The notes under the pieces: generated by a model
Seen by the model: only the letters and a program-made list of their open reading frames with translations
The model's database searches: none
What the model was told of the DNA's origin: nothing
In this document: positions 1 through 64,000 of the stretch, one piece after another
Layout: every line of letters starts with the position of its first letter
How positions within the stretch are numbered: position 1 is the first letter of the stretch
NCBI GenBank assembly: GCA_028289425.1
Contig: JANQPL010000011.1
Coordinates: 248,001 to 312,000, forward strand
DNA from: Alphaproteobacteria bacterium
GTDB taxonomy: Bacteria > Pseudomonadota > Alphaproteobacteria > JANQMY01
DNA: 64,000 nucleotides
Direction of reading: 5' to 3'
Translations under genes and position numbers: made by a program

Positions 1-266
1 GCTGGCTGCGGCAGGAAGAAAACCAGTATCTGTCCTGCCCGCCCCACATCGCTAAAGATTTGGAGCCGGAGCTTCAGGAGTTGATCGGCTACACCATGGG
101 CTCCTATGCGTTGGGCTATTACACCGAGCCAAGCGCTCCCGGCGAAGGTGTGGAGATCGCCCCGCCGGAATTCGCGCTTGGCCGCAGCCCGCGCAAAGGC
201 GTCAATGCATCCCTTGCTGCGGCCGGCGAAAACGAACTGTTCCCCACGACGGACGCAGCGCAGTAA
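1..266 (+). CDS. C-terminal fragment, possibly phytanoyl-CoA dioxygenase (PhyH) family
   Basis: The reading frame is open from the window edge (first full codon at 3) to a TAA at 264-266, giving 87 residues of a protein whose start lies outside. The stretch W-L-R-Q-E-E-N-Q-Y-L followed by P-E-L-Q-E-L-I-G-Y and A-L-G-Y resembles, from memory, the C-terminal end of bacterial PhyH-type Fe(II)/2-oxoglutarate oxygenases. The iron ligands would be upstream, so the family cannot be confirmed here. The following carbamoyltransferase gene is 94 bp downstream on the same strand and could be cotranscribed. The C-terminal 30 residues are low in recognisable structure. Confidence 0.45.
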   Translation, partial: WLRQEENQYLSCPPHIAKDLEPELQELIGYTMGSYALGYYTEPSAPGEGVEIAPPEFALGRSPRKGVNASLAAAGENELFPTTDAAQ

Positions 267-360
267 CAGCGCCCTCACGGGTCCAAAGTTGTTTCTGTGA
301 GTCCCCCCGTGCTAACCAGGTGCCGAACTCGAGCGGTATGGGGACGCACAGCGGCAGCCT

Positions 361-2079
361 ATGTACATTCTTTCTCTCGGCACCGGCTATCATGATGCCG
401 CGGCGGCGTTGTTCGACGATTATGACGTGATCGCCGCCGTTCAGCTCGAACGGCTCACCCGGCAAAAACAAAACAAAGGCGGCGTGCCGGGCCTGTGCGT
501 GCGCGAAGTGCTGGACATTGCCGGGCTGGCGCCCAAAGACATTGACGCGGTGGTGCTGTCGCGCGCGTCCTATCCCACTCGGTATTTTGACTACAGTCCG
601 TTGAAGCGGGTCGAGTACGGCTTCCGCCGCGCCATGGGCAGCGAAAAACTCAAAGATCTTTGGGGCGAGATGAACCGGCGCGGCGCCGACAAAGCCGAAG
701 ACATTTTCAACCGCCCACTCTTTTTCAAAGAGTGGGGGTTCCGCGACGATTGCCGGCTGTTCTTTTCAAACCATCACTTCGCCCATGCTTTGTCGGCCCT
801 GTTCTACACGGACTGGGACGATGCGCTCATGTACACGGCCGATGGCTGCGGCGACAATGTGCATTACAGCCAACGCATCCTGAAAGACGGTACCATCACC
901 ACCCTGTTCGGCGGCGAAGACGACACCAAAAAGCCGCGCCGCGTGGACAGTTTGGGCCTGTGCTATGCCTATGCCACCGAAGCGCTGGGGTACCGGCCCA
1001 ACCGGCATGAGGGCAAACTCACTGGGCTTGCCGCTTTCAGCGAACCGGTGGTGGCCGAAGATCTGCAGAAGCACTTCCAGGTGGACGAAAACGGTCTCAT
1101 CGGCAGTGACTTTGAAGATTTCGCCGACATGCGGCTCACCGTGCGCCAGATGGCCGAGGGGCAGGAACCCGCCGCCGTCGCGGCCTCGGTCCAAAAAGTG
1201 CTGGAAGACACGATATTCACCTCGGCCCAGCGGATTCTGGAGAAACATCCGGTGAAGAAGATCGCTCTGGCCGGCGGCGTGTTCGCCAATGTGCGGCTCA
1301 ACCGGCTGATGTGCGAACAAACCGGCGCGGACGAGATCTTCATCTTCCCCGGCATGGGGGATGAAGGACTGGTGTTCGGCGGCGCGCTTCAATTCTTGAT
1401 GGAGCGGGACGGGCTCGATGCCTGGCTGCAAAAGCGCCGGCGATTGGACACTGTCTATTTCGGTCGCGATCACAATTCGGACATCGACAAAGTGCTGGGC
1501 GGCGATGTGCTGGTCAAGAAACTCGATGGCGACCCCGCCGACACCACGTCCAAACTCTTACAGCAAGGGCTTGCCGGCGCGATCTACGAAGGCCGCATGG
1601 AATTTGGCCCCCGCGCCCTGGGTGCGCGCTCGATCCTGGCATCGCCTGCGGACAAAGGCATCAACGATACGCTCAACAAGCGCCTTCAGCGTACGGAGTT
1701 TATGCCTTTTGCACCTTACGTGCTGGCGGAAGATGCCCGCATGGTGTTCGACGTGACCGATTCCAATCACTATGCCTGCCAGTTCATGACCATTACCACT
1801 GCGGTCCACAAAGACTGGCACGACAAAATTCCCGCCGTGGTTCATGTGGACGGCACGGCGCGGCCCCAGATCATCCGCCGCGAGCAGAACCCTCTTTATG
1901 CGGATATTCTAATGAAGTTTAAGGAAGACACCGGCCTGCCGACCCTGGTGAACACCAGCTTTAATGCCCACGAAGAGCCGATCATCAACACGCCGGATGA
2001 ATGCTTGACGGCACTGCTCAACGACCGGGTCGATTTCGTCGTCACTCAGAAAGGCGCCTACCGCCGCAAAGCGGCATAG
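361..2079 (+). CDS. Carbamoyltransferase, NodU/CmcH (TobZ-like) family
   Basis: A 572-residue protein with both domains of the family. The N-terminal Kae1-like half starts M-Y-I-L-S-L-G-T-G-Y-H-D-A-A-A and contains the metal-binding N-H-H-F-A-H-A segment near residue 140 and the A-D-G-C-G-D motif. The C-terminal half contains E-F-G-P-R-A-L-G-A-R-S-I near residue 415 and N-T-S-F-N near 535. Family members transfer a carbamoyl group from carbamoyl phosphate, through carbamoyl-adenylate, to a hydroxyl of a sugar or natural product. The acceptor cannot be predicted: no glycosyltransferase or biosynthetic cluster is visible downstream, where a repeat begins 6 bp after the stop. A link to the upstream oxygenase fragment is possible but not shown. 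Confidence 0.9.
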   Translation: MYILSLGTGYHDAAAALFDDYDVIAAVQLERLTRQKQNKGGVPGLCVREVLDIAGLAPKDIDAVVLSRASYPTRYFDYSPLKRVEYGFRRAMGSEKLKDLWGEMNRRGADKAEDIFNRPLFFKEWGFRDDCRLFFSNHHFAHALSALFYTDWDDALMYTADGCGDNVHYSQRILKDGTITTLFGGEDDTKKPRRVDSLGLCYAYATEALGYRPNRHEGKLTGLAAFSEPVVAEDLQKHFQVDENGLIGSDFEDFADMRLTVRQMAEGQEPAAVAASVQKVLEDTIFTSAQRILEKHPVKKIALAGGVFANVRLNRLMCEQTGADEIFIFPGMGDEGLVFGGALQFLMERDGLDAWLQKRRRLDTVYFGRDHNSDIDKVLGGDVLVKKLDGDPADTTSKLLQQGLAGAIYEGRMEFGPRALGARSILASPADKGINDTLNKRLQRTEFMPFAPYVLAEDARMVFDVTDSNHYACQFMTITTAVHKDWHDKIPAVVHVDGTARPQIIRREQNPLYADILMKFKEDTGLPTLVNTSFNAHEEPIINTPDECLTALLNDRVDFVVTQKGAYRRKAA

Positions 2080-2085
2080 TTAAAA

Positions 2086-2215
2086 CGTCATTGCGAGCCC
2101 CCCGGTCCGCGCTGTAGGCGGCCGGAGGACAGGCTCCGCGAAGCAATCCAGTGCCACAAACGCGGCGCAAGTGGCTCTGGATCGCCGCGCCCGCTCACGC
2201 GGGCTCGCGATGACG
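2086..2215. repeat. Palindromic repeat, family A, copy 1
   Basis: About 130 bp bounded by CGTCATTGCGAG and its near-perfect inverse CTCGCGATGACG. Inside, GCAATCCAG and CTGGATCGC form a second inverted pair. It begins 6 bp after the carbamoyltransferase stop and ends 7 bp before the GIY-YIG stop codon. Its core (GAAGCAATCCAG, GCGCAAG, GGCTCTGGATCGCCGCG) recurs in the same orientation at 2528-2621. Such repeats, which translate as L-R-C-A-R-N-D-D, are, from memory, common in alphaproteobacterial genomes. Confidence 0.85.
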
Positions 2216-2222
2216 GCATATG

Positions 2223-2510
2223 TTAGACGATCGTCTCGTACAGATCGTGCCACTCTGGATTGTCGCGTTCGATCAGCGCGAGCTTTTTCTTTCGAGACCC
2301 CGCTTTGATTTGCTTCTCCCGAGCAATCGCATTGTGCATGTCTCCAAGGATTTCGAAATAAACCAGCATTTTGCATCCATAGCGTTTCGAAAACCCGTCG
2401 ACCAATGCTTCGCGATGCAAATACACTCTCTGTGGAAGATTAGATGTGACGCCGGTGTACAAAGTGCCGTTGCGTTTGTTGGCCATTATGTACACGGCCG
2501 GTGTTTTCAT
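2223..2510 (-). CDS. Small GIY-YIG domain nuclease-like protein
   Basis: A 95-residue single-domain protein. V-Y-I-M stands for the GIY strand, L-Y-T-G-V-T-S for YIG, followed by the conserved Arg in Q-R-V-Y-L-H-R and by K-R-Y-G-C-K-M-L-V-Y-F-E. Free-standing proteins of this kind are often annotated as UvrC-like or UPF0213-type; no substrate is established. The start is placed at 2510 because the 22 residues upstream (ending L-R-C-A-R-N-D-D) are merely the translation of the flanking repeat. Both sides of the gene abut family A repeats (2086-2215 and 2528-2621), so gene and repeats form one cassette. A catalytic Glu is likely within the C-terminal helix region; activity is untested. Confidence 0.85.
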   Translation of the reverse strand: MKTPAVYIMANKRNGTLYTGVTSNLPQRVYLHREALVDGFSKRYGCKMLVYFEILGDMHNAIAREKQIKAGSRKKKLALIERDNPEWHDLYETIV

Positions 2511-2527
2511 TTTGTCGATCCAAGAAT

Positions 2528-2621
2528 CGTCATTGCGAGCGCAGCGAAGCAATCCAGGGCCACGAGCATGGCGCAAGCGGCTCTGGATCGCCGCGCCGAC
2601 CTTCGGTCTGCTCGCGATGAC
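2528..2621. repeat. Palindromic repeat, family A, copy 2
   Basis: A 94-bp copy in the same orientation as the one at 2086-2215, opening with CGTCATTGCGAG and closing with CTCGCGATGAC, with the same GCAATCCAG / CTGGATCGC inner pair. It lies 17 bp upstream of the GIY-YIG start codon and just downstream of the CaiB-type gene (stop at 2655), so the nuclease gene sits between two direct copies of an internally palindromic element. Confidence 0.85.
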
Positions 2622-2654
2622 AGTCGAACTTCTTATGAAGTCCGCGCACCCAAT

Positions 2655-3851
2655 CTACCGCGCTTGTTCGGGCAGCAGCACGCCCTTGTCCTTGAGCGCA
2701 GTGAGCCTGTCGCTGGAATAGCCAAGCGCGGCCAAAATTTCCTCACCATGCTCGCCCAAGAAGGGCGCGGCGGCGCGGATACCGCTGGGGGTGCCGTCGA
2801 AGCGGGCCGCCGGCCGCGGCTGGCGCACGGGGCCAAGCTTGCCGTATTCATCGACGATGAAAAGCTCATTGGCCTTGATTTGTTCGTCCTCCAGCAAGTC
2901 GTAGCGGCGTAACAAAGGCGCGCTGGGCACGTCTTCCTCATCGAGGCGCTTTAGAATGGCATCCGACTCCCACTTGGCGATCTCCGCCCCGGTCATTTCC
3001 TTCCGGATCGCATTGTTCTTCATACGCTCACCCGCTTCTTTGAATCGCGGGTCTTCGATCCATTCGGGCTTTTCGAGCACGTTGCACATGCCCCGCCATT
3101 CCTTATCGGACACAGCGCCCGCCGTGATGTAGCCGTCTTTGGTTTGGTAGATGAGATCCATGCCCGAGCGGAAGGTGGCGGGGTCGGCTTCTTTGCCGAC
3201 AAAATTGAGCGTTGCCATTTGTTCCGGCCAGAAAAACGCCACCAACGAATCCAACATCGATAGGCGCACATGCTGGCCTTCGCCGGTACGTTCGCGCGCG
3301 AACAAGCCAGCGGATATGGCCTGCGCGGCGGTGAGCGACGTCACCTTATCGGCGATGATCACTTGAAACATTTGCGGCCGGTTGGTCTGCCGGTCGGCCT
3401 GCACGTCCGTGGCACCGGTGAGCGCTTGGATGACCGGATCGTAGACCCGTTTGTGGGCATACGGACCTTTTTCGCCAAAGCCGCTGATCGAGACATAAAG
3501 AATGTCGGGTTTGATTTCCCGCACGGCGCTTTCGCCGAAGCCCATGCGCTCCATGGCGCCGGGGCGGAAGTTCTGCACGATGGCATCGGCGGACTTGATG
3601 AGATCGCGTAAGACCTGTTTGCCGTCGTCGGATTTAAGGTCGAGCGCAATCGACTTTTTGCCGCGATTGCAGGAGAAAAAACCGCCGGTCATGCCGTTAT
3701 GTTTCGGCCCCAGATAGCGCATCTGGTCGCCCATGGGGCTTTCCACCTTGATCACTTCGGCCCCCTGATCCGCGAGGATCATACAGCCCATGGGTCCGGA
3801 CACCATGGTGGTGAGATCGATTATTCGAATCCCGTCAAAAGCTCCTGGCAT
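2655..3851 (-). CDS. CaiB/BaiF-type (family III) CoA-transferase
   Basis: About 398 residues, full length for the family. The N-terminus (F-D-G-I-R-I-I-D-L-T and G-A-E-V-I-K-V-E-S-P-M-G-D) and N-R-G-K-K-S-I-A-L-D-L are typical CoA-transferase III signatures. The Asp near residue 168 in I-I-A-D-K-V-T-S is the expected nucleophile, forming the mixed anhydride that accepts CoA; R-T-G-E-G-Q-H-V follows. The enzyme would move CoA between carboxylic acids, probably in fatty or aromatic acid catabolism. An ATG at 3851 with AAGGAG 7 nt upstream is preferred over the GTG just before it. The GST gene upstream (3864-4529) is on the same strand with a gap of about 12 bp, so the two are likely an operon. 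Substrate unknown. Confidence 0.9.
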   Translation of the reverse strand: MPGAFDGIRIIDLTTMVSGPMGCMILADQGAEVIKVESPMGDQMRYLGPKHNGMTGGFFSCNRGKKSIALDLKSDDGKQVLRDLIKSADAIVQNFRPGAMERMGFGESAVREIKPDILYVSISGFGEKGPYAHKRVYDPVIQALTGATDVQADRQTNRPQMFQVIIADKVTSLTAAQAISAGLFARERTGEGQHVRLSMLDSLVAFFWPEQMATLNFVGKEADPATFRSGMDLIYQTKDGYITAGAVSDKEWRGMCNVLEKPEWIEDPRFKEAGERMKNNAIRKEMTGAEIAKWESDAILKRLDEEDVPSAPLLRRYDLLEDEQIKANELFIVDEYGKLGPVRQPRPAARFDGTPSGIRAAAPFLGEHGEEILAALGYSSDRLTALKDKGVLLPEQAR

Positions 3852-3863
3852 CACCGTGCTCCT

Positions 3864-4529
3864 TTATCTTTGTAAGTCTTTATGGGTGACCCCCAACACT
3901 TCGAAATTATAGTCGAAGGCCTGTTTGAAGGCGGGCCGCTCAGCCACGCGCGCCCGGTAGTCCGCATACGCGTCAGGCACCGGCACCCGGTACAGCGTCG
4001 CCCAATCCAAACAGGTCATCAATAGAATATCCGCCACCGAGATCTTGTTCGACAACAAACAGGTCGTTGTCGTCGGCAGCTTGGGAACCATGGCTTCCGC
4101 CAGTTTGTAGAAATACTCCTTTGCCGCTTCGAGCGCCGCCGGAGCTTCTCCATAGAGCTCTTTCAAGTCGCCATGGCGGCGCATGATGTAGAGCGTGTGC
4201 GCATCAAGCTCCATCAGAATACCGCTGCACCATTCATTGCTGGCGGCGCGCGCCGCCGGCGTTGGCGGCCGGTAAACCCGGTCACCGCCGAACACATCGA
4301 AGACATAGTCGACAATGGCAAAGCTCTCCGAGACCTTCACGTCGCCATGGACGAGGAACGGGATTTTTTGTTTGGGGTTAAGGGCGGTGTATTCGGCGGT
4401 TTGGGTTTCGCCGGTACGCGACTGGATCGGCTTCGTTTCATAGGCCATGCCCGTTTCCGCCAGCGCCCAGTGTGCGCGCCACGTGCGCGTGGTGCCAATG
4501 CCCCATACCGTAACGTTTTCTTGTGTCAT
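3864..4529 (-). CDS. Glutathione S-transferase family protein
   Basis: A 221-residue GST with an N-terminal thioredoxin-like domain: residues 1-80 contain the cis-proline turn K-I-P-F-L and the glutathione-binding E-S-F-A-I-V-D-Y-V. A helical C-terminal domain contains N-K-I-S-V-A-D-I-L-L, the usual N-capping box. It is first in an apparent two-gene operon with the CoA-transferase. Many alphaproteobacterial GSTs take part in xenobiotic conjugation or maleylpyruvate-type isomerisation. Nothing in the sequence identifies the substrate. It is one of five GST-fold genes in this window. Confidence 0.88.
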   Translation of the reverse strand: MTQENVTVWGIGTTRTWRAHWALAETGMAYETKPIQSRTGETQTAEYTALNPKQKIPFLVHGDVKVSESFAIVDYVFDVFGGDRVYRPPTPAARAASNEWCSGILMELDAHTLYIMRRHGDLKELYGEAPAALEAAKEYFYKLAEAMVPKLPTTTTCLLSNKISVADILLMTCLDWATLYRVPVPDAYADYRARVAERPAFKQAFDYNFEVLGVTHKDLQR

Positions 4530-4666
4530 TTGCCCTCGCCGGTTCTTTCAGTCCCTTTTAAAGACTTTGAAGGCCGCTTGGCCAGCCGCCTGTGCCGCCG
4601 CGCCCCGAGGATGCTTTCGTTGGCCAAAATCCGCTGGCGGCGGGCGGCGAATGGGGGGGTGACATC

Positions 4667-5218
4667 ATGGAGTTCCATCGACCGGCAACCCTTGGGGAAG
4701 TTGGACTTGGTCTTTTGGTGATCTTGTTGGGCATCGCGATCGGGTCGGCCTTCATCTTGACCCGCCTTGGGCAGTTGCAAACGGCGCTGGACCCAATGCC
4801 GCTGGAAGGCATCTGGGAGTTCGAACTCAACTACAACCGGTTCCAGGGGGAAGACGGCATTCGGTCGGGCAGCGGCAAGGCCGTCATTGTTTGGCAGAGG
4901 CAAGCCCAACAATACGAGGCATCTTTCGGCGCATCGGTCTCGAAGACGGGCGACGTGCAACCGGTACTTTCCGGTTTTTCGCGGGGATACTTCGCCGCCG
5001 ATGAAACGGGATGGCCCGCCGGCGAGTTTTCTGTGGACGACGTGCGTTACATCACCCGTGTTCATCGCGACGGCGTTCAACCTTCCGCACAGGTCTTCCG
5101 ATATCCGTTTTGCATGCTTGAAAAGAAGGGCAATCGCGGGGACGTGATTGCATGCCAATTCTCAACGGAAAAGACCCAAGCGTCCGTGCGCTACAAATGG
5201 AGCGCGCCGTTGCATTAG
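4667..5218 (+). CDS. Hypothetical membrane-anchored protein
   Basis: A protein of 183 residues that I do not recognise. The ATG at 4667 is chosen because it is preceded by a G-rich Shine-Dalgarno-like tract and places a single hydrophobic segment (about residues 9-31, V-G-L-G-L-L-V-I-L-L-G) directly at the N-terminus, giving a signal anchor. The remaining 150 residues have no long hydrophobic stretch and alternate short beta-like segments, with two cysteines far apart; they are probably extracytoplasmic. A longer frame opening at 4592 exists but lacks a ribosome site. The gene ends 4 bp before a palindromic repeat. Confidence 0.6.
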   Translation: MEFHRPATLGEVGLGLLVILLGIAIGSAFILTRLGQLQTALDPMPLEGIWEFELNYNRFQGEDGIRSGSGKAVIVWQRQAQQYEASFGASVSKTGDVQPVLSGFSRGYFAADETGWPAGEFSVDDVRYITRVHRDGVQPSAQVFRYPFCMLEKKGNRGDVIACQFSTEKTQASVRYKWSAPLH

Positions 5219-5221
5219 TGT

Positions 5222-5309
5222 CAATTAAGGGGACACAATACTTAATTCCCACGAACAACCACATCGCAACCCCGACCCAGGCGAATTAAGTATTGTGTCC
5301 CCTTAATTG
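5222..5309. repeat. Palindromic repeat, family B, copy 1
   Basis: Two perfect inverted arms of 27 bp (5222-5248 and 5283-5309) around a 34-bp loop. The core of the arm is GGGGACACAATACTTAATTC. The same core occurs at 46855-46946 with different outer bases and a different loop. It lies between convergent genes (stops at 5218 and 5325). The long perfect stem could act as a bidirectional transcription stop, but it has no U-tract of the classical kind. Confidence 0.9.
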
Positions 5310-5324
5310 CAATGAGCGAATCGG

Positions 5325-6722
5325 TCAGCCGAGTCGTTTAAGCAAATCGGCCGCGAATTGGGAGAGGGTGTCGTCGCGGGCGCCCATAATGACGATGCGG
5401 TCGCCGGACGTTGCCAGGTCAACAATCTTGTCACCGCACGCGGCCCGGTCTTCAAGCGCGATGGCTTGGCGTCCTGCGGCTTGAACGCCCGCGGCGATGT
5501 CTTGCGACCCCACAGTTCGTTCGACGGTACCGCCGAAATAGACCGGTTCCGGCATGATGAGCACATCGTTTGAAGCAAGCCACTCTGCAAAACAGGCGAT
5601 GAACTGATCCTTCATCAGGCGCAGCGGACCAAATCCATGGGGCTGGAACATCACCAGCAAACGGCCGGGAAAAGCGTGAAGCGTCTCAAGCGACGCTGCG
5701 ATTTTGTCGGGATTATGGGCGAAATCGTCGATGACCGTGATGCCTTCGGTCGACCCTACCCATTCGAGCCGCCGCCGAATGCCAGAAAACAAATTTAGGG
5801 CTTCCGCCGCATGGCGCAAATCCACACCGCAGGCGTAGGCCGCCGCGATGGCCGCCAGCGCATTGGACACATTATGAGCGCCCGGCACCTGCAGTTTGAT
5901 GTGGGCTTGCGCCCCTTCCGAATTGGACACCACGTCGAAACCGATGCCGTTGGGACGCGGCTCCAAATTAGTGCCGAACACATCTGCATTTTCGTTTTCA
6001 AGGCTGTAAGTCAGCACCTTGCCTTCGGGCAACTTGGCCGCCAGCGCCGCTGTCTCGTCATTGTCGAGGTTGAGAACCGCCGTCGCCGCTTTGTCGGCGT
6101 AGTCGGAAAACAGCGGACGCAACTCGTCCATGGGCTTATGGTCGAGCGCAATGTTATTGATGACCGCGATATGCGGCGTGTACTGAGCAATAGAGCCGTC
6201 GCTTTCATCGACCTCCGACACGAAGAGATCATCGCGCCCTGCGGCGGCACTGGCGAAGGGGTTTTCCGCCGACACGAAGTTCTTCATGACGGCACCGTTC
6301 ACGATGGTGGGTTCGTGGCCCGCATGATGCAGGATCCAGCCGATCATACCGGTGGTGGTGGATTTGCCGCTGGTGCCGGCCACGCCGATGCTGCGCGGTG
6401 CGGCGTTGAAAAGACCCGCCAGCAGCGTCGCGCGGGTGATGCGCGTGAGGCCTAGCGTATTGGCCGCTTTGATATCGGGCACCGTGTCTTCCACCGCCGC
6501 CGAGGCCACCAGGATCTGCGCGGCATCCCGCAAGCCCGTGCCGTTCTGTGGATACAGAGGGATGCCTTGGCCTTCTAGAAAGGCGAATTTCTGGCCCGTG
6601 CGGCCCTGGTCCAGCGCGCGGTCCGAGCCCTCCACCTGGTGGCCCTGAGATTTCAGGATCATGGCCAGGGGCAGCATGCCGCTGCCGCCAATTCCGCAGA
6701 AAAAGTAATGTTTTTTGCTCAT
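5325..6722 (-). CDS. mpl: Mur ligase family protein, Mpl/MurC type
   Basis: A 465-residue Mur ligase. The N-terminal Rossmann segment [10 protein letters not shown] is typical of MurC/Mpl, followed by the ATP loop [12 protein letters not shown] at 113-124, and N-N-I-A-L-D-H-K near residue 190 and H-N-V-S-N-A-L-A near 285 in the central domain. MurC adds L-Ala to UDP-MurNAc; Mpl reattaches recycled L-Ala-D-Glu-mesoDAP tripeptide. Mpl is favoured because the gene lies outside a cell-division cluster and is divergent from an LD-carboxypeptidase gene (start 63 bp away), the other cytoplasmic recycling enzyme. The sequence alone does not exclude a MurC paralogue. Confidence 0.8.
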
Positions 6723-6784
6723 GCTGCGCTAAAGCTAGGTATCTTTTGGCCCATATTAAGACCTTGTGAACCACACTATCCCCA

Positions 6785-7633
6785 ATGAAACTACAAACTA
6801 TTAAGATTGGCGTGGTGGCCCCGGGCTCACCCCTGAAACGGGAGGCGGCGGATCGGGTGCTCACTTTGGCAGGCGCGCTTTATCCAGAGGCGCCGCCCAC
6901 AATCCAATTCCACGATCAGTGTTTCGACAGTTGGGGCCATTTTGCCGGCACTGACGACACGCGCGCGCAGGCCTTTCTCGACGTCGCCAAAGACGACACG
7001 GTCGACGTGGTTTGGTTTGCCCGCGGCGGTTATGGCGCTGCGCGTCTTCTTGATCGCATCATTCCGAAGCTTGAGGACGCGGCACGGCGCAAAACCTATC
7101 TGGGCTATAGTGACGCCGGCAGCCTGATGGCCGCGCTGTACAAGGCCGGCTGCGCCGATGTGGTGCATGGCCCGATGCCCACAGACATCAACCGCGATAA
7201 TGGCGAGGAAGCGGTGCGCCGGGCCCTGTCCTATCTGGTTGAGCGGTCAGCTGACACGCTGGAGCCCAACGCATCTGCGGACCTGAAATGCGCCGCCTTC
7301 AACATCACCATATTGAGCCATCTGATCGGCACGGCGCATTTGCCCAATCTCGCGGGACACGTGCTGATGTTGGAGGAAGTGTCGGAGCACATGTACCGCA
7401 TCGACCGGTCGCTCTGTCATATCACTGCCAATCCTGAGATCCGGCAAGTTGCGGGATTGAGAATGGGCCAGTGTACGGACGTTCCCGAGAACGACCCCGA
7501 CTTCGGCCAGACCGCCGACCAAGTCGCCCGCCACTGGTGCGACGTGTCCGGCATTCCCTATTTAGGGACGGCGGATATCGGCCACGACATCCACAACAAA
7601 ATCGTGCCCTTCGGCGCGCGGGTAGCGACTTAG
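6785..7633 (+). CDS. LD-carboxypeptidase, peptidase family S66
   Basis: 282 residues matching the S66 serine peptidases (LdcA/MccF fold). The expected catalytic triad is visible: Ser109 in L-G-Y-S-D, Glu197 in M-L-E-E-V, and His267 in I-G-H-D-I-H-N-K ahead of the closing P-F-G. G-G-Y-G-A-A-R-L-L-D precedes the nucleophile as in the family. LdcA removes the terminal D-Ala from murein tetrapeptides in the cytoplasm, producing the tripeptide that Mpl uses, which fits the divergent Mpl-like gene. A microcin-C-type immunity peptidase is a less likely alternative. Confidence 0.88.
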   Translation: MKLQTIKIGVVAPGSPLKREAADRVLTLAGALYPEAPPTIQFHDQCFDSWGHFAGTDDTRAQAFLDVAKDDTVDVVWFARGGYGAARLLDRIIPKLEDAARRKTYLGYSDAGSLMAALYKAGCADVVHGPMPTDINRDNGEEAVRRALSYLVERSADTLEPNASADLKCAAFNITILSHLIGTAHLPNLAGHVLMLEEVSEHMYRIDRSLCHITANPEIRQVAGLRMGQCTDVPENDPDFGQTADQVARHWCDVSGIPYLGTADIGHDIHNKIVPFGARVAT

Positions 7634-7660
7634 CCGCCCACCCAAAGCGTTCATTAGAGA

Positions 7661-7753
7661 TGGATTACCCGGACTTCGCCGGGTAATGACGACCTAGATG
7701 CTATTTCCCAATTTGTCATTACCCGGGGAGCGCCAGCGAGCCCGGGTAATCCA
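7661..7753. repeat. Palindromic repeat pair, family C, copy 1
   Basis: Two hairpins in inverted orientation. The first is GATTACCCGG-acttcg-CCGGGTAATGAC; the second runs GTCATTACCCGGGG to CCCGGGTAATCCA. The ends TGGATTACCC and GGGTAATCCA are mutually inverted, so the 93 bp form one large palindrome of two units, the layout of REPIN elements. A related pair lies at 42244-42361. It separates convergent genes ending at 7633 and 7781 and may act as a transcription or mRNA-end barrier. Confidence 0.8.
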
Positions 7754-7780
7754 CGCCGGCAATGACGGCAGTATTTGTGG

Positions 7781-8662
7781 CTAGTCAGCCGCCACATTCC
7801 GCAAAGTCTTCTCGCCCATAGGGACATGGCGGGGGAAGTCGATCAGGCCGGTATCGAGCAGGATCACACCGAACATGACGGCCCAGCCCTTGGCGCGGCG
7901 GATTTCATCTTCGGTGGGAGCGTATTGTTCGAGGGCCTGGCGCCGAAGCGCCGGATCGTCGAACAACATCCAGAGGGACGCCAAATCCGTCGCCACATCG
8001 CCGGAGGTGATGTCCCCCCAATCGATGATGCCGGTGATGCGCCGGTCTTCCACCAGCACATTGCGGGCGTGAAGGTCGCCATGAAGCCATTTGGCTTCCG
8101 TAAAGTCCGGCGCCGCCAAAGCATCCTCCCAAACACCCATCACTTTGTCCGTCAACAGATCGGTTTTGGGTTTGAGGCGCGCCACGCGCTCCAAAAAGGG
8201 TTCCGACCGGCGAGCTAGCGGCACGCCGCGCACCTCATTGACAGGAGCGTCGTCCGGGGCCGCTTGATGCAGCGCTTTGAGGAACGCGGCCATGCTGAAC
8301 ACTTCGGACGGGTCGGGTTCCGCAAGATCCGCCGTTTCGCCGCCGAACCAGGGCACGATGCTCCACGCCCAAGGAAACCCGAGCGCCGGCTGCCCCACGC
8401 GCACGGGCGCTGGAATGGCCACGGGCAGGCGCTTCGCCAGTTCGGGCAACCAACGCTGCTCGTTCTCGATCAAAGCCGCCGCGATTTGCCGGCGGGGCAA
8501 CCTCAATATGTAATCGTCGCCCAAACGGTAGAGCGTGTTATCCCACCCGCGGTCGAGAAAAGTAAGCGGCAGATCGGCCATATCGGCATGCTGATCGGCC
8601 AGCAGCCCGCGCACCAGCGTTTCGTGAATATCGACTTCCGCGTCGGGGGTTCCGTCGGTCAT
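7781..8662 (-). CDS. Aminoglycoside phosphotransferase (APH) family kinase
   Basis: 293 residues of the APH/choline-kinase fold. The catalytic loop W-L-H-G-D-L-H-A-R-N-V-L and the metal-binding I-T-G-I-I-D-W-G-D are both present and intact, preceded by a kinase N-lobe (N-T-L-Y-R-L-G-D-D-Y-I-L-R-L-P). Such proteins phosphorylate small molecules; related chromosomal genes in environmental bacteria are usually not resistance determinants. The ATG at 8662 (M-T-D-G-T-P) is chosen; the frame stays open far upstream across the next gene, but that part reads as an antisense-like composition without homology. Substrate unknown. Confidence 0.85.
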   Translation of the reverse strand: MTDGTPDAEVDIHETLVRGLLADQHADMADLPLTFLDRGWDNTLYRLGDDYILRLPRRQIAAALIENEQRWLPELAKRLPVAIPAPVRVGQPALGFPWAWSIVPWFGGETADLAEPDPSEVFSMAAFLKALHQAAPDDAPVNEVRGVPLARRSEPFLERVARLKPKTDLLTDKVMGVWEDALAAPDFTEAKWLHGDLHARNVLVEDRRITGIIDWGDITSGDVATDLASLWMLFDDPALRRQALEQYAPTEDEIRRAKGWAVMFGVILLDTGLIDFPRHVPMGEKTLRNVAAD

Positions 8663-8744
8663 GGCGGTTCTTTTGAGGTGTCGGCGAATAGGGCGCGCAC
8701 ATCTATCGGAGCGGCGCGGCAAACGCAACAACAAATCGCCGTGA

Positions 8745-10040
8745 CTAAAGTTCCAAACTGATCTTGTCCGCCGCCGGCAGCACCGCGGCGCCAAACCGTT
8801 TCTGTTTGTCCGCCTTAAAGGCATCGAAATCGCCCACCACCATCTGCCAGACAAACAACAGTTCCGTTCCTTCAATCTGCTGCAAATAGGGGCCGAACCC
8901 CAAGGGCGCGATAGCGTAAGGCGAGGATGTCCGGCCGTGTAAGTTCGGCTCAAAGAAATCGAGCATGGCCGGAAAATCGGCTGCCGCGACTGTGTCCATA
9001 AAGGCGACGGCGTCCCGATCATGGGCGCCGAGGCGCTCAACCATCTGCGCGGGGAACAGCCCGCCTGTCCAGCGGGCGTTGATTTCGGTGACGGTGATGT
9101 GGTCGCCATTGATGAAGAAATCGACCCCGCAATTGAGACCTTCCGGCGCGCTGTAGCCTTGCGCCCGAGCATAGTCGCCGATCTTGAGCAGCAAGTCGGT
9201 GTGCGCCTCGGGCAAGGTGACGCTGGGACCGATCAGATTGCCGACCCAAATGCCATCGGCGAACATGATTTGGCGAATGTTGGACACCCAAACATCGGTG
9301 TCGGACACACAAAGATCGGCGGTCATTTCCGTCCATTGATCCAAGGGCAGCCGTTCTTGCAAGATCACGTCCATGGCATCGTCATATTCGGCCACATAAG
9401 CGCGGGCTTCCGCCACTGAATCGACCGCCGTCACATTGCGCGCCCCCGCAAGCCCCAAAGTCTTGAGGATTATTTGGCCGTTATGCTTATCGAAGAAGCG
9501 CGAAACCTCGTCACCGTCCAGAGCTCCTTTCGAAGTGAGCAAAGTGTCCGGGGTGGGAATGCCGAAGTCCGGTGCGTTCAAGGCGAAATGTTTTTTGGAG
9601 TTGACCGCTTGGCTTATCCGAAAAGCTTGTGCGTCGCGGTGAAGCGGCTGGTTCGAGCCGCTGGTCATGTAAAGCGTGGTGAGGCCGGGCCGGTCATGCA
9701 GCGCAGCAACGGACTCATAATAGGAAAGCTTGGAATGGAAATGGCAGTGGGCGAGCGGGACCGGGTCCGTCCCCATCACCTCAAAAGCGCGATGATAACG
9801 CCTTAAGGCATCGGCCCAGGGCGCTTCTTCGAACGCATCAAACAAGGCCACTTCGTCCGTAGGCTTCCCAATATAGATGTTGGCCACCTGCAGCATGGCC
9901 GTCAGGTCCACATTGGATTGATGATCCGCCTGCTGCTTAGGGGTCAACTTGTTCAGATCGAAATGGAGCGAACAATCGTCCCCCGCCATGGCAAACAAGG
10001 TGGGTGCATTTTGGTTTGGATAATATGGCGCAGCAGGCAA
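8745..10040 (-). CDS. ATP-grasp domain protein
   Basis: About 431 residues. An ATP-grasp ligase core is supported by I-I-L-K-T-L-G-L-A-G-A-R-N-V (nucleotide-binding strand and loop) and by I-T-V-T-E-I-N-A-R-W-T-G-G, the Mg-ATP binding E-x-N motif. Enzymes of this fold join a carboxylate to an amine or thiol through an acyl phosphate; the substrate is not evident. The start is a choice: a TTG at 10040 has a good GGAGG 5-6 nt upstream, while the first internal ATG (9989) has none. The gene is divergent from the FkbM methyltransferase (75 bp apart) and precedes the kinase gene on the same strand. Confidence 0.78.
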   Translation of the reverse strand: MPAAPYYPNQNAPTLFAMAGDDCSLHFDLNKLTPKQQADHQSNVDLTAMLQVANIYIGKPTDEVALFDAFEEAPWADALRRYHRAFEVMGTDPVPLAHCHFHSKLSYYESVAALHDRPGLTTLYMTSGSNQPLHRDAQAFRISQAVNSKKHFALNAPDFGIPTPDTLLTSKGALDGDEVSRFFDKHNGQIILKTLGLAGARNVTAVDSVAEARAYVAEYDDAMDVILQERLPLDQWTEMTADLCVSDTDVWVSNIRQIMFADGIWVGNLIGPSVTLPEAHTDLLLKIGDYARAQGYSAPEGLNCGVDFFINGDHITVTEINARWTGGLFPAQMVERLGAHDRDAVAFMDTVAAADFPAMLDFFEPNLHGRTSSPYAIAPLGFGPYLQQIEGTELLFVWQMVVGDFDAFKADKQKRFGAAVLPAADKISLEL

Positions 10041-10115
10041 CGGCCCCTCCCCAACGTGGTTTTTCCCGCATGCTAAGCTGTTGCGTGCGCGCACGCAAAA
10101 CGCCATACACACATT

Positions 10116-10940
10116 ATGAGCAAAACCATCGCGTCTGCCATTGAGCTGTTTTCCCGTCTGGTGACGGCGCATATGTCGCCGGCCCGGCGGGCGGCGGCCA
10201 AGGCGATCGCATCAGAGCGCTTAAGCCAAATCCAAACCATCCAAACGGCGCGCGGCACGTTTCAGGTGTGGTGCCCATCCGCCCGGTCCCTTCACGACCC
10301 CATCGGCTTTGGCCGGGACGAGCCCGAAACCATCGCCTGGATCGACGAGCACCTGCAGAACGGCGAGACCCTGTGGGACATCGGCGCCAATATTGGTCTT
10401 TACACGCTCTATGCGGCGCTCGATCCGGGGGTGAAGGTGCTGGCGTTCGAGCCGGGGGCGGCAAGCTTCGCCAATCTGGTACGCAATGTGGAACTCAACC
10501 GCATGGGCAGCCGGGTGTCGGCCTACTGTATCGCCCTGTCCGATCACAGCGGCCTCGACGCCTTGCATATGGCCAACACCGAGTCCGGTCATTCCATGCA
10601 CGCCTTCGGTCAATTGGACACGGTGATCGGCACGCTGCAGCCGAAATTTTCCCAAGCCGTGATCGGTTATTCGGTGGACGATTTCCGGCGCCAGTTCGAT
10701 CTGCCTGCGCCCGATCACATCAAGCTCGATGTGGACAGCATCGAAGCCAAAATCCTGAAGGGCGCGCGCGGCACCCTGTCGCAAGTGAAGACCGTATTGG
10801 TAGAAACTTATGGCGCCGAGCGCGAAGACGGCACAAACGAAATCGTCGAGGCGCTGCTTTCCGCCGGATTTAGACAAGCAGCGGGACCCGATGACGGCCG
10901 GCACCGCAACGAGCTGTTCGTCAACAAGGGCGACATGTGA
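10116..10940 (+). CDS. FkbM family SAM-dependent methyltransferase
   Basis: 274 residues. The SAM-binding motif I begins at L-W-D-I-G-A-N-I-G-L-Y-T-L-Y, with motif II in V-L-A-F-E-P-G-A-A-S-F. H-I-K-L-D-V-D-S-I-E-A-K-I-L-K-G-A is the FkbM signature containing the metal-facing Asp. These enzymes O-methylate sugars, lipids or polyketides. The gene starts a same-strand run with an HSL esterase, a GST and a GH2 enzyme, but gap sizes (72, 15, 45 bp) only weakly support an operon. Confidence 0.9.
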   Translation: MSKTIASAIELFSRLVTAHMSPARRAAAKAIASERLSQIQTIQTARGTFQVWCPSARSLHDPIGFGRDEPETIAWIDEHLQNGETLWDIGANIGLYTLYAALDPGVKVLAFEPGAASFANLVRNVELNRMGSRVSAYCIALSDHSGLDALHMANTESGHSMHAFGQLDTVIGTLQPKFSQAVIGYSVDDFRRQFDLPAPDHIKLDVDSIEAKILKGARGTLSQVKTVLVETYGAEREDGTNEIVEALLSAGFRQAAGPDDGRHRNELFVNKGDM

Positions 10941-11012
10941 GCCCTCGCGGCGTGGACGCCAAATATGCTATCAGAGGCGATTGTCGTTCCCCTTGTCACA
11001 GAGAACCGCTCA

Positions 11013-11984
11013 ATGCCCAGTATTCGATCAAAAATTCTCAATCTCATTCTCAAGCAGACCGTCAAGAAGCAGCTCACCAAATCTTCTGAAATTAGCGAGG
11101 TGCGCGAGCGGGTAGAATCCCGGGCCGCACGCTACACGCCGCCCAAATCGGTGATGATTGAAAAAGAACAAGGGGCACCGGTGCCCGGCGAGTGGGTCCG
11201 GCGGCGCGACGGCAAATCGGTTGGGACGCTTTTGTACTTGCATGGGGGCGGATACCAGTTCGGATCGCCAGTGTCGCACCGGCCGCTCACCACTTACCTT
11301 GCGCGGCGCTTGCCGGCCCAAACCTTTGTGCCCGACTACCGTTTGGCGCCGGAGCACAAATTTCCGTGCGGGCTGGACGACGCCCTTGCCGCCTATGATT
11401 GGCTGATCGACCAGGGCATCCAGCCGTCGGACATTGTGGTGGCGGGTGACTCTGCGGGCGGTGGGCTGACGGCCGCCTTACTGCTGGCCTTGCGCGATCG
11501 GGAAAAGCCGTTGCCGGCGGGTGCAGCGCTACTTTCTCCGTATACAGACGTCGCCGCGACCGGGGCCTCGCTGGACCTTAACGAAAAAACCTGCGCCATG
11601 TTCACCGCCGACCTCATCAAGAATGTGGGCGATGCCTATCACGGCGAGACCGATCCCAAGCACCCGCTGGTGTCGCCCGTTTACGCCGACCCGACGGGCC
11701 TGCCGCCCTTGCTGGTCCATGTGAGCAGCGCCGAATGCTTGCTGGACGACGCCACGCGCCTTGCAACGCGGGCAGAGCGCGCGGGCGTGGATGTCACCTT
11801 GAAACTATGGGAAGGCATGCCCCATGTGTGGCACATCTTCAACGGCTACATTCCGGAAGCGCGCCAAGCCTGCGAAGAAGTGGCGGCGTTCTTACGGTCG
11901 GAGTTGACGGCGGGCGATGTTGTCCATGCCGCTCCCTTGGCGGAGCCCGAAAGCTTCGAAACCCGGGCTGCAAACATCGCCTAA
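11013..11984 (+). CDS. Alpha/beta hydrolase fold-3, hormone-sensitive-lipase type esterase
   Basis: About 323 residues with the HSL oxyanion motif H-G-G-G (L-Y-L-H-G-G-G-Y-Q-F) and the nucleophile elbow G-D-S-A-G-G-G-L-T. The acid is expected in the region of A-E-C-L-L-D-D-A and the catalytic His in G-M-P-H-V-W-H-I-F. It would hydrolyse short to medium acyl esters in the cytoplasm. The ATG at 11013 is preferred over one at 10965, because family alignments normally start close to the conserved cap helices and the extra 16 residues show no homology. The GST gene follows after 15 bp. Confidence 0.88.
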   Translation: MPSIRSKILNLILKQTVKKQLTKSSEISEVRERVESRAARYTPPKSVMIEKEQGAPVPGEWVRRRDGKSVGTLLYLHGGGYQFGSPVSHRPLTTYLARRLPAQTFVPDYRLAPEHKFPCGLDDALAAYDWLIDQGIQPSDIVVAGDSAGGGLTAALLLALRDREKPLPAGAALLSPYTDVAATGASLDLNEKTCAMFTADLIKNVGDAYHGETDPKHPLVSPVYADPTGLPPLLVHVSSAECLLDDATRLATRAERAGVDVTLKLWEGMPHVWHIFNGYIPEARQACEEVAAFLRSELTAGDVVHAAPLAEPESFETRAANIA

Positions 11985-11999
11985 CCGCCGAGTGACGCC

Positions 12000-12611
12000 A
12001 TGATTCTTTATGATGCCGATATGCCCGCACCCAATCCCCGCCGGGTGCGGATCTTCCTGGCGGAGAAGGGTATCGAGATCGACAAAAAGTCGGTCTCGAT
12101 CATCCAAGGGGAGCACAAAGCGCCGGGCTATCTGGCCAAGAACAGTCTTGGCCAAGTGCCCATTCTGGAATTGGATGACGGCACAATCCTTTGCGAAAGC
12201 ACCGCGATCTGCCGGTACCTAGAAGCGCTGCACCCCGAGCCGTCTTTGTTCGGCGCGGCGCCCCTTCAGTCCGCCATGATCGACATGTGGAACCGGCGCA
12301 TAGAGCTGCGCTTGTTTTCGACCATCGGCATGTATTGGGTGCACGCCCACCCATTTACGGCAAAGGTCGTTAAGCAGTACACGGATTTTGGCAAATCGAA
12401 CTTCAAGAATGCGCAGAACATAATGCGATGGCTCGATTCAGAAATTGGCGGGCGCGAATTCATCGCCGGTGATACCTACTCAATTGCCGATATCTCTGCT
12501 CTTTGTTCGATTGATTTTGCGGGCTTCATCGGTATTCCCGTGCCGGAAGAGTGTGCCAATGTGTTGGCGTGGCATAAGCGCGTCTCCGACCGGCCGAGCG
12601 CACCGGCGTAA
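12000..12611 (+). CDS. Glutathione S-transferase family protein
   Basis: 203 residues. The N-terminal thioredoxin fold includes P-N-P-R-R-V-R-I-F-L-A-E-K-G, the cis-proline strand G-Q-V-P-I-L-E-L-D-D-G and C-E-S-T-A-I-C-R-Y-L, the glutathione gamma-glutamyl contact. The C-terminal helix box is Y-S-I-A-D-I-S-A-L. This pattern resembles bacterial GSTs of the beta/theta-like group. It starts 15 bp after the esterase stop and may be cotranscribed. No specific substrate can be given. Confidence 0.87.
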   Translation: MILYDADMPAPNPRRVRIFLAEKGIEIDKKSVSIIQGEHKAPGYLAKNSLGQVPILELDDGTILCESTAICRYLEALHPEPSLFGAAPLQSAMIDMWNRRIELRLFSTIGMYWVHAHPFTAKVVKQYTDFGKSNFKNAQNIMRWLDSEIGGREFIAGDTYSIADISALCSIDFAGFIGIPVPEECANVLAWHKRVSDRPSAPA

Positions 12612-12656
12612 GAACGGGCCGCCGCACTACAAAACAACAGACAAATGGAGGGGCTC

Positions 12657-14687
12657 ATGTGTGTAAGATGTTTCATCTTACTAGCCATCGCCGTGCTGGG
12701 CGGCACGGTGGCCACGCAATCGGCAGCGCAGGAGCCGGAAGGAGAAGACGCCATATTCGGAAACGCTAAGGTGGCGTATGCCGCCGCCGATCCGGTCTTG
12801 GGGATGATCGATTCGCGCAAAACGCTAAGCCTCAACGGCGATTGGAATGTGATCGTCGACCCCATGGGCGTGGGGCTGCCGGGCAATGTGTTCGGCGCCT
12901 ACCACGAGAACCGTCGGGCACAGACGCCTCATGATCTGGTGGAGTTCGATTTTGAAGCGTCCGAGACCCTGCGCGTGCCTGGGGATTGGAACAGCCAGCG
13001 GGAAGCCCTGTTCTTTTATCAAGGGGGCGTTTGGTATCACCGCAAATTCACCCTGCCCGAGGGCAATAATGTTCGGCACCATTTGCATTTCGGCGGTGCC
13101 AACTTTTCTGCACGCGTGTTTTTGAATGGCCAAATTGTCGGCGAGCATAAGGGCGGCTATGTGCCCTTTTCCTTCGATGTGACCGAGGCCGTCACCCCCG
13201 GAGAGAACGTGGTGATCGTCCATGTGGACAACCGCTTGGACGTGGACACCGTGCCCACCACCCGCACCGACTGGTGGCCCTATGGGGGGCTCGCCCGCGA
13301 CGTTCACTTGGTGACCACGCCGGAGCAATTCATCCGCAATGCCAAGATCGAGCTGGTCGACCGGGACACCAAAACGATCCGCGCGACCCTTCAAACGGAA
13401 AACATGGCGCCGGGCACGGAAGCTCAGGTGAGCTTCCCAAATTTGGATGTGTCGCACACAGCTGCCCTCAACGCCGAGGGCGAAGCCAGCTTTGAATTTA
13501 CAGCAGACGTGGATCTGTGGTCTCCCGAAAGCCCGAGCCTTTATTACGTCGACTTCATCGCAGGCGACGACCGTCTGACGGATCGGGTGGGCTTCCGCAC
13601 CATCGAAACAAGCGGTACGCAGATCGTACTGAACGGCGAGCCCGTCAAAATGCGTGGCATCTCCACCCACGAAGAGCCTATTGGCGAACCGGGGGTGGCC
13701 TATTCCAAAGAACATGCGGTGCGAATTCTGGAAGAAGCCAAAGCGCTGAACGCGAATTTCGTGCGATTGGCTCATTACCCTTACGCCCGCCACATGGCAA
13801 AGGCGGCCGACGAGCTTGGCCTTCTTCTGTGGGCGGAGATTCCCGTTTATTGGAACATCAATTGGACGAACGAGGAAACGCTCGCCATTGCCCGCGATCA
13901 AATGGCGCGCCTCGTCACGCGGGATTGGAATCGTGCGTCCATTGTCATCTGGTCGGTGGCGAACGAAACGCCTTTATCTGATGACCGCATGAAATTCCTG
14001 GGCACCTTGATCGACGACACCCGCGCGCGGGACGGCTCCCGCCTGGTGAGCGCCGCGTTGCTGGGCGGCGGGCGCAAGCAATTCGAGAACATCGTGCTTC
14101 ATTTGGCGGTGCGCGGCCTCGCCAAAGGGGGTCTTGATGCAAAGGACAAAGCGGTTTTCGAAGCGATCGTCGCCCAGGCCGGCGCTGCGGCGCCGAAACC
14201 TTCCGACAAAGTGTCGATCACCATCGACGACCCATTGGGCGAGTTGGTCGATATTGTATCGTACAATGAATATTACGGCTGGTATTATTCCGTCTTCTTC
14301 GCCCGGCAAACCGGTGTGGGCGAAAACGTCTACCGCCCGCTCATGCTGGATCTCATGAAAGACATGACGATCACGGCGCCCCAAGACAAACCGATCTTCA
14401 TCTCGGAATTCGGAGCCGGCGCCAGAAGCGGGCGGCGGTCGGACGACAAGGCGGTGTGGTCGGAAGACTATCAAGCCGCCGTCTATGAAAGCCAAATCGC
14501 CATGCTGCGCCAAAGCCCGCAAGTGCAAGGCATGACCCCGTGGATCTTGAAGGACTTCCGCGCCATGTTGCGCACCCTGCCCGGCGTCCAGGATTACTAC
14601 AACCGCAAGGGCCTCATCGACCCTGACGGGAAGCGCAAACTGGCGTTTGAGGTGTTGAAAAACTTCTACGCCGGCAATTGGGAGTAG
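12657..14687 (+). CDS. Secreted glycoside hydrolase family 2 (beta-glucuronidase/galactosidase-like)
   Basis: 676 residues. The ATG at 12657 is preferred: GGAGGGG lies 3 nt upstream, inside what would be the first codons of an alternative ATG at 12645. Residues 1-25 form a signal peptide (F-I-L-L-A-I-A-V-L-G-G, then A-Q). A jelly-roll sugar-binding domain with the usual N-G-D-W motif, an immunoglobulin-like domain and a TIM barrel follow. The acid/base is Glu437 in S-V-A-N-E-T-P and the nucleophile Glu584 in I-S-E-F-G-A-G-A. The enzyme should act on beta-linked sugars in the periplasm. No sugar transporter or TonB receptor is adjacent, so it appears as a stand-alone gene. Confidence 0.9.
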   Translation: MCVRCFILLAIAVLGGTVATQSAAQEPEGEDAIFGNAKVAYAAADPVLGMIDSRKTLSLNGDWNVIVDPMGVGLPGNVFGAYHENRRAQTPHDLVEFDFEASETLRVPGDWNSQREALFFYQGGVWYHRKFTLPEGNNVRHHLHFGGANFSARVFLNGQIVGEHKGGYVPFSFDVTEAVTPGENVVIVHVDNRLDVDTVPTTRTDWWPYGGLARDVHLVTTPEQFIRNAKIELVDRDTKTIRATLQTENMAPGTEAQVSFPNLDVSHTAALNAEGEASFEFTADVDLWSPESPSLYYVDFIAGDDRLTDRVGFRTIETSGTQIVLNGEPVKMRGISTHEEPIGEPGVAYSKEHAVRILEEAKALNANFVRLAHYPYARHMAKAADELGLLLWAEIPVYWNINWTNEETLAIARDQMARLVTRDWNRASIVIWSVANETPLSDDRMKFLGTLIDDTRARDGSRLVSAALLGGGRKQFENIVLHLAVRGLAKGGLDAKDKAVFEAIVAQAGAAAPKPSDKVSITIDDPLGELVDIVSYNEYYGWYYSVFFARQTGVGENVYRPLMLDLMKDMTITAPQDKPIFISEFGAGARSGRRSDDKAVWSEDYQAAVYESQIAMLRQSPQVQGMTPWILKDFRAMLRTLPGVQDYYNRKGLIDPDGKRKLAFEVLKNFYAGNWE

Positions 14688-14717
14688 GCGGCTTAACCTG
14701 CTGATATTACTCGCACA

Positions 14718-14755
14718 TTGACATACCATATTATATGGCCATATAATATGGTATG
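14718..14755 (+). promoter_or_regulatory. Consensus promoter inside a perfect 34-bp palindrome (toxin-antitoxin operator)
   Basis: TTGACA (14718-14723) and TATAAT (14742-14747) are both exact sigma-70 consensus hexamers, 18 bp apart. Positions 14722-14755 form a perfect palindrome with 17-bp arms centred at 14738/14739; half-site CCATATAATATGGTATG. It contains the -10 box and the antitoxin start codon (14753-14755). Transcription would begin about 6 nt after the -10 box, i.e. on or next to the A of ATG, implying a leaderless message. A ribbon-helix-helix repressor bound here would block the promoter fully. Confidence 0.88.
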
Positions 14756-15040
14756 GCCAGGATGACCATCAAATCCACCTACACGATGGACGTGGAAACC
14801 GTGCGCACGCTGGAAGAATTGGCGCGCCGGTGGAATGTCCCCAAATCCGAAGCGATCAGGCGGGCGATTCGCATGGCGGCAAACCCGGAAAAACCGCTGA
14901 GCGCCGCAGAAAAACTCAAAGCGTTTGATGACCTTCAGAAAAGTATCAATCTGACGAAAGAAGAAGCCGATCGCTGGGTTGAGGAAGTTCGTGCCGAAAG
15001 GCATGCTTCAAAGCGACCTTCCGGTTTCGCCGATGAATGA
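14753..15040 (+). CDS. Ribbon-helix-helix antitoxin (VapB-like)
   Basis: 95 residues. The N-terminal strand M-T-I-K-S-T-Y-T-M-D followed by V-R-T-L-E-E-L-A-R-R-W and K-S-E-A-I-R-R-A-I-R-M-A is a CopG/Arc-type ribbon-helix-helix DNA-binding domain. The acidic and basic C-terminal tail (about residues 55-95) would wrap the toxin. The gene overlaps the PIN toxin gene by 4 bp (ATGA at 15037-15040), so the pair is translationally coupled. Its ATG lies in the operator palindrome. An internal ATG at 14762 (with GCCAGG upstream) is the alternative start. Confidence 0.9.
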   Translation: MARMTIKSTYTMDVETVRTLEELARRWNVPKSEAIRRAIRMAANPEKPLSAAEKLKAFDDLQKSINLTKEEADRWVEEVRAERHASKRPSGFADE

Positions 15041-15408
15041 TTCATCTCGATACGAATTACGCGATCCAAACGCTCATTGCAGGGACAAAAGAGCATGCCG
15101 ATGTGAGGCGATGGATTTCGGCCAATGAGCCTTTATCCATCAGTGTGGTTGCCTTGGGCGAATTCCTGTGTGGGCCGATTGATCAAAGAGAAATCGAGCG
15201 CCTTTTGATGCTGCTTGATCCGCCCGTCGTATTCACCATCGACGCCGCACAAATCGCGGCGGACCTGTACAACGGTACAGGCCGCAGACGGGGTTCATTC
15301 CCCGACTGCATGATCGCAGCAACGGCGATCAATGCGTGCGCCGAGCTCGCCACATCCAATCGCGCCGATTTCGAACGCATGGTACCGCTGGGGCTGACGC
15401 TTGCCTAG
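15037..15408 (+). CDS. PIN domain ribonuclease toxin (VapC-like)
   Basis: 123 residues. The four PIN acidic positions are visible: Asp5 in I-H-L-D-T-N, Glu42 in A-L-G-E-F, Asp90 in S-F-P-D-C-M-I-A-A, and Asp111 near the end. VapC toxins cut tRNA or rRNA at specific sites and are held inactive by the cognate antitoxin, encoded directly upstream with a 4-bp overlap. The stop codon overlaps that of the convergent P450 gene: the two TAG codons share the bases CTAG at 15405-15408. Confidence 0.92.
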   Translation: MIHLDTNYAIQTLIAGTKEHADVRRWISANEPLSISVVALGEFLCGPIDQREIERLLMLLDPPVVFTIDAAQIAADLYNGTGRRRGSFPDCMIAATAINACAELATSNRADFERMVPLGLTLA

Positions 15409-16724
15409 TCGTACACCTTCACCGGCAGGTCGGTGATGCCGCGGATGAAGTTGGACTTGAGATATTTGGGCTCACCCACCACTTCCACTCTGGAAAATCG
15501 CTTGAGGATTTCTTCCCAAATGATTTTGAGCTGCATTTCGCCCAACCGATTGCCCACGCAACGGTGAATGCCAAACCCGAAGCTCAAGTGATGCCGGGCA
15601 TTGGGCCGGTCGATGAGGAATTCATTGGCCCGCGGGATCACGTCCTCGTCCCGATTGCCGGACACATACCACATGCAAATCTTGTCGTGGCGCTTGATTT
15701 TCTTGCCGCCGATTTCCGTGTCTTCCAGGGCCGTGCGGCACATATGAGCCACCGGCGATTGCCAACGGATGATCTCCGACACCATGTTCGGGATGAGGTC
15801 TTTGTTCTCCAGCAGCTTCTTGTATTCGCTTGGGTGTTCATTGAGCGCCAGCACACCACCGCTGATGGAGTTCCGCGTGGTGTCGTTCCCACCCACGATC
15901 AGCAATAGCATGTTGCCGAGATATTCATTGGGCGGCATGTTCTTGGTGGATTCCCCATGAACCAGCATGGAAATAAGATCGGACCCGGGTTCGGATTGGG
16001 CCGCCCGCTCCTTCCACACACCGTCAAAATATTCCCAACACTTCCAAAGCTCCTGGAAGCCTTCTTCCATGCTTTCGAAATAGTTCGGGTCCGACAAGCG
16101 TTCCACCGTGTCCGACCAGTGGATCAGCTTGTGGCGGTCTTCTTGGGGAATGTCGAACAGGGTCGCCAGCATCTGCCCGGTCAGCTCCACCGACACGGTG
16201 CGTACCCAGTTGAACTCTTCATTACGCGGAAGATCGTCCAGAATCTTTCCGGCCCGCTCGCGGATCAATACTCCAAGGGCTTGCAGGCTTTCCGGCGTGA
16301 ATTTGGGCTGCACCACCTTGCGCTGCTCATCGTGTTTGGGCGGGTCTTCCATGATGAACATGGGCAGATAGGTAGCGGGATCGGGCTCTTCCTCCATCAC
16401 ATAGCCGCCCAGCCGAATGCCGCCATTGCGTATGTCCGACGAAAAAATCTTGTGGTTCGTGTCCACATGCATGATGTCGTCGAATTTGGTGATCGACCAA
16501 TAAGGGCCTTGCGGATTGTCCTCGCTGTAATGGACCGGATCTTCCTTGCGCAGCCGTTCAAAATAGGGCAGCACCGAATTTGTCTCGAACAAATCCGGGT
16601 GGGATGGGTCGAGCTTTTCGAGCGGGATGGTGGCCACATTCTGGTTCGGATCCACCGTCCACTCGGCCCATACTTCCTTGTTGCTGCGCTGAAGTCGTTC
16701 GCGCTGTGTCATGGTTTGCGACAT
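15405..16724 (-). CDS. Cytochrome P450, CYP153 type (alkane omega-hydroxylase-like)
   Basis: 439 residues. The heme loop F-G-F-G-I-H-R-C places the proximal ligand at Cys389. The I-helix oxygen-activation motif is G-G-N-D-T-T (278-283), and the E-x-x-R pair is E-I-I-R (317-320). Long stretches such as F-D-D-I-M-H-V-D-T-N-H-K, L-L-L-I-V-G-G-N-D-T-T-R-N-S and M-W-Y-V-S-G-N-R-D match what I remember of CYP153A enzymes, which hydroxylate alkanes and fatty chains at the terminal carbon. Soluble, needing separate ferredoxin and reductase, neither of which is adjacent. An acyl-CoA synthetase gene lies upstream on the same strand. Confidence 0.93.
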   Translation of the reverse strand: MSQTMTQRERLQRSNKEVWAEWTVDPNQNVATIPLEKLDPSHPDLFETNSVLPYFERLRKEDPVHYSEDNPQGPYWSITKFDDIMHVDTNHKIFSSDIRNGGIRLGGYVMEEEPDPATYLPMFIMEDPPKHDEQRKVVQPKFTPESLQALGVLIRERAGKILDDLPRNEEFNWVRTVSVELTGQMLATLFDIPQEDRHKLIHWSDTVERLSDPNYFESMEEGFQELWKCWEYFDGVWKERAAQSEPGSDLISMLVHGESTKNMPPNEYLGNMLLLIVGGNDTTRNSISGGVLALNEHPSEYKKLLENKDLIPNMVSEIIRWQSPVAHMCRTALEDTEIGGKKIKRHDKICMWYVSGNRDEDVIPRANEFLIDRPNARHHLSFGFGIHRCVGNRLGEMQLKIIWEEILKRFSRVEVVGEPKYLKSNFIRGITDLPVKVYD

Positions 16725-16772
16725 GTTGCCTCTCAGTGCTGGCTAATTGACCACTTGTTCCTTCGCCTTAGC

Positions 16773-18347
16773 TTAGCCGATCGATTTGCCTTTGCCTTCC
16801 CAATAAGGCGCGCGCAGGTCCTTTTTGAGCACTTTCATGGCGCCGGAAAGCGGCAGCGGGTCCGTGCGAAACTCCACCGATTTCGGCACTTTGTATCCCG
16901 CAATGCTTTCGCGGGCATGGGCGATGATAATCTCTTCCGTGATCGTATGGCCGTCATTTGTGACGACCACCGCATGCACGGCTTCGCCCCAAGTGTCGTG
17001 GGGAATACCGATCACCGCCACTTGGGCAACGGCCGGGTGGTTTGAAATGGCGTTTTCCACTTCCACCGAATAGACATTCTCGCCGCCGGTGATGATCATG
17101 TCTTTCACCCGGTCCACAAGAAACAGATACCCCTCGTCGTCCAGATAGCCCGCATCGCCCGTATGGTACCAGCCGCCCTTGAACGACTTCTCGGTTTGCT
17201 CGCGCTTGTTCCAGTATTCCGTCATGAAGTTGCCGCCCTTGGCACACACCTCACCGGTTTCGCCCGGGGGCAGGATGTTGCCGTTTTCATCCTGAATGCA
17301 GATTTCCGTGCCCGGCACCGGGCGGCCGACGGACCGCAAACGCGGGCCGCCTTTGCTGTGATCGTCGGGCGTCAGGAAGGTGAGCACTGAACTGCTCTCG
17401 GTCATGCCGTAGCCCTGGGCGATGTTCAAATCCGGCAGAATGTCGAGCAGTTTGTCCAGCAGAACAGCCGGCATGGGTGATGCGCCGTACACCAGATTCT
17501 TCAGGCTTTGAATCTTGTCGGGACGAAAGGAAGGATCGTTGACCATCATGCCGATCATGGTGGGGACCATGGTGGTGATCGAGACCTTGTGGCGGTCAAT
17601 GAGAGCGATCACGCCCGCCGGGTCGAACATGGGGATCAACACGGTAACGCCACCCCCGCTGATCGTTGCCAACAGGCCGACCATCGACGCGGCATGGAAG
17701 ATGGGGGTTTGGATGAGATTGACTTCGCCTTCCGCAAAGCCACCCTGCAACACCATGCCCACGTGATAGCAATTCAATATTTCCGCACGCTGAGTACACA
17801 CGACCCCTTTGGGCAATCCTGTGGTGCCGCCCGTATACATGAGCACGACGGGATCGTCTTCTTCCGGTTCTTCGGGGATGACGGGTTCGGCGGCCGCCAA
17901 CAGATCTTCATAGCGCATGGTGCAGGGACCATCGCCCTCACCCATCAGAATGACGTGGCGAATAGGGTTTGGCCCATCGCCCGCTTTCATCGCCTGATCG
18001 AACGCTTGCGCGAAGTGCCGGTCCACAAAGACCACTTGCGTGCCGGAGTCGCGCACAATGTAGTCAAGTTCCTTGCCCGCCAGCCGCAGGTTGAGCGGAT
18101 TGATCACGCCTGCGCCCAGAAAGGCAGCGTGATAGAGCTCCAGATACTCATGAGAGTTCACCGCCATCACGGCAAATCGGTCTGACTTCGTAAGGCCAAG
18201 CTGATGCTTCAGCGCATGGGCCAAACGGAAAACCCGGTCGCCATGCTGGCTGAACGTGGCCTGATAGGCGCCGTCGATGACCGCCGTTTTGTCTTTATAG
18301 CGATTGATCGCAGGCACAAATCCGCGATGGTAGATGAGCTCTTTCAT
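16773..18347 (-). CDS. AMP-dependent acyl-CoA synthetase
   Basis: 524 residues of the ANL superfamily. The AMP-binding P-loop is Y-T-G-G-T-T-G-L-P-K-G near residue 175. Q-G-Y-G-M-T-E-S near 340, G-W-Y-H-T-G-D-A-G-Y and the C-terminal K-x-x-K-x-V-x-F segment (Y-K-V-P-K-S-V-E-F) with the late catalytic Lys region are present. It activates a carboxylic acid to its CoA thioester, plausibly fatty acids from the neighbouring CYP153 route. The gene is followed 48 bp later by the P450 gene on the same strand. The start codon is only 1 bp from a palindromic repeat, and no clear ribosome site precedes it. Confidence 0.9.
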   Translation of the reverse strand: MKELIYHRGFVPAINRYKDKTAVIDGAYQATFSQHGDRVFRLAHALKHQLGLTKSDRFAVMAVNSHEYLELYHAAFLGAGVINPLNLRLAGKELDYIVRDSGTQVVFVDRHFAQAFDQAMKAGDGPNPIRHVILMGEGDGPCTMRYEDLLAAAEPVIPEEPEEDDPVVLMYTGGTTGLPKGVVCTQRAEILNCYHVGMVLQGGFAEGEVNLIQTPIFHAASMVGLLATISGGGVTVLIPMFDPAGVIALIDRHKVSITTMVPTMIGMMVNDPSFRPDKIQSLKNLVYGASPMPAVLLDKLLDILPDLNIAQGYGMTESSSVLTFLTPDDHSKGGPRLRSVGRPVPGTEICIQDENGNILPPGETGEVCAKGGNFMTEYWNKREQTEKSFKGGWYHTGDAGYLDDEGYLFLVDRVKDMIITGGENVYSVEVENAISNHPAVAQVAVIGIPHDTWGEAVHAVVVTNDGHTITEEIIIAHARESIAGYKVPKSVEFRTDPLPLSGAMKVLKKDLRAPYWEGKGKSIG

Positions 18348-18348
18348 T

Positions 18349-18424
18349 CTAGTGTCCCGAATCCGAAGTTCGTCCCTATATTCAAGCTGGCGCCTTACGA
18401 ACTTCGGATTCGAAAGGACACTAG
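18349..18424. repeat. Palindromic repeat family D, copy 1 (right-arm bulge)
   Basis: Arms 18349-18373 and 18397-18424 are inverted: CTAGTGTCC then CGAATCCGAAGTTCGT, pairing with a right arm that carries three extra bases (AAA) between the two blocks. The 23-bp loop is unrelated to other copies. The left edge is 1 bp from the acyl-CoA synthetase start codon. A nearly identical copy is at 30557-30632. Confidence 0.88.
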
Positions 18425-18437
18425 CAGTTGTTTGAAG

Positions 18438-18514
18438 CTCGTGTGGTTTTGCTTCTCAAGTTCGCTCAGACGACGGCTGCAACCTGCTGGCGAACTTGAG
18501 AAGCACCACACGAG
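18438..18514. repeat. Palindromic repeat family D, copy 2 (left-arm bulge)
   Basis: Inverted arms CTCGTGTGGT-ttt-GCTTCTCAAG and its complement without the ttt. It has the same plan as the copy at 18349-18424 (GTGT near the tip, AAGTTCG at the loop side, a 3-nt one-sided bulge) but in opposite orientation, so the two form an inverted dimer. The 146 bp from 18515 to the next gene (18660) show only an ordinary upstream region. Confidence 0.85.
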
Positions 18515-18660
18515 ACGCCTCCCTTTATGACTTGCATCTTATACGCACCACCGGGGTGCGAAAATACCGAAGCCGGATGTTTTCCTTACCCCTTTGTGCC
18601 GGCACGGTCTCACGATAGAGTGGCGCCAACTAAAACACGCACCACAGTGGGAGAAGAACC

Positions 18661-19815
18661 ATGGCAAGCGACATCATCACCGGACTTCAATTGCAATCCA
18701 CCGTCAAAAATGACGGTACACTGGAACTTGCGCTGGCAGATGTTCCGTTGGCGGAACCAAAGCCTAACCAAGTGGTCATCCGCGTGGAAGCATCCCCCAT
18801 CAATCCGTCCGATTTGGGCGTGATGTTCGGGGTTGCCGATCCGACCACGGCGAAGCAATCGGGCACTTCGGAGCGGCCGGTGATCATGGCGCAGATCCCC
18901 GAGAAACTCATGGGCACCATGAAAGGCCGCGTGGATCAGGCCATGCCCTGCGGCAATGAAGGGGCGGGCATTGTGGTCAAAGCGGGGGCGAGCGATGCCG
19001 CCCAAGCCTTGATGGGCAAGGCGGTGGCCGGCTTCGGCGGCGCCATGTACGCCCAGTACCGCACGGTGGAGGCGGACCAAGTGCTGCCTCTGCCCGCGGA
19101 TGCAACACCCAAGGACGGCGCCTCATGCTTCGTCAATCCGCTGACGGCGCTTGGCATGACCGAAACCATGCGCCTTGAGGGGCACACCGCGCTTGTGCAC
19201 ACGGCGGCCGCCTCAAACCTTGGTCAGATGCTCAACAAGATCTGCATTGCCGACGGCATCGATCTTGTGAACATTGTGCGCAAGCAAGAGCAAGTAGACA
19301 TTCTAAAAAAATTGGGCGCCAAATATGTGGTCAATTCGTCCGAAGAAAGCTTCATGGGCGACCTGACGGAGGCGCTGGCGGAAACCGGCGCGACCATCGC
19401 CTTCGACGCCACCGGCGGCGGCAGGCTTGCCAACAAAATTCTGACGGCCATGGAACAGGCCGCCTTGCGTAATGCGGGCGCCTATAACCGTTATGGATCG
19501 ACCGTACACAAACAAGTTTACATTTATGGCGGGCTCGACCGCACACCGACGGAACTCACCCGTAATTACGGCATGGCCTGGGGGATCGGCGGCTGGCTGT
19601 TGCCTAACTTCATGGCCCGCGTGGGCATGGAAGTGATGGGCAAGCTGCGCGCCCGTGTCGCTGCCGAGCTCAAAACAACCTTTGCCAGCCACTACACGAA
19701 GGAAGTATCGCTTGCCGAAGCACTCACCCTTGATGCCATCAAAGTCTACGGCAAGCAGGCCACGGGCGAAAAATACCTCGTCAACCCGGCAAAGAACCTC
19801 ACCTCGGCGCTTTAG
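18661..19815 (+). CDS. Zinc-binding-dehydrogenase (MDR) family oxidoreductase
   Basis: 384 residues of the medium-chain dehydrogenase/reductase superfamily. The N-terminal GroES-like domain contains V-E-A-S-P-I-N-P-S-D-L and G-N-E-G-A-G-I-V. A Rossmann domain contains H-T-A-A-A-S-N-L-G-Q-M-L. The structural zinc cysteine cluster is absent, as in quinone oxidoreductase-like and enoyl reductase-like members, so a zinc-independent NADPH-dependent reductase is likely. The start has GGGAGAAGAACC just upstream. It appears monocistronic; a UrcA gene follows 92 bp later. Confidence 0.85.
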   Translation: MASDIITGLQLQSTVKNDGTLELALADVPLAEPKPNQVVIRVEASPINPSDLGVMFGVADPTTAKQSGTSERPVIMAQIPEKLMGTMKGRVDQAMPCGNEGAGIVVKAGASDAAQALMGKAVAGFGGAMYAQYRTVEADQVLPLPADATPKDGASCFVNPLTALGMTETMRLEGHTALVHTAAASNLGQMLNKICIADGIDLVNIVRKQEQVDILKKLGAKYVVNSSEESFMGDLTEALAETGATIAFDATGGGRLANKILTAMEQAALRNAGAYNRYGSTVHKQVYIYGGLDRTPTELTRNYGMAWGIGGWLLPNFMARVGMEVMGKLRARVAAELKTTFASHYTKEVSLAEALTLDAIKVYGKQATGEKYLVNPAKNLTSAL

Positions 19816-19907
19816 AGCATTTTTTTGCCCCCGTGCTGCACAGCACAGCGCGGGGGACCGCCCGCATCTAGTTTCCTCTTATGGAATTTCGATCCAAGGA
19901 GGAAACG

Positions 19908-20273
19908 ATGACCTTACAAAGAACAATCATGGCGCTTTGCGTATCTTCACTGATGGTATTTGCCGCCGGGATCGCAAGCGCCGAGGAAGAACGCTTGTCA
20001 ACGCAAGACTACAACATGAACGATTTGGCGGATCTGCACCGCCTCCAAACTAAGATCGTTCAAATCGCCCGCCGCATGTGCGTCGGCTTGCACAAGGAAT
20101 GGTCCTATTTCTATTCGGACGACGTGAAGTTATGCATCGAGCAAACCACGGACAACGCCATTGAGTCCACGGGCCATGCCGGTCTGCAGACCGTTCATAC
20201 AAGCGTCGCCGCGGCGGACCGCTACGACCCGGACCGTGACATCTCACTCGCCGTGGATGTCGCCGGGAAATAG
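19908..20273 (+). CDS. UrcA family secreted protein
   Basis: 121 residues. A strong AAGGAGG sits 5 nt before the ATG at 19908. Residues 1-25 form a signal peptide (M-A-L-C-V-S-S-L-M-V-F-A-A-G-I-A-S-A). The mature part has the UrcA pattern: a first strand R-L-S-T-Q-D-Y-N-M, a helix L-H-R-L-Q-T-K-I-V-Q-I-A-R-R-M-C, and a second Cys in V-K-L-C-I-E-Q, likely a disulfide pair. UrcA proteins are of unknown function and are common in sphingomonads, caulobacters and relatives. The region between the two cysteines is longer than usual. Confidence 0.75.
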   Translation: MTLQRTIMALCVSSLMVFAAGIASAEEERLSTQDYNMNDLADLHRLQTKIVQIARRMCVGLHKEWSYFYSDDVKLCIEQTTDNAIESTGHAGLQTVHTSVAAADRYDPDRDISLAVDVAGK

Positions 20274-20307
20274 GGTTTCGAAGTTGTCCACCCCGCTTCG
20301 GAGTTTT

Positions 20308-20353
20308 AGAGCGCCGTACGGTGAAATGGAACCATTCTGCCGTACGACGCTCT
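20308..20353. repeat. Palindromic element with AGAGCG ends
   Basis: Inverted arms AGAGCGCCGTACGG and CCGTACGACGCTCT, one mismatch, around an 18-nt loop containing GGAACCATTC. The form (TTTTAGAGCG ... GGAACC ... CGCTCT) matches, from memory, a palindrome widespread in Rhizobiales and related alphaproteobacteria. It sits between the UrcA gene and the Crp-like gene. It is the only clear copy in the window. Confidence 0.7.
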
Positions 20354-20493
20354 CGGCGCCGTAGATCCCAGGCTGCGGCGCCTTCCTTGATAGGGCAAAG
20401 ACATCATTCCGCGGCCGATTGCAGGAAGGTCGAAAACGCTGCACTGTTGGCATGCTCAGACTTTCATAGATATGCGCATAGACGAGGGACACC

Positions 20494-21201
20494 ATGCTCA
20501 CCGCCGAAGAGTTTGCCGACTTGGCGCGCGAAAGCATTCTGTTCGCCGATTTGGATCATGACGAGGCGGCAAGCTTGTGCGTAAAGGCCGTGGAAAAATC
20601 TTTCGCCCCTAACGAAGCGCTTTACTGCAAGGGCGATCCGGGCGGTGCCATGTACATCATTCGCTCCGGCCAAATAAAGATCAGCGTCATTTCGGCCGAC
20701 GGCAAAGAATGCGTCCTTAACTTCCAAGGTCCCGGCGAAGTGAACGGCGAAATCGCTCTGTTCGACGGCGGCGACCGTACCGCCGATGCCACCGCAACGA
20801 CCGCCGTTGAAACGCTGGTGCTGCGCCAAAGCGATGTGCGCGCTTTTTTGGAACGTCATCCGGGCCGGGCCTTTCAAGCCATTGGCGAATTGTGCCGGCG
20901 CCTGCGCCATGCCTCATCCATGGTCGAAGACGGCATTTTGTTCGACGGCGCGGCGCGGCTGGCGCGGGCCCTTATTCGTTTCGCCCATGCGCATGGCGAG
21001 GAAGTCCAAGAGGGGGTACGCATTACCCTGAAAATGCCACAGGCCAGCTTGGGCGGCCATGTAGGCCTGTCACGGGAAAATGTCAGTCGGCAGATGAAAA
21101 TTTGGTCGAACCAGAAAATACTGCGCCATGAACGCAGCGTCGTGACGATCCTGTCCCTTGATCGGCTGCAAGATATCGCGGATACGCTGCGGGACTTATA
21201 A
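20494..21201 (+). CDS. Crp/Fnr family transcriptional regulator
   Basis: 235 residues. An N-terminal cyclic-nucleotide-binding beta-barrel (about 15-125) includes G-E-V-N-G-E-I-A-L-F-D-G-G-D-R-T-A-D-A, equivalent to the cAMP phosphate-binding loop of CRP. A dimerisation helix follows, then a winged HTH with Q-A-S-L-G-G-H-V-G-L-S-R-E-N-V-S-R-Q-M as recognition region. There is no N-terminal cysteine cluster of the FNR type. It converges on an adenylate cyclase gene whose stop is 9 bp away, so cAMP produced by that neighbour is a reasonable ligand, though this is inference. Confidence 0.9.
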   Translation: MLTAEEFADLARESILFADLDHDEAASLCVKAVEKSFAPNEALYCKGDPGGAMYIIRSGQIKISVISADGKECVLNFQGPGEVNGEIALFDGGDRTADATATTAVETLVLRQSDVRAFLERHPGRAFQAIGELCRRLRHASSMVEDGILFDGAARLARALIRFAHAHGEEVQEGVRITLKMPQASLGGHVGLSRENVSRQMKIWSNQKILRHERSVVTILSLDRLQDIADTLRDL

Positions 21202-21210
21202 ACCCTCCAT

Positions 21211-23574
21211 CTACTCCGCCGGCATTCCGTCAAACGGCGCATATTGCGCATTCTCTTCCGGCGTGCCCGCATCAAACGCAACGGGCAGGCCTTGCGAGCG
21301 CCAGCCGTAAAAGCCATCCCAATAGATATGCACCTTGGCGTGCCCCCATGCGACCGCGTCGGGGCCCGCGGCTTTCGCATTGGCGCACTCCACGTTCCCG
21401 CATAAAAGAATAATGGGGTCTTCGAGCCCCACCAATTCCAGCAGTTTGGCCTGGCTCCACTCTTTCTCGTAATCGATGTGCACCGACCCCGGAATGTAGC
21501 CCATGACCCACGCACTCCAGGGGCGCAAGTCGAGCAGCACGGCACCTTGAGCGCGCAACGCTTCCACTTGCTTTGTGTCGACCGAGATCACCCCGTCGGC
21601 AATAGGTTGCCGCTCGGCGGGGTCGCTGGCCGGCACACCCGCCGCGATCAGACCCAACCGCAGATTCTGCCGGTCGGATTTGCGGCGATAGGAAAACATG
21701 TTGACGAAACCAAGCGTCACGGGTGCTGCATATTCCGCCGGCACCCGATGCCCCTTGTCTTCCACGCCAGGCGGCGGCATTGCCGCAACCCACGCCTTGC
21801 GCATGCGATTGATCGTGGCGATCTCCGCGGCGGCGTCATCGGTGCGCCCAAGATGCCCATAGGTGGCGGCCAGGATCAACCGTGCGGACAGATCGCGCCG
21901 GTTTTGCTTGACCGCCGCTGTTAGGTAGTCGGCAGCGCGGTCATAATGTTGCGCCGTGAAATGTGCGTACCCCAGCACATAATTGGTAATCCCCCTGTCC
22001 GGGCCTTCCATGCGCAGCACCTTCTCGAGCGCACGAACGGCTCGATCCGTTTCGCCCGCATTGGCAAGCACAAACCCCATCACTTCGTAGACAATCGGCT
22101 CATCGGGCGCGAGGGCGGCGGCCTGGTCGACCTCGCTCAGGGCATCGTCGTGCCGTGAGCGCATCATCCGAAAAAGCGCCCGGGACAAATGAATCATCGG
22201 GTTCGGCACATCGTTGGCCTGGTCGAAACGCTGAGAGGTGCGATTGCCCATCTCTTCCAGGCTGAACTGATACCAAAGCGGGGCATCAATATAGTTTCGG
22301 CCAAAGCTCAGTTGATACAGCAAGGCGAGCGCCCCATGGGCCCGCGCATAGTCGGGGTCGATCTCGGTTGCTTTCTGCAAATGGGGGATCGCCTTGGCAA
22401 AGCTCTCGATCTTGCCGTCGCGGAAAAAGGCCCAACCCTTGTCGAATTCAGCTTGAGCTTCCGGATCATTGGTGTCGTAGCGCCCTGCCTTTACCGTTAT
22501 TCGTTTCGGGGCTTCCAGCGGCAGTGCCCCTATGATTTGAGACGTTACCGAGTCTTGTTCGGCAAAGATTTGGGTGAGCGTCACGTCATAGCGTTCCGCC
22601 CAGACTTGCGTGCCCGACACGGCGTCCACCAGACGCGCATTGATGCGCACCCGGTCGCCTACCTGCCGAACATTGCCGGTGAGCACGAACTGCACGCCGA
22701 GACGTTGGGCAATTTGGCTGACAGATTGAGAGCTGCTTTTGAAGGCCATTGCCGCATCGCGCCCCGTCACTTCGAGCGAGGTATTCTTTGATAGATCCGT
22801 GGTCAGATCATCTGTGATGCCCAGGGCGAACACTTCTTCCGCATCGCCCAAGGCCTGAAACGGCAAAACAGCCAGCGATTGCTTGCCGGCGTCGGCTGGG
22901 CGCACTGCCGGCACTTCATCGTTGCGGTCGATAAACCACGGCCCACCGATCACAACGCCCAGCACCAGCAGCAACGCGGCCAGTCCTCCGGCCATCCAAC
23001 CATAAGGATACGCATCAAATGCCCGGGCCACGCGCCCGGCATGTTCCGGCGCCAGATCGACCGCATAGACGGGTATGGGCGCGTCGATGTTCTTAACCCG
23101 GTGGTCGCCTCGGAACAGAAAACCCGCTTCAATCTTGTTGCGCACTTGATCGAAGGCGGCGCCCGAAATGGCGATGCCGCCGGGGTCCGCAAGACCTTCC
23201 AGGCGAGCGGCGACGTTGACGCCGTCGCCATAGATTCTTTCGCTGTCGACAATCACGTCGCCCAGATTGACGCCGATGCGCAGTTTCATTTCACGGTTGG
23301 GATCGGCACTGTCTGTCGATTGTTCGATCGCCTGTTGGATCGCGATCGCACAATTCACGGCGTCGACAATGCTGGAGAATTCCGCCAACAGATTGTCACC
23401 AACCGCGTCAACAATCCGGCCCTGGTGTGCGTTTACAATCTCACGCACACGTGACCGTAAAGTTTCGATGGCCGCGACCGTGGCGGCTTCGTCGTCGGCC
23501 ATCAAACGGCTGTAGCCCACCACGTCCGCCGACAAAATGCCGCTTAGCCGCCGCTGTGTCCCCGGCTCTCCCAT
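21211..23574 (-). CDS. Class III adenylate cyclase fused to TolB-like, TPR and rhodanese domains
   Basis: About 787 residues. Residues 10-170 form a class III cyclase: I-L-S-A-D-V-V-G-Y-S-R-L-M with the first metal Asp, G-D-N-L-L-A-E-F with the second, and G-D-G-V-N-V-A-A-R-L with the transition-state Asn and Arg. A single transmembrane segment follows (around 200-220, L-A-A-L-L-L-V-L-G-V-V-I-G-G). Then come a FlgO/TolB N-terminal-like domain (S-L-A-V-L-P-F), TPR-like helices, and a C-terminal rhodanese domain with L-L-C-G-N-V-E-C as probable active Cys. It should make cAMP in the cytoplasm with periplasmic sensing parts. The ATG at 23574 is chosen over one 36 bp upstream. Confidence 0.85.
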   Translation of the reverse strand: MGEPGTQRRLSGILSADVVGYSRLMADDEAATVAAIETLRSRVREIVNAHQGRIVDAVGDNLLAEFSSIVDAVNCAIAIQQAIEQSTDSADPNREMKLRIGVNLGDVIVDSERIYGDGVNVAARLEGLADPGGIAISGAAFDQVRNKIEAGFLFRGDHRVKNIDAPIPVYAVDLAPEHAGRVARAFDAYPYGWMAGGLAALLLVLGVVIGGPWFIDRNDEVPAVRPADAGKQSLAVLPFQALGDAEEVFALGITDDLTTDLSKNTSLEVTGRDAAMAFKSSSQSVSQIAQRLGVQFVLTGNVRQVGDRVRINARLVDAVSGTQVWAERYDVTLTQIFAEQDSVTSQIIGALPLEAPKRITVKAGRYDTNDPEAQAEFDKGWAFFRDGKIESFAKAIPHLQKATEIDPDYARAHGALALLYQLSFGRNYIDAPLWYQFSLEEMGNRTSQRFDQANDVPNPMIHLSRALFRMMRSRHDDALSEVDQAAALAPDEPIVYEVMGFVLANAGETDRAVRALEKVLRMEGPDRGITNYVLGYAHFTAQHYDRAADYLTAAVKQNRRDLSARLILAATYGHLGRTDDAAAEIATINRMRKAWVAAMPPPGVEDKGHRVPAEYAAPVTLGFVNMFSYRRKSDRQNLRLGLIAAGVPASDPAERQPIADGVISVDTKQVEALRAQGAVLLDLRPWSAWVMGYIPGSVHIDYEKEWSQAKLLELVGLEDPIILLCGNVECANAKAAGPDAVAWGHAKVHIYWDGFYGWRSQGLPVAFDAGTPEENAQYAPFDGMPAE

Positions 23575-23631
23575 GGGCGAAGTTTCCCGCAAAAGACGGA
23601 TCCCGGTCAACGCGGGAAGTCGGGCGGCCGC

Positions 23632-24549
23632 CTATTTGTTCAGAAAATTGAGCGGCAGGCCGGCCACGGGCCAGTCGCAGGCGACCAACTCTCCGATCGA
23701 CGACAGAGTGATGTAGGCGGTTTTCAAATCCGCGCCCCCGAAACAGATGTTTGTGGTGAACCGGTCTTTCATGGGCGTATGGGTGACGTTTTCACCATCC
23801 GGCGAAATCGACGTGATACCGCCATTGAAGATGGTTGCCACACAGACATTGCCGGCACCATCGACGGCCAAGGAGTCCAAAAACTGATGCCCCGGAAGAC
23901 CGGCAAGGCACGTGCCGGTGCCCGGTTTGCCATCGCCCTTGAGCTTGCCCGGGCTTTCGATGGGATAGGCCCAGACGCGCCCCGTGATCGTTTCGGCGAA
24001 GTAGAGCGTGTTCTCGTCCGGTGACAACCCCACCCCGTTGGGCGTGTACACGGGAAAAACGAGCTCCGTGATCTGCGACCCGTCGGGTTTTGCGTAATAG
24101 ACCGCACCGCGATCCTGCTGACGTCCGTAGCTCTTTCCAAGGTCGCTAAAGTAAAACCCGCCCTGCGCATCGAATACGATGTCGTTCGGCCCGTTAAGCG
24201 GCACGCCCTCACATTCCGTATACAGAATGGTGACATCGCCCGCTTCAAGATCCACCCGCTCGATTCGCCCGCCGCTGTAATCTTCTGCCTTATCGCCGGG
24301 CAGAAGCTGACCGTCCCGTGTCTCATGCCAGGTGAAACCACCATTGTTGCATACATAGACAGCGCCATCCGGCCCCACCGCCGCGCCATTGGGGCCGCCG
24401 CCCAGCTCCGCCACCACGTCGATCCTGCCCGCCGGGGTCACCCGGCTTAACGTGCCGCGGGCGATTTCCACTAAAATGATCGAGCCGTCGGCTATGGCAA
24501 TGGGCCCTTCCGGAAATCTAAGTCCGGTGGCGATGGTGCGAATGTTCAT
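23632..24549 (-). CDS. SMP-30/gluconolactonase family protein
   Basis: 305 residues forming a six-bladed beta-propeller of the SMP-30/LRE group: L-R-F-P-E-G-P-I-A at the start (metal Glu), N-G-A-A-V-G-P-D-G, N-G-P-N-D-I-V-F-D (metal Asn) and Y-T-P-N-G-V-G-L-S-P-D-E (metal Asn and Asp side). Family members are Ca/Zn-dependent lactonases or esterases. It is the last gene of a five-gene same-strand run that starts with the metallo-beta-lactamase-fold gene at 29920. A good GGAGAA precedes the ATG. The lactone is unknown. Confidence 0.87.
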   Translation of the reverse strand: MNIRTIATGLRFPEGPIAIADGSIILVEIARGTLSRVTPAGRIDVVAELGGGPNGAAVGPDGAVYVCNNGGFTWHETRDGQLLPGDKAEDYSGGRIERVDLEAGDVTILYTECEGVPLNGPNDIVFDAQGGFYFSDLGKSYGRQQDRGAVYYAKPDGSQITELVFPVYTPNGVGLSPDENTLYFAETITGRVWAYPIESPGKLKGDGKPGTGTCLAGLPGHQFLDSLAVDGAGNVCVATIFNGGITSISPDGENVTHTPMKDRFTTNICFGGADLKTAYITLSSIGELVACDWPVAGLPLNFLNK

Positions 24550-24572
24550 GTGTGTTTCTCCTAAAGTTTCGG

Positions 24573-26006
24573 TCAGACCCTTCTTATATTCGCATTATTC
24601 TGTGACCGAACGAAAATGGCAGGCGCGACGGCGAGCAAGGTGATGAAGGCCCCCAGCGCAAACAGGCGGAACGGGTCGATGTCGCCATTGCCGGTCGACA
24701 GCAGAACACCGAACATGCTGAGGCCGAAGGACGAGCCAATCTGTCCCGACAATCGGTGAACGCCCGACGCCGTTCCAAAATCGGCGGGCTTAACGGCCGT
24801 GGCGATGATCGACGTCATGGGCGGCAAGGCGAAGCCATGGCCGATGCCTTGCAGCAACAAGGCAAGGGCCAAAAGCGACATGCTTTCCCACGCGGCCCCC
24901 AGTCCCACGAACAAAAGGCCGAGCGCTTGCAGCACCGTTCCCAACAGCGCGCCAAAGCGCTCCCCATAGAGCGTGGCAATCCACCCGCCGATGGGGGACG
25001 CCGCCGTCAAGCTGGCCGTGCGCAGCAGGATGAAGAGGGCGGCGAAGGTGACACTGAAATCCAAATAGGTCATCAGCACGATCGGGGTCGCCACCAGCGC
25101 GCCGGTATAGGGCGCTTGGATGAGGAAATTGACGGCAATCGGGGCATTGAAATTTCGGTGCTGGAACAACGTCATGGGCACCATGGGGTGGCTGCTTTGC
25201 CGCTCCACCATGAAAAACGCGGCAAGGCCGCCCACCCCCACTAGGGCAAGCAGAAGACGCAGACCGCTGCCGACGTTTTCTTCCGCCAGACTGCCGATCA
25301 AGAACAGCAAACATGCCAGAGGCACAATCAACAGCACATTGCCCAGATGATCGAACACGGCGGGACGCCGGGGCGTTTCCGGTAACAGACGCACGGCCAA
25401 AAGCCACGCCGCAACGCCCATCGCCGCCTGCACTACAAAGACGGACGTCCAGCCAAAGTCGTCCACAATGGGCCCGCCAATGGCCAGCCCCAGGGCGGCC
25501 GATCCCGGTCCGCTCATGGACCACCAGCCGATCACTTGGGCCCGATGTTCGGGCGGATAGATGTGAAAGAGCAGCGCGATGGCCGAGGGCGATGTGGCAC
25601 CGGCCAGCACCATGGTCAGAACACGGAGGATAATGAGCGACCAAATATCCCAAGCAAAAATGCACAAGCCCGCGAAGATGCTGGACCCCAAAAGCCCCAC
25701 CAAAAACACCCGCCGATGGCCGAACATATCGCCGATCTTGCCCATGAGCGGCAAGGTGGCGGCCGACAGCAGCATGGGGGCGGAAACGGTCCAAGCGGAA
25801 AGCGCCTCGCTCACCCCGAAGTCATCAGCGATGAGGTTGAGGGCGACGGTTAAGATCGTGAAGGGAAATCCGGTGGCAATCACGCCCACCATCACCGCCA
25901 GCAAAACCGGCCGTGCCGCCGCGGGATCGAAGCTTGGTGCCGGGGGGTCAGCGGTAACCGACGGTGCGGCGGCGCGCGCGGGTGGATTTGCGGCCTTACG
26001 CTCCAC
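24573..26006 (-). CDS. MFS transporter, DHA-type drug/solute exporter
   Basis: 477 residues with a cytoplasmic N-terminal tail of about 30 residues rich in Ala and Pro, followed by roughly 12-14 transmembrane helices. The loop motif G-K-I-G-D-M-F-G-H-R-R is the MFS motif A. G-W-W-S-M-S-G-P-G-S-A-A-L-G-L-A-I-G-G-P is motif C, typical of proton antiporters. The start is a GTG that directly abuts the TGA of the upstream LLM gene, so translation is coupled. Probably exports a product or toxic intermediate of the operon. Confidence 0.85.
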   Translation of the reverse strand: MERKAANPPARAAAPSVTADPPAPSFDPAAARPVLLAVMVGVIATGFPFTILTVALNLIADDFGVSEALSAWTVSAPMLLSAATLPLMGKIGDMFGHRRVFLVGLLGSSIFAGLCIFAWDIWSLIILRVLTMVLAGATSPSAIALLFHIYPPEHRAQVIGWWSMSGPGSAALGLAIGGPIVDDFGWTSVFVVQAAMGVAAWLLAVRLLPETPRRPAVFDHLGNVLLIVPLACLLFLIGSLAEENVGSGLRLLLALVGVGGLAAFFMVERQSSHPMVPMTLFQHRNFNAPIAVNFLIQAPYTGALVATPIVLMTYLDFSVTFAALFILLRTASLTAASPIGGWIATLYGERFGALLGTVLQALGLLFVGLGAAWESMSLLALALLLQGIGHGFALPPMTSIIATAVKPADFGTASGVHRLSGQIGSSFGLSMFGVLLSTGNGDIDPFRLFALGAFITLLAVAPAIFVRSQNNANIRRV

Positions 26007-27020
26007 TCAAGCGGCAACCTTTCGGGGCAGGCTCAAGATCGCTTCCATGTTCTGCGCCTGCCGGTCGGGGGCCACTCCAATGCTGGCAGGGAAGATCATG
26101 GGTTCAGGCGTTACGTCTGCCCATTGTTTCAGGCGGTCGGGCGCTTCGTCGGGGGTGCAGGCCACGGCGATTTCGTCGACCAATTCATCGGGGATGCAAT
26201 GGGCCATGGCTTCGAAATCATAGGTGGCCAAATGGGACCGGCATTTCACCCCCACATCCCGCTGGCCGTGAATGTCCAGGATCGAGTGATAATGTTCGAC
26301 ACTGAACGAGAAGCCGATTTGCCGCTTGGCATCCATGATGGCGTCATCGCGATTGTCGTTGATGGCCGTGATCAGATGGGGATAGACCGGGCAGGCATCG
26401 GCGGCGCGGCCACTGGCGTCCGTTGCTTCCGCCAAGATGGGCAGCGTGACTTCCCGGTGCCACTTTCGCGTATGCACCGGATGTCCCACCATACCGTCCG
26501 CCACCGTACCCGCCGCTTTGATCATGCCGCGATTGACGGCGGCAAGCCATATGGGAATGTCGGGACGGGCGCCCTTGCCCCGCATGTAAGCCGGGATTTT
26601 GATCTGCCAGTTTTCCCCTTCAAAGCCAAAACCGATACCGTCATTAGCGAACACTTTACGCAGTAGGCTGATCAATTCCTTCACGCGGGTCACGGGCTTG
26701 CCGTATTCCACCCCGTACCATTCCACATTCATACGCTCAAGCCCGGTGCCTAGGCCCAAAATCATGCGGCCCCCCGAGATGGCGTCGATATCCTGCACCC
26801 CGCTTGCCAACACCATGGGCGACCGGGTGAAGGAATTGGCGATGCCGGTGCCCACCTTGATGTTCTTCGTCACCGCCGCGATGGCCGCCACTCGGGTCAG
26901 CGCATTGCTTGAGAAAAAATCGCAGGAATAGACCGAGCTGAAACCTGCATCATCGGCGCGCTTTGCGAGATCCAGTTCCTTGGCGGGGGACCCGCCGGTC
27001 AAAATCAGTCCAAGTTTCAT
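26007..27020 (-). CDS. LLM class (luciferase-like) flavin-dependent oxidoreductase
   Basis: 337 residues of the bacterial luciferase-like TIM-barrel family (F420- or FMNH2-dependent). Visible features are the N-terminal M-K-L-G-L-I-L-T-G-G-S, G-L-G-T-G-L-E-R-M-N-V-E-W-Y, and P-I-W-L-A-A-V-N-R-G-M. It may oxidise or desulfonate an organic substrate or reduce an imine; the sequence does not decide. It is the third gene of the operon, 20 bp after the GPH transporter, and its stop touches the GTG of the next MFS gene. Confidence 0.85.
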   Translation of the reverse strand: MKLGLILTGGSPAKELDLAKRADDAGFSSVYSCDFFSSNALTRVAAIAAVTKNIKVGTGIANSFTRSPMVLASGVQDIDAISGGRMILGLGTGLERMNVEWYGVEYGKPVTRVKELISLLRKVFANDGIGFGFEGENWQIKIPAYMRGKGARPDIPIWLAAVNRGMIKAAGTVADGMVGHPVHTRKWHREVTLPILAEATDASGRAADACPVYPHLITAINDNRDDAIMDAKRQIGFSFSVEHYHSILDIHGQRDVGVKCRSHLATYDFEAMAHCIPDELVDEIAVACTPDEAPDRLKQWADVTPEPMIFPASIGVAPDRQAQNMEAILSLPRKVAA

Positions 27021-27040
27021 GGGCGCGGTCCTTCTTTTTG

Positions 27041-28582
27041 TTATTCCGCCGGTTTGGGCTTTGGCGCTGCACCAGCCGCCGTATTTGGCGCGGGCGCGTC
27101 GACCGGTGCCCGCACGTCATCCTTTGCCAATTCCTGATCCACCAGTTTTGCCACAGATCCCGCCAATTCTTTCCGCGTTTTCAGTTCGGCCAGGATCTGT
27201 TCATGGCGGTTTTTGGTGATCGAGTATTTCATCACGCACCAAACGGATACCACCGCAAAGCCGCAGACGATGGGACCGAACGTCATGGCGAGCCACCAGA
27301 TTTTCTCTGCCGGGACGTCCGCCGGCAGAACGTTCTGGCCTTTCGGCCAGGCGATCAGGTCGAGCGCGACGCCGGCGATGAACTTGCCAAGGCCGCTGGT
27401 GGCTTTAGCCGAAAAGGTAAGCGCCCCGTAAAAAATTCCTTCCTGCCGGCGCCCGGTTTCCAATTCGTGTTCGTCGGCCACATCGGCGATCATGGAGGGC
27501 GACGTGATCATGGATTGGGCCGTGCCGATATACTGAACGAAGCGCATGGTCACCAAAACGACCAGCAAAGCCGTGCTGCCGGCGGCCGGCAACAGCCCAC
27601 CGAACCACAGGAAAATCGGAAAGACTTGGAAGAACGCCCACCAGCTAATGCCCAAAATCACGATGGGTTTCTTGTCGAAGCGCTCGTGAAGCGCGCGCGT
27701 AAAAAAGGCGCCGACCAAATAGCCGAACGCCGCCGAGACCGTGAGATAGAAGAATTGATCGCGCTCAAACTGCCAAATGTAAGTGCCCACATAGATAAAG
27801 AGCGCGCCTTCAACACCTACCATGACGAACAAGATCAGCACGCCCAAAAAGAAATTGCGAAACGATCTGTTGTTCAGAACACTGCCGGACTCTTGAAAGA
27901 TCTGCGCCAGGCCGCCGCCGCCGGCGCCCCCGGTAAAATGCATGCGCGGTATGAGATGGTGCGTACCACGCGATGCCCAAAACATGGAAACCATCATGAT
28001 CAAGGCGAGCGCCGCGCCATAGGCCGGATAGCTGCCGACGTCAAACTGGCCTTTTTCGCCGGCGAAAAAGACCAGGAACGCCAACCCGAATACCGCAAAT
28101 ATACCCGCCACGCCAATGGCATACCGGAATTGGCTGATCGACGTACGCTCCGTGTAATGATCGGTTAGTTCAGCCGTCATGGCGGTGTAAGGCACCATGA
28201 ACAGCGTTATGGCGAAACGGCACGCGATGGTGAAGAAGGTGAGCCAGAGGAACATTCCGAACTCACCCAATCCCGGCAGAGGCGCAAACACACAGAAGAA
28301 GGTAAGACCCAAAGGCACAATCGACACATACATGAGCGGGTGCCGGCGCCCCCATTTGGACTGCCAGCGGTCGGATATGGAGCCCACCAGGGGATCGGTG
28401 ATGGCATCCGCCAGCATGCCGATGAAGATGGCCAATCCCGTGAGCGAGGCGGAAACCCCCAGCAATTGGCTGTAGTAAAACAGCACAAAATAATTGAAGG
28501 CATAGTTCTTGATGTTCTCGGCGATTTGGCCAGCGCCGTAAGCGACTTTTTCCTGGACAGTGAGTGTCTTCTGATCGCTCAC
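27041..28582 (-). CDS. GPH family (MelB-like) cation symporter
   Basis: 513 residues with about 12 transmembrane helices. L-G-V-S-A-S-L-T-G-L-A-I-F-I-G followed by A-D-A-I-T-D-P-L-V-G-S-I-S-D-R and K-W-G-R-R-H-P-L-M-Y is the hallmark of glycoside-pentoside-hexuronide:cation symporters, with the Asp cation site in helix II. The C-terminal tail of about 70 residues is Pro/Ala-rich and charged, longer than usual. The start is GTG with AAGGAGG upstream. It is the likely uptake step of the operon. Members of this fold in such bacteria also carry organic acids or steroid-like compounds, so sugar specificity is not assured. Confidence 0.85.
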   Translation of the reverse strand: MSDQKTLTVQEKVAYGAGQIAENIKNYAFNYFVLFYYSQLLGVSASLTGLAIFIGMLADAITDPLVGSISDRWQSKWGRRHPLMYVSIVPLGLTFFCVFAPLPGLGEFGMFLWLTFFTIACRFAITLFMVPYTAMTAELTDHYTERTSISQFRYAIGVAGIFAVFGLAFLVFFAGEKGQFDVGSYPAYGAALALIMMVSMFWASRGTHHLIPRMHFTGGAGGGGLAQIFQESGSVLNNRSFRNFFLGVLILFVMVGVEGALFIYVGTYIWQFERDQFFYLTVSAAFGYLVGAFFTRALHERFDKKPIVILGISWWAFFQVFPIFLWFGGLLPAAGSTALLVVLVTMRFVQYIGTAQSMITSPSMIADVADEHELETGRRQEGIFYGALTFSAKATSGLGKFIAGVALDLIAWPKGQNVLPADVPAEKIWWLAMTFGPIVCGFAVVSVWCVMKYSITKNRHEQILAELKTRKELAGSVAKLVDQELAKDDVRAPVDAPAPNTAAGAAPKPKPAE

Positions 28583-28591
28583 AGGGCCTCC

Positions 28592-29920
28592 TTATGCGGA
28601 CTTTTGCGGGTCCTCATTGATCCCGGCTTTGGCCGCACTTTCGTTTTCCGCCCAGCCGTAGATGCCCCGCGACATGAGCGACAGCTCGTTCTTGCGGCGC
28701 GCACCGTATACCTCTGCCCGCACCCCGTGGGCCTCCCTGTTGTCCGGGTCCGCCTGCACCGCAAGCTCCGCCAAATGACAGGCAAGCCGCAGCTCGCCGG
28801 CCGCCACCAGCGCCTTGGCCCGCTTCATGAGGGCCACGACGCCGCCCGCAAGCGACGCCAGCTCAGCCGCCAGAACATCGTCTTTGGCGGGTTTGAGGGC
28901 CGCCGGATTGCCGTTGTACCATCCGCCATAAAGCCGCCAGATATTGTTGACGACAAATTCCGGCTCATCGTAAGTGGGCCTCAAATAGGGCTTGTCGAGC
29001 AAGTCTTTCGGTAGTTTTACCGCATGCACGATGTCGTTGAGCCGCGCACCGTCATTCATCATGGTCAGGGTCTGTTCAAGCAAGCTCTCAAGGGCCGTGG
29101 CCATATCGTTCAGTACCGTCCGTATACGGTCTTTTCCGCCGATGGGCAGCCCATGGGCGGGCAACAGGATTTCCGGCTCATAGGCCATCATCTGGCGCAG
29201 GGCGCGTGCCCATTCCAGCGGATAGCGCTGGACCTTTTGCGGATTGCCCGCATTGGGGAACACCCAAATCACCAGATCGCCGGTGCAGATGGCCTTGTGC
29301 TGGGGGATCCACGCCCACAGATGATCGTCGGTCTCGCCCTTATCGTGATGAAGGACGAATTCCGTGTCCCCCACTTTCACCGTCATACGGTCGCGAAATT
29401 CCGTATCGGGATGAACGAAATGGGGCGGCCCGAAGCGCGGCTTCGGCGCGCCGGGGGCGCCGGCCATGCCTTTGGCCAGGGACTTGGCCGGCGCGAACTG
29501 GCGCATATTGATGATGCTGTTATAGCCGTTGGTAAGTTCGTAGCGGTCGAACCGGGGGGAGACATTTTCATGGCCCACCAGGCGCGGCCGCGGGTCGCCG
29601 CGGTTTTCCGCGTCCCCCACGATATAGCCCATGCCCCCCACATGATCGATGTGCCCATGGGTATAGGCCACCGTGTGAATGCGTTCATCGGACCAACCGC
29701 GCAGGCTTTTCATCACCTGTTCGGCCAGATCCGCAAGGCTTGTGTCGAACAACACCAGCCCGTCGCCGGTTTTAAACGACACCACATGGGAGAAGGATTC
29801 GATGACGGAAATGCCGTCGGCCACTTCCGACAATTCGGTTGTCACCCGGTTGACCGAGCCGGGTCCTTCGAAAATGTCATTGTCGATAAAGTTGGCCGAC
29901 AGGCCCAATAGGTCCGCCAC
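28592..29920 (-). CDS. Metallo-beta-lactamase fold hydrolase, alkylsulfatase-like
   Basis: 442 residues. The zinc motif T-H-G-H-I-D-H is at 87-93. Further ligands are plausible in the G-H-E-N region and in the E-x-x-D stretch of H-H-D-K-G-E-T-D-D-H-L. A helical C-terminal part (about 310-442) with A-L-V-A-A-G-E-L-R-L-A-C-H-L-A-E-L-A matches the alkylsulfatase dimerisation domain. It probably hydrolyses an alkyl sulfate or related ester. First gene of the operon. There is no obvious signal peptide, unlike the periplasmic SdsA1 type. Confidence 0.82.
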   Translation of the reverse strand: MADLLGLSANFIDNDIFEGPGSVNRVTTELSEVADGISVIESFSHVVSFKTGDGLVLFDTSLADLAEQVMKSLRGWSDERIHTVAYTHGHIDHVGGMGYIVGDAENRGDPRPRLVGHENVSPRFDRYELTNGYNSIINMRQFAPAKSLAKGMAGAPGAPKPRFGPPHFVHPDTEFRDRMTVKVGDTEFVLHHDKGETDDHLWAWIPQHKAICTGDLVIWVFPNAGNPQKVQRYPLEWARALRQMMAYEPEILLPAHGLPIGGKDRIRTVLNDMATALESLLEQTLTMMNDGARLNDIVHAVKLPKDLLDKPYLRPTYDEPEFVVNNIWRLYGGWYNGNPAALKPAKDDVLAAELASLAGGVVALMKRAKALVAAGELRLACHLAELAVQADPDNREAHGVRAEVYGARRKNELSLMSRGIYGWAENESAAKAGINEDPQKSA

Positions 29921-29991
29921 GCATCTCCTCCCTGTGCGCTTTTGTTATGGCGGGGCGGCGCGTTGAGTCCGTCCCTGTTTTGGTTGCGCGC

Positions 29992-30459
29992 TTAGGCTTT
30001 TGTGTATTTGAGCATGACCCGGGACCCGTCTGCGAGACCATTTTGGAATCGCGGACCCCAGGTGCCCCATTCGCTTGCGTATTTTTGCCCGAAGCCTTCC
30101 AGAAGGCGCGCGTGTTCCGCCGCATCGGTCACGAAAGATACAGAAGCCTGGTGGCTGGGCAGGTCCCGGTAGGCGCCGTTCGACCGTTGCCAGCGGCCCA
30201 CATCGCCGGTCCAGATCTGCGCTTGGGTAAGGCCCTTGCGCACGGCTTCCGCGCGCCAGGCACCAGATGACGTCACCACATAATCATGGCCGCCATCGCC
30301 CAGGAACCAGACTTCGGCCTGACAGCGGCTGACGGTGCCGTCCGATTTGAGGGGCGAAATGTAAATGAGGGGGGATTCTTCTTCCGCAATCACGCGGGTG
30401 GTTGCCAGCGCTAGGGGGAGCGCAGCGGCGGTGAGCACAAACTGCCGACGTGTAAACAT
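29992..30459 (-). CDS. Secreted protein of unknown function, Tat-like signal
   Basis: 155 residues. The ATG at 30459 follows CAGAGGAAATC, a good ribosome site. The N-terminus M-F-T-R-R-Q-F-V-L-T-A-A-A-L-P-L is a Tat-like twin-arginine signal ending near A-E-E. The mature part contains A-E-V-W-F-L-G-D-G-G-H-D-Y-V-V-T-S-S-G-A-W-R, resembling small FMN-binding split-barrel (pyridoxamine-oxidase-like) proteins, but I cannot confirm this. It lies 71 bp upstream of the sulfatase-like operon, same strand, and could be its first gene. Confidence 0.65.
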   Translation of the reverse strand: MFTRRQFVLTAAALPLALATTRVIAEEESPLIYISPLKSDGTVSRCQAEVWFLGDGGHDYVVTSSGAWRAEAVRKGLTQAQIWTGDVGRWQRSNGAYRDLPSHQASVSFVTDAAEHARLLEGFGQKYASEWGTWGPRFQNGLADGSRVMLKYTKA

Positions 30460-30556
30460 GATTTCCTCTGTCCTGGTTAGGGGGCTCGGGGGATTTGTTT
30501 CCCTTCTTGAGGATAACTCTATCGCGATCCCTGCAAATCGGCAAAACCGCGCCACC

Positions 30557-30632
30557 CTAGTGTCCCGAATCCGAAGTTCGTAACATTAAAGCGGCTTGCT
30601 CCTTACGAACTTCGGATTCGTAAGGACACTCG
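30557..30632. repeat. Palindromic repeat family D, copy 3 (right-arm bulge)
   Basis: Left arm CTAGTGTCC then CGAATCCGAAGTTCGT, identical to copy 1 at 18349 over 25 bp. The right arm carries the extra TAA-type bulge. The loop differs from copy 1, so arms are conserved and the loop is not. It is followed 13 bp later by an inverse-orientation partner. Confidence 0.88.
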
Positions 30633-30645
30633 GAAATCATTGAGT

Positions 30646-30723
30646 CTAGTGTCGTTTTAGGTTCAGAAGTTAGCTTCCCGACTCGCTGAAATTTTTTGGC
30701 GAACTTCTGAACCACGACACTAG
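30646..30723. repeat. Palindromic repeat family D, copy 4 (left-arm bulge)
   Basis: Left arm CTAGTGTCGT-ttt-AGGTTCAGAAG pairs with a right arm lacking the ttt. Same plan as the copy at 18438-18514 with a different stem sequence. With 30557-30632 it forms an inverted dimer. The remaining 104 bp to the exchanger gene (ending at 30828) show nothing further. Confidence 0.85.
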
Positions 30724-30827
30724 TGCACGTTTGCGTGAACGGTGACGCCCATGAGCAAAGGCATGGCTTTGCAACCCGCACTTGAACATTCCCCGGACAA
30801 ATACGTTTGGATTTTAGGCGAACACCA

Positions 30828-31787
30828 TCACCCCACGGCCCGCGTTGCCAGAAACGCCATGTAAGCCACATAGAGTGCCACGAAGAAGGCCCCTTCGCGC
30901 CGGGAGATCGTGTAATTGGTGAACGCAAAATAGAGCATCAAGGCGGTCGCCGCGCCGAAGACCCAAATGTCGTAGAGCAGAACCGGCCCGGGAATCGCGA
31001 TCGGCTGGACCAGCGCTGTCAGGCCCAGAATGCCTAAAATATTGAACAGATTGCTGCCGATAATATTGCCGAACGCCACATCGGTTTGCCGGCGCACGGC
31101 CGCCGCGACCGACGTCGCCAGCTCAGGCAAAGAGGTGCCAAGGGCGATCAAGGTAAGGCCGATCACGGTTTCCGGAACACCGAAGCCGCGGGCAACCGCG
31201 ATCGATCCCGTGACCGTCCATTGAGCGCCCACAATGATCATGGCCATGCCCGCGGCCGTCAGCAGCAAGAGGATCGGCAGACTGGTGGGTGGCGGCGTCA
31301 CCAGGGCCGCCTCTTCCGAATGGATCTCCGCCGACGCGTCGGGCGATTGAGATTCGGTCCGGTAGGTGTAGAAGAGATAGGCAATCAGGCTTGCCACGAA
31401 CAAAAAACCCGCGATACGCCCGTAGCTGCCGGTCAGGGCGATCAGGATACAGACGATCGTTGCGCCCGCGAGCATTGGCCCGTCCCGGCGAAAGGCCTTG
31501 GGGTCGGCCGGGATCGCCATGATGGTCGCCGTAACGCCCAAGATCAACAAGATGTTGGCCACATTGCTGCCCAGCACATTGCCCACCACGATGCCGGGTG
31601 CGCCGGTCATGCTGGCCATGATGCTGGTAACCAATTCCGGCAGCGAGGTGCCGAAGCCCACCAGCACCAGGCCGGTAAAGAGCGGCGATACCCCCAGCCG
31701 CCCCGCCGTGCCCACGGCACCGCGGATCAAGGCATCGCCGCCGGCCGCAAGCAAAGCGAGGCCCGCCAGAATTTGCAGAAATGACAT
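30828..31787 (-). CDS. Calcium/sodium antiporter (CaCA family, YrbG-like)
   Basis: 319 residues, about 10 transmembrane helices. The two inverted alpha repeats are clear: G-F-G-T-S-L-P-E-L-V-T-S near residue 47 with G-N-V-L-G-S-N-V-A-N-I-L, and A-L-G-T-S-L-P-E-L-A-T-S near residue 220 with G-N-I-I-G-S-N-L-F-N-I-L. The two glutamates in the S-L-P-E motifs are the ion ligands. Exchanges Ca for Na or protons across the inner membrane. The long central loop (about 150-165) is acidic. Isolated gene. Confidence 0.92.
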   Translation of the reverse strand: MSFLQILAGLALLAAGGDALIRGAVGTAGRLGVSPLFTGLVLVGFGTSLPELVTSIMASMTGAPGIVVGNVLGSNVANILLILGVTATIMAIPADPKAFRRDGPMLAGATIVCILIALTGSYGRIAGFLFVASLIAYLFYTYRTESQSPDASAEIHSEEAALVTPPPTSLPILLLLTAAGMAMIIVGAQWTVTGSIAVARGFGVPETVIGLTLIALGTSLPELATSVAAAVRRQTDVAFGNIIGSNLFNILGILGLTALVQPIAIPGPVLLYDIWVFGAATALMLYFAFTNYTISRREGAFFVALYVAYMAFLATRAVG

Positions 31788-31911
31788 TCAAGATCCTCGA
31801 GGTGGGCCGCCGCCGCGTTTGGAGTCGCTGGGAGACAGCGGCGCACCCCTCGACAGTGCGGTCAGGGGCGCCGGACGGGAGCGGTCCCAACCGGCGCCAC
31901 CCTTTTTACTT

Positions 31912-33147
31912 CTACAGAAGGTCGCCGCCCGCAGCAGATGCGGTTGTGCCTTCCCGTTTGAATGCGTTGATCACATTCTTGCCTGTGCGCCAGCGATGCA
32001 CCTCATCGGGACCGTCTACCAAACGCTGGGCGCGGATATGGGTGTACCAGGCACCCAATGGCGTATCCAGGCTGTAGCCCAGCGCACCATGTAGCTGGAT
32101 CGCCGTATCCACCACGCGGTGCACCATGTTGGCGAGATAGACTTTGGCGATGCCGTTTTCCTGGCGCAGGTCCATGCCGTTTTCCGCTTTATACGCGATG
32201 TGCATCAACATCAGCCGGGCGATGTAGAGATCCTGCGCGCAATCGGCCAGCATGAATTGGACGCCCTGGCGTTCTTCCAGCGGCTTGCCGAAAGTTTCCC
32301 GTTGGGTGATGTGCGCCGTTGCCAGGTCGAGCGCGCGCTGGGCCATGGCCACATTGTGCATTCCATGGCGCAATCGTCCGTAGGCCAATCGATGCTGCCC
32401 CATGGCAAATCCGCCGCCTTCGCCGCCGAGCAGATTTTCTTCCGGCACCACCAGATCCTTGATTTGGATTTCCGCATGACCGCCGCCCATAATGTCGTAA
32501 AGCGGTCCGTGCACGGCCATGGTGGGAATGTTGCGGATGATGTTGTAGCCCGGGTTCGGCAGTTCCACGAGGAAGGTGGAGAACTGCTGATGGCGCGGCG
32601 CTTCCGGGTTGGTCTTGGCCATGACCAGCGCAATGTCGGCGGCCGTGGCAGCGCTCGAAAACCATTTCTCGCCGTTCAGAACGTAATTGCCCTTACCGTC
32701 TTTTTCAGCGCGGGTTTGCATGCCCGTGGCATCGGCGCCCGCAGCCTTTTCGGTCATGGAGTAACAGATACGCTTTTGCCCATCGAGCAGGGGCTTCAGA
32801 AACTTTTCCTTCTGAAGATCCGTTCCATGCTCGAGCAAGGTCATCATGGTGGCGTCGTCCGGCCCTTGGGTGTTCATGGACAAGGCGCCCAAATGGCTTT
32901 GGCCCAATTCCATCTGCACCAAGGCGTTCGCCAAGGGACCAAGCCCCATGCCGCCATATTCTTCCGGAATAAACGGGCACCACAGCCCTTGTTCGCGGGC
33001 TTGTTTCCGCAAACGGGTCAGGACTCCCGGATAATCCTTGCTTTCTGCAAGCTCTTTTTCTGCCGGAATACAGACATCCTGCACCCATTGGCGCACCCGT
33101 TCGCGCACCTGTTTGGCTTCATCGGGGATCGTAAAATCGATGGCCAT
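31912..33147 (-). CDS. Acyl-CoA dehydrogenase
   Basis: 411 residues with the three-domain acyl-CoA dehydrogenase layout. The N-terminal helical domain opens M-A-I-D-F-T-I-P-D-E-A-K. Y-S-M-T-E-K-A-A-G-A-D-A-T-G-M-Q-T is the FAD/substrate signature in the beta domain. Q-L-H-G-A-L-G-Y-S lies in the C-terminal helical domain. It would oxidise an acyl-CoA to the enoyl-CoA using FAD and ETF. The group with long N-terminal R-E-R-V-R-Q-W-V-Q-D is often found in uncharacterised catabolic clusters (ACAD10/11-like). It is divergent from asd by 164 bp. Confidence 0.9.
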   Translation of the reverse strand: MAIDFTIPDEAKQVRERVRQWVQDVCIPAEKELAESKDYPGVLTRLRKQAREQGLWCPFIPEEYGGMGLGPLANALVQMELGQSHLGALSMNTQGPDDATMMTLLEHGTDLQKEKFLKPLLDGQKRICYSMTEKAAGADATGMQTRAEKDGKGNYVLNGEKWFSSAATAADIALVMAKTNPEAPRHQQFSTFLVELPNPGYNIIRNIPTMAVHGPLYDIMGGGHAEIQIKDLVVPEENLLGGEGGGFAMGQHRLAYGRLRHGMHNVAMAQRALDLATAHITQRETFGKPLEERQGVQFMLADCAQDLYIARLMLMHIAYKAENGMDLRQENGIAKVYLANMVHRVVDTAIQLHGALGYSLDTPLGAWYTHIRAQRLVDGPDEVHRWRTGKNVINAFKREGTTASAAGGDLL

Positions 33148-33299
33148 GTTTCTTCTCTCCTTTGTTTTGTTGGAAAATCGATTCGCTTATCGCCATGGCC
33201 TGCAACCCAGCCATGCGGAAATCCTGCTTTAATGCCTTTCCCCCATCATGTTATGGGACCGGTTATTTTGAAAGCGAAATCCAAATCCCGCATCGGTGA

Positions 33300-34948
<1,649 letters not shown>

Positions 34949-35037
34949 TCCTATTTCATTATTCACTTGACAAGCGAAATGCAAGCCCTCATTTTACTGG
35001 TCATTCGACCTATGAAACAGATGCCGGAGGATCTCCC

Positions 35038-35619
35038 ATGTCGGAACCCGCCCCCGAACCCAAAATTGCTCAAATTCCAGAACCCCAGAAGAACGGGCAC
35101 CAGCCCCATCGCTTTGGGCATCTCGTGTTGCAATCGGCGCAGTTCGAAAAGATGCGCGATTGGTACAAGACGTTCCTCAACGCAAAGCCCATGTTCGAAA
35201 ACGATGTGGTCACCTTCCTCACCTATGACGACGAACACCACCGAATCCTCATCGCCAACCGGCCGGACATCAAACCCAAGGATCCGGACAGTTCGGGGCT
35301 GGCCCACTTCGCTTACCTGTTCGACAATCTGCACGATTTGCTGATGGCCTATAAGCGCCTGCGCGACGAGCACAAGATTGAGCCGACCTATTGCGTCAAT
35401 CACGGCTTCCAGACGTCGTTCTACTACAACGACCCGGACGGCAATGAAGTGGAGCTTGGCGTCGACAATTTCGAAAACAACGATGAGACCAATACCTGGC
35501 TTGCGGAAGGCCATTTCAACAAAAACTTCTTCGGATTCATGTGCGACCCCGCCAAAATGATGGAGATGCATGAAAACGGCACTCCGGATGCGGACATATT
35601 TGAGGAAACCTACAAGTGA
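35038..35619 (+). CDS. VOC superfamily extradiol-dioxygenase-like protein
   Basis: 193 residues of the vicinal oxygen chelate fold. A facial triad is visible as His28 (F-G-H-L-V-L), His90 (L-A-H-F-A-Y-L-F) and Glu139 (G-N-E-V-E-L), the arrangement of Fe(II) ring-cleaving extradiol enzymes. It is short, so it would be a single-module (type I, one-domain) enzyme. GCCGGAGGATC precedes the ATG. Its stop overlaps the GTG of the next gene (GTGA), so the two are translationally coupled. Ring cleavage of a catechol-like compound is plausible with the FAD hydroxylase downstream. Confidence 0.8.
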   Translation: MSEPAPEPKIAQIPEPQKNGHQPHRFGHLVLQSAQFEKMRDWYKTFLNAKPMFENDVVTFLTYDDEHHRILIANRPDIKPKDPDSSGLAHFAYLFDNLHDLLMAYKRLRDEHKIEPTYCVNHGFQTSFYYNDPDGNEVELGVDNFENNDETNTWLAEGHFNKNFFGFMCDPAKMMEMHENGTPDADIFEETYK

Positions 35620-36890
35620 GCACAGAACGGCTGAAACCTCTCGGACCCAACGAAATCAGCGGCAACGCCAAAAATCTCTACGATGCGGTGGTCGAAAGCC
35701 CCCGCGCCCAAGGCCCCGGCAAACAGATCCTGATCCGTGAAGACGGCAGCTTGTGCGGGCCCTTCGATGCCTGGCTGCGCAGCCCTGGTATCGGCATTCA
35801 TTTCGAACGGGCCGGCATGGCATTGCGCGAAGACACCATCATGGATGCAGCCGTCCGCGAGGTGGCGGTGCTGACCGTGGCCCGTGCGTGGAACATTGAT
35901 TTTGAGTTCCAGGTCCACGCCATGGTCGCGAAAATGCAAGGCGTGCCGGAAGAGGCCATCGGTCAAATTGCCCGGGGTGAAACGCCCCGCTTCGAGCGAG
36001 ACGATTTGCAGGCGGCCCATGACATCGCCCGCGAATTGGTGCTTCAACGACGCGTCACCGACGCCACGTTTGCGGCAGCCCAAAAGGCGTTGGGCGAACA
36101 GGCCACCATCGAAGTGGTGACCCATGTGGGCTTCTATCAAATGGTGTCCGGCGTGCTCACCACCTTCGATCCGCCGGACCCGTCAGTGGACGTACCGGCC
36201 CCTCACCTGGACACAAGCGCATTGCCGCTACCCATCGACCTTTACGAAGCGGCCAGCACAACGCGCGCGGTCCGCAAATTGCGGGCCGATCCGGTGTCGG
36301 ACGATCAAATCAACCGCGCTCTGAAGATGGCGAGCTTCGCGCCGTCAGGCGGCAACCGGCAGCCCTGGCAAGTGATCGTGGTGCGCGACGCAGCCAAGAA
36401 AGCAAAGCTTGGTGAACTCTACGCGCCGCTGTGGAATGAATACGCTGCCGCGGGACGCATGTTCCTGAAGGAATTGCCGGAAGACAAAGCCGCGCCCACC
36501 GAGCGGGCATTGCAGGCGGGAGATTATCTGTCCACGCATCTCGCCGAGATCCCCGTGATTTGCGTGTTCGTTTTCAACCCGGCGCTTCTGCACATAACGG
36601 ACGGCGATCTGGACCGGCCGTCGGTGGTGGGGGGCGGTTCCATTTACCCCGCCGTTCAGAACTTCCTGCTGGGCTGCCGGGCCGAGGGATTAGGCTGCAC
36701 CTTGACGACGTTGCTCTGTCACAAGGAAGACGAGATCCGCAAGCTTCTGGATATTCCAAGCGACTGGGGCACCGCCGCCTTCGTGCCCGTGGGGCATGCG
36801 GTGGGCCGCGGCCACGGTCCCTTGGCACGCCGCAGCGTAGAAAACCTCGCTTTTCAAGATCAATTCGGCACCCCGTTTGCCGGCAGCTAA
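35616..36890 (+). CDS. Carboxymuconolactone decarboxylase-like domain fused to nitroreductase
   Basis: 424 residues in two parts. Residues 1-180 resemble the AhpD/carboxymuconolactone decarboxylase fold (V-R-E-V-A-V-L-T-V-A-R-A-W, with F-Q-V-H-A-M and G-V-P-E-E-A-I) but have no C-x-x-C, so the decarboxylase rather than peroxidase type. Residues 210-424 are an FMN nitroreductase (T-T-R-A-V-R-K-L, S-F-A-P-S-G-G-N-R-Q-P-W-Q, and the closing G-Y/P-V-G-H-A). The GTG start overlaps the upstream TGA. The fusion suggests a decarboxylation or lactone step followed by flavin reduction on the same aromatic product. Confidence 0.82.
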   Translation: MSTERLKPLGPNEISGNAKNLYDAVVESPRAQGPGKQILIREDGSLCGPFDAWLRSPGIGIHFERAGMALREDTIMDAAVREVAVLTVARAWNIDFEFQVHAMVAKMQGVPEEAIGQIARGETPRFERDDLQAAHDIARELVLQRRVTDATFAAAQKALGEQATIEVVTHVGFYQMVSGVLTTFDPPDPSVDVPAPHLDTSALPLPIDLYEAASTTRAVRKLRADPVSDDQINRALKMASFAPSGGNRQPWQVIVVRDAAKKAKLGELYAPLWNEYAAAGRMFLKELPEDKAAPTERALQAGDYLSTHLAEIPVICVFVFNPALLHITDGDLDRPSVVGGGSIYPAVQNFLLGCRAEGLGCTLTTLLCHKEDEIRKLLDIPSDWGTAAFVPVGHAVGRGHGPLARRSVENLAFQDQFGTPFAGS

Positions 36891-36902
36891 AGGAAGCCGC
36901 CC

Positions 36903-37694
36903 ATGATCAAGCTTTATCACAATGCCCTATCGACTTGTGCGCAGAAGGTTCGTTTCGTGTTCGCGGAAAAGGGCCTGGAGTTTGACAGCCACGAGATCGA
37001 TCTTCTCGCCGGGCAACAGCATGAAGAGTGGTATGTGAAGCTCAACCCCAAACATGTGGTGCCCACCATCGAACATGGCGGGCACGTGCTCACGGAATCA
37101 TCGCTCATCATCCAATATCTGGATCGCATCGGTGATGCCACCCCCTTGATGCCGCAAGACCCATATGCCCAATACAAAGTGGGAAAATGGATCCGCCTGA
37201 TCGACGATGTCGTCCATCCGGCCGCGCCCGTCATCACCTTTGCCATCGGGCCACGGCCGATGCTTCTTCAGCAGCCGGAGGAAGTACGCGAGGCCAATAT
37301 TGCGGCCATGCCCAATGAAAGCTCACGGACAATTCGCCGTTCCGTCATCGAACACGGCGTGAAGGCACCAGAATTTGCGGGCGCCTTACGGGACTTCATC
37401 GACATGCTCGACCAAATGGAAGAGGCGCTTGGCAACGGGCCGTGGCTGGTCGGCGATCACATCAGCCTCGCGGATGCAAGCGTGTTGCCCTATGTGGTCC
37501 GAATGGAACACATGGCTTTAGGGCGACTTTTTGATGAAAGTAGTCGGCCGCGGGTGCGCCGCTGGTTCAATGAGATCGAGCAGCGCCCCACCTACCAAAA
37601 AGCGGTGGCCGACTGGGCGCCCGATTTCGTGCTCGACATGTTCAAGACGAACGGCGAGGCCGTGTGGCCGGATATTGAGGCCCAGCTCAACTAA
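36903..37694 (+). CDS. Glutathione S-transferase family protein
   Basis: 263 residues, longer than most GSTs owing to an insertion around residues 105-150. The thioredoxin-like part has T-C-A-Q-K-V-R-F-V-F-A-E-K-G, the cis-proline strand K-H-V-V-P-T-I-E-H-G-G and T-E-S-S-L-I-I-Q-Y-L. The helix box is I-S-L-A-D-A-S-V-L-P-Y. It lies 12 bp after the fusion gene in the same operon. GSTs in ring-cleavage operons often isomerise maleyl-type products or remove halogens, but no residue decides it here. Confidence 0.87.
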   Translation: MIKLYHNALSTCAQKVRFVFAEKGLEFDSHEIDLLAGQQHEEWYVKLNPKHVVPTIEHGGHVLTESSLIIQYLDRIGDATPLMPQDPYAQYKVGKWIRLIDDVVHPAAPVITFAIGPRPMLLQQPEEVREANIAAMPNESSRTIRRSVIEHGVKAPEFAGALRDFIDMLDQMEEALGNGPWLVGDHISLADASVLPYVVRMEHMALGRLFDESSRPRVRRWFNEIEQRPTYQKAVADWAPDFVLDMFKTNGEAVWPDIEAQLN

Positions 37695-37715
37695 ATAAAA
37701 AGGCGGGAGGGTCCC

Positions 37716-39257
37716 TTGAGCAAAATCTCCATGATCCCAGAAGAGATTCCCGTACTGATTATCGGCGGCGGCCCTGTGGGTATGACCTGCGCTTTACTGC
37801 TCGAAAAATATGGGCTCAAGAGCCTGGTGATCGAGCGCACGGATGCGTTGCCCCAAACGCCGCGGGCTCATGTGATCCGCAAGCGGTCCATGGACATTTT
37901 CGACAAAATCGGCGTGGCGGACGCGATTTACGAGGCCGTACCGGGCCCTGAAACCCGCTTCATTACCTGGGTCGCCCAATTGGCGGGCAAGGAAATCGGC
38001 CGCATCGACATGGCCAGGGACGGTATTCCCGGCGGTTGGGCAAACCTGCCGCAAAATCTGCTGTGCCCGATCCTTTTGGAACAAATGGCCCACAACGAAT
38101 TGGCGGACATTGCCACGGAAACGGAATGCCTCGACATTTCAACGTCGCCTAACGGCGTGACGGCCACGCTTCAGAACGCCGGTGGAACCAAAACGGTATC
38201 GGCGCGCTGGCTCATCGCGGCCGACGGTGCCGGCAGCCGCACGCGCGACGCGCTGGGCATCCGCATGGTGGGGCCCGACAATCTCGCCCAGTTTTATATG
38301 GTGCACATCAAGGCCGATTTGACCGAATGGGTGAAGGACCGGCCCGGGCCGCTTTTCTGGATTCTCAACCCGGAGGCGCCGGGCACGCTGATCGTTCATG
38401 AGCTCGAAAAATCCCATGTGTTCATGGTGCCGTCCCGCGGCAAAGAGCTGACCGAAGACAAATTGGTGCAGCACATCCGCCGCGGCCTGGGCGGCGATGT
38501 GCCGATCGAGATCCTGAACGCCGGCCGGTGGACCGCTTATTCCCAGATTGCGGAGCAGTATCGGCAGGGCCGGGCGTTTTTGGCGGGCGATGCCGCGCAC
38601 CGCTTCCCGCCGTCCGGCGGCCTGGGCCTCAATACCGGCATATTGGATGTGCACAACCTTGCTTGGAAACTTGCCTTGGTCGACAAAGGCCTGGCGGGCG
38701 ACGCACTTCTCGATTCTTACGAAATCGAATGCCGCTCCGTGGCGCAGACCAATGCGGATGCCAGCCTGCACAACATGATGACCCTGGCCGAAGTACACGA
38801 GGCCATCGGCCCCTTCGATACCCTCAAGGACCTGGAAACGCGCCTCGACCAACTGTCGCCGCCCGCACGGGAAAACCTTCAACAAGCGATCGACAACCAA
38901 ACCAGCCATTTCACGTCCGACGGCATCTATCCCGGCACCTGGACGGGGGAACCCCATCGCGATTTGGGCGTGCCGACGAATTATCGCTCGTTCAAACTGC
39001 TGATGCGGGTGCCGCCGAAATGGGCGGGCCCGGTAGCCGCGCTCGAAAAGAAACACAGCCTACGGATCGAGATCTATCCGTTCATCCAGGCCCATGACCG
39101 CCAGGGGTTTCTTAAGGACAAAGAAGCCGTCCTTTTACGCCCCGACGATCAAGTGGCTTGGGTGGGTGCCACTCCTCAGGAGCTGGATGACGCTGTGGCA
39201 GCGGCGCTTGCCGGACCGGTCAGCGGCGCCGACGAGGGGACATCGACAGCGGCCTGA
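37716..39257 (+). CDS. FAD-dependent aromatic hydroxylase (PheA/TfdB-like)
   Basis: 513 residues. It starts with a TTG codon preceded by GGGAGGG. The FAD dinucleotide motif is V-L-I-I-G-G-G-P-V-G-M-T. The second FAD motif is G-D-A-A-H-R-F-P-P-S-G-G-L-G-L-N-T-G near residue 290. The P-R-A-H-V-I-R-K-R-S motif of group A flavin monooxygenases is present. It would hydroxylate a phenolic ring using NAD(P)H and oxygen, feeding the VOC dioxygenase of the same operon. The last 82 bp overlap, antisense, the end of nhaA. Confidence 0.88.
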   Translation: MSKISMIPEEIPVLIIGGGPVGMTCALLLEKYGLKSLVIERTDALPQTPRAHVIRKRSMDIFDKIGVADAIYEAVPGPETRFITWVAQLAGKEIGRIDMARDGIPGGWANLPQNLLCPILLEQMAHNELADIATETECLDISTSPNGVTATLQNAGGTKTVSARWLIAADGAGSRTRDALGIRMVGPDNLAQFYMVHIKADLTEWVKDRPGPLFWILNPEAPGTLIVHELEKSHVFMVPSRGKELTEDKLVQHIRRGLGGDVPIEILNAGRWTAYSQIAEQYRQGRAFLAGDAAHRFPPSGGLGLNTGILDVHNLAWKLALVDKGLAGDALLDSYEIECRSVAQTNADASLHNMMTLAEVHEAIGPFDTLKDLETRLDQLSPPARENLQQAIDNQTSHFTSDGIYPGTWTGEPHRDLGVPTNYRSFKLLMRVPPKWAGPVAALEKKHSLRIEIYPFIQAHDRQGFLKDKEAVLLRPDDQVAWVGATPQELDDAVAAALAGPVSGADEGTSTAA

Positions 39258-40468
39258 GGCCGTTCCCGCTCGGGCGCCATCGTCCGGCGCTTACCCGACG
39301 CGCCGATGGCCTGGCGTAGCACAATGTAACCAATCGTGCCGGAGATGATCGACCCGATCAGAACGCCCAGGCGCACCTGGTTGAGTTGATCGGCCGTGTC
39401 GAACGCCAGCGTCCCGATGAACAGGCTCATGGTGAAGCCGATGCCGGTCAAGCAGGCGACGCCATAGATCTCGCGCCATCCCACATTCTCCGGCAGGCGC
39501 ACCCAGCCCAGCTTAACGGCGGCCCAGGTGGCGCCGAAGACGCCAAGCTGTTTGCCGATGACCAGGCCCAAGATGATGCCGAGCGGGATGGGCGCGGCCA
39601 AGGCTTCAAATGACAGGCCCGTCAACGGCACGCCCGCATTGGCGAATGCAAAGGCCGGCAGCACCAGAAACGCTACCCAAGGATGGAGCCCGTGTTCCAG
39701 ATCATGAAGCGGCGAATGGTCGTCCTCCTCCGTCTTGCCCATGGGAATGGTGAAGGCAATCAGGACGCCCGCCAGTGTGGCGTGCACACCCGACTTCAGG
39801 AAGCAGACCCAAATCATCAGCCCAATGATGACATAGGGCACCAGATTTCGCACACCGTTGCGGTTAAGGGCAATCAACGCGCAAAGGCCAATGCCGCCCA
39901 GAAGAAGCGATGTGACCGACAGGTTCGCCGTATAGAACAGGGCAATGATGACAATGGCGCCTAAGTCATCAATGACGGCAACCGACAATAAGAACACTTT
40001 CAAGGACACCGGCACCCGCGACCCCAGCACCGCCAAGATACCCAAAGCGAACGCGATGTCGGTGGCGGCCGGGATCGCCCAGCCGGTCAGCGCCACCGGA
40101 TCGTTCCAAGCAACGCCCGCATAAATCAGTGCCGGCAAGGCCATGCCGCCGATCGCAGCGATAATGGGCAACAGGGCCTTGTCGAAAGAAGAGAGCTCCC
40201 CATCCACCACTTCGCGCTTGATTTCCAGTCCGACGAGGAAGAAGAACAAGGCCATCAGGCCGTCATTGATCCACAGCAGAAGCGGCTTGGCGATTTCAAG
40301 CGCGCCGACTTTCACTTCGACCGGTGTTGATAAGAGCGTATCGTAAAGCCAGCTCAACGGGGAATTCTCTACCGTCAGCGCCAATATGGCGGCCATGAAC
40401 AGCAGGACACCGGGAGCGATGTCTTTCTTTAAGAACCGGTCAATTGTATGAAATACCTCGTGCGCCAT
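39176..40468 (-). CDS. nhaA: Na+/H+ antiporter NhaA
   Basis: 430 residues with 12 transmembrane helices. The ion site is Asp167-Asp168 in S-V-A-V-I-D-D-L-G, and the crossing extended chains are marked by T136-D137 in A-A-T-D-I-A-F-A-L-G. F-F-L-V-G-L-E-I-K-R-E is the usual helix II signature. The ATG at 40468 (M-A-H-E-V) is chosen because upstream sequence is a structured leader. It exchanges Na for protons, maintaining the gradient that the divergent sbtA would use. The C-terminal 30 residues are Ala/Ser-rich and overlap the convergent FAD hydroxylase gene by 82 bp. Confidence 0.92.
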   Translation of the reverse strand: MAHEVFHTIDRFLKKDIAPGVLLFMAAILALTVENSPLSWLYDTLLSTPVEVKVGALEIAKPLLLWINDGLMALFFFLVGLEIKREVVDGELSSFDKALLPIIAAIGGMALPALIYAGVAWNDPVALTGWAIPAATDIAFALGILAVLGSRVPVSLKVFLLSVAVIDDLGAIVIIALFYTANLSVTSLLLGGIGLCALIALNRNGVRNLVPYVIIGLMIWVCFLKSGVHATLAGVLIAFTIPMGKTEEDDHSPLHDLEHGLHPWVAFLVLPAFAFANAGVPLTGLSFEALAAPIPLGIILGLVIGKQLGVFGATWAAVKLGWVRLPENVGWREIYGVACLTGIGFTMSLFIGTLAFDTADQLNQVRLGVLIGSIISGTIGYIVLRQAIGASGKRRTMAPERERPQAAVDVPSSAPLTGPASAAATASSSS

Positions 40469-40491
40469 TAGCCCTTTTCCAACAATAAAAG

Positions 40492-40660
40492 CCAGTCCCC
40501 TGCCCGGGACTGGGTCGGTACCTTCGTGCATTTTTTCAAATGCCTTGCCACATCGAAGCCCGTCCCTTCCCAAAAAAACCGTCGTGGTCGGCAACCTCCC
40601 AAGGTGGCAAGGGGAAGGTATGTTCGGGCTTCAATCTCGGAAGATCAGCCGACCACGACC
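40492..40660 (-). promoter_or_regulatory. Structured 5' leader of nhaA, riboswitch-like
   Basis: Read on the minus strand the leader holds a 12-bp perfect stem (40659-40648 with 40592-40581) followed by T7 (40578-40572), a terminator-like element with a 55-nt loop. A segment in that loop (40632-40612) is complementary to sequence just after the T tract (40571-40555) over 15 bp, which would compete with the first stem or form a pseudoknot. Next come a hairpin GCATTT-GAAA-AAATGC with a GNRA loop (40543-40528), and a hairpin CCAGTCCC/GGGACTGG with a U-rich tail 24 nt before the ATG. This is the architecture of a ligand-controlled switch. Li/Na-responsive nhaA-I and nhaA-II RNAs are known in front of nhaA, but I could not match a consensus. 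Confidence 0.6.
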
Positions 40661-40712
40661 CTCAAATAGAGCGGGGGCGCGCTCAGACAATCCATCGATA
40701 AGGTGGGAAACG

Positions 40713-40772
40713 ATAGGTTTTGGCTATAAGCGGCTTTTCCGACGGGTGATAGTTATTTCCTATTAAACTATC
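40713..40772. promoter_or_regulatory. Two OxyR-type LysR boxes between nhaA and sbtA
   Basis: ATAG-N7-CTAT occurs at 40713-40727 and again at 40749-40763, 36 bp apart start to start. The second is also part of a longer inverted repeat, GATAGTT-N11-AACTATC (40748-40772), the T-N11-A form of LysR operators. They are 129-188 bp upstream of sbtA and lie in the shared divergent region with nhaA. The rest of the 432-bp intergenic stretch is the nhaA leader and ordinary sequence. Confidence 0.7.
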
Positions 40773-40900
40773 CGATCAAAATCGATTGTGCCAAGCGGCG
40801 GACATTCTACCTTCCATCGGAACTTCAACAATATAAGAAGCGGGCAGGCTGGGACGACGCGTTTTTACAGCGCATTGGTGCCGGGTGCTCGCCAGCGCCT

Positions 40901-41881
40901 ATGTTAGACGTCCTCGGCCTTGCGGTCACAAACCTTACTTCTCCACCGATCCTCTTTTTCGTTCTCGGGCTCGGGGCCGCCTTGTTGCGCTCCGATCTGT
41001 CGATCCCGGAAACCATCGGCAAGACGCTGGCGATGTATTTGATGATCGCCATCGGCTTTAAAGGCGGCGTGGAAGTGGCCACCCATGGCCTGGACAGCGC
41101 CTTTATCGCCACCATTGTGGCGGCTTTGCTGATTAGCTTCTTGCTGCCGGTGGTGGCGTTTTGGATGTTGGGTCTGATGTCCCGCTTGGGCCAGGTGGAT
41201 CGCGCGGCGATTTCGGCGCATTACGGGTCCGTCAGTATCGTGACTTTTGTGACCGCCGTTCAGTATTTGGAGATCCAAGACCTAAGCTATGAAGCCTATC
41301 TGATTGCCATTGTCGCGTTGATGGAAACGCCGGCGATTGTCACCGGCATCTTGTTGAGCCGGTCGTCCGAGAAGGGGGGCAAACCGGCCCCCATGTTCAA
41401 TGCCTATGTGCTGCGCGAAGTTTTGCTCAATGGCAGCATCGTGCTGCTGGTGGGGGCCTTTGTGATCGGCATGATTTCAGGCACCCCCGGCAAGGAAGCC
41501 CTGCAGCCGCTTACGGGCGACCTGTTCACCGGCATTTTGTGCCTGTTCCTTCTGGATATGGGCTTGGTGGCCGGGCGGCGGCTGTTGGATACGCCGCTGA
41601 TCAGCCCGGGTCTTGTTGCCTTCGCCATCGCCATGCCGGTGATCGGCGCCTCGGCGGGACTGGCGTCGGGCATTATTGCCGGCTTGAGCCCCGGCGGCAC
41701 GGCCTTGCTGGCCACCCTGGCGGCCAGTGCCTCTTATATTGCCGTCCCGGCTGCCATGCGGGTTGCGCTGCCCCAGGCCAATCCGGGCATATATTTGACC
41801 CTGTCGCTGGCGATCACCTTCCCCTTTAATATTACCGTGGGCATACCGCTCTATCAGGCGGCGGCTCAGCTGTTTCTGTAA
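40901..41881 (+). CDS. sbtA: SbtA-type sodium-dependent bicarbonate transporter
   Basis: 326 residues, about 10 transmembrane helices in two inverted halves. G-F-K-G-G-V-E-V-A follows helix 2. A-H-Y-G-S-V-S-I-V-T-F and P-G-G-T-A-L-L-A-T-L-A-A-S-A-S-Y-I are the two broken-helix crossing motifs of SbtA, which form the bicarbonate and Na sites. In cyanobacteria SbtA imports bicarbonate with Na for carbon concentration. Here the host shows no carbon-fixation genes in the window, so a role in supplying carboxylases or in pH homeostasis is inferred. sbtB follows after 12 bp. Confidence 0.88.
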   Translation: MLDVLGLAVTNLTSPPILFFVLGLGAALLRSDLSIPETIGKTLAMYLMIAIGFKGGVEVATHGLDSAFIATIVAALLISFLLPVVAFWMLGLMSRLGQVDRAAISAHYGSVSIVTFVTAVQYLEIQDLSYEAYLIAIVALMETPAIVTGILLSRSSEKGGKPAPMFNAYVLREVLLNGSIVLLVGAFVIGMISGTPGKEALQPLTGDLFTGILCLFLLDMGLVAGRRLLDTPLISPGLVAFAIAMPVIGASAGLASGIIAGLSPGGTALLATLAASASYIAVPAAMRVALPQANPGIYLTLSLAITFPFNITVGIPLYQAAAQLFL

Positions 41882-41893
41882 CGGAGTGACGGT

Positions 41894-42205
41894 ATGAACG
41901 ACGAACACCGACGCCGGCGCATTGAGATCATCATCGAAGCGCCCTTGCTTGAAAAGGTTATTACTGAAGTGCAGGCGTGCGGCGCCAAAGGGTACACTGT
42001 CTTGCGCGGCCATGCCGGCAAGGGCGAGAAGGGATCCTGGCAATTGGGCCAGATTTCGCCCGCTCAACACATGATGATCGTCATCATCATCGCGGATGCG
42101 GACATTACCGACCGTATTCTGTCACGGCTTGCCGAAGACCTGGCGCTTTATTCAGGGGTTGTGTCCGTGTCGGACGTTCAAGTGATGCGGCCGCAGCGAT
42201 TTTAG
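41894..42205 (+). CDS. sbtB: PII-like SbtB protein
   Basis: 103 residues of the GlnB-like ferredoxin fold: R-I-E-I-I-I-E-A-P-L-L-E-K-V-I at the first strand-helix, G-A-K-G-Y-T-V at the T-loop base, and M-M-I-V-I-I-I-A-D-A-D-I as the third strand. SbtB binds AMP/ADP/cAMP and gates SbtA in cyanobacteria. The T-loop is short, and the C-terminal redox hairpin (C-G-P-E-G-C) of cyanobacterial SbtB is absent; the chain ends Q-V-M-R-P-Q-R-F. Encoded 12 bp after sbtA with GGAGTGACGGT before the ATG. Confidence 0.85.
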   Translation: MNDEHRRRRIEIIIEAPLLEKVITEVQACGAKGYTVLRGHAGKGEKGSWQLGQISPAQHMMIVIIIADADITDRILSRLAEDLALYSGVVSVSDVQVMRPQRF

Positions 42206-42243
42206 GCTCTGAAATAGAGACACTAAATCGATCCATAAGGGTA

Positions 42244-42361
42244 TGGATCACCCGGGCTCGCGTGCGCTCCCCGGGTGATGACGACCAGTTGATAGAACCG
42301 CAACCTGATAAGCGTCATTACACGGCAAGCAGCCTGCAAGGCTGCGCGTCCGGGTAATCCA
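42244..42361. repeat. Palindromic repeat pair, family C, copy 2
   Basis: Two hairpins in inverse orientation: TGGATCACCCGG ... CCGGGTGATGACG, then GCGTCATTACaCGG ... CCGGGTAATCCA. Outer ends TGGATCACCC and GGGTAATCCA are mutually inverted, as at 7661-7753. It separates the sbtAB operon from the convergent stress protein gene. Stems are conserved between copies while the inner loops differ. Confidence 0.78.
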
Positions 42362-42392
42362 CCGGCTTCTTTGCGGGAAACGCCGTCGCGCT

Positions 42393-43343
42393 TTACTCGA
42401 CCGTTACGGGGCTTTCGAAGCCGTCGGGCTTTGCCGTCAGCACCGAGCAATTGACTTGTTGCAGCACAAGCTCCGCCGTATTGCCCATCAACAGACCGGA
42501 AACGCCCGACCGGCTAACCGTGCCCATGACGATCAAATCAATATGGTTCTGTTCGGCCACTTCCGGAACCACACGGGCCGGGTCCCCACAGGGCAGATGA
42601 ATCTGCGGCTCCACATTGCCGAGCTCAATGCCCTCCAGGGCCCTTAAAACCAGAGCTTTGTTCAGCTTGTGGTTCTTCTTGTAGAGATCATCCATCATGG
42701 TTTCGGAGATTTCCGACTTCACATTCTCCGCATCGCTGCCTTCGAACCGCCAGGCATAGGAAATGTGCAAATTGCATTGTTCCCGGCGCGCCAGGGAACT
42801 GGCCAACTGGAGAACCTTGGTGTTGAGCGCCGTGCCGGCTTCGTTTTGATCCCTGGCATCAATGGCGGCGAGGATGTTGGTAAAACGGTACTCTTTTTTG
42901 GGCTTGATCACCCAAACCGGACACGGACATTTGCGCATCAGATGCATGGACGTGGCGCCCAGCACAATCAACCGCAACCCTTGAAGGGAATCGGCCGCCA
43001 TCACCACCAAATCATGGCTGTCGGTCAGCACCTTTCGGATGATTTCGATAAACGGACGGCCCAACCCCACCGAAAAATCCACATCGACGCCGGCCAAATC
43101 GGAACAATCGGCCATCCGCCGCAACACTGCCAGGCGTTCCTGAACGGCCTGCTGGTCCAGATCCATCTTGTCGGCAGAGGGCGGCCAGAATGACGAAGCG
43201 CCCGACCCATTGATCGGCACCAGCACATCGATCAGGGTTAAGCGCGCATGATTGGCGCGGGCAAGCTCTACCGCCCGCGTGAGAGCCTGATCCTCCCCAA
43301 TGCACCCGGAGAGGTACACCAGTATGTTCTTGAACCGTTTCAC
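42393..43343 (-). CDS. Universal stress protein, tandem UspA domains
   Basis: 316 residues forming two UspA domains (about 1-150 and 155-310). The second ends with G-T-V-S-R-S-G-V-S-G-L-L-M-G-N-T-A, the G-2x-G-9x-G-(S/T/N) ATP-binding loop. The first ends A-D-S-L-Q-G-L-R-L-I-V-L-G-A-T-S with a degenerate loop. The start is a GTG. Two-domain Usps bind ATP and respond to respiratory or oxidative stress. The 303-bp region upstream contains a perfect 23-bp palindrome with an OxyR-type box (43463-43485), suggesting the same regulator as for sbtA. Confidence 0.88.
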   Translation of the reverse strand: MKRFKNILVYLSGCIGEDQALTRAVELARANHARLTLIDVLVPINGSGASSFWPPSADKMDLDQQAVQERLAVLRRMADCSDLAGVDVDFSVGLGRPFIEIIRKVLTDSHDLVVMAADSLQGLRLIVLGATSMHLMRKCPCPVWVIKPKKEYRFTNILAAIDARDQNEAGTALNTKVLQLASSLARREQCNLHISYAWRFEGSDAENVKSEISETMMDDLYKKNHKLNKALVLRALEGIELGNVEPQIHLPCGDPARVVPEVAEQNHIDLIVMGTVSRSGVSGLLMGNTAELVLQQVNCSVLTAKPDGFESPVTVE

Positions 43344-43430
43344 AACCTATCTCGCAATTTGAAGCCTAGAAGCCCAGAGATGATGGTGCGTTGCCGGCCC
43401 CCTGCCTAATAGGAAGTCTACGGAAGATCG

Positions 43431-43485
43431 ATAGTTTGCAAAGTGAACAAAATCGGCCTACAATCGATAGGAAAAACCTATCGAT
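43431..43485. promoter_or_regulatory. OxyR-type LysR boxes upstream of the stress protein gene
   Basis: A perfect 23-bp palindrome at 43463-43485 contains ATAG-GAAAAAC-CTAT (43467-43481) flanked by ATCG/CGAT. A half box, CGATAG followed by TTTGCAA, starts with ATAG at 43431, exactly 36 bp from the ATAG at 43467, the same register as in front of sbtA. The sites are 88-142 bp upstream of the usp GTG. From 43486 to 43646 nothing else was recognised. Confidence 0.7.
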
Positions 43486-43646
43486 GTGGCCTTGTGTTTT
43501 AGCTAGAGACTGGGCGCTGCCCGCCCCACATCACTCATGCCAAGGCGGAAGAGCCATGATCGGTTCGGATGTGGGCGTCGGCGGGGCTCCGTCAGGTGGC
43601 GGGCGACCTTGCGGGCAGGCCGCCCGATCACTTACGCTCTGTCACC

Positions 43647-43871
43647 TCATGCCGCGTTGGCAGTCGTGCCCTGTTCCACTGTCGAGAGAATCATTTCAAT
43701 GGACTGAATTTCATCTTTCACTTTAACGCGCAACTTCTTGAGGTCGGCAATTTGGTGTTCATCCATGTACGGACGCTTTCGTCCTTGCCGAAGATCTTCG
43801 TCGAGCTGATCTCGGCTTGCCTTCAACGAGAGGAGGCGTTGCTTTAGACCGACAGTGGATTTGACACGCAT
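43647..43871 (-). CDS. Small DUF465/YdcH-like coiled-coil protein
   Basis: 74 residues, nearly all predicted helical. L-L-S-L-K-A-S-R-D-Q-L-D-E-D-L near the N-terminus and H-Q-I-A-D-L-K-K-L-R-V-K-V-K-D-E-I match the DUF465 pattern of a short antiparallel coiled coil. Function unknown. The ATG at 43871 is chosen because AAGGAG stands 9 nt before it; two earlier in-frame ATGs have poorer spacing. It is divergent from the OxyR-like gene (141 bp apart). Confidence 0.72.
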   Translation of the reverse strand: MRVKSTVGLKQRLLSLKASRDQLDEDLRQGRKRPYMDEHQIADLKKLRVKVKDEIQSIEMILSTVEQGTTANAA

Positions 43872-44012
43872 ATGGCTTTGCTCCTTCAGACGCATACCTC
43901 CCTCTTGCATTCAGGACATAAGCACGGGGCATGGAATGGTGAAGCAGAAACAAAAAGCGGTTTCGATTGGACTTGCCTATCCACCGCATAACGCACAGAT
44001 CAGAACGAAAGA

Positions 44013-44951
44013 ATGACCACAGAAACCACAGCTCTCACCCTTCGGCAGTTGCGCTATCTCATCGCGCTGGGCGAAACTCAACACTTCCGCAAAGCCGCGG
44101 AACGGTGTCACATCACACAACCATCCTTGAGCGCCCAATTGCAGACCATGGAAGAAATTCTTGGCGTGCAGTTGGTGGAACGCAGCCGGTCCGGCGTGGC
44201 GCTCACGCCCGTCGGCCGCGAAGTGGCCTCCCGGGCGCGCACCATTCTGGACAGCGTTCAAGGCATTGTCGATTTTACGGCCGGCGCTCAGCATGGCCTT
44301 GTGGGCACCATCAGGCTGGGGGCCAAATCCACCCTTGGCCCTTATCTTCTGCCGCATGTGGTCGCGAAACTTCACCGGAACCATCCGGAACTCAATCTCT
44401 ATGTGCGCGACGGCGCGCCGCGCGAGCTTGAGCATGAATTGGTCGACGGGCTGCACGACATCATCATCGCACAATTGCCGATGATCGGATCGGAATTGGT
44501 GGTGGAGCGCCTTTTCCGCGAGCCCCTCTATCTGGCGCTCGCATCGGACCACCCCTTGGCGAAGGAAACCAGCGTCTCGCCCAAGGATTTGCGCGAGCTG
44601 AAGGTGCTGTCGCTCAGCCCCCAGTACCATCTGCACGATCAAATCATTGCTCTGTGTAAAGATTTTGGCGCCACCCTGTCGCGGGATTATGAAGGCACCA
44701 GTTTGGATGCATTGCGCCAAATGGTGGGCATGGGCATGGGGGTCACCTTCCTGCCCGCGCTTTACGTGAAGTCCGAAATCCACGCGCGCAGCGAGGTGGT
44801 GGTGAAACCGATCACCGGCAAACGCATCACCCGCTCGGTCGGCCTGGTCTGGCGCAAAAGCGGTGGCCGGAACGTGGCGTATATTCGCGTCGCAGACGCC
44901 ATCCGCGACGTGGTTGCCAGCAAGTTCAAAGATCTCATCGTCGACGGATAG
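44013..44951 (+). CDS. OxyR-like LysR family regulator lacking the peroxidatic cysteine
   Basis: 312 residues. The HTH is F-R-K-A-A-E-R-C-H-I-T-Q-P-S-L-S-A-Q-L. The effector domain aligns with OxyR through L-H-D-Q-I-I-A-L-C-K-D-F-G-A and T-S-L-D-A-L-R-Q-M-V. In E. coli OxyR this segment reads C199-L-R-D-Q-x4-C208; here the position of C199 is His206, while C208 is kept as Cys215. A disulfide switch is therefore impossible in the usual way. It may sense something else, such as metal, pH or a small molecule. OxyR-type boxes lie before sbtA/nhaA and usp nearby, which suggests local regulation. Confidence 0.85.
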   Translation: MTTETTALTLRQLRYLIALGETQHFRKAAERCHITQPSLSAQLQTMEEILGVQLVERSRSGVALTPVGREVASRARTILDSVQGIVDFTAGAQHGLVGTIRLGAKSTLGPYLLPHVVAKLHRNHPELNLYVRDGAPRELEHELVDGLHDIIIAQLPMIGSELVVERLFREPLYLALASDHPLAKETSVSPKDLRELKVLSLSPQYHLHDQIIALCKDFGATLSRDYEGTSLDALRQMVGMGMGVTFLPALYVKSEIHARSEVVVKPITGKRITRSVGLVWRKSGGRNVAYIRVADAIRDVVASKFKDLIVDG

Positions 44952-45051
44952 ATGCCGCGCCGGACTTTCAGTCCCAGCACGACAACAATGTATGCGCCCC
45001 TGTCATAGACCTTTTGTGGTTTAGTCGCGCCGACGAACCAGAGAGGGCGCC

Positions 45052-45519
45052 ATGACCGATATCTTTACCTTGACCCCCATCGGACGAGTGAGCTGTACAC
45101 GAACGAAACCGGATGACGACCGCTGGGATGCGGAAGAAACGTCGATTGCGCTCGACCCCAGTGTTCTGGAGCCGAATGCAGCGTTGGAATTGGACAGTTT
45201 CTCCCATATCGAGGTGATCTATCTGTTCGATCGGGTGCCGGAGGCAAAGATCGAGCGGGGCGCAAGACGCCCGCGGGGCAATCCGGATTGGCCCGAGGTA
45301 GGCATCTTGGCCCAGCGCGGCAAAAACCGGCCGAACCGGCTGGGCGCCACCATGTGCCAGGTGCTTTCCGTGAACGGCACCACAATCCAAGTGCGGGGCC
45401 TTGATGCGGTGGACGGCACGCCGGTGCTCGACATCAAGCCGGTCATGTCGGGCTTCCTGCCCCGGGGGCCGATCCGCGAACCGGATTGGGCCATGGCGAT
45501 CATGGCAGCGTATTGGTGA
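45052..45519 (+). CDS. TrmO/TsaA-like tRNA methyltransferase
   Basis: 155 residues of the TsaA/VirR beta-barrel family: L-T-P-I-G-R-V at the N-terminus, L-D-S-F-S-H-I-E-V-I-Y-L-F, R-P-R-G-N-P-D-W-P-E-V-G-I-L-A-Q-R-G, and N-R-P-N-R-L-G-A-T-M with the expected SAM-facing loop, ending P-V-L-D-I-K-P. TrmO methylates t6A37 in tRNA-Thr with SAM. This copy has only the core domain, without the C-terminal extension of the E. coli enzyme; small versions are common. It stands alone, convergent with the GFA-type gene. Confidence 0.82.
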   Translation: MTDIFTLTPIGRVSCTRTKPDDDRWDAEETSIALDPSVLEPNAALELDSFSHIEVIYLFDRVPEAKIERGARRPRGNPDWPEVGILAQRGKNRPNRLGATMCQVLSVNGTTIQVRGLDAVDGTPVLDIKPVMSGFLPRGPIREPDWAMAIMAAYW

Positions 45520-45522
45520 CAG

Positions 45523-45960
45523 CTATTCTTCCAGCAACTCGCCGGTACCACCCACATCCGGATCGAAGTCCTTATATTTCGGCAGCCCATCAAAAATCCG
45601 CAGCACGCGCTCCGCGTAATGGCTGTGCAGCGTGGGCACGAAGGTGAGGCCCTGGATCGACACGGCGGGTATGTCCGTCATATTGATAGATGGATGATCG
45701 ACCATCACGCGGCCGCTGCACGACGTGCAGTATTTTCGGTGGCTTTCAGAGTCCTCCGTGTATTTGAAGGTTCCGATCCGATCCTCACCCTTCACAATGC
45801 GCACCTTGTCGATCGAATAAAGGCATCCGCCGTGAATCGGTGCGCCGAACCAGCGGCGGCATGAGTCGCAATGGCAACACGCCATGGCGGCCGGTTCGCC
45901 GGTGATTTCGAGCTGCACCGCCCCGCAGAGACAAGCACTCTTGTATTGCACTTCCGACAT
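45523..45960 (-). CDS. GFA family (glutathione-dependent formaldehyde-activating) protein
   Basis: 145 residues. Cysteines typical of the zinc fold are in A-C-L-C-G-A-V, C-H-C-D-S-C-R-R and Y-C-T-S-C-S-G-R. Gfa-family proteins bind glutathione and zinc; the formaldehyde-activating role shown for one member is disputed, so a function is not assigned. The ATG at 45960 follows a purine-rich AAGGAG-like region. It is divergent from the SDR gene by 104 bp. Confidence 0.82.
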   Translation of the reverse strand: MSEVQYKSACLCGAVQLEITGEPAAMACCHCDSCRRWFGAPIHGGCLYSIDKVRIVKGEDRIGTFKYTEDSESHRKYCTSCSGRVMVDHPSINMTDIPAVSIQGLTFVPTLHSHYAERVLRIFDGLPKYKDFDPDVGGTGELLEE

Positions 45961-46064
45961 GGCGCGTTCTCCTTCCTCATTTGCCACTGCAATCTGATGC
46001 ATGGGCTTGCACGTTCCCGGCCCAGGTACCACTTTAACGCAACCATCTTGGCACGAGGAACACC

Positions 46065-46844
46065 ATGCCCGACCTCACCGGAAAAATCAGTGTCATCACC
46101 GGTGCCGCCCGCGGCATCGGCAAGGCCATCGCGGGAGCGTTTGCAGACAACGGTGCAGACGTCATCGTCACCGACATTGACGATGTGGTAGGGGCCAAAA
46201 CGGCCCGCGCCCTCAACGCCCGGTACGAACATTTGGATGTGCAGGAAGAAAATGACTGGGAGCGGTTCGCGGCCCTGGTGCCGCAGGCCGATGTGGTGGT
46301 GAACAATGCGGGCATCACCGGATTGGAAGGCACTAGCCACTCGCACGATCCGGAAAACGTGCCCCTCGAAGAATGGCGCGCTGTCCACCGGGTTAATCTG
46401 GACGGCACGTTTCTGGGCTGCCGCTATGCCATCCGCGCCATGAAGGAAGAAGGCGCCGGCGCCATCATCAACATTTCGTCGCGCTCAGGCATGATCGGTA
46501 TTCCGGGGGCCGCGGCCTATGCATCCTCCAAAGCCGCCATCCGCAACCACACCAAGACGGTTGCCCTTTATTGCGCGCAACAGGGTTGGAACATTCGCTG
46601 CAATTCCATTCACCCGGCCGCTGTGCTGACCGACATGTGGGAACCCATGTTGGGCAAGGGTCCGGACCGGGAAGACAAGATGGCCGAGATCGTGGCCGAC
46701 ACGCCGCTGAAACGTTTTGGCCGTCCGGAAGAGGTGGCGGCCCTGGCGGTGCTGCTGGCATCGGATCAGGCGGCCTGTATGACCGGCACCGAACTCACAC
46801 TCGACGGGGGCATTCTGGCGGGATCGGCGGCGTCGCCGGGCTAG
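46065..46844 (+). CDS. Short-chain dehydrogenase/reductase
   Basis: 259 residues, classical SDR. The cofactor loop is [13 protein letters not shown] after strand beta-2 favours NAD. The tetrad is Asn111, Ser139, Tyr152 and Lys156 (N-I-S-S-R-S-G and Y-A-S-S-K). The C-terminus [10 protein letters not shown] is intact. It oxidises or reduces an unidentified alcohol or ketone. The gene stops 10 bp before a family B repeat that separates it from the convergent ptx operon. Confidence 0.88.
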
Positions 46845-46854
46845 ACGGAATAAA

Positions 46855-46946
46855 GGAAATAAAGGGGACACAATACTTAATTCCGATTGGGATCGACCCA
46901 GATGCGGATAACATCCCAGAATTAAGTATTGTGTCCCCTTTATTCC
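46855..46946. repeat. Palindromic repeat, family B, copy 2
   Basis: Inverted arms of about 28 bp (46855-46884 and 46919-46946), with one extra base in the left arm. They share the core GGGGACACAATACTTAATTC with 5222-5309, but outer bases are GGAATAAA instead of CAATTAA. The right arm supplies the stop codon and last residue of ptxE, so the repeat has been placed into, or has overwritten, the gene end. Confidence 0.9.
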
Positions 46947-47809
46947 TGTTGAGCCAGGAAAGAGATCAGACGTCTCGGTAGATCCCGGGCATGCAGATCC
47001 GAGCGGCAGACCACAAAAAATGACTTCCTGGCCGCCACATGATCGATGGGGCGGGCCACCAGCACGCCGGAAGCAACCTCATCGCGCACACTGCTGGCGA
47101 GCACCACCGACACGCCTAGCCCCGAGCGCACCGCCCGCTTGACCGCTTCCGTGCTGCCAAGGGAGCTGCCGGGAACAAGCTTGTCGGCCTGGCGTCCCAA
47201 CACCTTGCGCAAGAGGCGGCCCGTGCCGGTGCCCCGTTCGCCACCCAGCAGCGGCACTTGTAAGAGATCGTTACGGGTGATGCGTTTGCGCACCGCCAAG
47301 ACGTGGCCGGGCGGCGCGATCAACACTAACGGGTCTTCGGCAAAGGTCCGGGCCTCGAACCCCTCTGTCGGTTGCCACCATTCCATAACGCCCACATCGG
47401 CTTGCGCGTTCATGAGCCGGTCGTAGACATCCGGATTGGGGCCCAACCACAAATCGCACCTCTCCTCGTTCTCAAGTGTTTTCGAGAAGGCCGAAATCAG
47501 CGGCGGCAATGTGTAAATACCGATATTGCTGCAGGCCGCCAGGCGCACGCAGCGATTGCTCACCACATCATCCGCTTGCTGAGCAATGGACAGGATCGAT
47601 CGCGCCAGCGGTAGAAACCGCCGGCCCGCCGCGCTGAGATCGCATCCCGTCCGGCCTCGATGAACGAGCACGGCCTGAAGACCGTCTTCCAAGCGGCGTA
47701 GGCGTTGCGACACGGTCGGCTGGGAACAGTTGAGCGATGCGGCAGCGCCATGAAACGAGCCCGTCTCCGCCAGCGCAACAAAACAGGTCAATTGATCAAG
47801 GGACAGCAT
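46940..47809 (-). CDS. ptxE: LysR regulator of phosphite utilisation
   Basis: 289 residues. The LysR HTH is F-H-G-A-A-A-S-L-N-C-S-Q-P-T-V-S-Q-R-L-R-R-L near residues 18-40, followed by an effector domain with F-A-E-D-P-L-V-L-I-A-P-P-G-H. It is the fifth gene of a ptxABCDE-ordered operon and starts 3 bp after ptxD. In Pseudomonas stutzeri PtxE has the same position. The final codon and stop lie in a palindromic repeat. Function in phosphite control is inferred from order. Confidence 0.82.
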   Translation of the reverse strand: MLSLDQLTCFVALAETGSFHGAAASLNCSQPTVSQRLRRLEDGLQAVLVHRGRTGCDLSAAGRRFLPLARSILSIAQQADDVVSNRCVRLAACSNIGIYTLPPLISAFSKTLENEERCDLWLGPNPDVYDRLMNAQADVGVMEWWQPTEGFEARTFAEDPLVLIAPPGHVLAVRKRITRNDLLQVPLLGGERGTGTGRLLRKVLGRQADKLVPGSSLGSTEAVKRAVRSGLGVSVVLASSVRDEVASGVLVARPIDHVAARKSFFVVCRSDLHARDLPRRLISFLAQQE

Positions 47810-47812
47810 GGC

Positions 47813-48808
47813 TCAAGCCCCCTCCACCAGGCCGTCCGGCACCCGGCCTTCCAGCACGGCGATCACATTGTCGACGGCTACTTGCTCGATGCCCCGGCGC
47901 ACGCTTTCCACGGCCGATCCCAAATGGGGCGTAAAGCGCGTTCGGTCCGGCTGCTGCAACAGGCCGCGCGGGATGGCCGTTGGACGGCCCGGCAGGGCCC
48001 AGTCTTCGCAGGCAAACACATCCGCCGCGTAGCCGCCCAGGCGGCCGGCGTTGAGCGCATCGCACACCGCTTCTTCATCGACGATGGAGCCGCGGGCCGG
48101 GTTCACCAGAACGGCATGGGGCTGCATTTTGTTGAGTTCGCGGCGGCCGATCAGATGAACGGTTTCGTTGGTGAGCGGCACGGTCAGAACCACAAAATCG
48201 CTTGTGGCCAGCAGCTCCGAAAAACTCACATGGTGCGCTTCGAACGCCGTTTCTTCCTGTAAGGAAAGACGTTCCATGTCGTGATAGGTCATCGCGCAGC
48301 CAAAGGCGCGCAAGCGATGGGCGATGGCCTTGGCCAATTCGCCAAAGCCCACAAAGCCCACACGGCTTTCCGCCAGGCTGCGGCCGTAAAACTGCGGCCG
48401 CCAACCGGCAAAATCGCCCGAGCGCACATACGCATCGCCCGGCCCCATAAAGCGGCTCACACTGATCATCAAACCGATGGTCAATTCCGCCGTGGGCCCC
48501 TGAAGCAAATCGGGCACATGGGTGACCATGATGCCCCGTGCCCGGCACGCCTCAATGTCGAAATTGTCGTAGCCCCGCAGGGCACAGGAAATGATTTTCA
48601 GATTGGGCAGGCGGTCGAGAAAGTCCGCATGCACATGATCGGTCATGAAGGTAACCAACCCCACCGCATCGGGCGCCCATTGCAGGATCTCGTCATGGGT
48701 AAAGCCCCGGCCGCGGTCCTGATTGGCGATCACGTTGGCCACGGGCTCCAACTGCGCGGCAATATCCTCGTGGATCCAATTGGTGATGACGACTTTCGGT
48801 TTGGCCAT
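47813..48808 (-). CDS. ptxD: Phosphite dehydrogenase
   Basis: 331 residues of the D-2-hydroxyacid dehydrogenase family. It aligns with P. stutzeri PtxD, recalled from memory, over nearly its full length: P-D-L-L-x-x-P-T-A-E-L near 98, G-W-R-P-Q-F-Y-G with Trp136 and Tyr141 (W134, Y139), Arg239 (R237), Glu268 (E266) and His295 (H292) in the catalytic set. Lys76 of PtxD is Arg78 here (C-A-L-R-G-Y-D-N-F-D). The dinucleotide loop is G-F-G-E-L-A, and Asp177 at the position of E175 favours NAD. It oxidises phosphite to phosphate with NAD. Fourth gene of the operon, 7 bp after ptxC. Confidence 0.9.
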   Translation of the reverse strand: MAKPKVVITNWIHEDIAAQLEPVANVIANQDRGRGFTHDEILQWAPDAVGLVTFMTDHVHADFLDRLPNLKIISCALRGYDNFDIEACRARGIMVTHVPDLLQGPTAELTIGLMISVSRFMGPGDAYVRSGDFAGWRPQFYGRSLAESRVGFVGFGELAKAIAHRLRAFGCAMTYHDMERLSLQEETAFEAHHVSFSELLATSDFVVLTVPLTNETVHLIGRRELNKMQPHAVLVNPARGSIVDEEAVCDALNAGRLGGYAADVFACEDWALPGRPTAIPRGLLQQPDRTRFTPHLGSAVESVRRGIEQVAVDNVIAVLEGRVPDGLVEGA

Positions 48809-48815
48809 CGCCGCC

Positions 48816-49673
48816 TCACTTGAGCAGGCGGCGCAGGAACGAGCCGATCGCGTCCACCAGCGACACCATCACCAGGATGGTGATCAGAATGGCGGAGACT
48901 TCCGCATAGTCCATCAGCCGTAAGGACGACATGAGCTCGAAGCCGATGCCGCCGGCGCCCACCATGCCCATCACCGTGGACGCCCGGAAATTATATTCCC
49001 ACCGGTAGATGGTGGTGTCCGCAAATTGGGAGAGCACTTGGGGAAAGACCGCATGCTGAATAATCTGGAAGGAATGGGCGCCGGCCGCTTCGGCGGCTTC
49101 GATCGGCCGTTCATCCACATGCTCGATCGATTCCGCAAAGAACTTACCCACCATGCCCACCGAGTGAAAACCAAGCGCCAACACGCCGGGCAACGGGCCG
49201 AACCCCACGGCGGCAACGAACAAGATCCCCATGATCAGCTCCGGAATGCTGCGCAGCACGTTCAGCACCAGGCGGGCCGCCTGGTAGACCACGAAGTTCG
49301 GCGTCGTGTTGCGGGCCGCCAAGAAGCCGAGCGGCACCGATATGATGACCGCCAGTGCCGTGCCCGCAATGCTCATGGCGAGCGTGTCGATCAAGGGCCG
49401 TATCCAATCGCGCACATTGGTAAAGTCCGGCGGCACCATTTCGCTGCCCAAGACGGCAAACGCTTCGGGCGCACCGGCCAGCCGTTCCCCGTCGAACAGG
49501 CCCGTAAAACCGGCACTGACCATCACCAAGCCGGCAAGTGCCGCTGTAATCCAAAGCATTCGGCGCTGGCGGCCGTATTCTTCGGCAATCACCGCGTCAT
49601 AGCGCGCGGTTTGTTCCGCCGACAGAACCGGTCCGCCGTGCCTTACGGGAACGTCCGTCATGTGGCCACCCAT
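48816..49673 (-). CDS. ptxC: Phosphite/phosphonate ABC transporter permease
   Basis: 285 residues (281 if an alternative ATG at 49661 is used). About six transmembrane helices; the cytoplasmic coupling segment is E-A-A-E-A-A-G-A-H-S-F-Q-I-I-Q-H-A-V-F-P-Q-V, the EAA motif of PhnE-type permeases. It forms the membrane channel with the PtxA ATPase and PtxB binding protein. The gene is separated from ptxB by 83 bp that contains a terminator-like hairpin. Confidence 0.9.
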   Translation of the reverse strand: MGGHMTDVPVRHGGPVLSAEQTARYDAVIAEEYGRQRRMLWITAALAGLVMVSAGFTGLFDGERLAGAPEAFAVLGSEMVPPDFTNVRDWIRPLIDTLAMSIAGTALAVIISVPLGFLAARNTTPNFVVYQAARLVLNVLRSIPELIMGILFVAAVGFGPLPGVLALGFHSVGMVGKFFAESIEHVDERPIEAAEAAGAHSFQIIQHAVFPQVLSQFADTTIYRWEYNFRASTVMGMVGAGGIGFELMSSLRLMDYAEVSAILITILVMVSLVDAIGSFLRRLLK

Positions 49674-49692
49674 TTCATAAACCTGAACCCAC

Positions 49693-49729
49693 CAAAAAGA
49701 CGGTCAGAGTGTGGGCCACACTCCGACCG
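49693..49729 (-). terminator. Intercistronic terminator or attenuator between ptxB and ptxC
   Basis: On the minus strand a 14-bp stem with one mismatch (49729-49715 with 49714-49701; CGGTCGGAGTGTGG) is followed by a T-rich tract ending in TTTTT (49698-49694), the form of an intrinsic terminator. Placed after the binding-protein gene, it should let only part of the transcripts continue into ptxCDE, or stabilise the ptxAB mRNA. Confidence 0.8.
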
Positions 49730-49756
49730 CTGAGTTTCTTCCAGTGAACTAGTCGG

Positions 49757-51443
<1,687 letters not shown>

Positions 51444-51639
51444 AAGACACCCCGTCGCGGCCCGCCCGTTGTGACGGAAAACGTCGCCGCGCCCACAAAT
51501 TTGATAGATTGATTATTCTTATGGTTGGACGCGTTCGATTAAGCCTGTGAATTGCAACATGACGGCGACGGAATCTTGAACCTTTTGCGATGGCACCCTA
51601 TGAAGCCTCAATAACGGCGCCGAATGAAGGAGCTTCACC

Positions 51640-52254
51640 GTGACCCAGCCCATTCAGTTCTGGTTCGAATTTGCCAGCACCTATTCCTATCTCGCCGCCA
51701 TGCGCGTGGATGAAATGGCGAAGGCGCGTGGGGTGGAGGTTGCGTGGCGGCCGTTTCTGTTGGGCCCCATCTTCCATGCGCAAGGGTGGGACACCTCGCC
51801 CTTTGTGATCTATCCCGCCAAGGGCAAAAACATGTGGCGCGATTTCGAGCGCCGCTGCAAACAACGCGGGCTGCCCTGGCGCGACCCGCAAGAGGGACTG
51901 ATCGATCTCTTCCCGCAAAACAGCCTGTTGGCTGCACGGCTGACCCTAGTGGGCTTGAAGGAAGGCTGGGGGCGCGATTTCGCCCGCGCCGTCTATCAGG
52001 CGCAATTCGGCGAGGGCCGTGATATCTCCACTGGCGAGGCGCTCAGCCCACTGATCGAAGCGTCCGGCGGCACCGCCGACAGCGCCTTAGCCGCTGCCGG
52101 GTCACCGGAGATCAAGTCACAGCTGCGCACCAATGTGGAGGAGGCCATCGCCCTTGGCGTTTATGGCGCCCCCAGCTTCACGGTCGGTGAGGAGCTTTTC
52201 TGGGGCGATGATCGGCTTGAAGATGCCCTGGCGTGGGCAGTGGTTACGCGCTAA
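51640..52254 (+). CDS. 2-hydroxychromene-2-carboxylate isomerase (DsbA-like GST-kappa family)
   Basis: 204 residues. The N-terminal Q-F-W-F-E-F-A-S-T-Y-S-Y-L has Ser in the active-site position used by HCCA isomerases (Ser replacing the DsbA cysteine). F-L-L-G-P-I-F and N-S-L-L-A-A-R follow, and G-V-Y-G-A-P-S-F-T-V contains the cis-proline. It is GSH-dependent and acts in naphthalene-type degradation in known cases. The start is a GTG with GAAGGAG upstream. No other naphthalene genes are adjacent. Confidence 0.87.
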   Translation: MTQPIQFWFEFASTYSYLAAMRVDEMAKARGVEVAWRPFLLGPIFHAQGWDTSPFVIYPAKGKNMWRDFERRCKQRGLPWRDPQEGLIDLFPQNSLLAARLTLVGLKEGWGRDFARAVYQAQFGEGRDISTGEALSPLIEASGGTADSALAAAGSPEIKSQLRTNVEEAIALGVYGAPSFTVGEELFWGDDRLEDALAWAVVTR

Positions 52255-52261
52255 CCAACCT

Positions 52262-52897
52262 TTATTGTCCGCTTACGGATTGCTCTTCCGCCAGCTCCCG
52301 CACTTTGCGCATGAGCACCGACGCGCGGCGTTTGCCGGCGGGCTTTATGTCGAAGCCGGCGGCTTGCAGGCCCCGCGCGGTCCAGTGATTGCACGTGTTG
52401 CTTAAGTGAAATTCGCCGGTGGCGGGGTAGAACAGGCTGATGTCATAGAGCCCAGACGCTGACGAAGGCACGCGCTCGGCCCCGCCCCGGTCGAAACTCT
52501 CATGAAGATAATCGATGAGCGCCGAAAAACCGCCCGCGTCGAGGGAAAGCGCCACCACCTCGGTTTCCGGAAACACAAGGTCGGGTGTGCCCCACAACCC
52601 CACCAAATGCACCACGGCGGGCGAGACGGACATGATGGCCCCGAGCCCTTGGGCAAGGCCCGCTTCCCGGTCCGGGTAATAGGCTGCATCGCCCCAGCCG
52701 AATTCGAAATAGCGCGCCCGGGGAAAGTCAGCCGTTTCCGGGATCTTGCCCGCCGGCAGGTCGGCGCGGGCAATCACGATCCCCGTGTGCCAGCCATTGC
52801 TGGTCACATAGATGGTGTGGCTGGTGGACGCAGCCGCCGCAGCCACCGCCCACAAAAAAGCCAACACGAACGCCGCCAAGGGAAGCATGCGATTCAT
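52262..52897 (-). CDS. TIGR02117/DUF2459 family secreted protein
   Basis: 211 residues. A signal peptide covers about 1-23 (A-F-V-L-A-F-L-W-A-V-A-A-A-A-A). The body contains I-Y-V-T-S-N-G-W-H-T-G-I-V-I, Y-F-E-F-G-W-G-D-A-A-Y-Y, and N-T-C-N-H-W-T-A-R-G-L, the conserved family motifs including a His-Asp/Cys-containing set that suggests an NlpC-like or lipid-related hydrolase fold. Function unknown. The GST gene upstream ends 17 bp before, same strand. Confidence 0.82.
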   Translation of the reverse strand: MNRMLPLAAFVLAFLWAVAAAAASTSHTIYVTSNGWHTGIVIARADLPAGKIPETADFPRARYFEFGWGDAAYYPDREAGLAQGLGAIMSVSPAVVHLVGLWGTPDLVFPETEVVALSLDAGGFSALIDYLHESFDRGGAERVPSSASGLYDISLFYPATGEFHLSNTCNHWTARGLQAAGFDIKPAGKRRASVLMRKVRELAEEQSVSGQ

Positions 52898-52914
52898 GAG
52901 ACCACCGGCCCTCT

Positions 52915-53610
52915 TCAAAGAACCGCCCGCAGAGACGCTTCGATCTGGCCGCTGCACCATTCGTCGCCATAAGCCTCATCGCTCCGTTGACGGAGCGCTA
53001 CCTGTTCCGGCAGCGCGCCGATGCGGTCGGCAAGACCCGCTATCGCAGGCGCTGTGTCTTCGAGCATGGGCCGGAGGCTCGGGAATTTGGCGGTCATGGT
53101 GCCCCACAGAATGGCCGCGGTGAAATCGGCAATGCCGGGCGTTTCCGTTCCCAGCAGATAACCGTCCGCTTCCGTCAGATTATGGCGCCGGCCGGTCACT
53201 TCAAAGATCTCCATCCAGCGGGCGAGCCGCGGCTGGTAGTCTTTCCAGCTCGTCGCGGTCCACATTTGCGCGCCGTTATAGAGCGTCATCTCATAAAGCA
53301 CGTCATTGGCATCGGCGATCACTTTGTGGGTGAGTGCCGCGCGCACCGCATCCTTCGGCATCAAGTCATACTTATCGCCAAGATAGGCCAGGATCGCTTG
53401 GGTCTGCGCGAGCGACACCTCCGCAGCGTGATCCGTGAGCACCGGGGGCCCCATATAGGGAACCGGTTGCGTTGCCGGGTCTTCCTTCTTAAGGGCGAAG
53501 AGCTCCTCCATCGCCACTTCGTCCCAGTCGCCCCCCACATGAGCAAGGACCGAGCGGATGAACTGGCCGCGAAACGGCAGCGGCCAGTAATAAAGCGTGT
53601 AGTCGGCCAT
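52915..53610 (-). CDS. Glutathione S-transferase family protein
   Basis: 231 residues. The N-terminus Y-T-L-Y-Y-W-P-L-P-F-R-G-Q-F-I-R, with M-G-P-P-V-L-T and A-Q-T-Q-A-I-L-A-Y-L-G-D-K-Y, is of the sigma/alpha-like GST type with Tyr near the catalytic position. The C-terminal box is P-G-I-A-D-F-T-A-A-I. The ATG at 53610 follows GAAGGAAAG. It may be in one transcript with the downstream DUF2459 gene. Substrate unknown. Confidence 0.86.
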   Translation of the reverse strand: MADYTLYYWPLPFRGQFIRSVLAHVGGDWDEVAMEELFALKKEDPATQPVPYMGPPVLTDHAAEVSLAQTQAILAYLGDKYDLMPKDAVRAALTHKVIADANDVLYEMTLYNGAQMWTATSWKDYQPRLARWMEIFEVTGRRHNLTEADGYLLGTETPGIADFTAAILWGTMTAKFPSLRPMLEDTAPAIAGLADRIGALPEQVALRQRSDEAYGDEWCSGQIEASLRAVL

Positions 53611-53733
53611 GGGTCGCTTTCCTTCTTGGTGAGCGAGGCAGCACGCTAGCACCGCTGACCCTGCTCAGAAAGCGTCGATACCGATTTGATTTTCCGAGGG
53701 CGGCTGACCGCCCGGCACGCCGGGCGCGACTGA

Positions 53734-54642
53734 CTAAGTGCTCACCCGCGCGAGCCGGGGTGCCGTTTCGAATGCGGCGATCACATCATAAGCCTGGCCC
53801 GGCTTATCGTCCGTGCCCGCTTGCCAGCCATGCCACGGATAGGACACGGCCCCATTGTCGAGCATTTTCGGTGCGCCGCTGGCGGCGTCGTAATCGAAGA
53901 AGGGCCCATGCTCTTCGCCGGCTTGGACCGGCAGACGCGTGCGCTCTTCCGCCCCCGGCGCCGGCGTTTCATACATGCCGCCTTTGCCGGTGCCGTTGGC
54001 GATCGTCCAATGGATTTCGGCAAACGCCGGCATCATGGGCGACGGGTCTTGCCCGTGATTGTGCGTGGACAGATCGACGCCTTTGCCCGCCGTCCAGATG
54101 TTCACGTAAGTGATCTCGTCGCCCGTTTCGTCCAGCAGATGGAAGCCGGGGCCGATATAGCAATCAAGCCCATTAAAATAGTCCAGGAACTGACCGAATT
54201 GCTGCTCAAAGGTGCGCCATTGAAGCGCATCGGCGTCCGGCCCTTGGAAAGCCAGCTGATCCATCGAGGTAATGGTTTCGGGTGCATCCCCCGGCACGGT
54301 GAGGATGGCGACGAGGGCGCCCTCTCCCCCTGCCTTGATTTCGCTTTCCGTCACCAGCGTGTTCAGAATGCCGCGCGGTTCGCAAAAGGGCGCGCGGTGT
54401 GGCGCCGAGAGCGCGCCCGTCACCACTTTCACATAAATCTGCCCGGCCGCCTGATCAAGCGACACGGACCCGCCCGGCGGGATTTGCGCAAAGCTCATCT
54501 TGCGGCCGCCGAACGACCATTCGTCGGACACGATGGGCGCGCTTAACGCAGCGGCCTTTTTGAAGTGAATGTTCAGATTGCCCCGTTCCGTGTTGCGGGT
54601 GACTTCCACATTCGGCGTGATATCGGCAAGCGTGTGTCCCAT
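53734..54642 (-). CDS. Hypothetical protein, possible double cupin
   Basis: 302 residues that I do not recognise with certainty. AGGAGG lies 5 nt before the ATG at 54642. The N-terminal part (30-110) has beta-rich P-P-G-G-S-V-S-L-D and Q-I-Y-V-K-V-V-T-G-A patterns, and the C-terminal part (170-260) has L-S-T-H-N-H-G-Q-D-P followed by F-A-E-I-H-W, resembling a cupin H-x-H...E...H metal site. No signal peptide. It is divergent from the nitroreductase gene (204 bp). Sugar-lyase or isomerase roles are conceivable but unsupported. Confidence 0.6.
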   Translation of the reverse strand: MGHTLADITPNVEVTRNTERGNLNIHFKKAAALSAPIVSDEWSFGGRKMSFAQIPPGGSVSLDQAAGQIYVKVVTGALSAPHRAPFCEPRGILNTLVTESEIKAGGEGALVAILTVPGDAPETITSMDQLAFQGPDADALQWRTFEQQFGQFLDYFNGLDCYIGPGFHLLDETGDEITYVNIWTAGKGVDLSTHNHGQDPSPMMPAFAEIHWTIANGTGKGGMYETPAPGAEERTRLPVQAGEEHGPFFDYDAASGAPKMLDNGAVSYPWHGWQAGTDDKPGQAYDVIAAFETAPRLARVST

Positions 54643-54846
54643 GATGTCCTCCTGAGTGATGTTCTTTCCTTTGGCGGCAAGCTTACGCAATCCGCCGCGC
54701 GGCGCAACGGGCCGATCAGAGAGTCTTTCGGTGGGCGCCCAACGCCGTCTTCGGAGCCCCCTTCAGATATGTGAAGCCTTTTCCCCGTTCGATTGACCGA
54801 CTTCCAGGCGTCCTCTAAACCGGTGGGCTACATTGGGGAGAGAGGC

Positions 54847-55512
54847 ATGGACGTCACGGAAGCATTGAAAACCCGCCGCACCATTCGGGGCTACAAGCCG
54901 GACCCGGTGCCCGACCACATCATTCGTGAGGTCATCGATCTGGCGCGGCTGGCGCCGTCCAACAGCAACACCCAGCCCTGGCATTTGGCCGTGGTGTCGG
55001 GAGACGCCCGACAGCGGCTCGAGCAAGCCATCTTCGACCACATGAATGCAGGCAACAAGCCCAACCCGGCCTTCCCGCCGGGCGGCGCGGGCCTGTGGGG
55101 GCAGTATAAGGATCGTCAGTATGCCTGCGCATTTCGCTATTACGATTCCCTGGGCATCAAACGAGAGGACAAGAAAGCGCGCGGTCTGACGGCATTGCGC
55201 AACTGGCAGTTCTTCGGCGCGCCACACGCGGCATTTCTGTCGATGCCCAAAACCATGAACCGGGCGAACGCCATTGACCTGGGGATCTTCCTGCAGTCGG
55301 TCATGCTGCTGTTCACCGAACGGGGCATTGCCTGTTGTGCGCAAGGGGCGCTGGCCGCCTTCCCCGATCCCGTGCGCCAAATCGCCAAGATCCCGGAAGA
55401 CAATGCCATCATGTGCGGCATCTCGTTCGGTTATGAAGATCCGGCAGCCCCCGCCAACACGGCGCGCATGGACCGGGAACCCCTGGAAACCGTCGCCAGC
55501 TTCACGACTTAA
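54847..55512 (+). CDS. Nitroreductase family FMN protein
   Basis: 221 residues. The ATG at 54847 (M-D-V-T-E-A-L) has GGAGAGAG before it. T-R-R-T-I-R-G-Y-K-P-D-P-V-P binds the FMN phosphate. S-N-S-N-T-Q-P-W-H-L-A-V-V is the central signature, and G-I-A-C-C-A-Q-G and I-M-C-G-I-S-F-G-Y are the closing FMN contacts. It reduces nitro-aromatics, quinones or enones with NAD(P)H. The GMC gene follows after 9 bp, so they are likely one operon. Confidence 0.9.
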   Translation: MDVTEALKTRRTIRGYKPDPVPDHIIREVIDLARLAPSNSNTQPWHLAVVSGDARQRLEQAIFDHMNAGNKPNPAFPPGGAGLWGQYKDRQYACAFRYYDSLGIKREDKKARGLTALRNWQFFGAPHAAFLSMPKTMNRANAIDLGIFLQSVMLLFTERGIACCAQGALAAFPDPVRQIAKIPEDNAIMCGISFGYEDPAAPANTARMDREPLETVASFTT

Positions 55513-55521
55513 ACGCAGCCC

Positions 55522-57120
55522 ATGTCCGCACCCACGCAAGTCGATTACGTGATTGTGGGCGCCGGCAGCGCAGGCTGCGTGCTCGCCAACCGCTTGAGCG
55601 CCAATGGCCGCCATCGCGTTTTGCTCTTGGAAGCGGGCGGCAGCGACCGCAACCCGCTTTTGCGCATTCCCATCCTGGGTGCGTTCCTGGGTGTGCGGAA
55701 CCCGAAATATGATTGGAACTACCGCACCTTGTCGGACCCCAGCCGCAACGACCGCAAAGATTATTGGCCGCGCGGCAAGGTGCTGGGCGGGTCGAGCGCC
55801 ATCAACGGCATGATCTATGTGCGCGGCGACCGGGACGATTACAATCATTGGGCCCAGATGGGCAATAAGGGCTGGGCGTTTGACGATGTGGAGCCCTATT
55901 TCCGGCGCATCGAAGCCCATGAGTTTGACGAACCGGACTACGGCCAAGACGGTCCGGTGCGCGTGCGCCCGACCCAGGGCGCCCATCCGCTGTCGAACCT
56001 GTTCGTGAAAGCCAACGAAGCAAAGGGCGTGCCCCACAACCCCCATTACAACGGGGCCACCCAAGAAGGCACCTGCCTGTTGTCGCTGACCAATTCGGGG
56101 CGCGTGCGCTATTCCAGCGCGCAGGCCTATCTGCAGCCGGCGCGGCGGCGCGCGAACCTGACCATCCGCACCAACTGTCTTGCCACGCACATCGTGCTGG
56201 ATGGGTCAAAAGCCGTTGGCGTTCAGTTCGAGCACAATGGCCAAACGGAAACCGTCCGCGCCGCCAAAGAGGTGGTTCTGGCGGGCGGGTCGATCAATTC
56301 CCCCCAACTTTTGATGTTGTCGGGCATTGGTCCCGCCGACCATCTGCAAGAGATGGGGATACCGGTGGTGCAGGATTTGCCGGTGGGCGACAATCTGCAC
56401 GAACATCCCGCTCTGATGGTGCAAGCGGCCACAAGCATGGCGTCATACAACACCCAGCTGGGCCCGCTCAACCTGGTGCGCCACGGCTATGACTGGCTGG
56501 TGCATGGCCGCGGCATGCTGAGCACAGTGATCTTTCAGGCACTGGCCTTCATCAAAACCGATGCCGCTCTGAGCCATCCGGATATTCAGCTCCACTTCGC
56601 CCCCTGCGGGATTTTGGCAAGCGATGAATCGATCAGCATGATGAAGGAAAACAGCTATTCCATTCAGGCCAATGTAAACAGGTCGCGAAGCCGGGGCACG
56701 TTGCGCCTGGCGGAACCGTCACCCGCCACACCTCCGGCCATTCAAGCCAATATGCTGGGCGACCGGTACGATCTCGAGACCCTGATGGCCGGCACGAGGT
56801 TCATGTTCGATCTGTGCGACGGCGAGGTGCTGGGGCCGGTCACCACCGGCACGATCATTCCGCGCAACCGTCCGCAAACGGACGATGAATGGGAACACTT
56901 CGTGCGCGGCTATACCATTCCCACCTATCACCCGGTAGGCACCTGCAAGATGGGTACGGACAAAAGCGCCGTGGTGTCGCCGGATTTGAAGGTTATCGGG
57001 ATTGACAGTTTGAGAGTGGTGGATGCCTCGATCATGCCGCAAGTGATCAGCGGCAACACAAATGCCGCCGCCATGATGATCGGCGAGAAGGGAGCGGAGA
57101 TGATTCTGGCTGAAGGCTGA
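55522..57120 (+). CDS. GMC family FAD oxidoreductase (choline/alcohol dehydrogenase-like)
   Basis: 532 residues. The FAD motif is V-D-Y-V-I-V-G-A-G-S-A-G-C-V-L-A, followed by W-P-R-G-K-V-L-G-G-S-S-A-I-N-G-M and G-G-S-I-N-S-P-Q-L-L-M-L-S-G-I-G-P, the two GMC signatures. The catalytic His is in Y-H-P-V-G-T-C-K-M-G, and the partner Asn in S-G-N-T-N-A-A-A. Similar to AlkJ and polyethylene glycol dehydrogenases; it would oxidise primary alcohols and pass electrons to quinone. It could complete an alkane route with CYP153, but the genes are far apart. Confidence 0.92.
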   Translation: MSAPTQVDYVIVGAGSAGCVLANRLSANGRHRVLLLEAGGSDRNPLLRIPILGAFLGVRNPKYDWNYRTLSDPSRNDRKDYWPRGKVLGGSSAINGMIYVRGDRDDYNHWAQMGNKGWAFDDVEPYFRRIEAHEFDEPDYGQDGPVRVRPTQGAHPLSNLFVKANEAKGVPHNPHYNGATQEGTCLLSLTNSGRVRYSSAQAYLQPARRRANLTIRTNCLATHIVLDGSKAVGVQFEHNGQTETVRAAKEVVLAGGSINSPQLLMLSGIGPADHLQEMGIPVVQDLPVGDNLHEHPALMVQAATSMASYNTQLGPLNLVRHGYDWLVHGRGMLSTVIFQALAFIKTDAALSHPDIQLHFAPCGILASDESISMMKENSYSIQANVNRSRSRGTLRLAEPSPATPPAIQANMLGDRYDLETLMAGTRFMFDLCDGEVLGPVTTGTIIPRNRPQTDDEWEHFVRGYTIPTYHPVGTCKMGTDKSAVVSPDLKVIGIDSLRVVDASIMPQVISGNTNAAAMMIGEKGAEMILAEG

Positions 57121-57801
57121 TTAGAGCCGGAGGGCGCCCCAGATGACATGCCACCAGGCATAGTAAGTCATGCGGAACACGTACATGGCAGCAAAGTCAT
57201 AACGCCGATAGAGAAGCAGTTCGACGCAGCCGAAGGCAAATACATGAACCGCCAGGGCGATCGTAGCGGCGCCTGTAACGCTTCCCGCAATTTGAAACGC
57301 CGCCTCGATAGTGGAGGCGAGCCCGACGGCGATCCAAACCCGCGCATCGAAGCTCAATCGTGAGCACAGGGGCCCTACCGCAAGCATCAGCACCGCAAAG
57401 GGGATCACGTGCAGCGCCAATTGCGCGTTCAATCCCATGGCCGGATAGAAGGCCAGAGCGGCGGGCAGCGCCACATTGATGTCCGGCGGGAAAGGCGCTG
57501 TCAGATCGAGAACGGTGATGACGACCATAAAAGGCAGCGCCCACGCGGCGGCAACGGCAAACCGCCCAAGGCCGCCGCCACGCCACACACAAAAGCCAAA
57601 CCGGGTTTGCAAAAGGTAGAGCGCGCCCATGCCCGCGATACTGACCAGCAATGCGCCGACCGCAGGCGGCACGGGACCAAAGAAGGTTTGGAGGTCGATC
57701 TGCGAATCGCGAGACAACGGCGCCACCGCCAGAACAGCCGTCACCGCCACAACGGCCAAGCTGCGAAATGGAAACGGAGAGCACTCGTCGTTCGTCGTCA
57801 T
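57121..57801 (-). CDS. Hypothetical integral membrane protein
   Basis: 226 residues, six to seven hydrophobic segments (for example A-V-V-A-V-T-A-V-L-A-V-A and F-A-V-L-M-L-A-V-G-P-L). I do not recognise a family with confidence; the layout E-A-A-F-Q-I near residue 165 and C-V-E-L-L-L-Y-R-R near 195 is somewhat like small CPBP-type membrane proteins, without their E-E-x-x-x-R. Its stop abuts the stop of the convergent GMC gene (57120/57121). A 197-bp gap separates it from the cytochrome gene. Confidence 0.72.
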   Translation of the reverse strand: MTTNDECSPFPFRSLAVVAVTAVLAVAPLSRDSQIDLQTFFGPVPPAVGALLVSIAGMGALYLLQTRFGFCVWRGGGLGRFAVAAAWALPFMVVITVLDLTAPFPPDINVALPAALAFYPAMGLNAQLALHVIPFAVLMLAVGPLCSRLSFDARVWIAVGLASTIEAAFQIAGSVTGAATIALAVHVFAFGCVELLLYRRYDFAAMYVFRMTYYAWWHVIWGALRL

Positions 57802-57998
57802 CGGACAATCCTATCGTTGCGCGGTTGACTTGTTCAGTTCGTATTCGCTCTGATGGTGTGTCCGCATGCCGGCGACTTAAAAAGGTCGGCGCCTTTCATC
57901 ACATGACGCGTTTGGCCCGATCAACCGGAAAGATCAAATCTCTTTGTCATCCAACTGAAGTCCTATATTGCTAGAGGGTACAAAACACTGGAGGGATC

Positions 57999-58514
57999 AT
58001 GAGGAAGATTGGCATTACGCGAATCGCCTTGGCGTTCGCTGCCGTGGCGATGCTCAGCGCCTGCGGTCAGGACGAAGAAGCCGCGGCACCGGCCGGGGGC
58101 GACACTGCAGCCGCGGAAGCAAGCACTGAGGTCAAGGCGCAGATCGAAGCGCGCCAGGCGCAATACAAAAAAATCGGCGGTGCGTTCAAAACCATCAACG
58201 ACAATCTGAAATCCGGCAGCCCGGACATTGCCGCCATCCAAGCTGCGGCCGCCAGCCTTCCTGAAATTGCCGCCACCATGGGCGACTGGTTCCCGGAAGG
58301 CACGGGCCCTGAGTCCGGCGTGAAAACCGAGGCGCTGCCGGCGATCTGGGAAAACCGCGCGGATTTCGATCAAAAAATCGCCGCCTTTCAGGCTGCGGCG
58401 GCCAATCTGAACACGGTAGCTCAGGGCGGTGACGTGGCCGCCATCGGTGCCGCTTTTGGGGCGACCGGCGGCACCTGCAAAGCCTGTCACGACAATTTCC
58501 GCCTCGACGACTAA
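57999..58514 (+). CDS. Cytochrome c' lipoprotein
   Basis: 171 residues. The lipobox is L-S-A-C with Cys22, so the mature protein is a lipoprotein. After an Ala/Glu-rich linker (about 25-45) comes the four-helix cytochrome c' domain, with the heme site C-K-A-C-H (160-164) near the C-terminus, as usual for this class. An internal Met-rich axial position (M-G-D-W-F-P) is like cytochrome c-556. It is likely an electron carrier or NO-binding protein. The cytochrome b561 gene follows after 6 bp, so they are probably partners. Confidence 0.88.
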   Translation: MRKIGITRIALAFAAVAMLSACGQDEEAAAPAGGDTAAAEASTEVKAQIEARQAQYKKIGGAFKTINDNLKSGSPDIAAIQAAAASLPEIAATMGDWFPEGTGPESGVKTEALPAIWENRADFDQKIAAFQAAAANLNTVAQGGDVAAIGAAFGATGGTCKACHDNFRLDD

Positions 58515-58520
58515 ACAAAA

Positions 58521-59195
58521 ATGGCCGTCGGAACGACGCGCATCATCATTTGGGATTGGGCCGTTCGGCTGGTCCATTGGCTGATGGTGCTGCTCGTTCC
58601 CGCCCTGTGGTGGTCCGCCGAACAAGGCTGGATGGACTGGCATCAACGGTTCGGTCTGACCTTGTTGGGCCTGGTTCTGTTTCGACTGTTCTGGGGATTC
58701 TTCGGAAGCCGGACAGCGCGCTTTGTCCCCATGATCCGGCAATTGGGCGCGCTGCCGGCCTATGTGGGTAAGCTCTCAGGCGGCGGCGGGAAGGCGCATT
58801 TCGGGCACAATCCGCTTGGCACGTTGAGCGTTTTTGCGCTGCTGCTGGCGGTAGGGGCTCAGCTTGGCACCGGCCTTTTCACAGTGGATGTGGACGGATT
58901 GGAATCGGGGCCGCTGGCCATCTTCGTGTCTTTCGACACGGGCCGGGAGTTCGCCGACATTCACGAATTCAATTTCAACATTGTGGTCGGTTTGGTGGTG
59001 CTGCACGTCGCCGCCATTGCCTTTTACTATTTTGCCAGGCGGGACAATCTTGTGGGACCGATGGTGACCGGTCGGCGGGCGCAAAGCGATTTTGCCGCCG
59101 GCGCGCCTCAAGAAATTCGTGTACGCCCCATTGCGTTCGTCGCGAGCGCATTACTCAGCGTGGCCTGTGTCTATGCCGTTCTGAACGCCGGCTAA
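58521..59195 (+). CDS. Cytochrome b561 family membrane protein
   Basis: 224 residues with four to five transmembrane helices. W-D-W-A-V-R-L-V-H-W and D-W-H-Q-R-F-G-L-T carry His ligands of a di-heme prokaryotic b561, with further histidines in D-I-H-E-F-N-F-N-I and V-L-H-V-A-A. It would move electrons from quinol or a dehydrogenase to the c' protein encoded just upstream. Starts 6 bp after the cytochrome stop. The N-terminus M-A-V-G-T-T-R-I is short. Confidence 0.9.
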   Translation: MAVGTTRIIIWDWAVRLVHWLMVLLVPALWWSAEQGWMDWHQRFGLTLLGLVLFRLFWGFFGSRTARFVPMIRQLGALPAYVGKLSGGGGKAHFGHNPLGTLSVFALLLAVGAQLGTGLFTVDVDGLESGPLAIFVSFDTGREFADIHEFNFNIVVGLVVLHVAAIAFYYFARRDNLVGPMVTGRRAQSDFAAGAPQEIRVRPIAFVASALLSVACVYAVLNAG

Positions 59196-59240
59196 AAAGC
59201 GGTCAGAGCCCTTTTCGAGACGCGGCCAGGGAGAGATTTT

Positions 59241-59657
59241 ATGACCAAAACCCCCGCCCGACTCGTTGTTGAAGCCTTCGGCGATTGTGACGCGCTGGCT
59301 GCAATGTATACGGAGGATGTGACCTGGCGCTTGAATTACTCGCTGCCGGAGAATATTGCCGGCCCCCATGTGGGGAAAGAAGCGGTGTGCGCGTTCAACG
59401 ACGCCGTCTTCAACAAGATCTACGACGGCTCGAAAATGCGCGTCGATATCCAGGATGAGATCGGGGATGGGGCCTCCAGCGTCGTTCGTTTCAACATTCA
59501 CGCGGTGAGCCGGCGGGGCAATCCTTACGATGTGGAATATGTTCTGTTTGCCAAGACCCGCGGCGGCCTTGTGTGCGAGGTTGTTGAACTACTCGACACG
59601 CTGGCGTCGACCGAGCAGCACCAAGGCAACCCCGTCGGCCTGCCGCCCAGGGCCTAA
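59241..59657 (+). CDS. SnoaL-like (NTF2 fold) protein
   Basis: 138 residues. The pattern V-E-A-F-G-D-C-D-A-L-A-A-M-Y-T-E-D-V-T-W-R and G-P-H-V-G-K-E-A-V belongs to the nuclear-transport-factor-2-like fold used by SnoaL cyclases and many dehydratase-like proteins. Catalytic residues cannot be assigned. It lies 45 bp after the b561 gene on the same strand and may be cotranscribed. Role unknown. Confidence 0.78.
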   Translation: MTKTPARLVVEAFGDCDALAAMYTEDVTWRLNYSLPENIAGPHVGKEAVCAFNDAVFNKIYDGSKMRVDIQDEIGDGASSVVRFNIHAVSRRGNPYDVEYVLFAKTRGGLVCEVVELLDTLASTEQHQGNPVGLPPRA

Positions 59658-59726
59658 CGGCAGAGCCCGCGCGTCGTCGGGGCAGCGCCGACGCCGGCCT
59701 GCCGCTTAGATGTTGGCGTCTACAAT

Positions 59727-60083
59727 CTAGACGACCTCAAGCGGTCCGTGATCGTCGCAATGTCCGTTATGAGGATGGTGCAGCCGACCGTTGACCAGGT
59801 AACAGTCATGATCGCCATGGGGCACAACCTCGTGTCCACATCCCGGACCGTGGGTGTGGCCTGCCTCATGGTCGAGGGCATTACCGGTAGCGAGCGGCGC
59901 ACAGGCGTCCGGGTTCGCGGCCGATATTTCGATCGCGTGCTCGTCCACATGATCTTCATGGGGATGATGCAAGTGGCCGTCATGGAGGTAGTCGGTATGA
60001 TCGCCGTGACGCACGGCGGTATGTCCGCAGCCCGGACCGTGGGTGTGCGGATGTTTGTCGTGCTTTGGGTTGTTGCAGGCCAT
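59727..60083 (-). CDS. His-rich tandem-repeat metal-binding protein
   Basis: 118 residues, cytoplasmic by absence of a signal peptide. Two near-identical units each contain H-T-H-G-P-G-C-G-H, H-G-D-H and H-H-P-H (first about 13-52, second about 75-115), giving over 25 histidines plus Cys. The unit resembles small proteins found with zinc regulators in alphaproteobacteria. It probably stores or chaperones zinc or a similar metal. AAGGAG stands 7 nt before the ATG. It follows the ArsR gene by 19 bp, so the two are an operon. Confidence 0.85.
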   Translation of the reverse strand: MACNNPKHDKHPHTHGPGCGHTAVRHGDHTDYLHDGHLHHPHEDHVDEHAIEISAANPDACAPLATGNALDHEAGHTHGPGCGHEVVPHGDHDCYLVNGRLHHPHNGHCDDHGPLEVV

Positions 60084-60102
60084 GGAATAACTCCTTTGTT
60101 GC

Positions 60103-60468
60103 TTAGGCCGCATGCGTTTCTTCAGCGGCGTGTTCAAGAATGTCTCGGATAAGGCGCAGAATATGCTCGTCGGCCAGGGCGTAGTGGACGTGTTTGGCCT
60201 CTCGGCGCCGTGTCACCAGCCGGGCGGCGTGGAGCAGTTTGAGCCGGGCGGAAACGGTCGCAAGTTTTTCGCCCTCCGCCTCCGCAAGTTCGGTAACGCA
60301 ACGGGCCCCATCCACAAGCCGCAGCAACAGGCGGAGCCGCGCCGGATCCCCCGCCGCGCGCAACATGGCTGCGGCGTTCTCCAGGGTTTCCACCGCCGGC
60401 ATCGCGACCGTTGGCCGTGACGGGTGGGCCGCGTCACTGCAAGTTTCGTCGACAGCAATATTGGACAT
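60103..60468 (-). CDS. ArsR/SmtB family zinc-type repressor
   Basis: 121 residues. A winged HTH contains A-R-C-V-T-E-L-A-E-A-E-G-E-K-L-A-T-V-S-A-R-L. The alpha-5 zinc site of SmtB/CzrA is complete: Asp100, His102, His113 and Glu116 (D-E-H-I-L-R-L-I-R-D-I-L-E-H-A-A-E). Alpha-3N ligands are also plausible: Cys10, His15, Cys57 and Glu60. It would leave DNA when zinc (or Cd/Co) is high. A perfect 16-bp palindrome lies 17 bp upstream of the ATG. Divergent from the Rrf2 region by about 180 bp. Confidence 0.9.
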   Translation of the reverse strand: MSNIAVDETCSDAAHPSRPTVAMPAVETLENAAAMLRAAGDPARLRLLLRLVDGARCVTELAEAEGEKLATVSARLKLLHAARLVTRRREAKHVHYALADEHILRLIRDILEHAAEETHAA

Positions 60469-60472
60469 CCGT

Positions 60473-60512
60473 TCAATCCATCATTCAATGAATTCATTGA
60501 TTAATAGATTGA
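60473..60512 (-). promoter_or_regulatory. Operator of the ArsR/His-rich operon
   Basis: The core TCAATGAATTCATTGA (60485-60500) is a perfect palindrome. Extending outwards gives a 40-bp imperfect palindrome in which 17 of 20 positions pair (outer ends TCAATC and GATTGA). A promoter-like TTGCAA with TAATCA 17 bp further downstream on the minus strand overlaps it. The ATG is 5 bp away. This is the size and position expected of a SmtB/ZiaR-type operator. Confidence 0.75.
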
Positions 60513-60648
60513 TAAAGCCATTGCAAGCGATTTCTTGCCGCGCGCGTCGTGGAAATGGACCCGTCGACCGGAGCGAGTTTCCCGTCGCGAGCGGCGGGAC
60601 GATCATTCATCTCGGAGGGGGCGCTACCGAATTTCTGCAAGGCAATCG

Positions 60649-61146
60649 TCAAGCCGGGCGCGATGCATGTTCTTGGATCCACTCTCCAATACGCTGCTTT
60701 CGGGCGGTTTTCGCATCCCGAGCGACGCCGGCGACCAAGTCCGTCAGGGGCACAGCCGCGAGCGCCTGACGGTAACCGGCCTCGGCACGCTGAAACGCCG
60801 CGGCGATGACGCAGGGCCCTGAACACTCTGCCGGCGACGCGCCGCAGGGACCGTTTCGCCGCACTTCGGTGCAGCGGAAGCTTGGCGCCGTGCCTTCGAC
60901 GGCGGCGGTGACATCCCACAGAGTGAGGGTTTCGGGCGCTTGGGCGAGCCGGTAGCCGCCGGCAACGCCGCGCTGAGCCGTGACAATGCCCGCCCGGCTG
61001 AGAGCCTGCAGCTGCTTTGCCAGATACGGCGGCGGCACGCCCAGATAGTCCGCCAGCGCCTCCCCCGAAAGGGCCCAGCCGGGCGGCAGCACAGCCAGGA
61101 GAGTGCAGGTGTGCGCCGCCCATTCGACGCCTTTGCCGATCTTCAT
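60649..61146 (-). CDS. Rrf2 family transcriptional regulator with cysteine cluster
   Basis: 165 residues. The winged HTH includes A-L-A-D-Y-L-G-V-P-P-P-Y-L-A-K-Q-L-Q-A-L and R-G-V-A-G-G-Y-R-L, typical of IscR/NsrR. Four cysteines, 92, 101, 108 and 112, form a cluster with spacing x8-x6-x3, so a [Fe-S] centre or redox disulfide is likely. NO or oxidative sensing is plausible. Divergent from a small ORF and doxX; a matching inverted repeat lies in the spacer. Confidence 0.87.
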   Translation of the reverse strand: MKIGKGVEWAAHTCTLLAVLPPGWALSGEALADYLGVPPPYLAKQLQALSRAGIVTAQRGVAGGYRLAQAPETLTLWDVTAAVEGTAPSFRCTEVRRNGPCGASPAECSGPCVIAAAFQRAEAGYRQALAAVPLTDLVAGVARDAKTARKQRIGEWIQEHASRPA

Positions 61147-61176
61147 TGGCGTGCCCCTTTACCTTTGTGTCTAATG

Positions 61177-61193
61177 CGGATATATTTTATCCG
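61177..61193. promoter_or_regulatory. Rrf2-type operator in the rrf2-doxX divergent region
   Basis: Inverted repeat CGGATA-TATTT-TATCCG, 31 bp from the rrf2 start and 24 bp from the small ORF start. The same motif with N5 spacer occurs at 62303-62325 in front of a DUF1499 gene. Few other regulatory proteins of this type are nearby, so Rrf2 is the natural ligand. Confidence 0.7.
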
Positions 61194-61217
61194 TAATTGA
61201 AATTCGGGGCAAACTCC

Positions 61218-61355
61218 ATGACTGAGCAGACTGACCATTATCTCCTAGTCTCCAATTGCCAGATCGCGGTCGCGTTCGATGCATTGGCGCTCAAAACCGC
61301 CAAGCCGGACGGCGACCAACCTGATGCCCGTCCCCGCAGCAACGAAACGGAATGA
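61218..61355 (+). CDS. Small hypothetical protein upstream of doxX
   Basis: 45 residues, M-T-E-Q-T-D-H-Y-L-L at the N-terminus, then V-S-N-C-Q-I-A-V-A-F-D-A-L-A, ending with a charged tail. The ORF opens right after the Rrf2 operator and stops 4 bp before the DoxX ATG, so it is positioned like a coupled leader gene. GGGG lies 9 nt before its ATG. The single Cys may be relevant to redox regulation. No family recognised; I rate it probable because of position. Confidence 0.5.
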   Translation: MTEQTDHYLLVSNCQIAVAFDALALKTAKPDGDQPDARPRSNETE

Positions 61356-61359
61356 ATCT

Positions 61360-61782
61360 ATGTTCGAAGAAAACCGACTCCCGAATCACCCAACCCTCAC
61401 CCTGGCTGCGCGTGTGCTCTTCACGTCGCTCTTCTTCCTCTCGGGCGTGACCCATTTTACGAACATCCCGTACTATCTCTCTCTCATGCCGGAGGGGATT
61501 CCTTTTCCCGTGTTTTGGACCCTCGTTTCGGGCGTCGTCGAGCTGGCCGGGGCAGCCATGATTCTCTTCAATTGGCGACCGCGCCTTGGCGGGTGGTTGC
61601 TCATCCTCTTCCTGATCCCCGTTACGATCGTGGTCCATGGCCACGGGATGCTTTACGACGAAGGGGAAGCCATGCGCGCGAACCAGCAGGCCCACTTCTT
61701 AAAGGGAATCGCATTGATGGGCGCCGCCCTGCTCATCACCCAACTGAGCGTCACCCATCGACCTGCCTCTCAGGGCGCCTGA
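61360..61782 (+). CDS. DoxX family membrane protein
   Basis: 140 residues, four transmembrane helices. F-L-S-G-V-T-H-F-T-N-I-P, V-V-E-L-A-G-A-A-M-I-L-F and A-H-F-L-K-G-I-A-L-M-G-A-A-L are the usual DoxX helices and polar positions. The ATG at 61360 follows a short ORF by 4 bp. DoxX proteins are linked with oxidative-stress and thiol-related membrane complexes in several bacteria. Presumably regulated by the divergent Rrf2 protein. Confidence 0.88.
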   Translation: MFEENRLPNHPTLTLAARVLFTSLFFLSGVTHFTNIPYYLSLMPEGIPFPVFWTLVSGVVELAGAAMILFNWRPRLGGWLLILFLIPVTIVVHGHGMLYDEGEAMRANQQAHFLKGIALMGAALLITQLSVTHRPASQGA

Positions 61783-61839
61783 CCGATGAGACGGTCCTCA
61801 GACAAAAACGGCTGCCGGGTCCCGGATGTCCATTCCGTG

Positions 61840-62274
61840 TCAGCCACCAAGTTTTTGCCGAAGGGCTGCAACACGTTCACTGTTGACCCCTCGATCGGAA
61901 TAGCCGACGCGCGACGCGGACCGCACATGGACCGCGTCCTCAGCCAGACGAAACTCCACATCATCAACGAAGCCGAACGTCCGGGATGTGAATTCCGCGG
62001 CGAGGTAGGTGTCGTCCTGTCGCGTCACGACGCCCCCCATGTCTGTGATCGCGGCCGGCAGCTGGGCCCAGGCATCCACCGGCAACGGATCAACCTTCTT
62101 GTCGTCCGGGACGTCGGCCTCGCTGGACACGCAATTGGGCGACGATGGGCAGGGGGCGAGGCGCCCTTCGACAAGGCCGGGCGCAGTGCCGCCTTGAGAA
62201 CTCTGCCCCAGGTAAAAGAATGTGCCGACACCCAGCGCCACCAATAGAATGACCCCGTAAAGTACATATCTCAT
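61840..62274 (-). CDS. DUF1499 domain protein
   Basis: 144 residues. A signal anchor lies at about residues 3-22 (Y-V-L-Y-G-V-I-L-L-V-A-L-G-V-G-T-F-F). The domain core is C-P-S-S-P-N-C-V-S-S, two cysteines in a short loop, followed by F-V-D-D-V-E-F-R-L and S-A-S-R-V-G-Y-S-D-R-G-V-N. Function unknown; many members are periplasmic. It is convergent with doxX and has the second Rrf2-like operator 29 bp upstream of its start. Confidence 0.87.
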   Translation of the reverse strand: MRYVLYGVILLVALGVGTFFYLGQSSQGGTAPGLVEGRLAPCPSSPNCVSSEADVPDDKKVDPLPVDAWAQLPAAITDMGGVVTRQDDTYLAAEFTSRTFGFVDDVEFRLAEDAVHVRSASRVGYSDRGVNSERVAALRQKLGG

Positions 62275-62302
62275 GGAAACTCACCTCCCCACATAGAACT
62301 AA

Positions 62303-62325
62303 TTACGGATATACGTTATCCATAA
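62303..62325. promoter_or_regulatory. Second Rrf2-like operator, upstream of the DUF1499 gene
   Basis: TTACGGATA-TACGT-TATCCATAA: eight of nine arm positions pair around a 5-bp spacer. The central GGATA-N5-TATCC is identical in plan to 61177-61193. It is 29 bp upstream of the DUF1499 ATG, a position from which a repressor would block transcription. Confidence 0.7.
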
Positions 62326-62424
62326 ATAGCGTGAAGGTAAAGCCCAAGGCGGCGGCTGGCGGCGTTGATGACGGCCTAAGAGGTTGCTGACCTGCGCGCT
62401 CAGTTGGGCAGTCGATTGAACGCG

Positions 62425-62562
62425 ATGACGCCGGTTTGGATGATCAATGCGTTCGCCGTTTTTGTGGCAGGGTATTTCGCCCGCGAGAGCGCCAATCTCC
62501 ATTTAGGCGTCGCGCTTGTCGCCTTTTATGCCGTCTCTCATTTCATTATGTTGGTTCCATAG
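62425..62562 (+). CDS. Small membrane protein ORF or remnant
   Basis: 45 residues, M-T-P-V-W-M-I-N-A-F-A-V-F-V-A-G, then A-R-E-S-A-N-L-H-L-G-V-A-L-V-A-F-Y, mostly two hydrophobic segments. The frame is open upstream to a TAA at 62377-62379. There is no ribosome site of note. Just after it, another frame (62581-62664) encodes a further hydrophobic stretch, L-P-T-T-L-G-L-L-P-M-L-V-L. Together they may be the frameshifted remains of a membrane protein gene in the 390-bp gap 62275-62664. Confidence 0.35.
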   Translation: MTPVWMINAFAVFVAGYFARESANLHLGVALVAFYAVSHFIMLVP

Positions 62563-62664
62563 CTTTGAAATACCGGCGAATTGTGGCTTTTGCCGACGAC
62601 GCTGGGTTTGCTTCCGATGCTGGTATTGTCGGCAGGACTAGTCGGTCAATTGGAGAGACGCGAA

Positions 62665-63507
62665 ATGAAAGACTTTAACAGCAAAGTGAGTGTCGTCACG
62701 GGGGCTGCGAGCGGCATTGGCCACGCGACGGCTCAGCGATTTGCCGAAGAGGGCATGAAAGTTGTTCTGGCCGACATCGAAGAACCCCGCCTCAATCAAG
62801 TGGTCGGACAGTTAAGGGATGCAGGTCACGATGTGATCGGCGTGCCGACGGATGTGTCGGATTGGCAGGCGGTCCAACAGCTTGCCGACAAAACGATCGA
62901 CACGTTTGGCGCCGTGCATGTGGTGCACAACAATGCCGGCGTGGTTGTTTCCGGACCGATCGAAGAGCTGTCCCTGTCTGACTGGGAATGGGTGTTGGGT
63001 GTTGACCTTTGGAGTGTCATCTATGGCATCAAGGCATTCCTGCCACTGATCAAACAGGCGGGCGAAGGCCACATTGTCAACACCTCGTCGACCGCCGGCC
63101 TCCAGTCCAATGCGGGGATCGGCCCCTATAATGTGGCGAAGTTCGGTGTCGTCGCCTTAACCGAAACCCTGCGGCTTGAATTGGATGCGGCCGATGCGCC
63201 CATCTCCGCCTCCGTTCTGTGTCCCGGGGCGATTGACACACAGATCGTCCATAGCAAGCGCAACCGGCCGGCGGACTCTGCTGCAGACCACCAGTCCAGC
63301 GCCATTGAAGACGCCTTCGAGAAAAATGCCGGCGCTCTGTTAGAGCAGCAAGGGATGGCCCCTTCAAAAGTCGCAGACATGGTCGTGGACGCCATTCGCA
63401 ACAACGACTTCTGGATCATCACCCATCCCGAGTGGAAGGGGGTGATGAAGCAGCGCGTCGCCGCCATGGACAAGGACAATTCCCTGCATACGGGATTTGG
63501 CGGCTGA
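62665..63507 (+). CDS. Short-chain dehydrogenase/reductase
   Basis: 280 residues. The ATG at 62665 has GGAGAGACG 4-12 nt upstream; an upstream in-frame TTG would add a hydrophobic piece without a ribosome site. The cofactor loop is T-G-A-A-S-G-I-G-H; N-N-A-G-V and N-T-S-S-T-A-G-L (Ser141/142) follow, with Tyr155 and Lys159 as catalytic pair. The usual tetrad Asn is Asp (G-V-D-L-W). The extended C-terminus with H-P-E-W-K-G-V-M fits the longer SDR group seen in aromatic and fatty acid pathways. Confidence 0.87.
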   Translation: MKDFNSKVSVVTGAASGIGHATAQRFAEEGMKVVLADIEEPRLNQVVGQLRDAGHDVIGVPTDVSDWQAVQQLADKTIDTFGAVHVVHNNAGVVVSGPIEELSLSDWEWVLGVDLWSVIYGIKAFLPLIKQAGEGHIVNTSSTAGLQSNAGIGPYNVAKFGVVALTETLRLELDAADAPISASVLCPGAIDTQIVHSKRNRPADSAADHQSSAIEDAFEKNAGALLEQQGMAPSKVADMVVDAIRNNDFWIITHPEWKGVMKQRVAAMDKDNSLHTGFGG

Positions 63508-63550
63508 GTTGCTATGGCGTGGGCGCCGATACCCCGCGAACGCCAGATCG

Positions 63551-64000
63551 TCAGCCTACGTTGCTCTTCACATAGCCTGCCAAAACACGGGCGAGTTCGG
63601 ACGGCGCCGAAAACATGGGCATATGACCCGACACGATGTTGTGTTCGATCGGAACGCCGGACCGGTTGGCCATCCATTGCTGATGCTGTGGCGTCAGTGC
63701 GCGATCCTCTGTGCATAGAATGTAACTCTTTGGGATCGAACCAAAACCGTCTGCCAGTCTTATCTTCGTGATTCCTGGCCGCAGGGGGTTGTCTCCGAGC
63801 TGGCGTGTCGCGTTGCGCTCGTCTTCCTCTGCGCAATCATGAAACAGGGCGTCATGGCAGACGCTTTCATCAAGGGAGATACGCCCGGACAACACTCTTG
63901 GCCGGACACCAGGGCCGAGCAGCGAATCTTCATCTTTGCGGGCCAGCTGGATCAGGCGTTCTTGGTTTACGGGAACGAACGCCGCAAGATAGACGAGTTT
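63551..64000 (-). CDS. Alpha/beta hydrolase, C-terminal part (cut by window end)
   Basis: 150 residues; the frame is open from the window edge (K-L-V-Y-L-A-A-F-V-P on entry) to the stop at 63551. K-S-Y-I-L-C-T-E-D-R-A-L-T-P-Q-H contains the likely catalytic Asp region and G-H-M-P-M-F-S the catalytic His (S-G-H-M-P). This is typical of salicylate-esterase/EstC-like hydrolases. The nucleophile Ser would be upstream of the window. The SDR gene is convergent, 43 bp away. Confidence 0.8.
   Translation of the reverse strand, partial: KLVYLAAFVPVNQERLIQLARKDEDSLLGPGVRPRVLSGRISLDESVCHDALFHDCAEEDERNATRQLGDNPLRPGITKIRLADGFGSIPKSYILCTEDRALTPQHQQWMANRSGVPIEHNIVSGHMPMFSAPSELARVLAGYVKSNVG

Follow-up and report, generated by a model that had tools for sequence, protein, structure and literature searches.

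Does the DNA upstream of nhaA in this alphaproteobacterial genome encode a cis-acting RNA, and does that RNA belong to one of the known lithium or sodium riboswitch families? The question was raised by a first-pass annotation of the window, the whole 64,000-nucleotide stretch analysed here, which marked a riboswitch-like structured leader in front of nhaA on the minus strand. The claim of a structured leader upstream of nhaA is supported, and the leader is real and lineage-specific. As the best explanation, which taken as a whole we hold with somewhat less than even confidence, we propose a genus-restricted cis-acting 5' leader of about 190 nt that sets the yield of full-length nhaA mRNA.

Gene surroundings and anatomy of the nhaA leader

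The Na+/H+ antiporter gene nhaA occupies positions 39176-40468 on the minus strand, with its ATG at 40468 (Pfam PF06965, E 1.9e-152; TIGR00773 above cut-off). Divergent from it lies a gene for an SbtA-type Na+/bicarbonate transporter, then a PII-like gene (sbtB), and next a universal stress protein gene (usp) and a LysR-type regulator gene (44013-44951), whose best NCBIfam model was OxyR, below its cut-off. In the genus relative described below, the sbtA, usp and LysR genes are unchanged in order and orientation. The neighbourhood of nhaA and sbtA would be accounted for by a Na+ cycle that serves bicarbonate uptake; no literature was found on sbtA together with nhaA and LysR or OxyR. According to match coordinates, nhaA and sbtA (39176-42205 here) are neighbours in several alphaproteobacterial families, and their orientations differ: they are divergent here and in genome G083, convergent in G010 and G143, and on the same strand in G087 and G106.

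The structured leader extends on the minus strand between 40660 and the nhaA start at 40468, and all four elements described in the first-pass annotation are present in it. The first is a hairpin, P1 (40659-40581), detected by stem search and folding and lying at or adjoining the inferred 5' end. Its core is a perfect 12-bp stem of GTCGTGGTCGGC (40659-40648) with GCCGACCACGAC (40592-40581); past a bulged U, 11 more pairs including several G-U (40646-40636 with 40603-40593) extend the stem and leave a 32-nt loop. The 3' arm is followed by GG and then by a run of seven T (T7, 40578-40572), so that the annotated perfect stem followed by seven T was recovered with these two nucleotides in between. 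The 64 kb contain five T7 runs, counting both strands, and a stem of more than 5 bp precedes only this one.

The tail that follows (40571-40513) is complementary to P1, as seen by stem search, folding and a tail-shuffle test. Three of its segments face the P1 loop, namely GGGAAGG (40571-40565), CGGGCTTCGAT (40562-40552) and GTGGCAAGG (40551-40543), while the second partner of the P1 5' arm is GAAGGTACCGACC (40525-40513). A single 15-bp pairing of loop and tail had been claimed. The complementarity is real, but it is not one helix: it consists of an interrupted helix of 11 bp with G-U pairs (40635-40625 with 40562-40552), nested with 7 bp (40618-40612 with 40571-40565), and of a rival 9-bp pairing (40612-40604 with 40551-40543).

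Sequence and folding also confirmed the GAAA-tetraloop hairpin, GCATTT-GAAA-AAATGC, at 40543-40528. The second annotated hairpin, with a U-rich tail near the start codon, corresponds to P4 (40513-40492), a terminator-like hairpin of 8 bp with a 6-nt loop, built from CCAGTCCC and GGGACTGG. It is followed by CTTTTATTGTT, then by GGAAAAGGG and the nhaA start codon, 23 nt separating P4 from the start. In a strict scan of the whole 64-kb window, no hairpin other than P4 combined 8 Watson-Crick pairs with a T-rich tail.

Upstream of its ATG, the nhaA frame has no stop codon as far as a TTG at 40594, and another in-frame ATG lies at 40531 (40469-40594, minus strand). An N-terminal NhaA extension encoded in the leader was rejected on sequence comparison, though not strictly: the extension was not convincingly alike between the two genomes, and the match to NhaA family profiles begins at residues 4-12 of the ATG form.

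Comparison of the leader structure with chance

Perfect stems of at least 8 bp sum to 37 bp in the leader. This sum was reached in none of 2000 dinucleotide shuffles and at 4 of 658 other positions sampled along the window. The folding z was -2.9, and none of 200 shuffles was as stable. When P1 was kept and the tail was shuffled, the loop/tail complementarity was matched by one of 3000 shuffled tails. The statement that this is more structure than chance would give was thus borne out by the dinucleotide, fold and tail shuffles and by the window positions.

Conservation of P1 in the genus

A homologue of the leader was found in one relative only, the other genome of the genus in the set (L003/L115), whose NhaA is 83% identical. 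The upstream regions of the two genomes aligned with a score of 148 versus a shuffle maximum of 124. In the relative, P1 is formed by GTGGCTGGC and GCCGGCCAC, and its 12 pairs show two compensatory double changes (T-A to C-G and T-A to G-T), one wobble and one broken outer pair. P1 had 95.8% paired cells in the two-leader alignment and 21-71% when slid. With n = 2, 8 of the 12 pairs are invariant and the covariation shuffle control (135 of 500) was not significant; hence, the support for P1 comes from the sliding control and from its position. Within the intergenic region, conservation is highest in the P1 arms, at 56% and 68% identity versus 31% for the tail. The T7 run, the GAAA hairpin and P4 are all missing from the relative's leader, and comparison of the two leaders revealed no clear conserved core besides P1. 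Covariation, on which the first-pass annotation had let its stems depend, was seen for P1, at two pairs and in one relative, and for none of the other stems.

The leader DNA matched only itself in 96 genomes and is thus not a dispersed repeat in this genome. Among 385 genomes of the class, the P1 pattern was confined to the two genus leaders, and a P1 covariance model applied to 58 genomes and some 85 nhaA loci found nothing of note besides these two. Among 80 nhaA loci from named genomes none exceeded 64% identity, and none of those scanned had the leader; no close NhaA was found on plasmids. Two matches of the P1 pattern in viral contigs lay within phage-like coding sequence and were taken as chance. 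Neither nhaA of another family, where a LysR gene lies next to it (L006, L007), nor the second nhaA of the genus relative (C387) has P1 in its short leader. The relative has a contamination estimate of 10%, and its second nhaA, with the short P1-less leader, lies near an OxyR-like LysR gene (L116 5044-6342).

Predicted bistability and its consequences

In prefix folding, P1 forms once its 3' arm is made, at -40.5 kcal/mol in the window genome and -34.9 kcal/mol in the relative. With the whole tail present, the lowest-energy fold in both genomes is one in which P1 is broken, by a margin of 1.6 to 7.7 kcal/mol that depends on the genome and the 3' end. The margin of this best fold over the P1 fold was as strong in 2 of 400 shuffled tails for the window and in 18 of 400 for the relative. 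Prefix folding and the tail-shuffle tests thus support the mutually exclusive pairings proposed earlier, and bistability is predicted for each of the two leaders. The alternative partners of P1 occupy non-homologous positions in the two leaders, and the computed barrier between the folds is 45 kcal/mol in the window genome, which is high, and 21 kcal/mol in the relative.

Between the two folds of the window genome the pair probability of P4 is 0.91 versus 0.93 and start-codon exposure is unaltered, hence no output switch is predicted. Furthermore, the P1-breaking segments are made after T7, so that they cannot act as an antiterminator for P1-T7. The unchanged P4 and start codon, the high barrier and the late P1-breaking segments together speak against a riboswitch or attenuator of the textbook kind and reduce the confidence in any switch.

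The lack of a predicted output switch also suits a simpler reading, in which P1 is a mere 5'-terminal stabilising hairpin of the nhaA mRNA and the tail complementarity and P4 are incidental or genome-specific. P1 is the sole conserved element, is located at the inferred 5' end and persists in the relative, which has no T run, as would be expected from such a hairpin. However, the loop/tail complementarity and the P1-breaking tails are beyond chance in the shuffles given above, and a plain protector needs neither a conserved 3' arm sequence nor a 55-nt loop. We consider this reading unlikely on balance, while giving it serious weight.

The leader could also represent a new class of ligand- or ion-sensing riboswitch (for Na+, Li+, pH or a bicarbonate-related signal) with mutually exclusive folds that control nhaA. 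Such a class would fit the place upstream of nhaA, the bistable architecture predicted in both genomes and the terminator-like hairpin ahead of the start codon. Nevertheless, what is conserved is a simple hairpin in which no aptamer core can be recognised, this hairpin is known from two leaders of one genus, the terminator-like parts of the expression platform are not common to both, and the window genome shows no predicted change in P4 or in start-codon access. A new riboswitch is thus improbable in our judgement, and the cis-acting leader that sets mRNA yield is preferred.

Putative promoter and LysR-type sites

A putative core promoter, TTGTCT-N16-TATTTG, was recognised from sequence and alignment at 40690-40663 on the minus strand; its match to the consensus is weak. 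Its counterpart in the relative, TTGATC-N16-TATGTT, keeps both position and spacing. A consensus promoter scan did not list this pair and listed an upstream one at 40794-40767 instead, which would place the LysR sites inside the transcript and was thought less likely. From the putative promoter, transcription would start within a few bases of P1. A start downstream of the structure had been named as a finding that would speak against the leader; because the putative promoter lies upstream of the structure, such a start is probably not the case.

A pattern scan found two putative LysR-type (OxyR-like) sites, ATAG-N7-CTAT, in the gap between nhaA and sbtA, a distal one at 40749-40763 and a proximal one at 40713-40727 (both listed without a strand). 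The proximal site ends 52 nt before P1 in this genome and 51 nt before it in the relative. A third site lies between usp and lysR (43467-43481). The 5.4-Mb genome holds 18 such sites, and three within 2.8 kb is far above expectation; a reversed-pattern control gave 21 sites, so the pattern is not enriched genome-wide. The relative has one site in each of the two gaps (L115 1571 and 4644). Further sites were seen at L117 6330 and L118 7047, and one site lies upstream of an nhaA of another family with a LysR gene adjoining. The clustering in the nhaA/sbtA/usp/lysR module, together with the site in the other family, points to a LysR regulator that may control both nhaA and sbtA.

With a putative promoter at one end and P4 at the other, the region might instead be a small RNA gene, in which the stretch from the promoter through P1 and the tail to P4 yields a transcript of its own, about 160-170 nt long and active elsewhere, with nhaA expressed by read-through. 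P4 would be a good terminator-like site to end the structured part, but the relative has no terminator-like hairpin at the equivalent place and the tail is poorly conserved. We regard a small RNA gene as quite improbable.

Search for known RNA families

At gathering score, no Rfam family was found anywhere in the 64-kb window, and a permissive search of 40300-40900 gave no family even at E<=10. The nhaA-I (RF03057) and nhaA-II (RF03038) models, with gathering scores of 37 and 70.4 bits respectively, were run on 142 genomes of the class including the window's own; neither had a match at the leader and none exceeded the cut-off. In its own genome, the best place for RF03057 scored 22 bits on another contig, and RF03038 had no match at E<=1. 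In control genomes the nhaA-I search gave one match above cut-off, showing that it works, while the nhaA-II search gave none and is thus the weaker one. The suggested membership in nhaA-I or nhaA-II therefore did not hold in either the Rfam or the whole-genome covariance-model search, and the Na (DUF1646) RNA, put forward for comparison as well, fared no better, the leader having no Rfam match up to E 10. As far as family models can tell, the leader is not a known lithium or sodium riboswitch family. A divergent member of the nhaA-I (Li+-I), nhaA-II (Li+-II) or DUF1646 (Na+-I) RNAs, for which gene context alone speaks, can be practically dismissed in view of these searches.

Proposed mode of action

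The anatomy, the conservation of P1 in one relative and the failure to match any known RNA family are observed, the bistability is predicted, and the promoter, the start, regulator binding and the effect on nhaA are inferred. Initiation is probably under the LysR-type OxyR-like regulator, acting at the putative ATAG-N7-CTAT sites shared with the divergent sbtA-sbtB, and the leader likely acts after transcription initiation. P1, the conserved part, would be the start of the RNA and fold first; the finished tail could then invade P1 to give the long-range fold that is predicted, for both genomes, to be slightly more stable. Most likely, the leader sets the amount of full-length, translatable nhaA mRNA. 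This may occur by protection of the 5' end by P1 and, in this genome, by partial termination at P1-T7 and P4; since the relative lacks both P4 and the T run, any termination would be confined to this genome. Nothing in the data calls for a ligand. A sensor RNA not described before and particular to this lineage, whose 5' hairpin is invaded by its own tail and which links Na+ export by NhaA to Na+-driven bicarbonate uptake by SbtA, is a long shot.

Should nhaA be under the control of this leader, a LysR-controlled module of Na+-driven bicarbonate uptake and Na+ export would gain an RNA layer, and there would be one more nhaA leader with no relation to the Li+ riboswitches. The case also serves as a warning that a structured leader before nhaA does not by itself amount to a Li+ or Na+ riboswitch.

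Comparison with known systems

The nhaA-I/Li+-I (RF03057) and nhaA-II/Li+-II (RF03038) riboswitches likewise lie upstream of nhaA, but neither the 55-position model of the former nor that of the latter has a match in the leader at E<=10. The DUF1646/Na+-I riboswitch controls Na+-related genes (PMC9337991); the control of a Na+-related gene would be alike, while the leader is unmatched by all Rfam families at E<=10. According to White et al. 2022 (PMC9646797), ribosome access is the supposed target of most Li+-I and Li+-II RNAs, and terminators occur in rare variants. The nhaA leader does carry a terminator-like hairpin but has no sequence likeness to these RNAs.

Transcription attenuator leaders are similar in having a first strand with an adjacent or a distant partner and a terminator-like hairpin before the start. 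A terminator form between promoter and gene is predicted as P4 in the window genome and absent in the relative. The nhaA leader differs from attenuators in that its competing partner lies 3' of the first T run and its second hairpin, P4, is indifferent to the choice of fold; the alternative fold does not abolish the terminator-like hairpin, as its pair probabilities indicate. Finally, 5'-terminal stabilising stem-loops are known in other bacterial mRNA leaders. The nhaA leader resembles them in its stable hairpin at the inferred 5' end, and differs from them by its large loop and its conserved 3' arm sequence.
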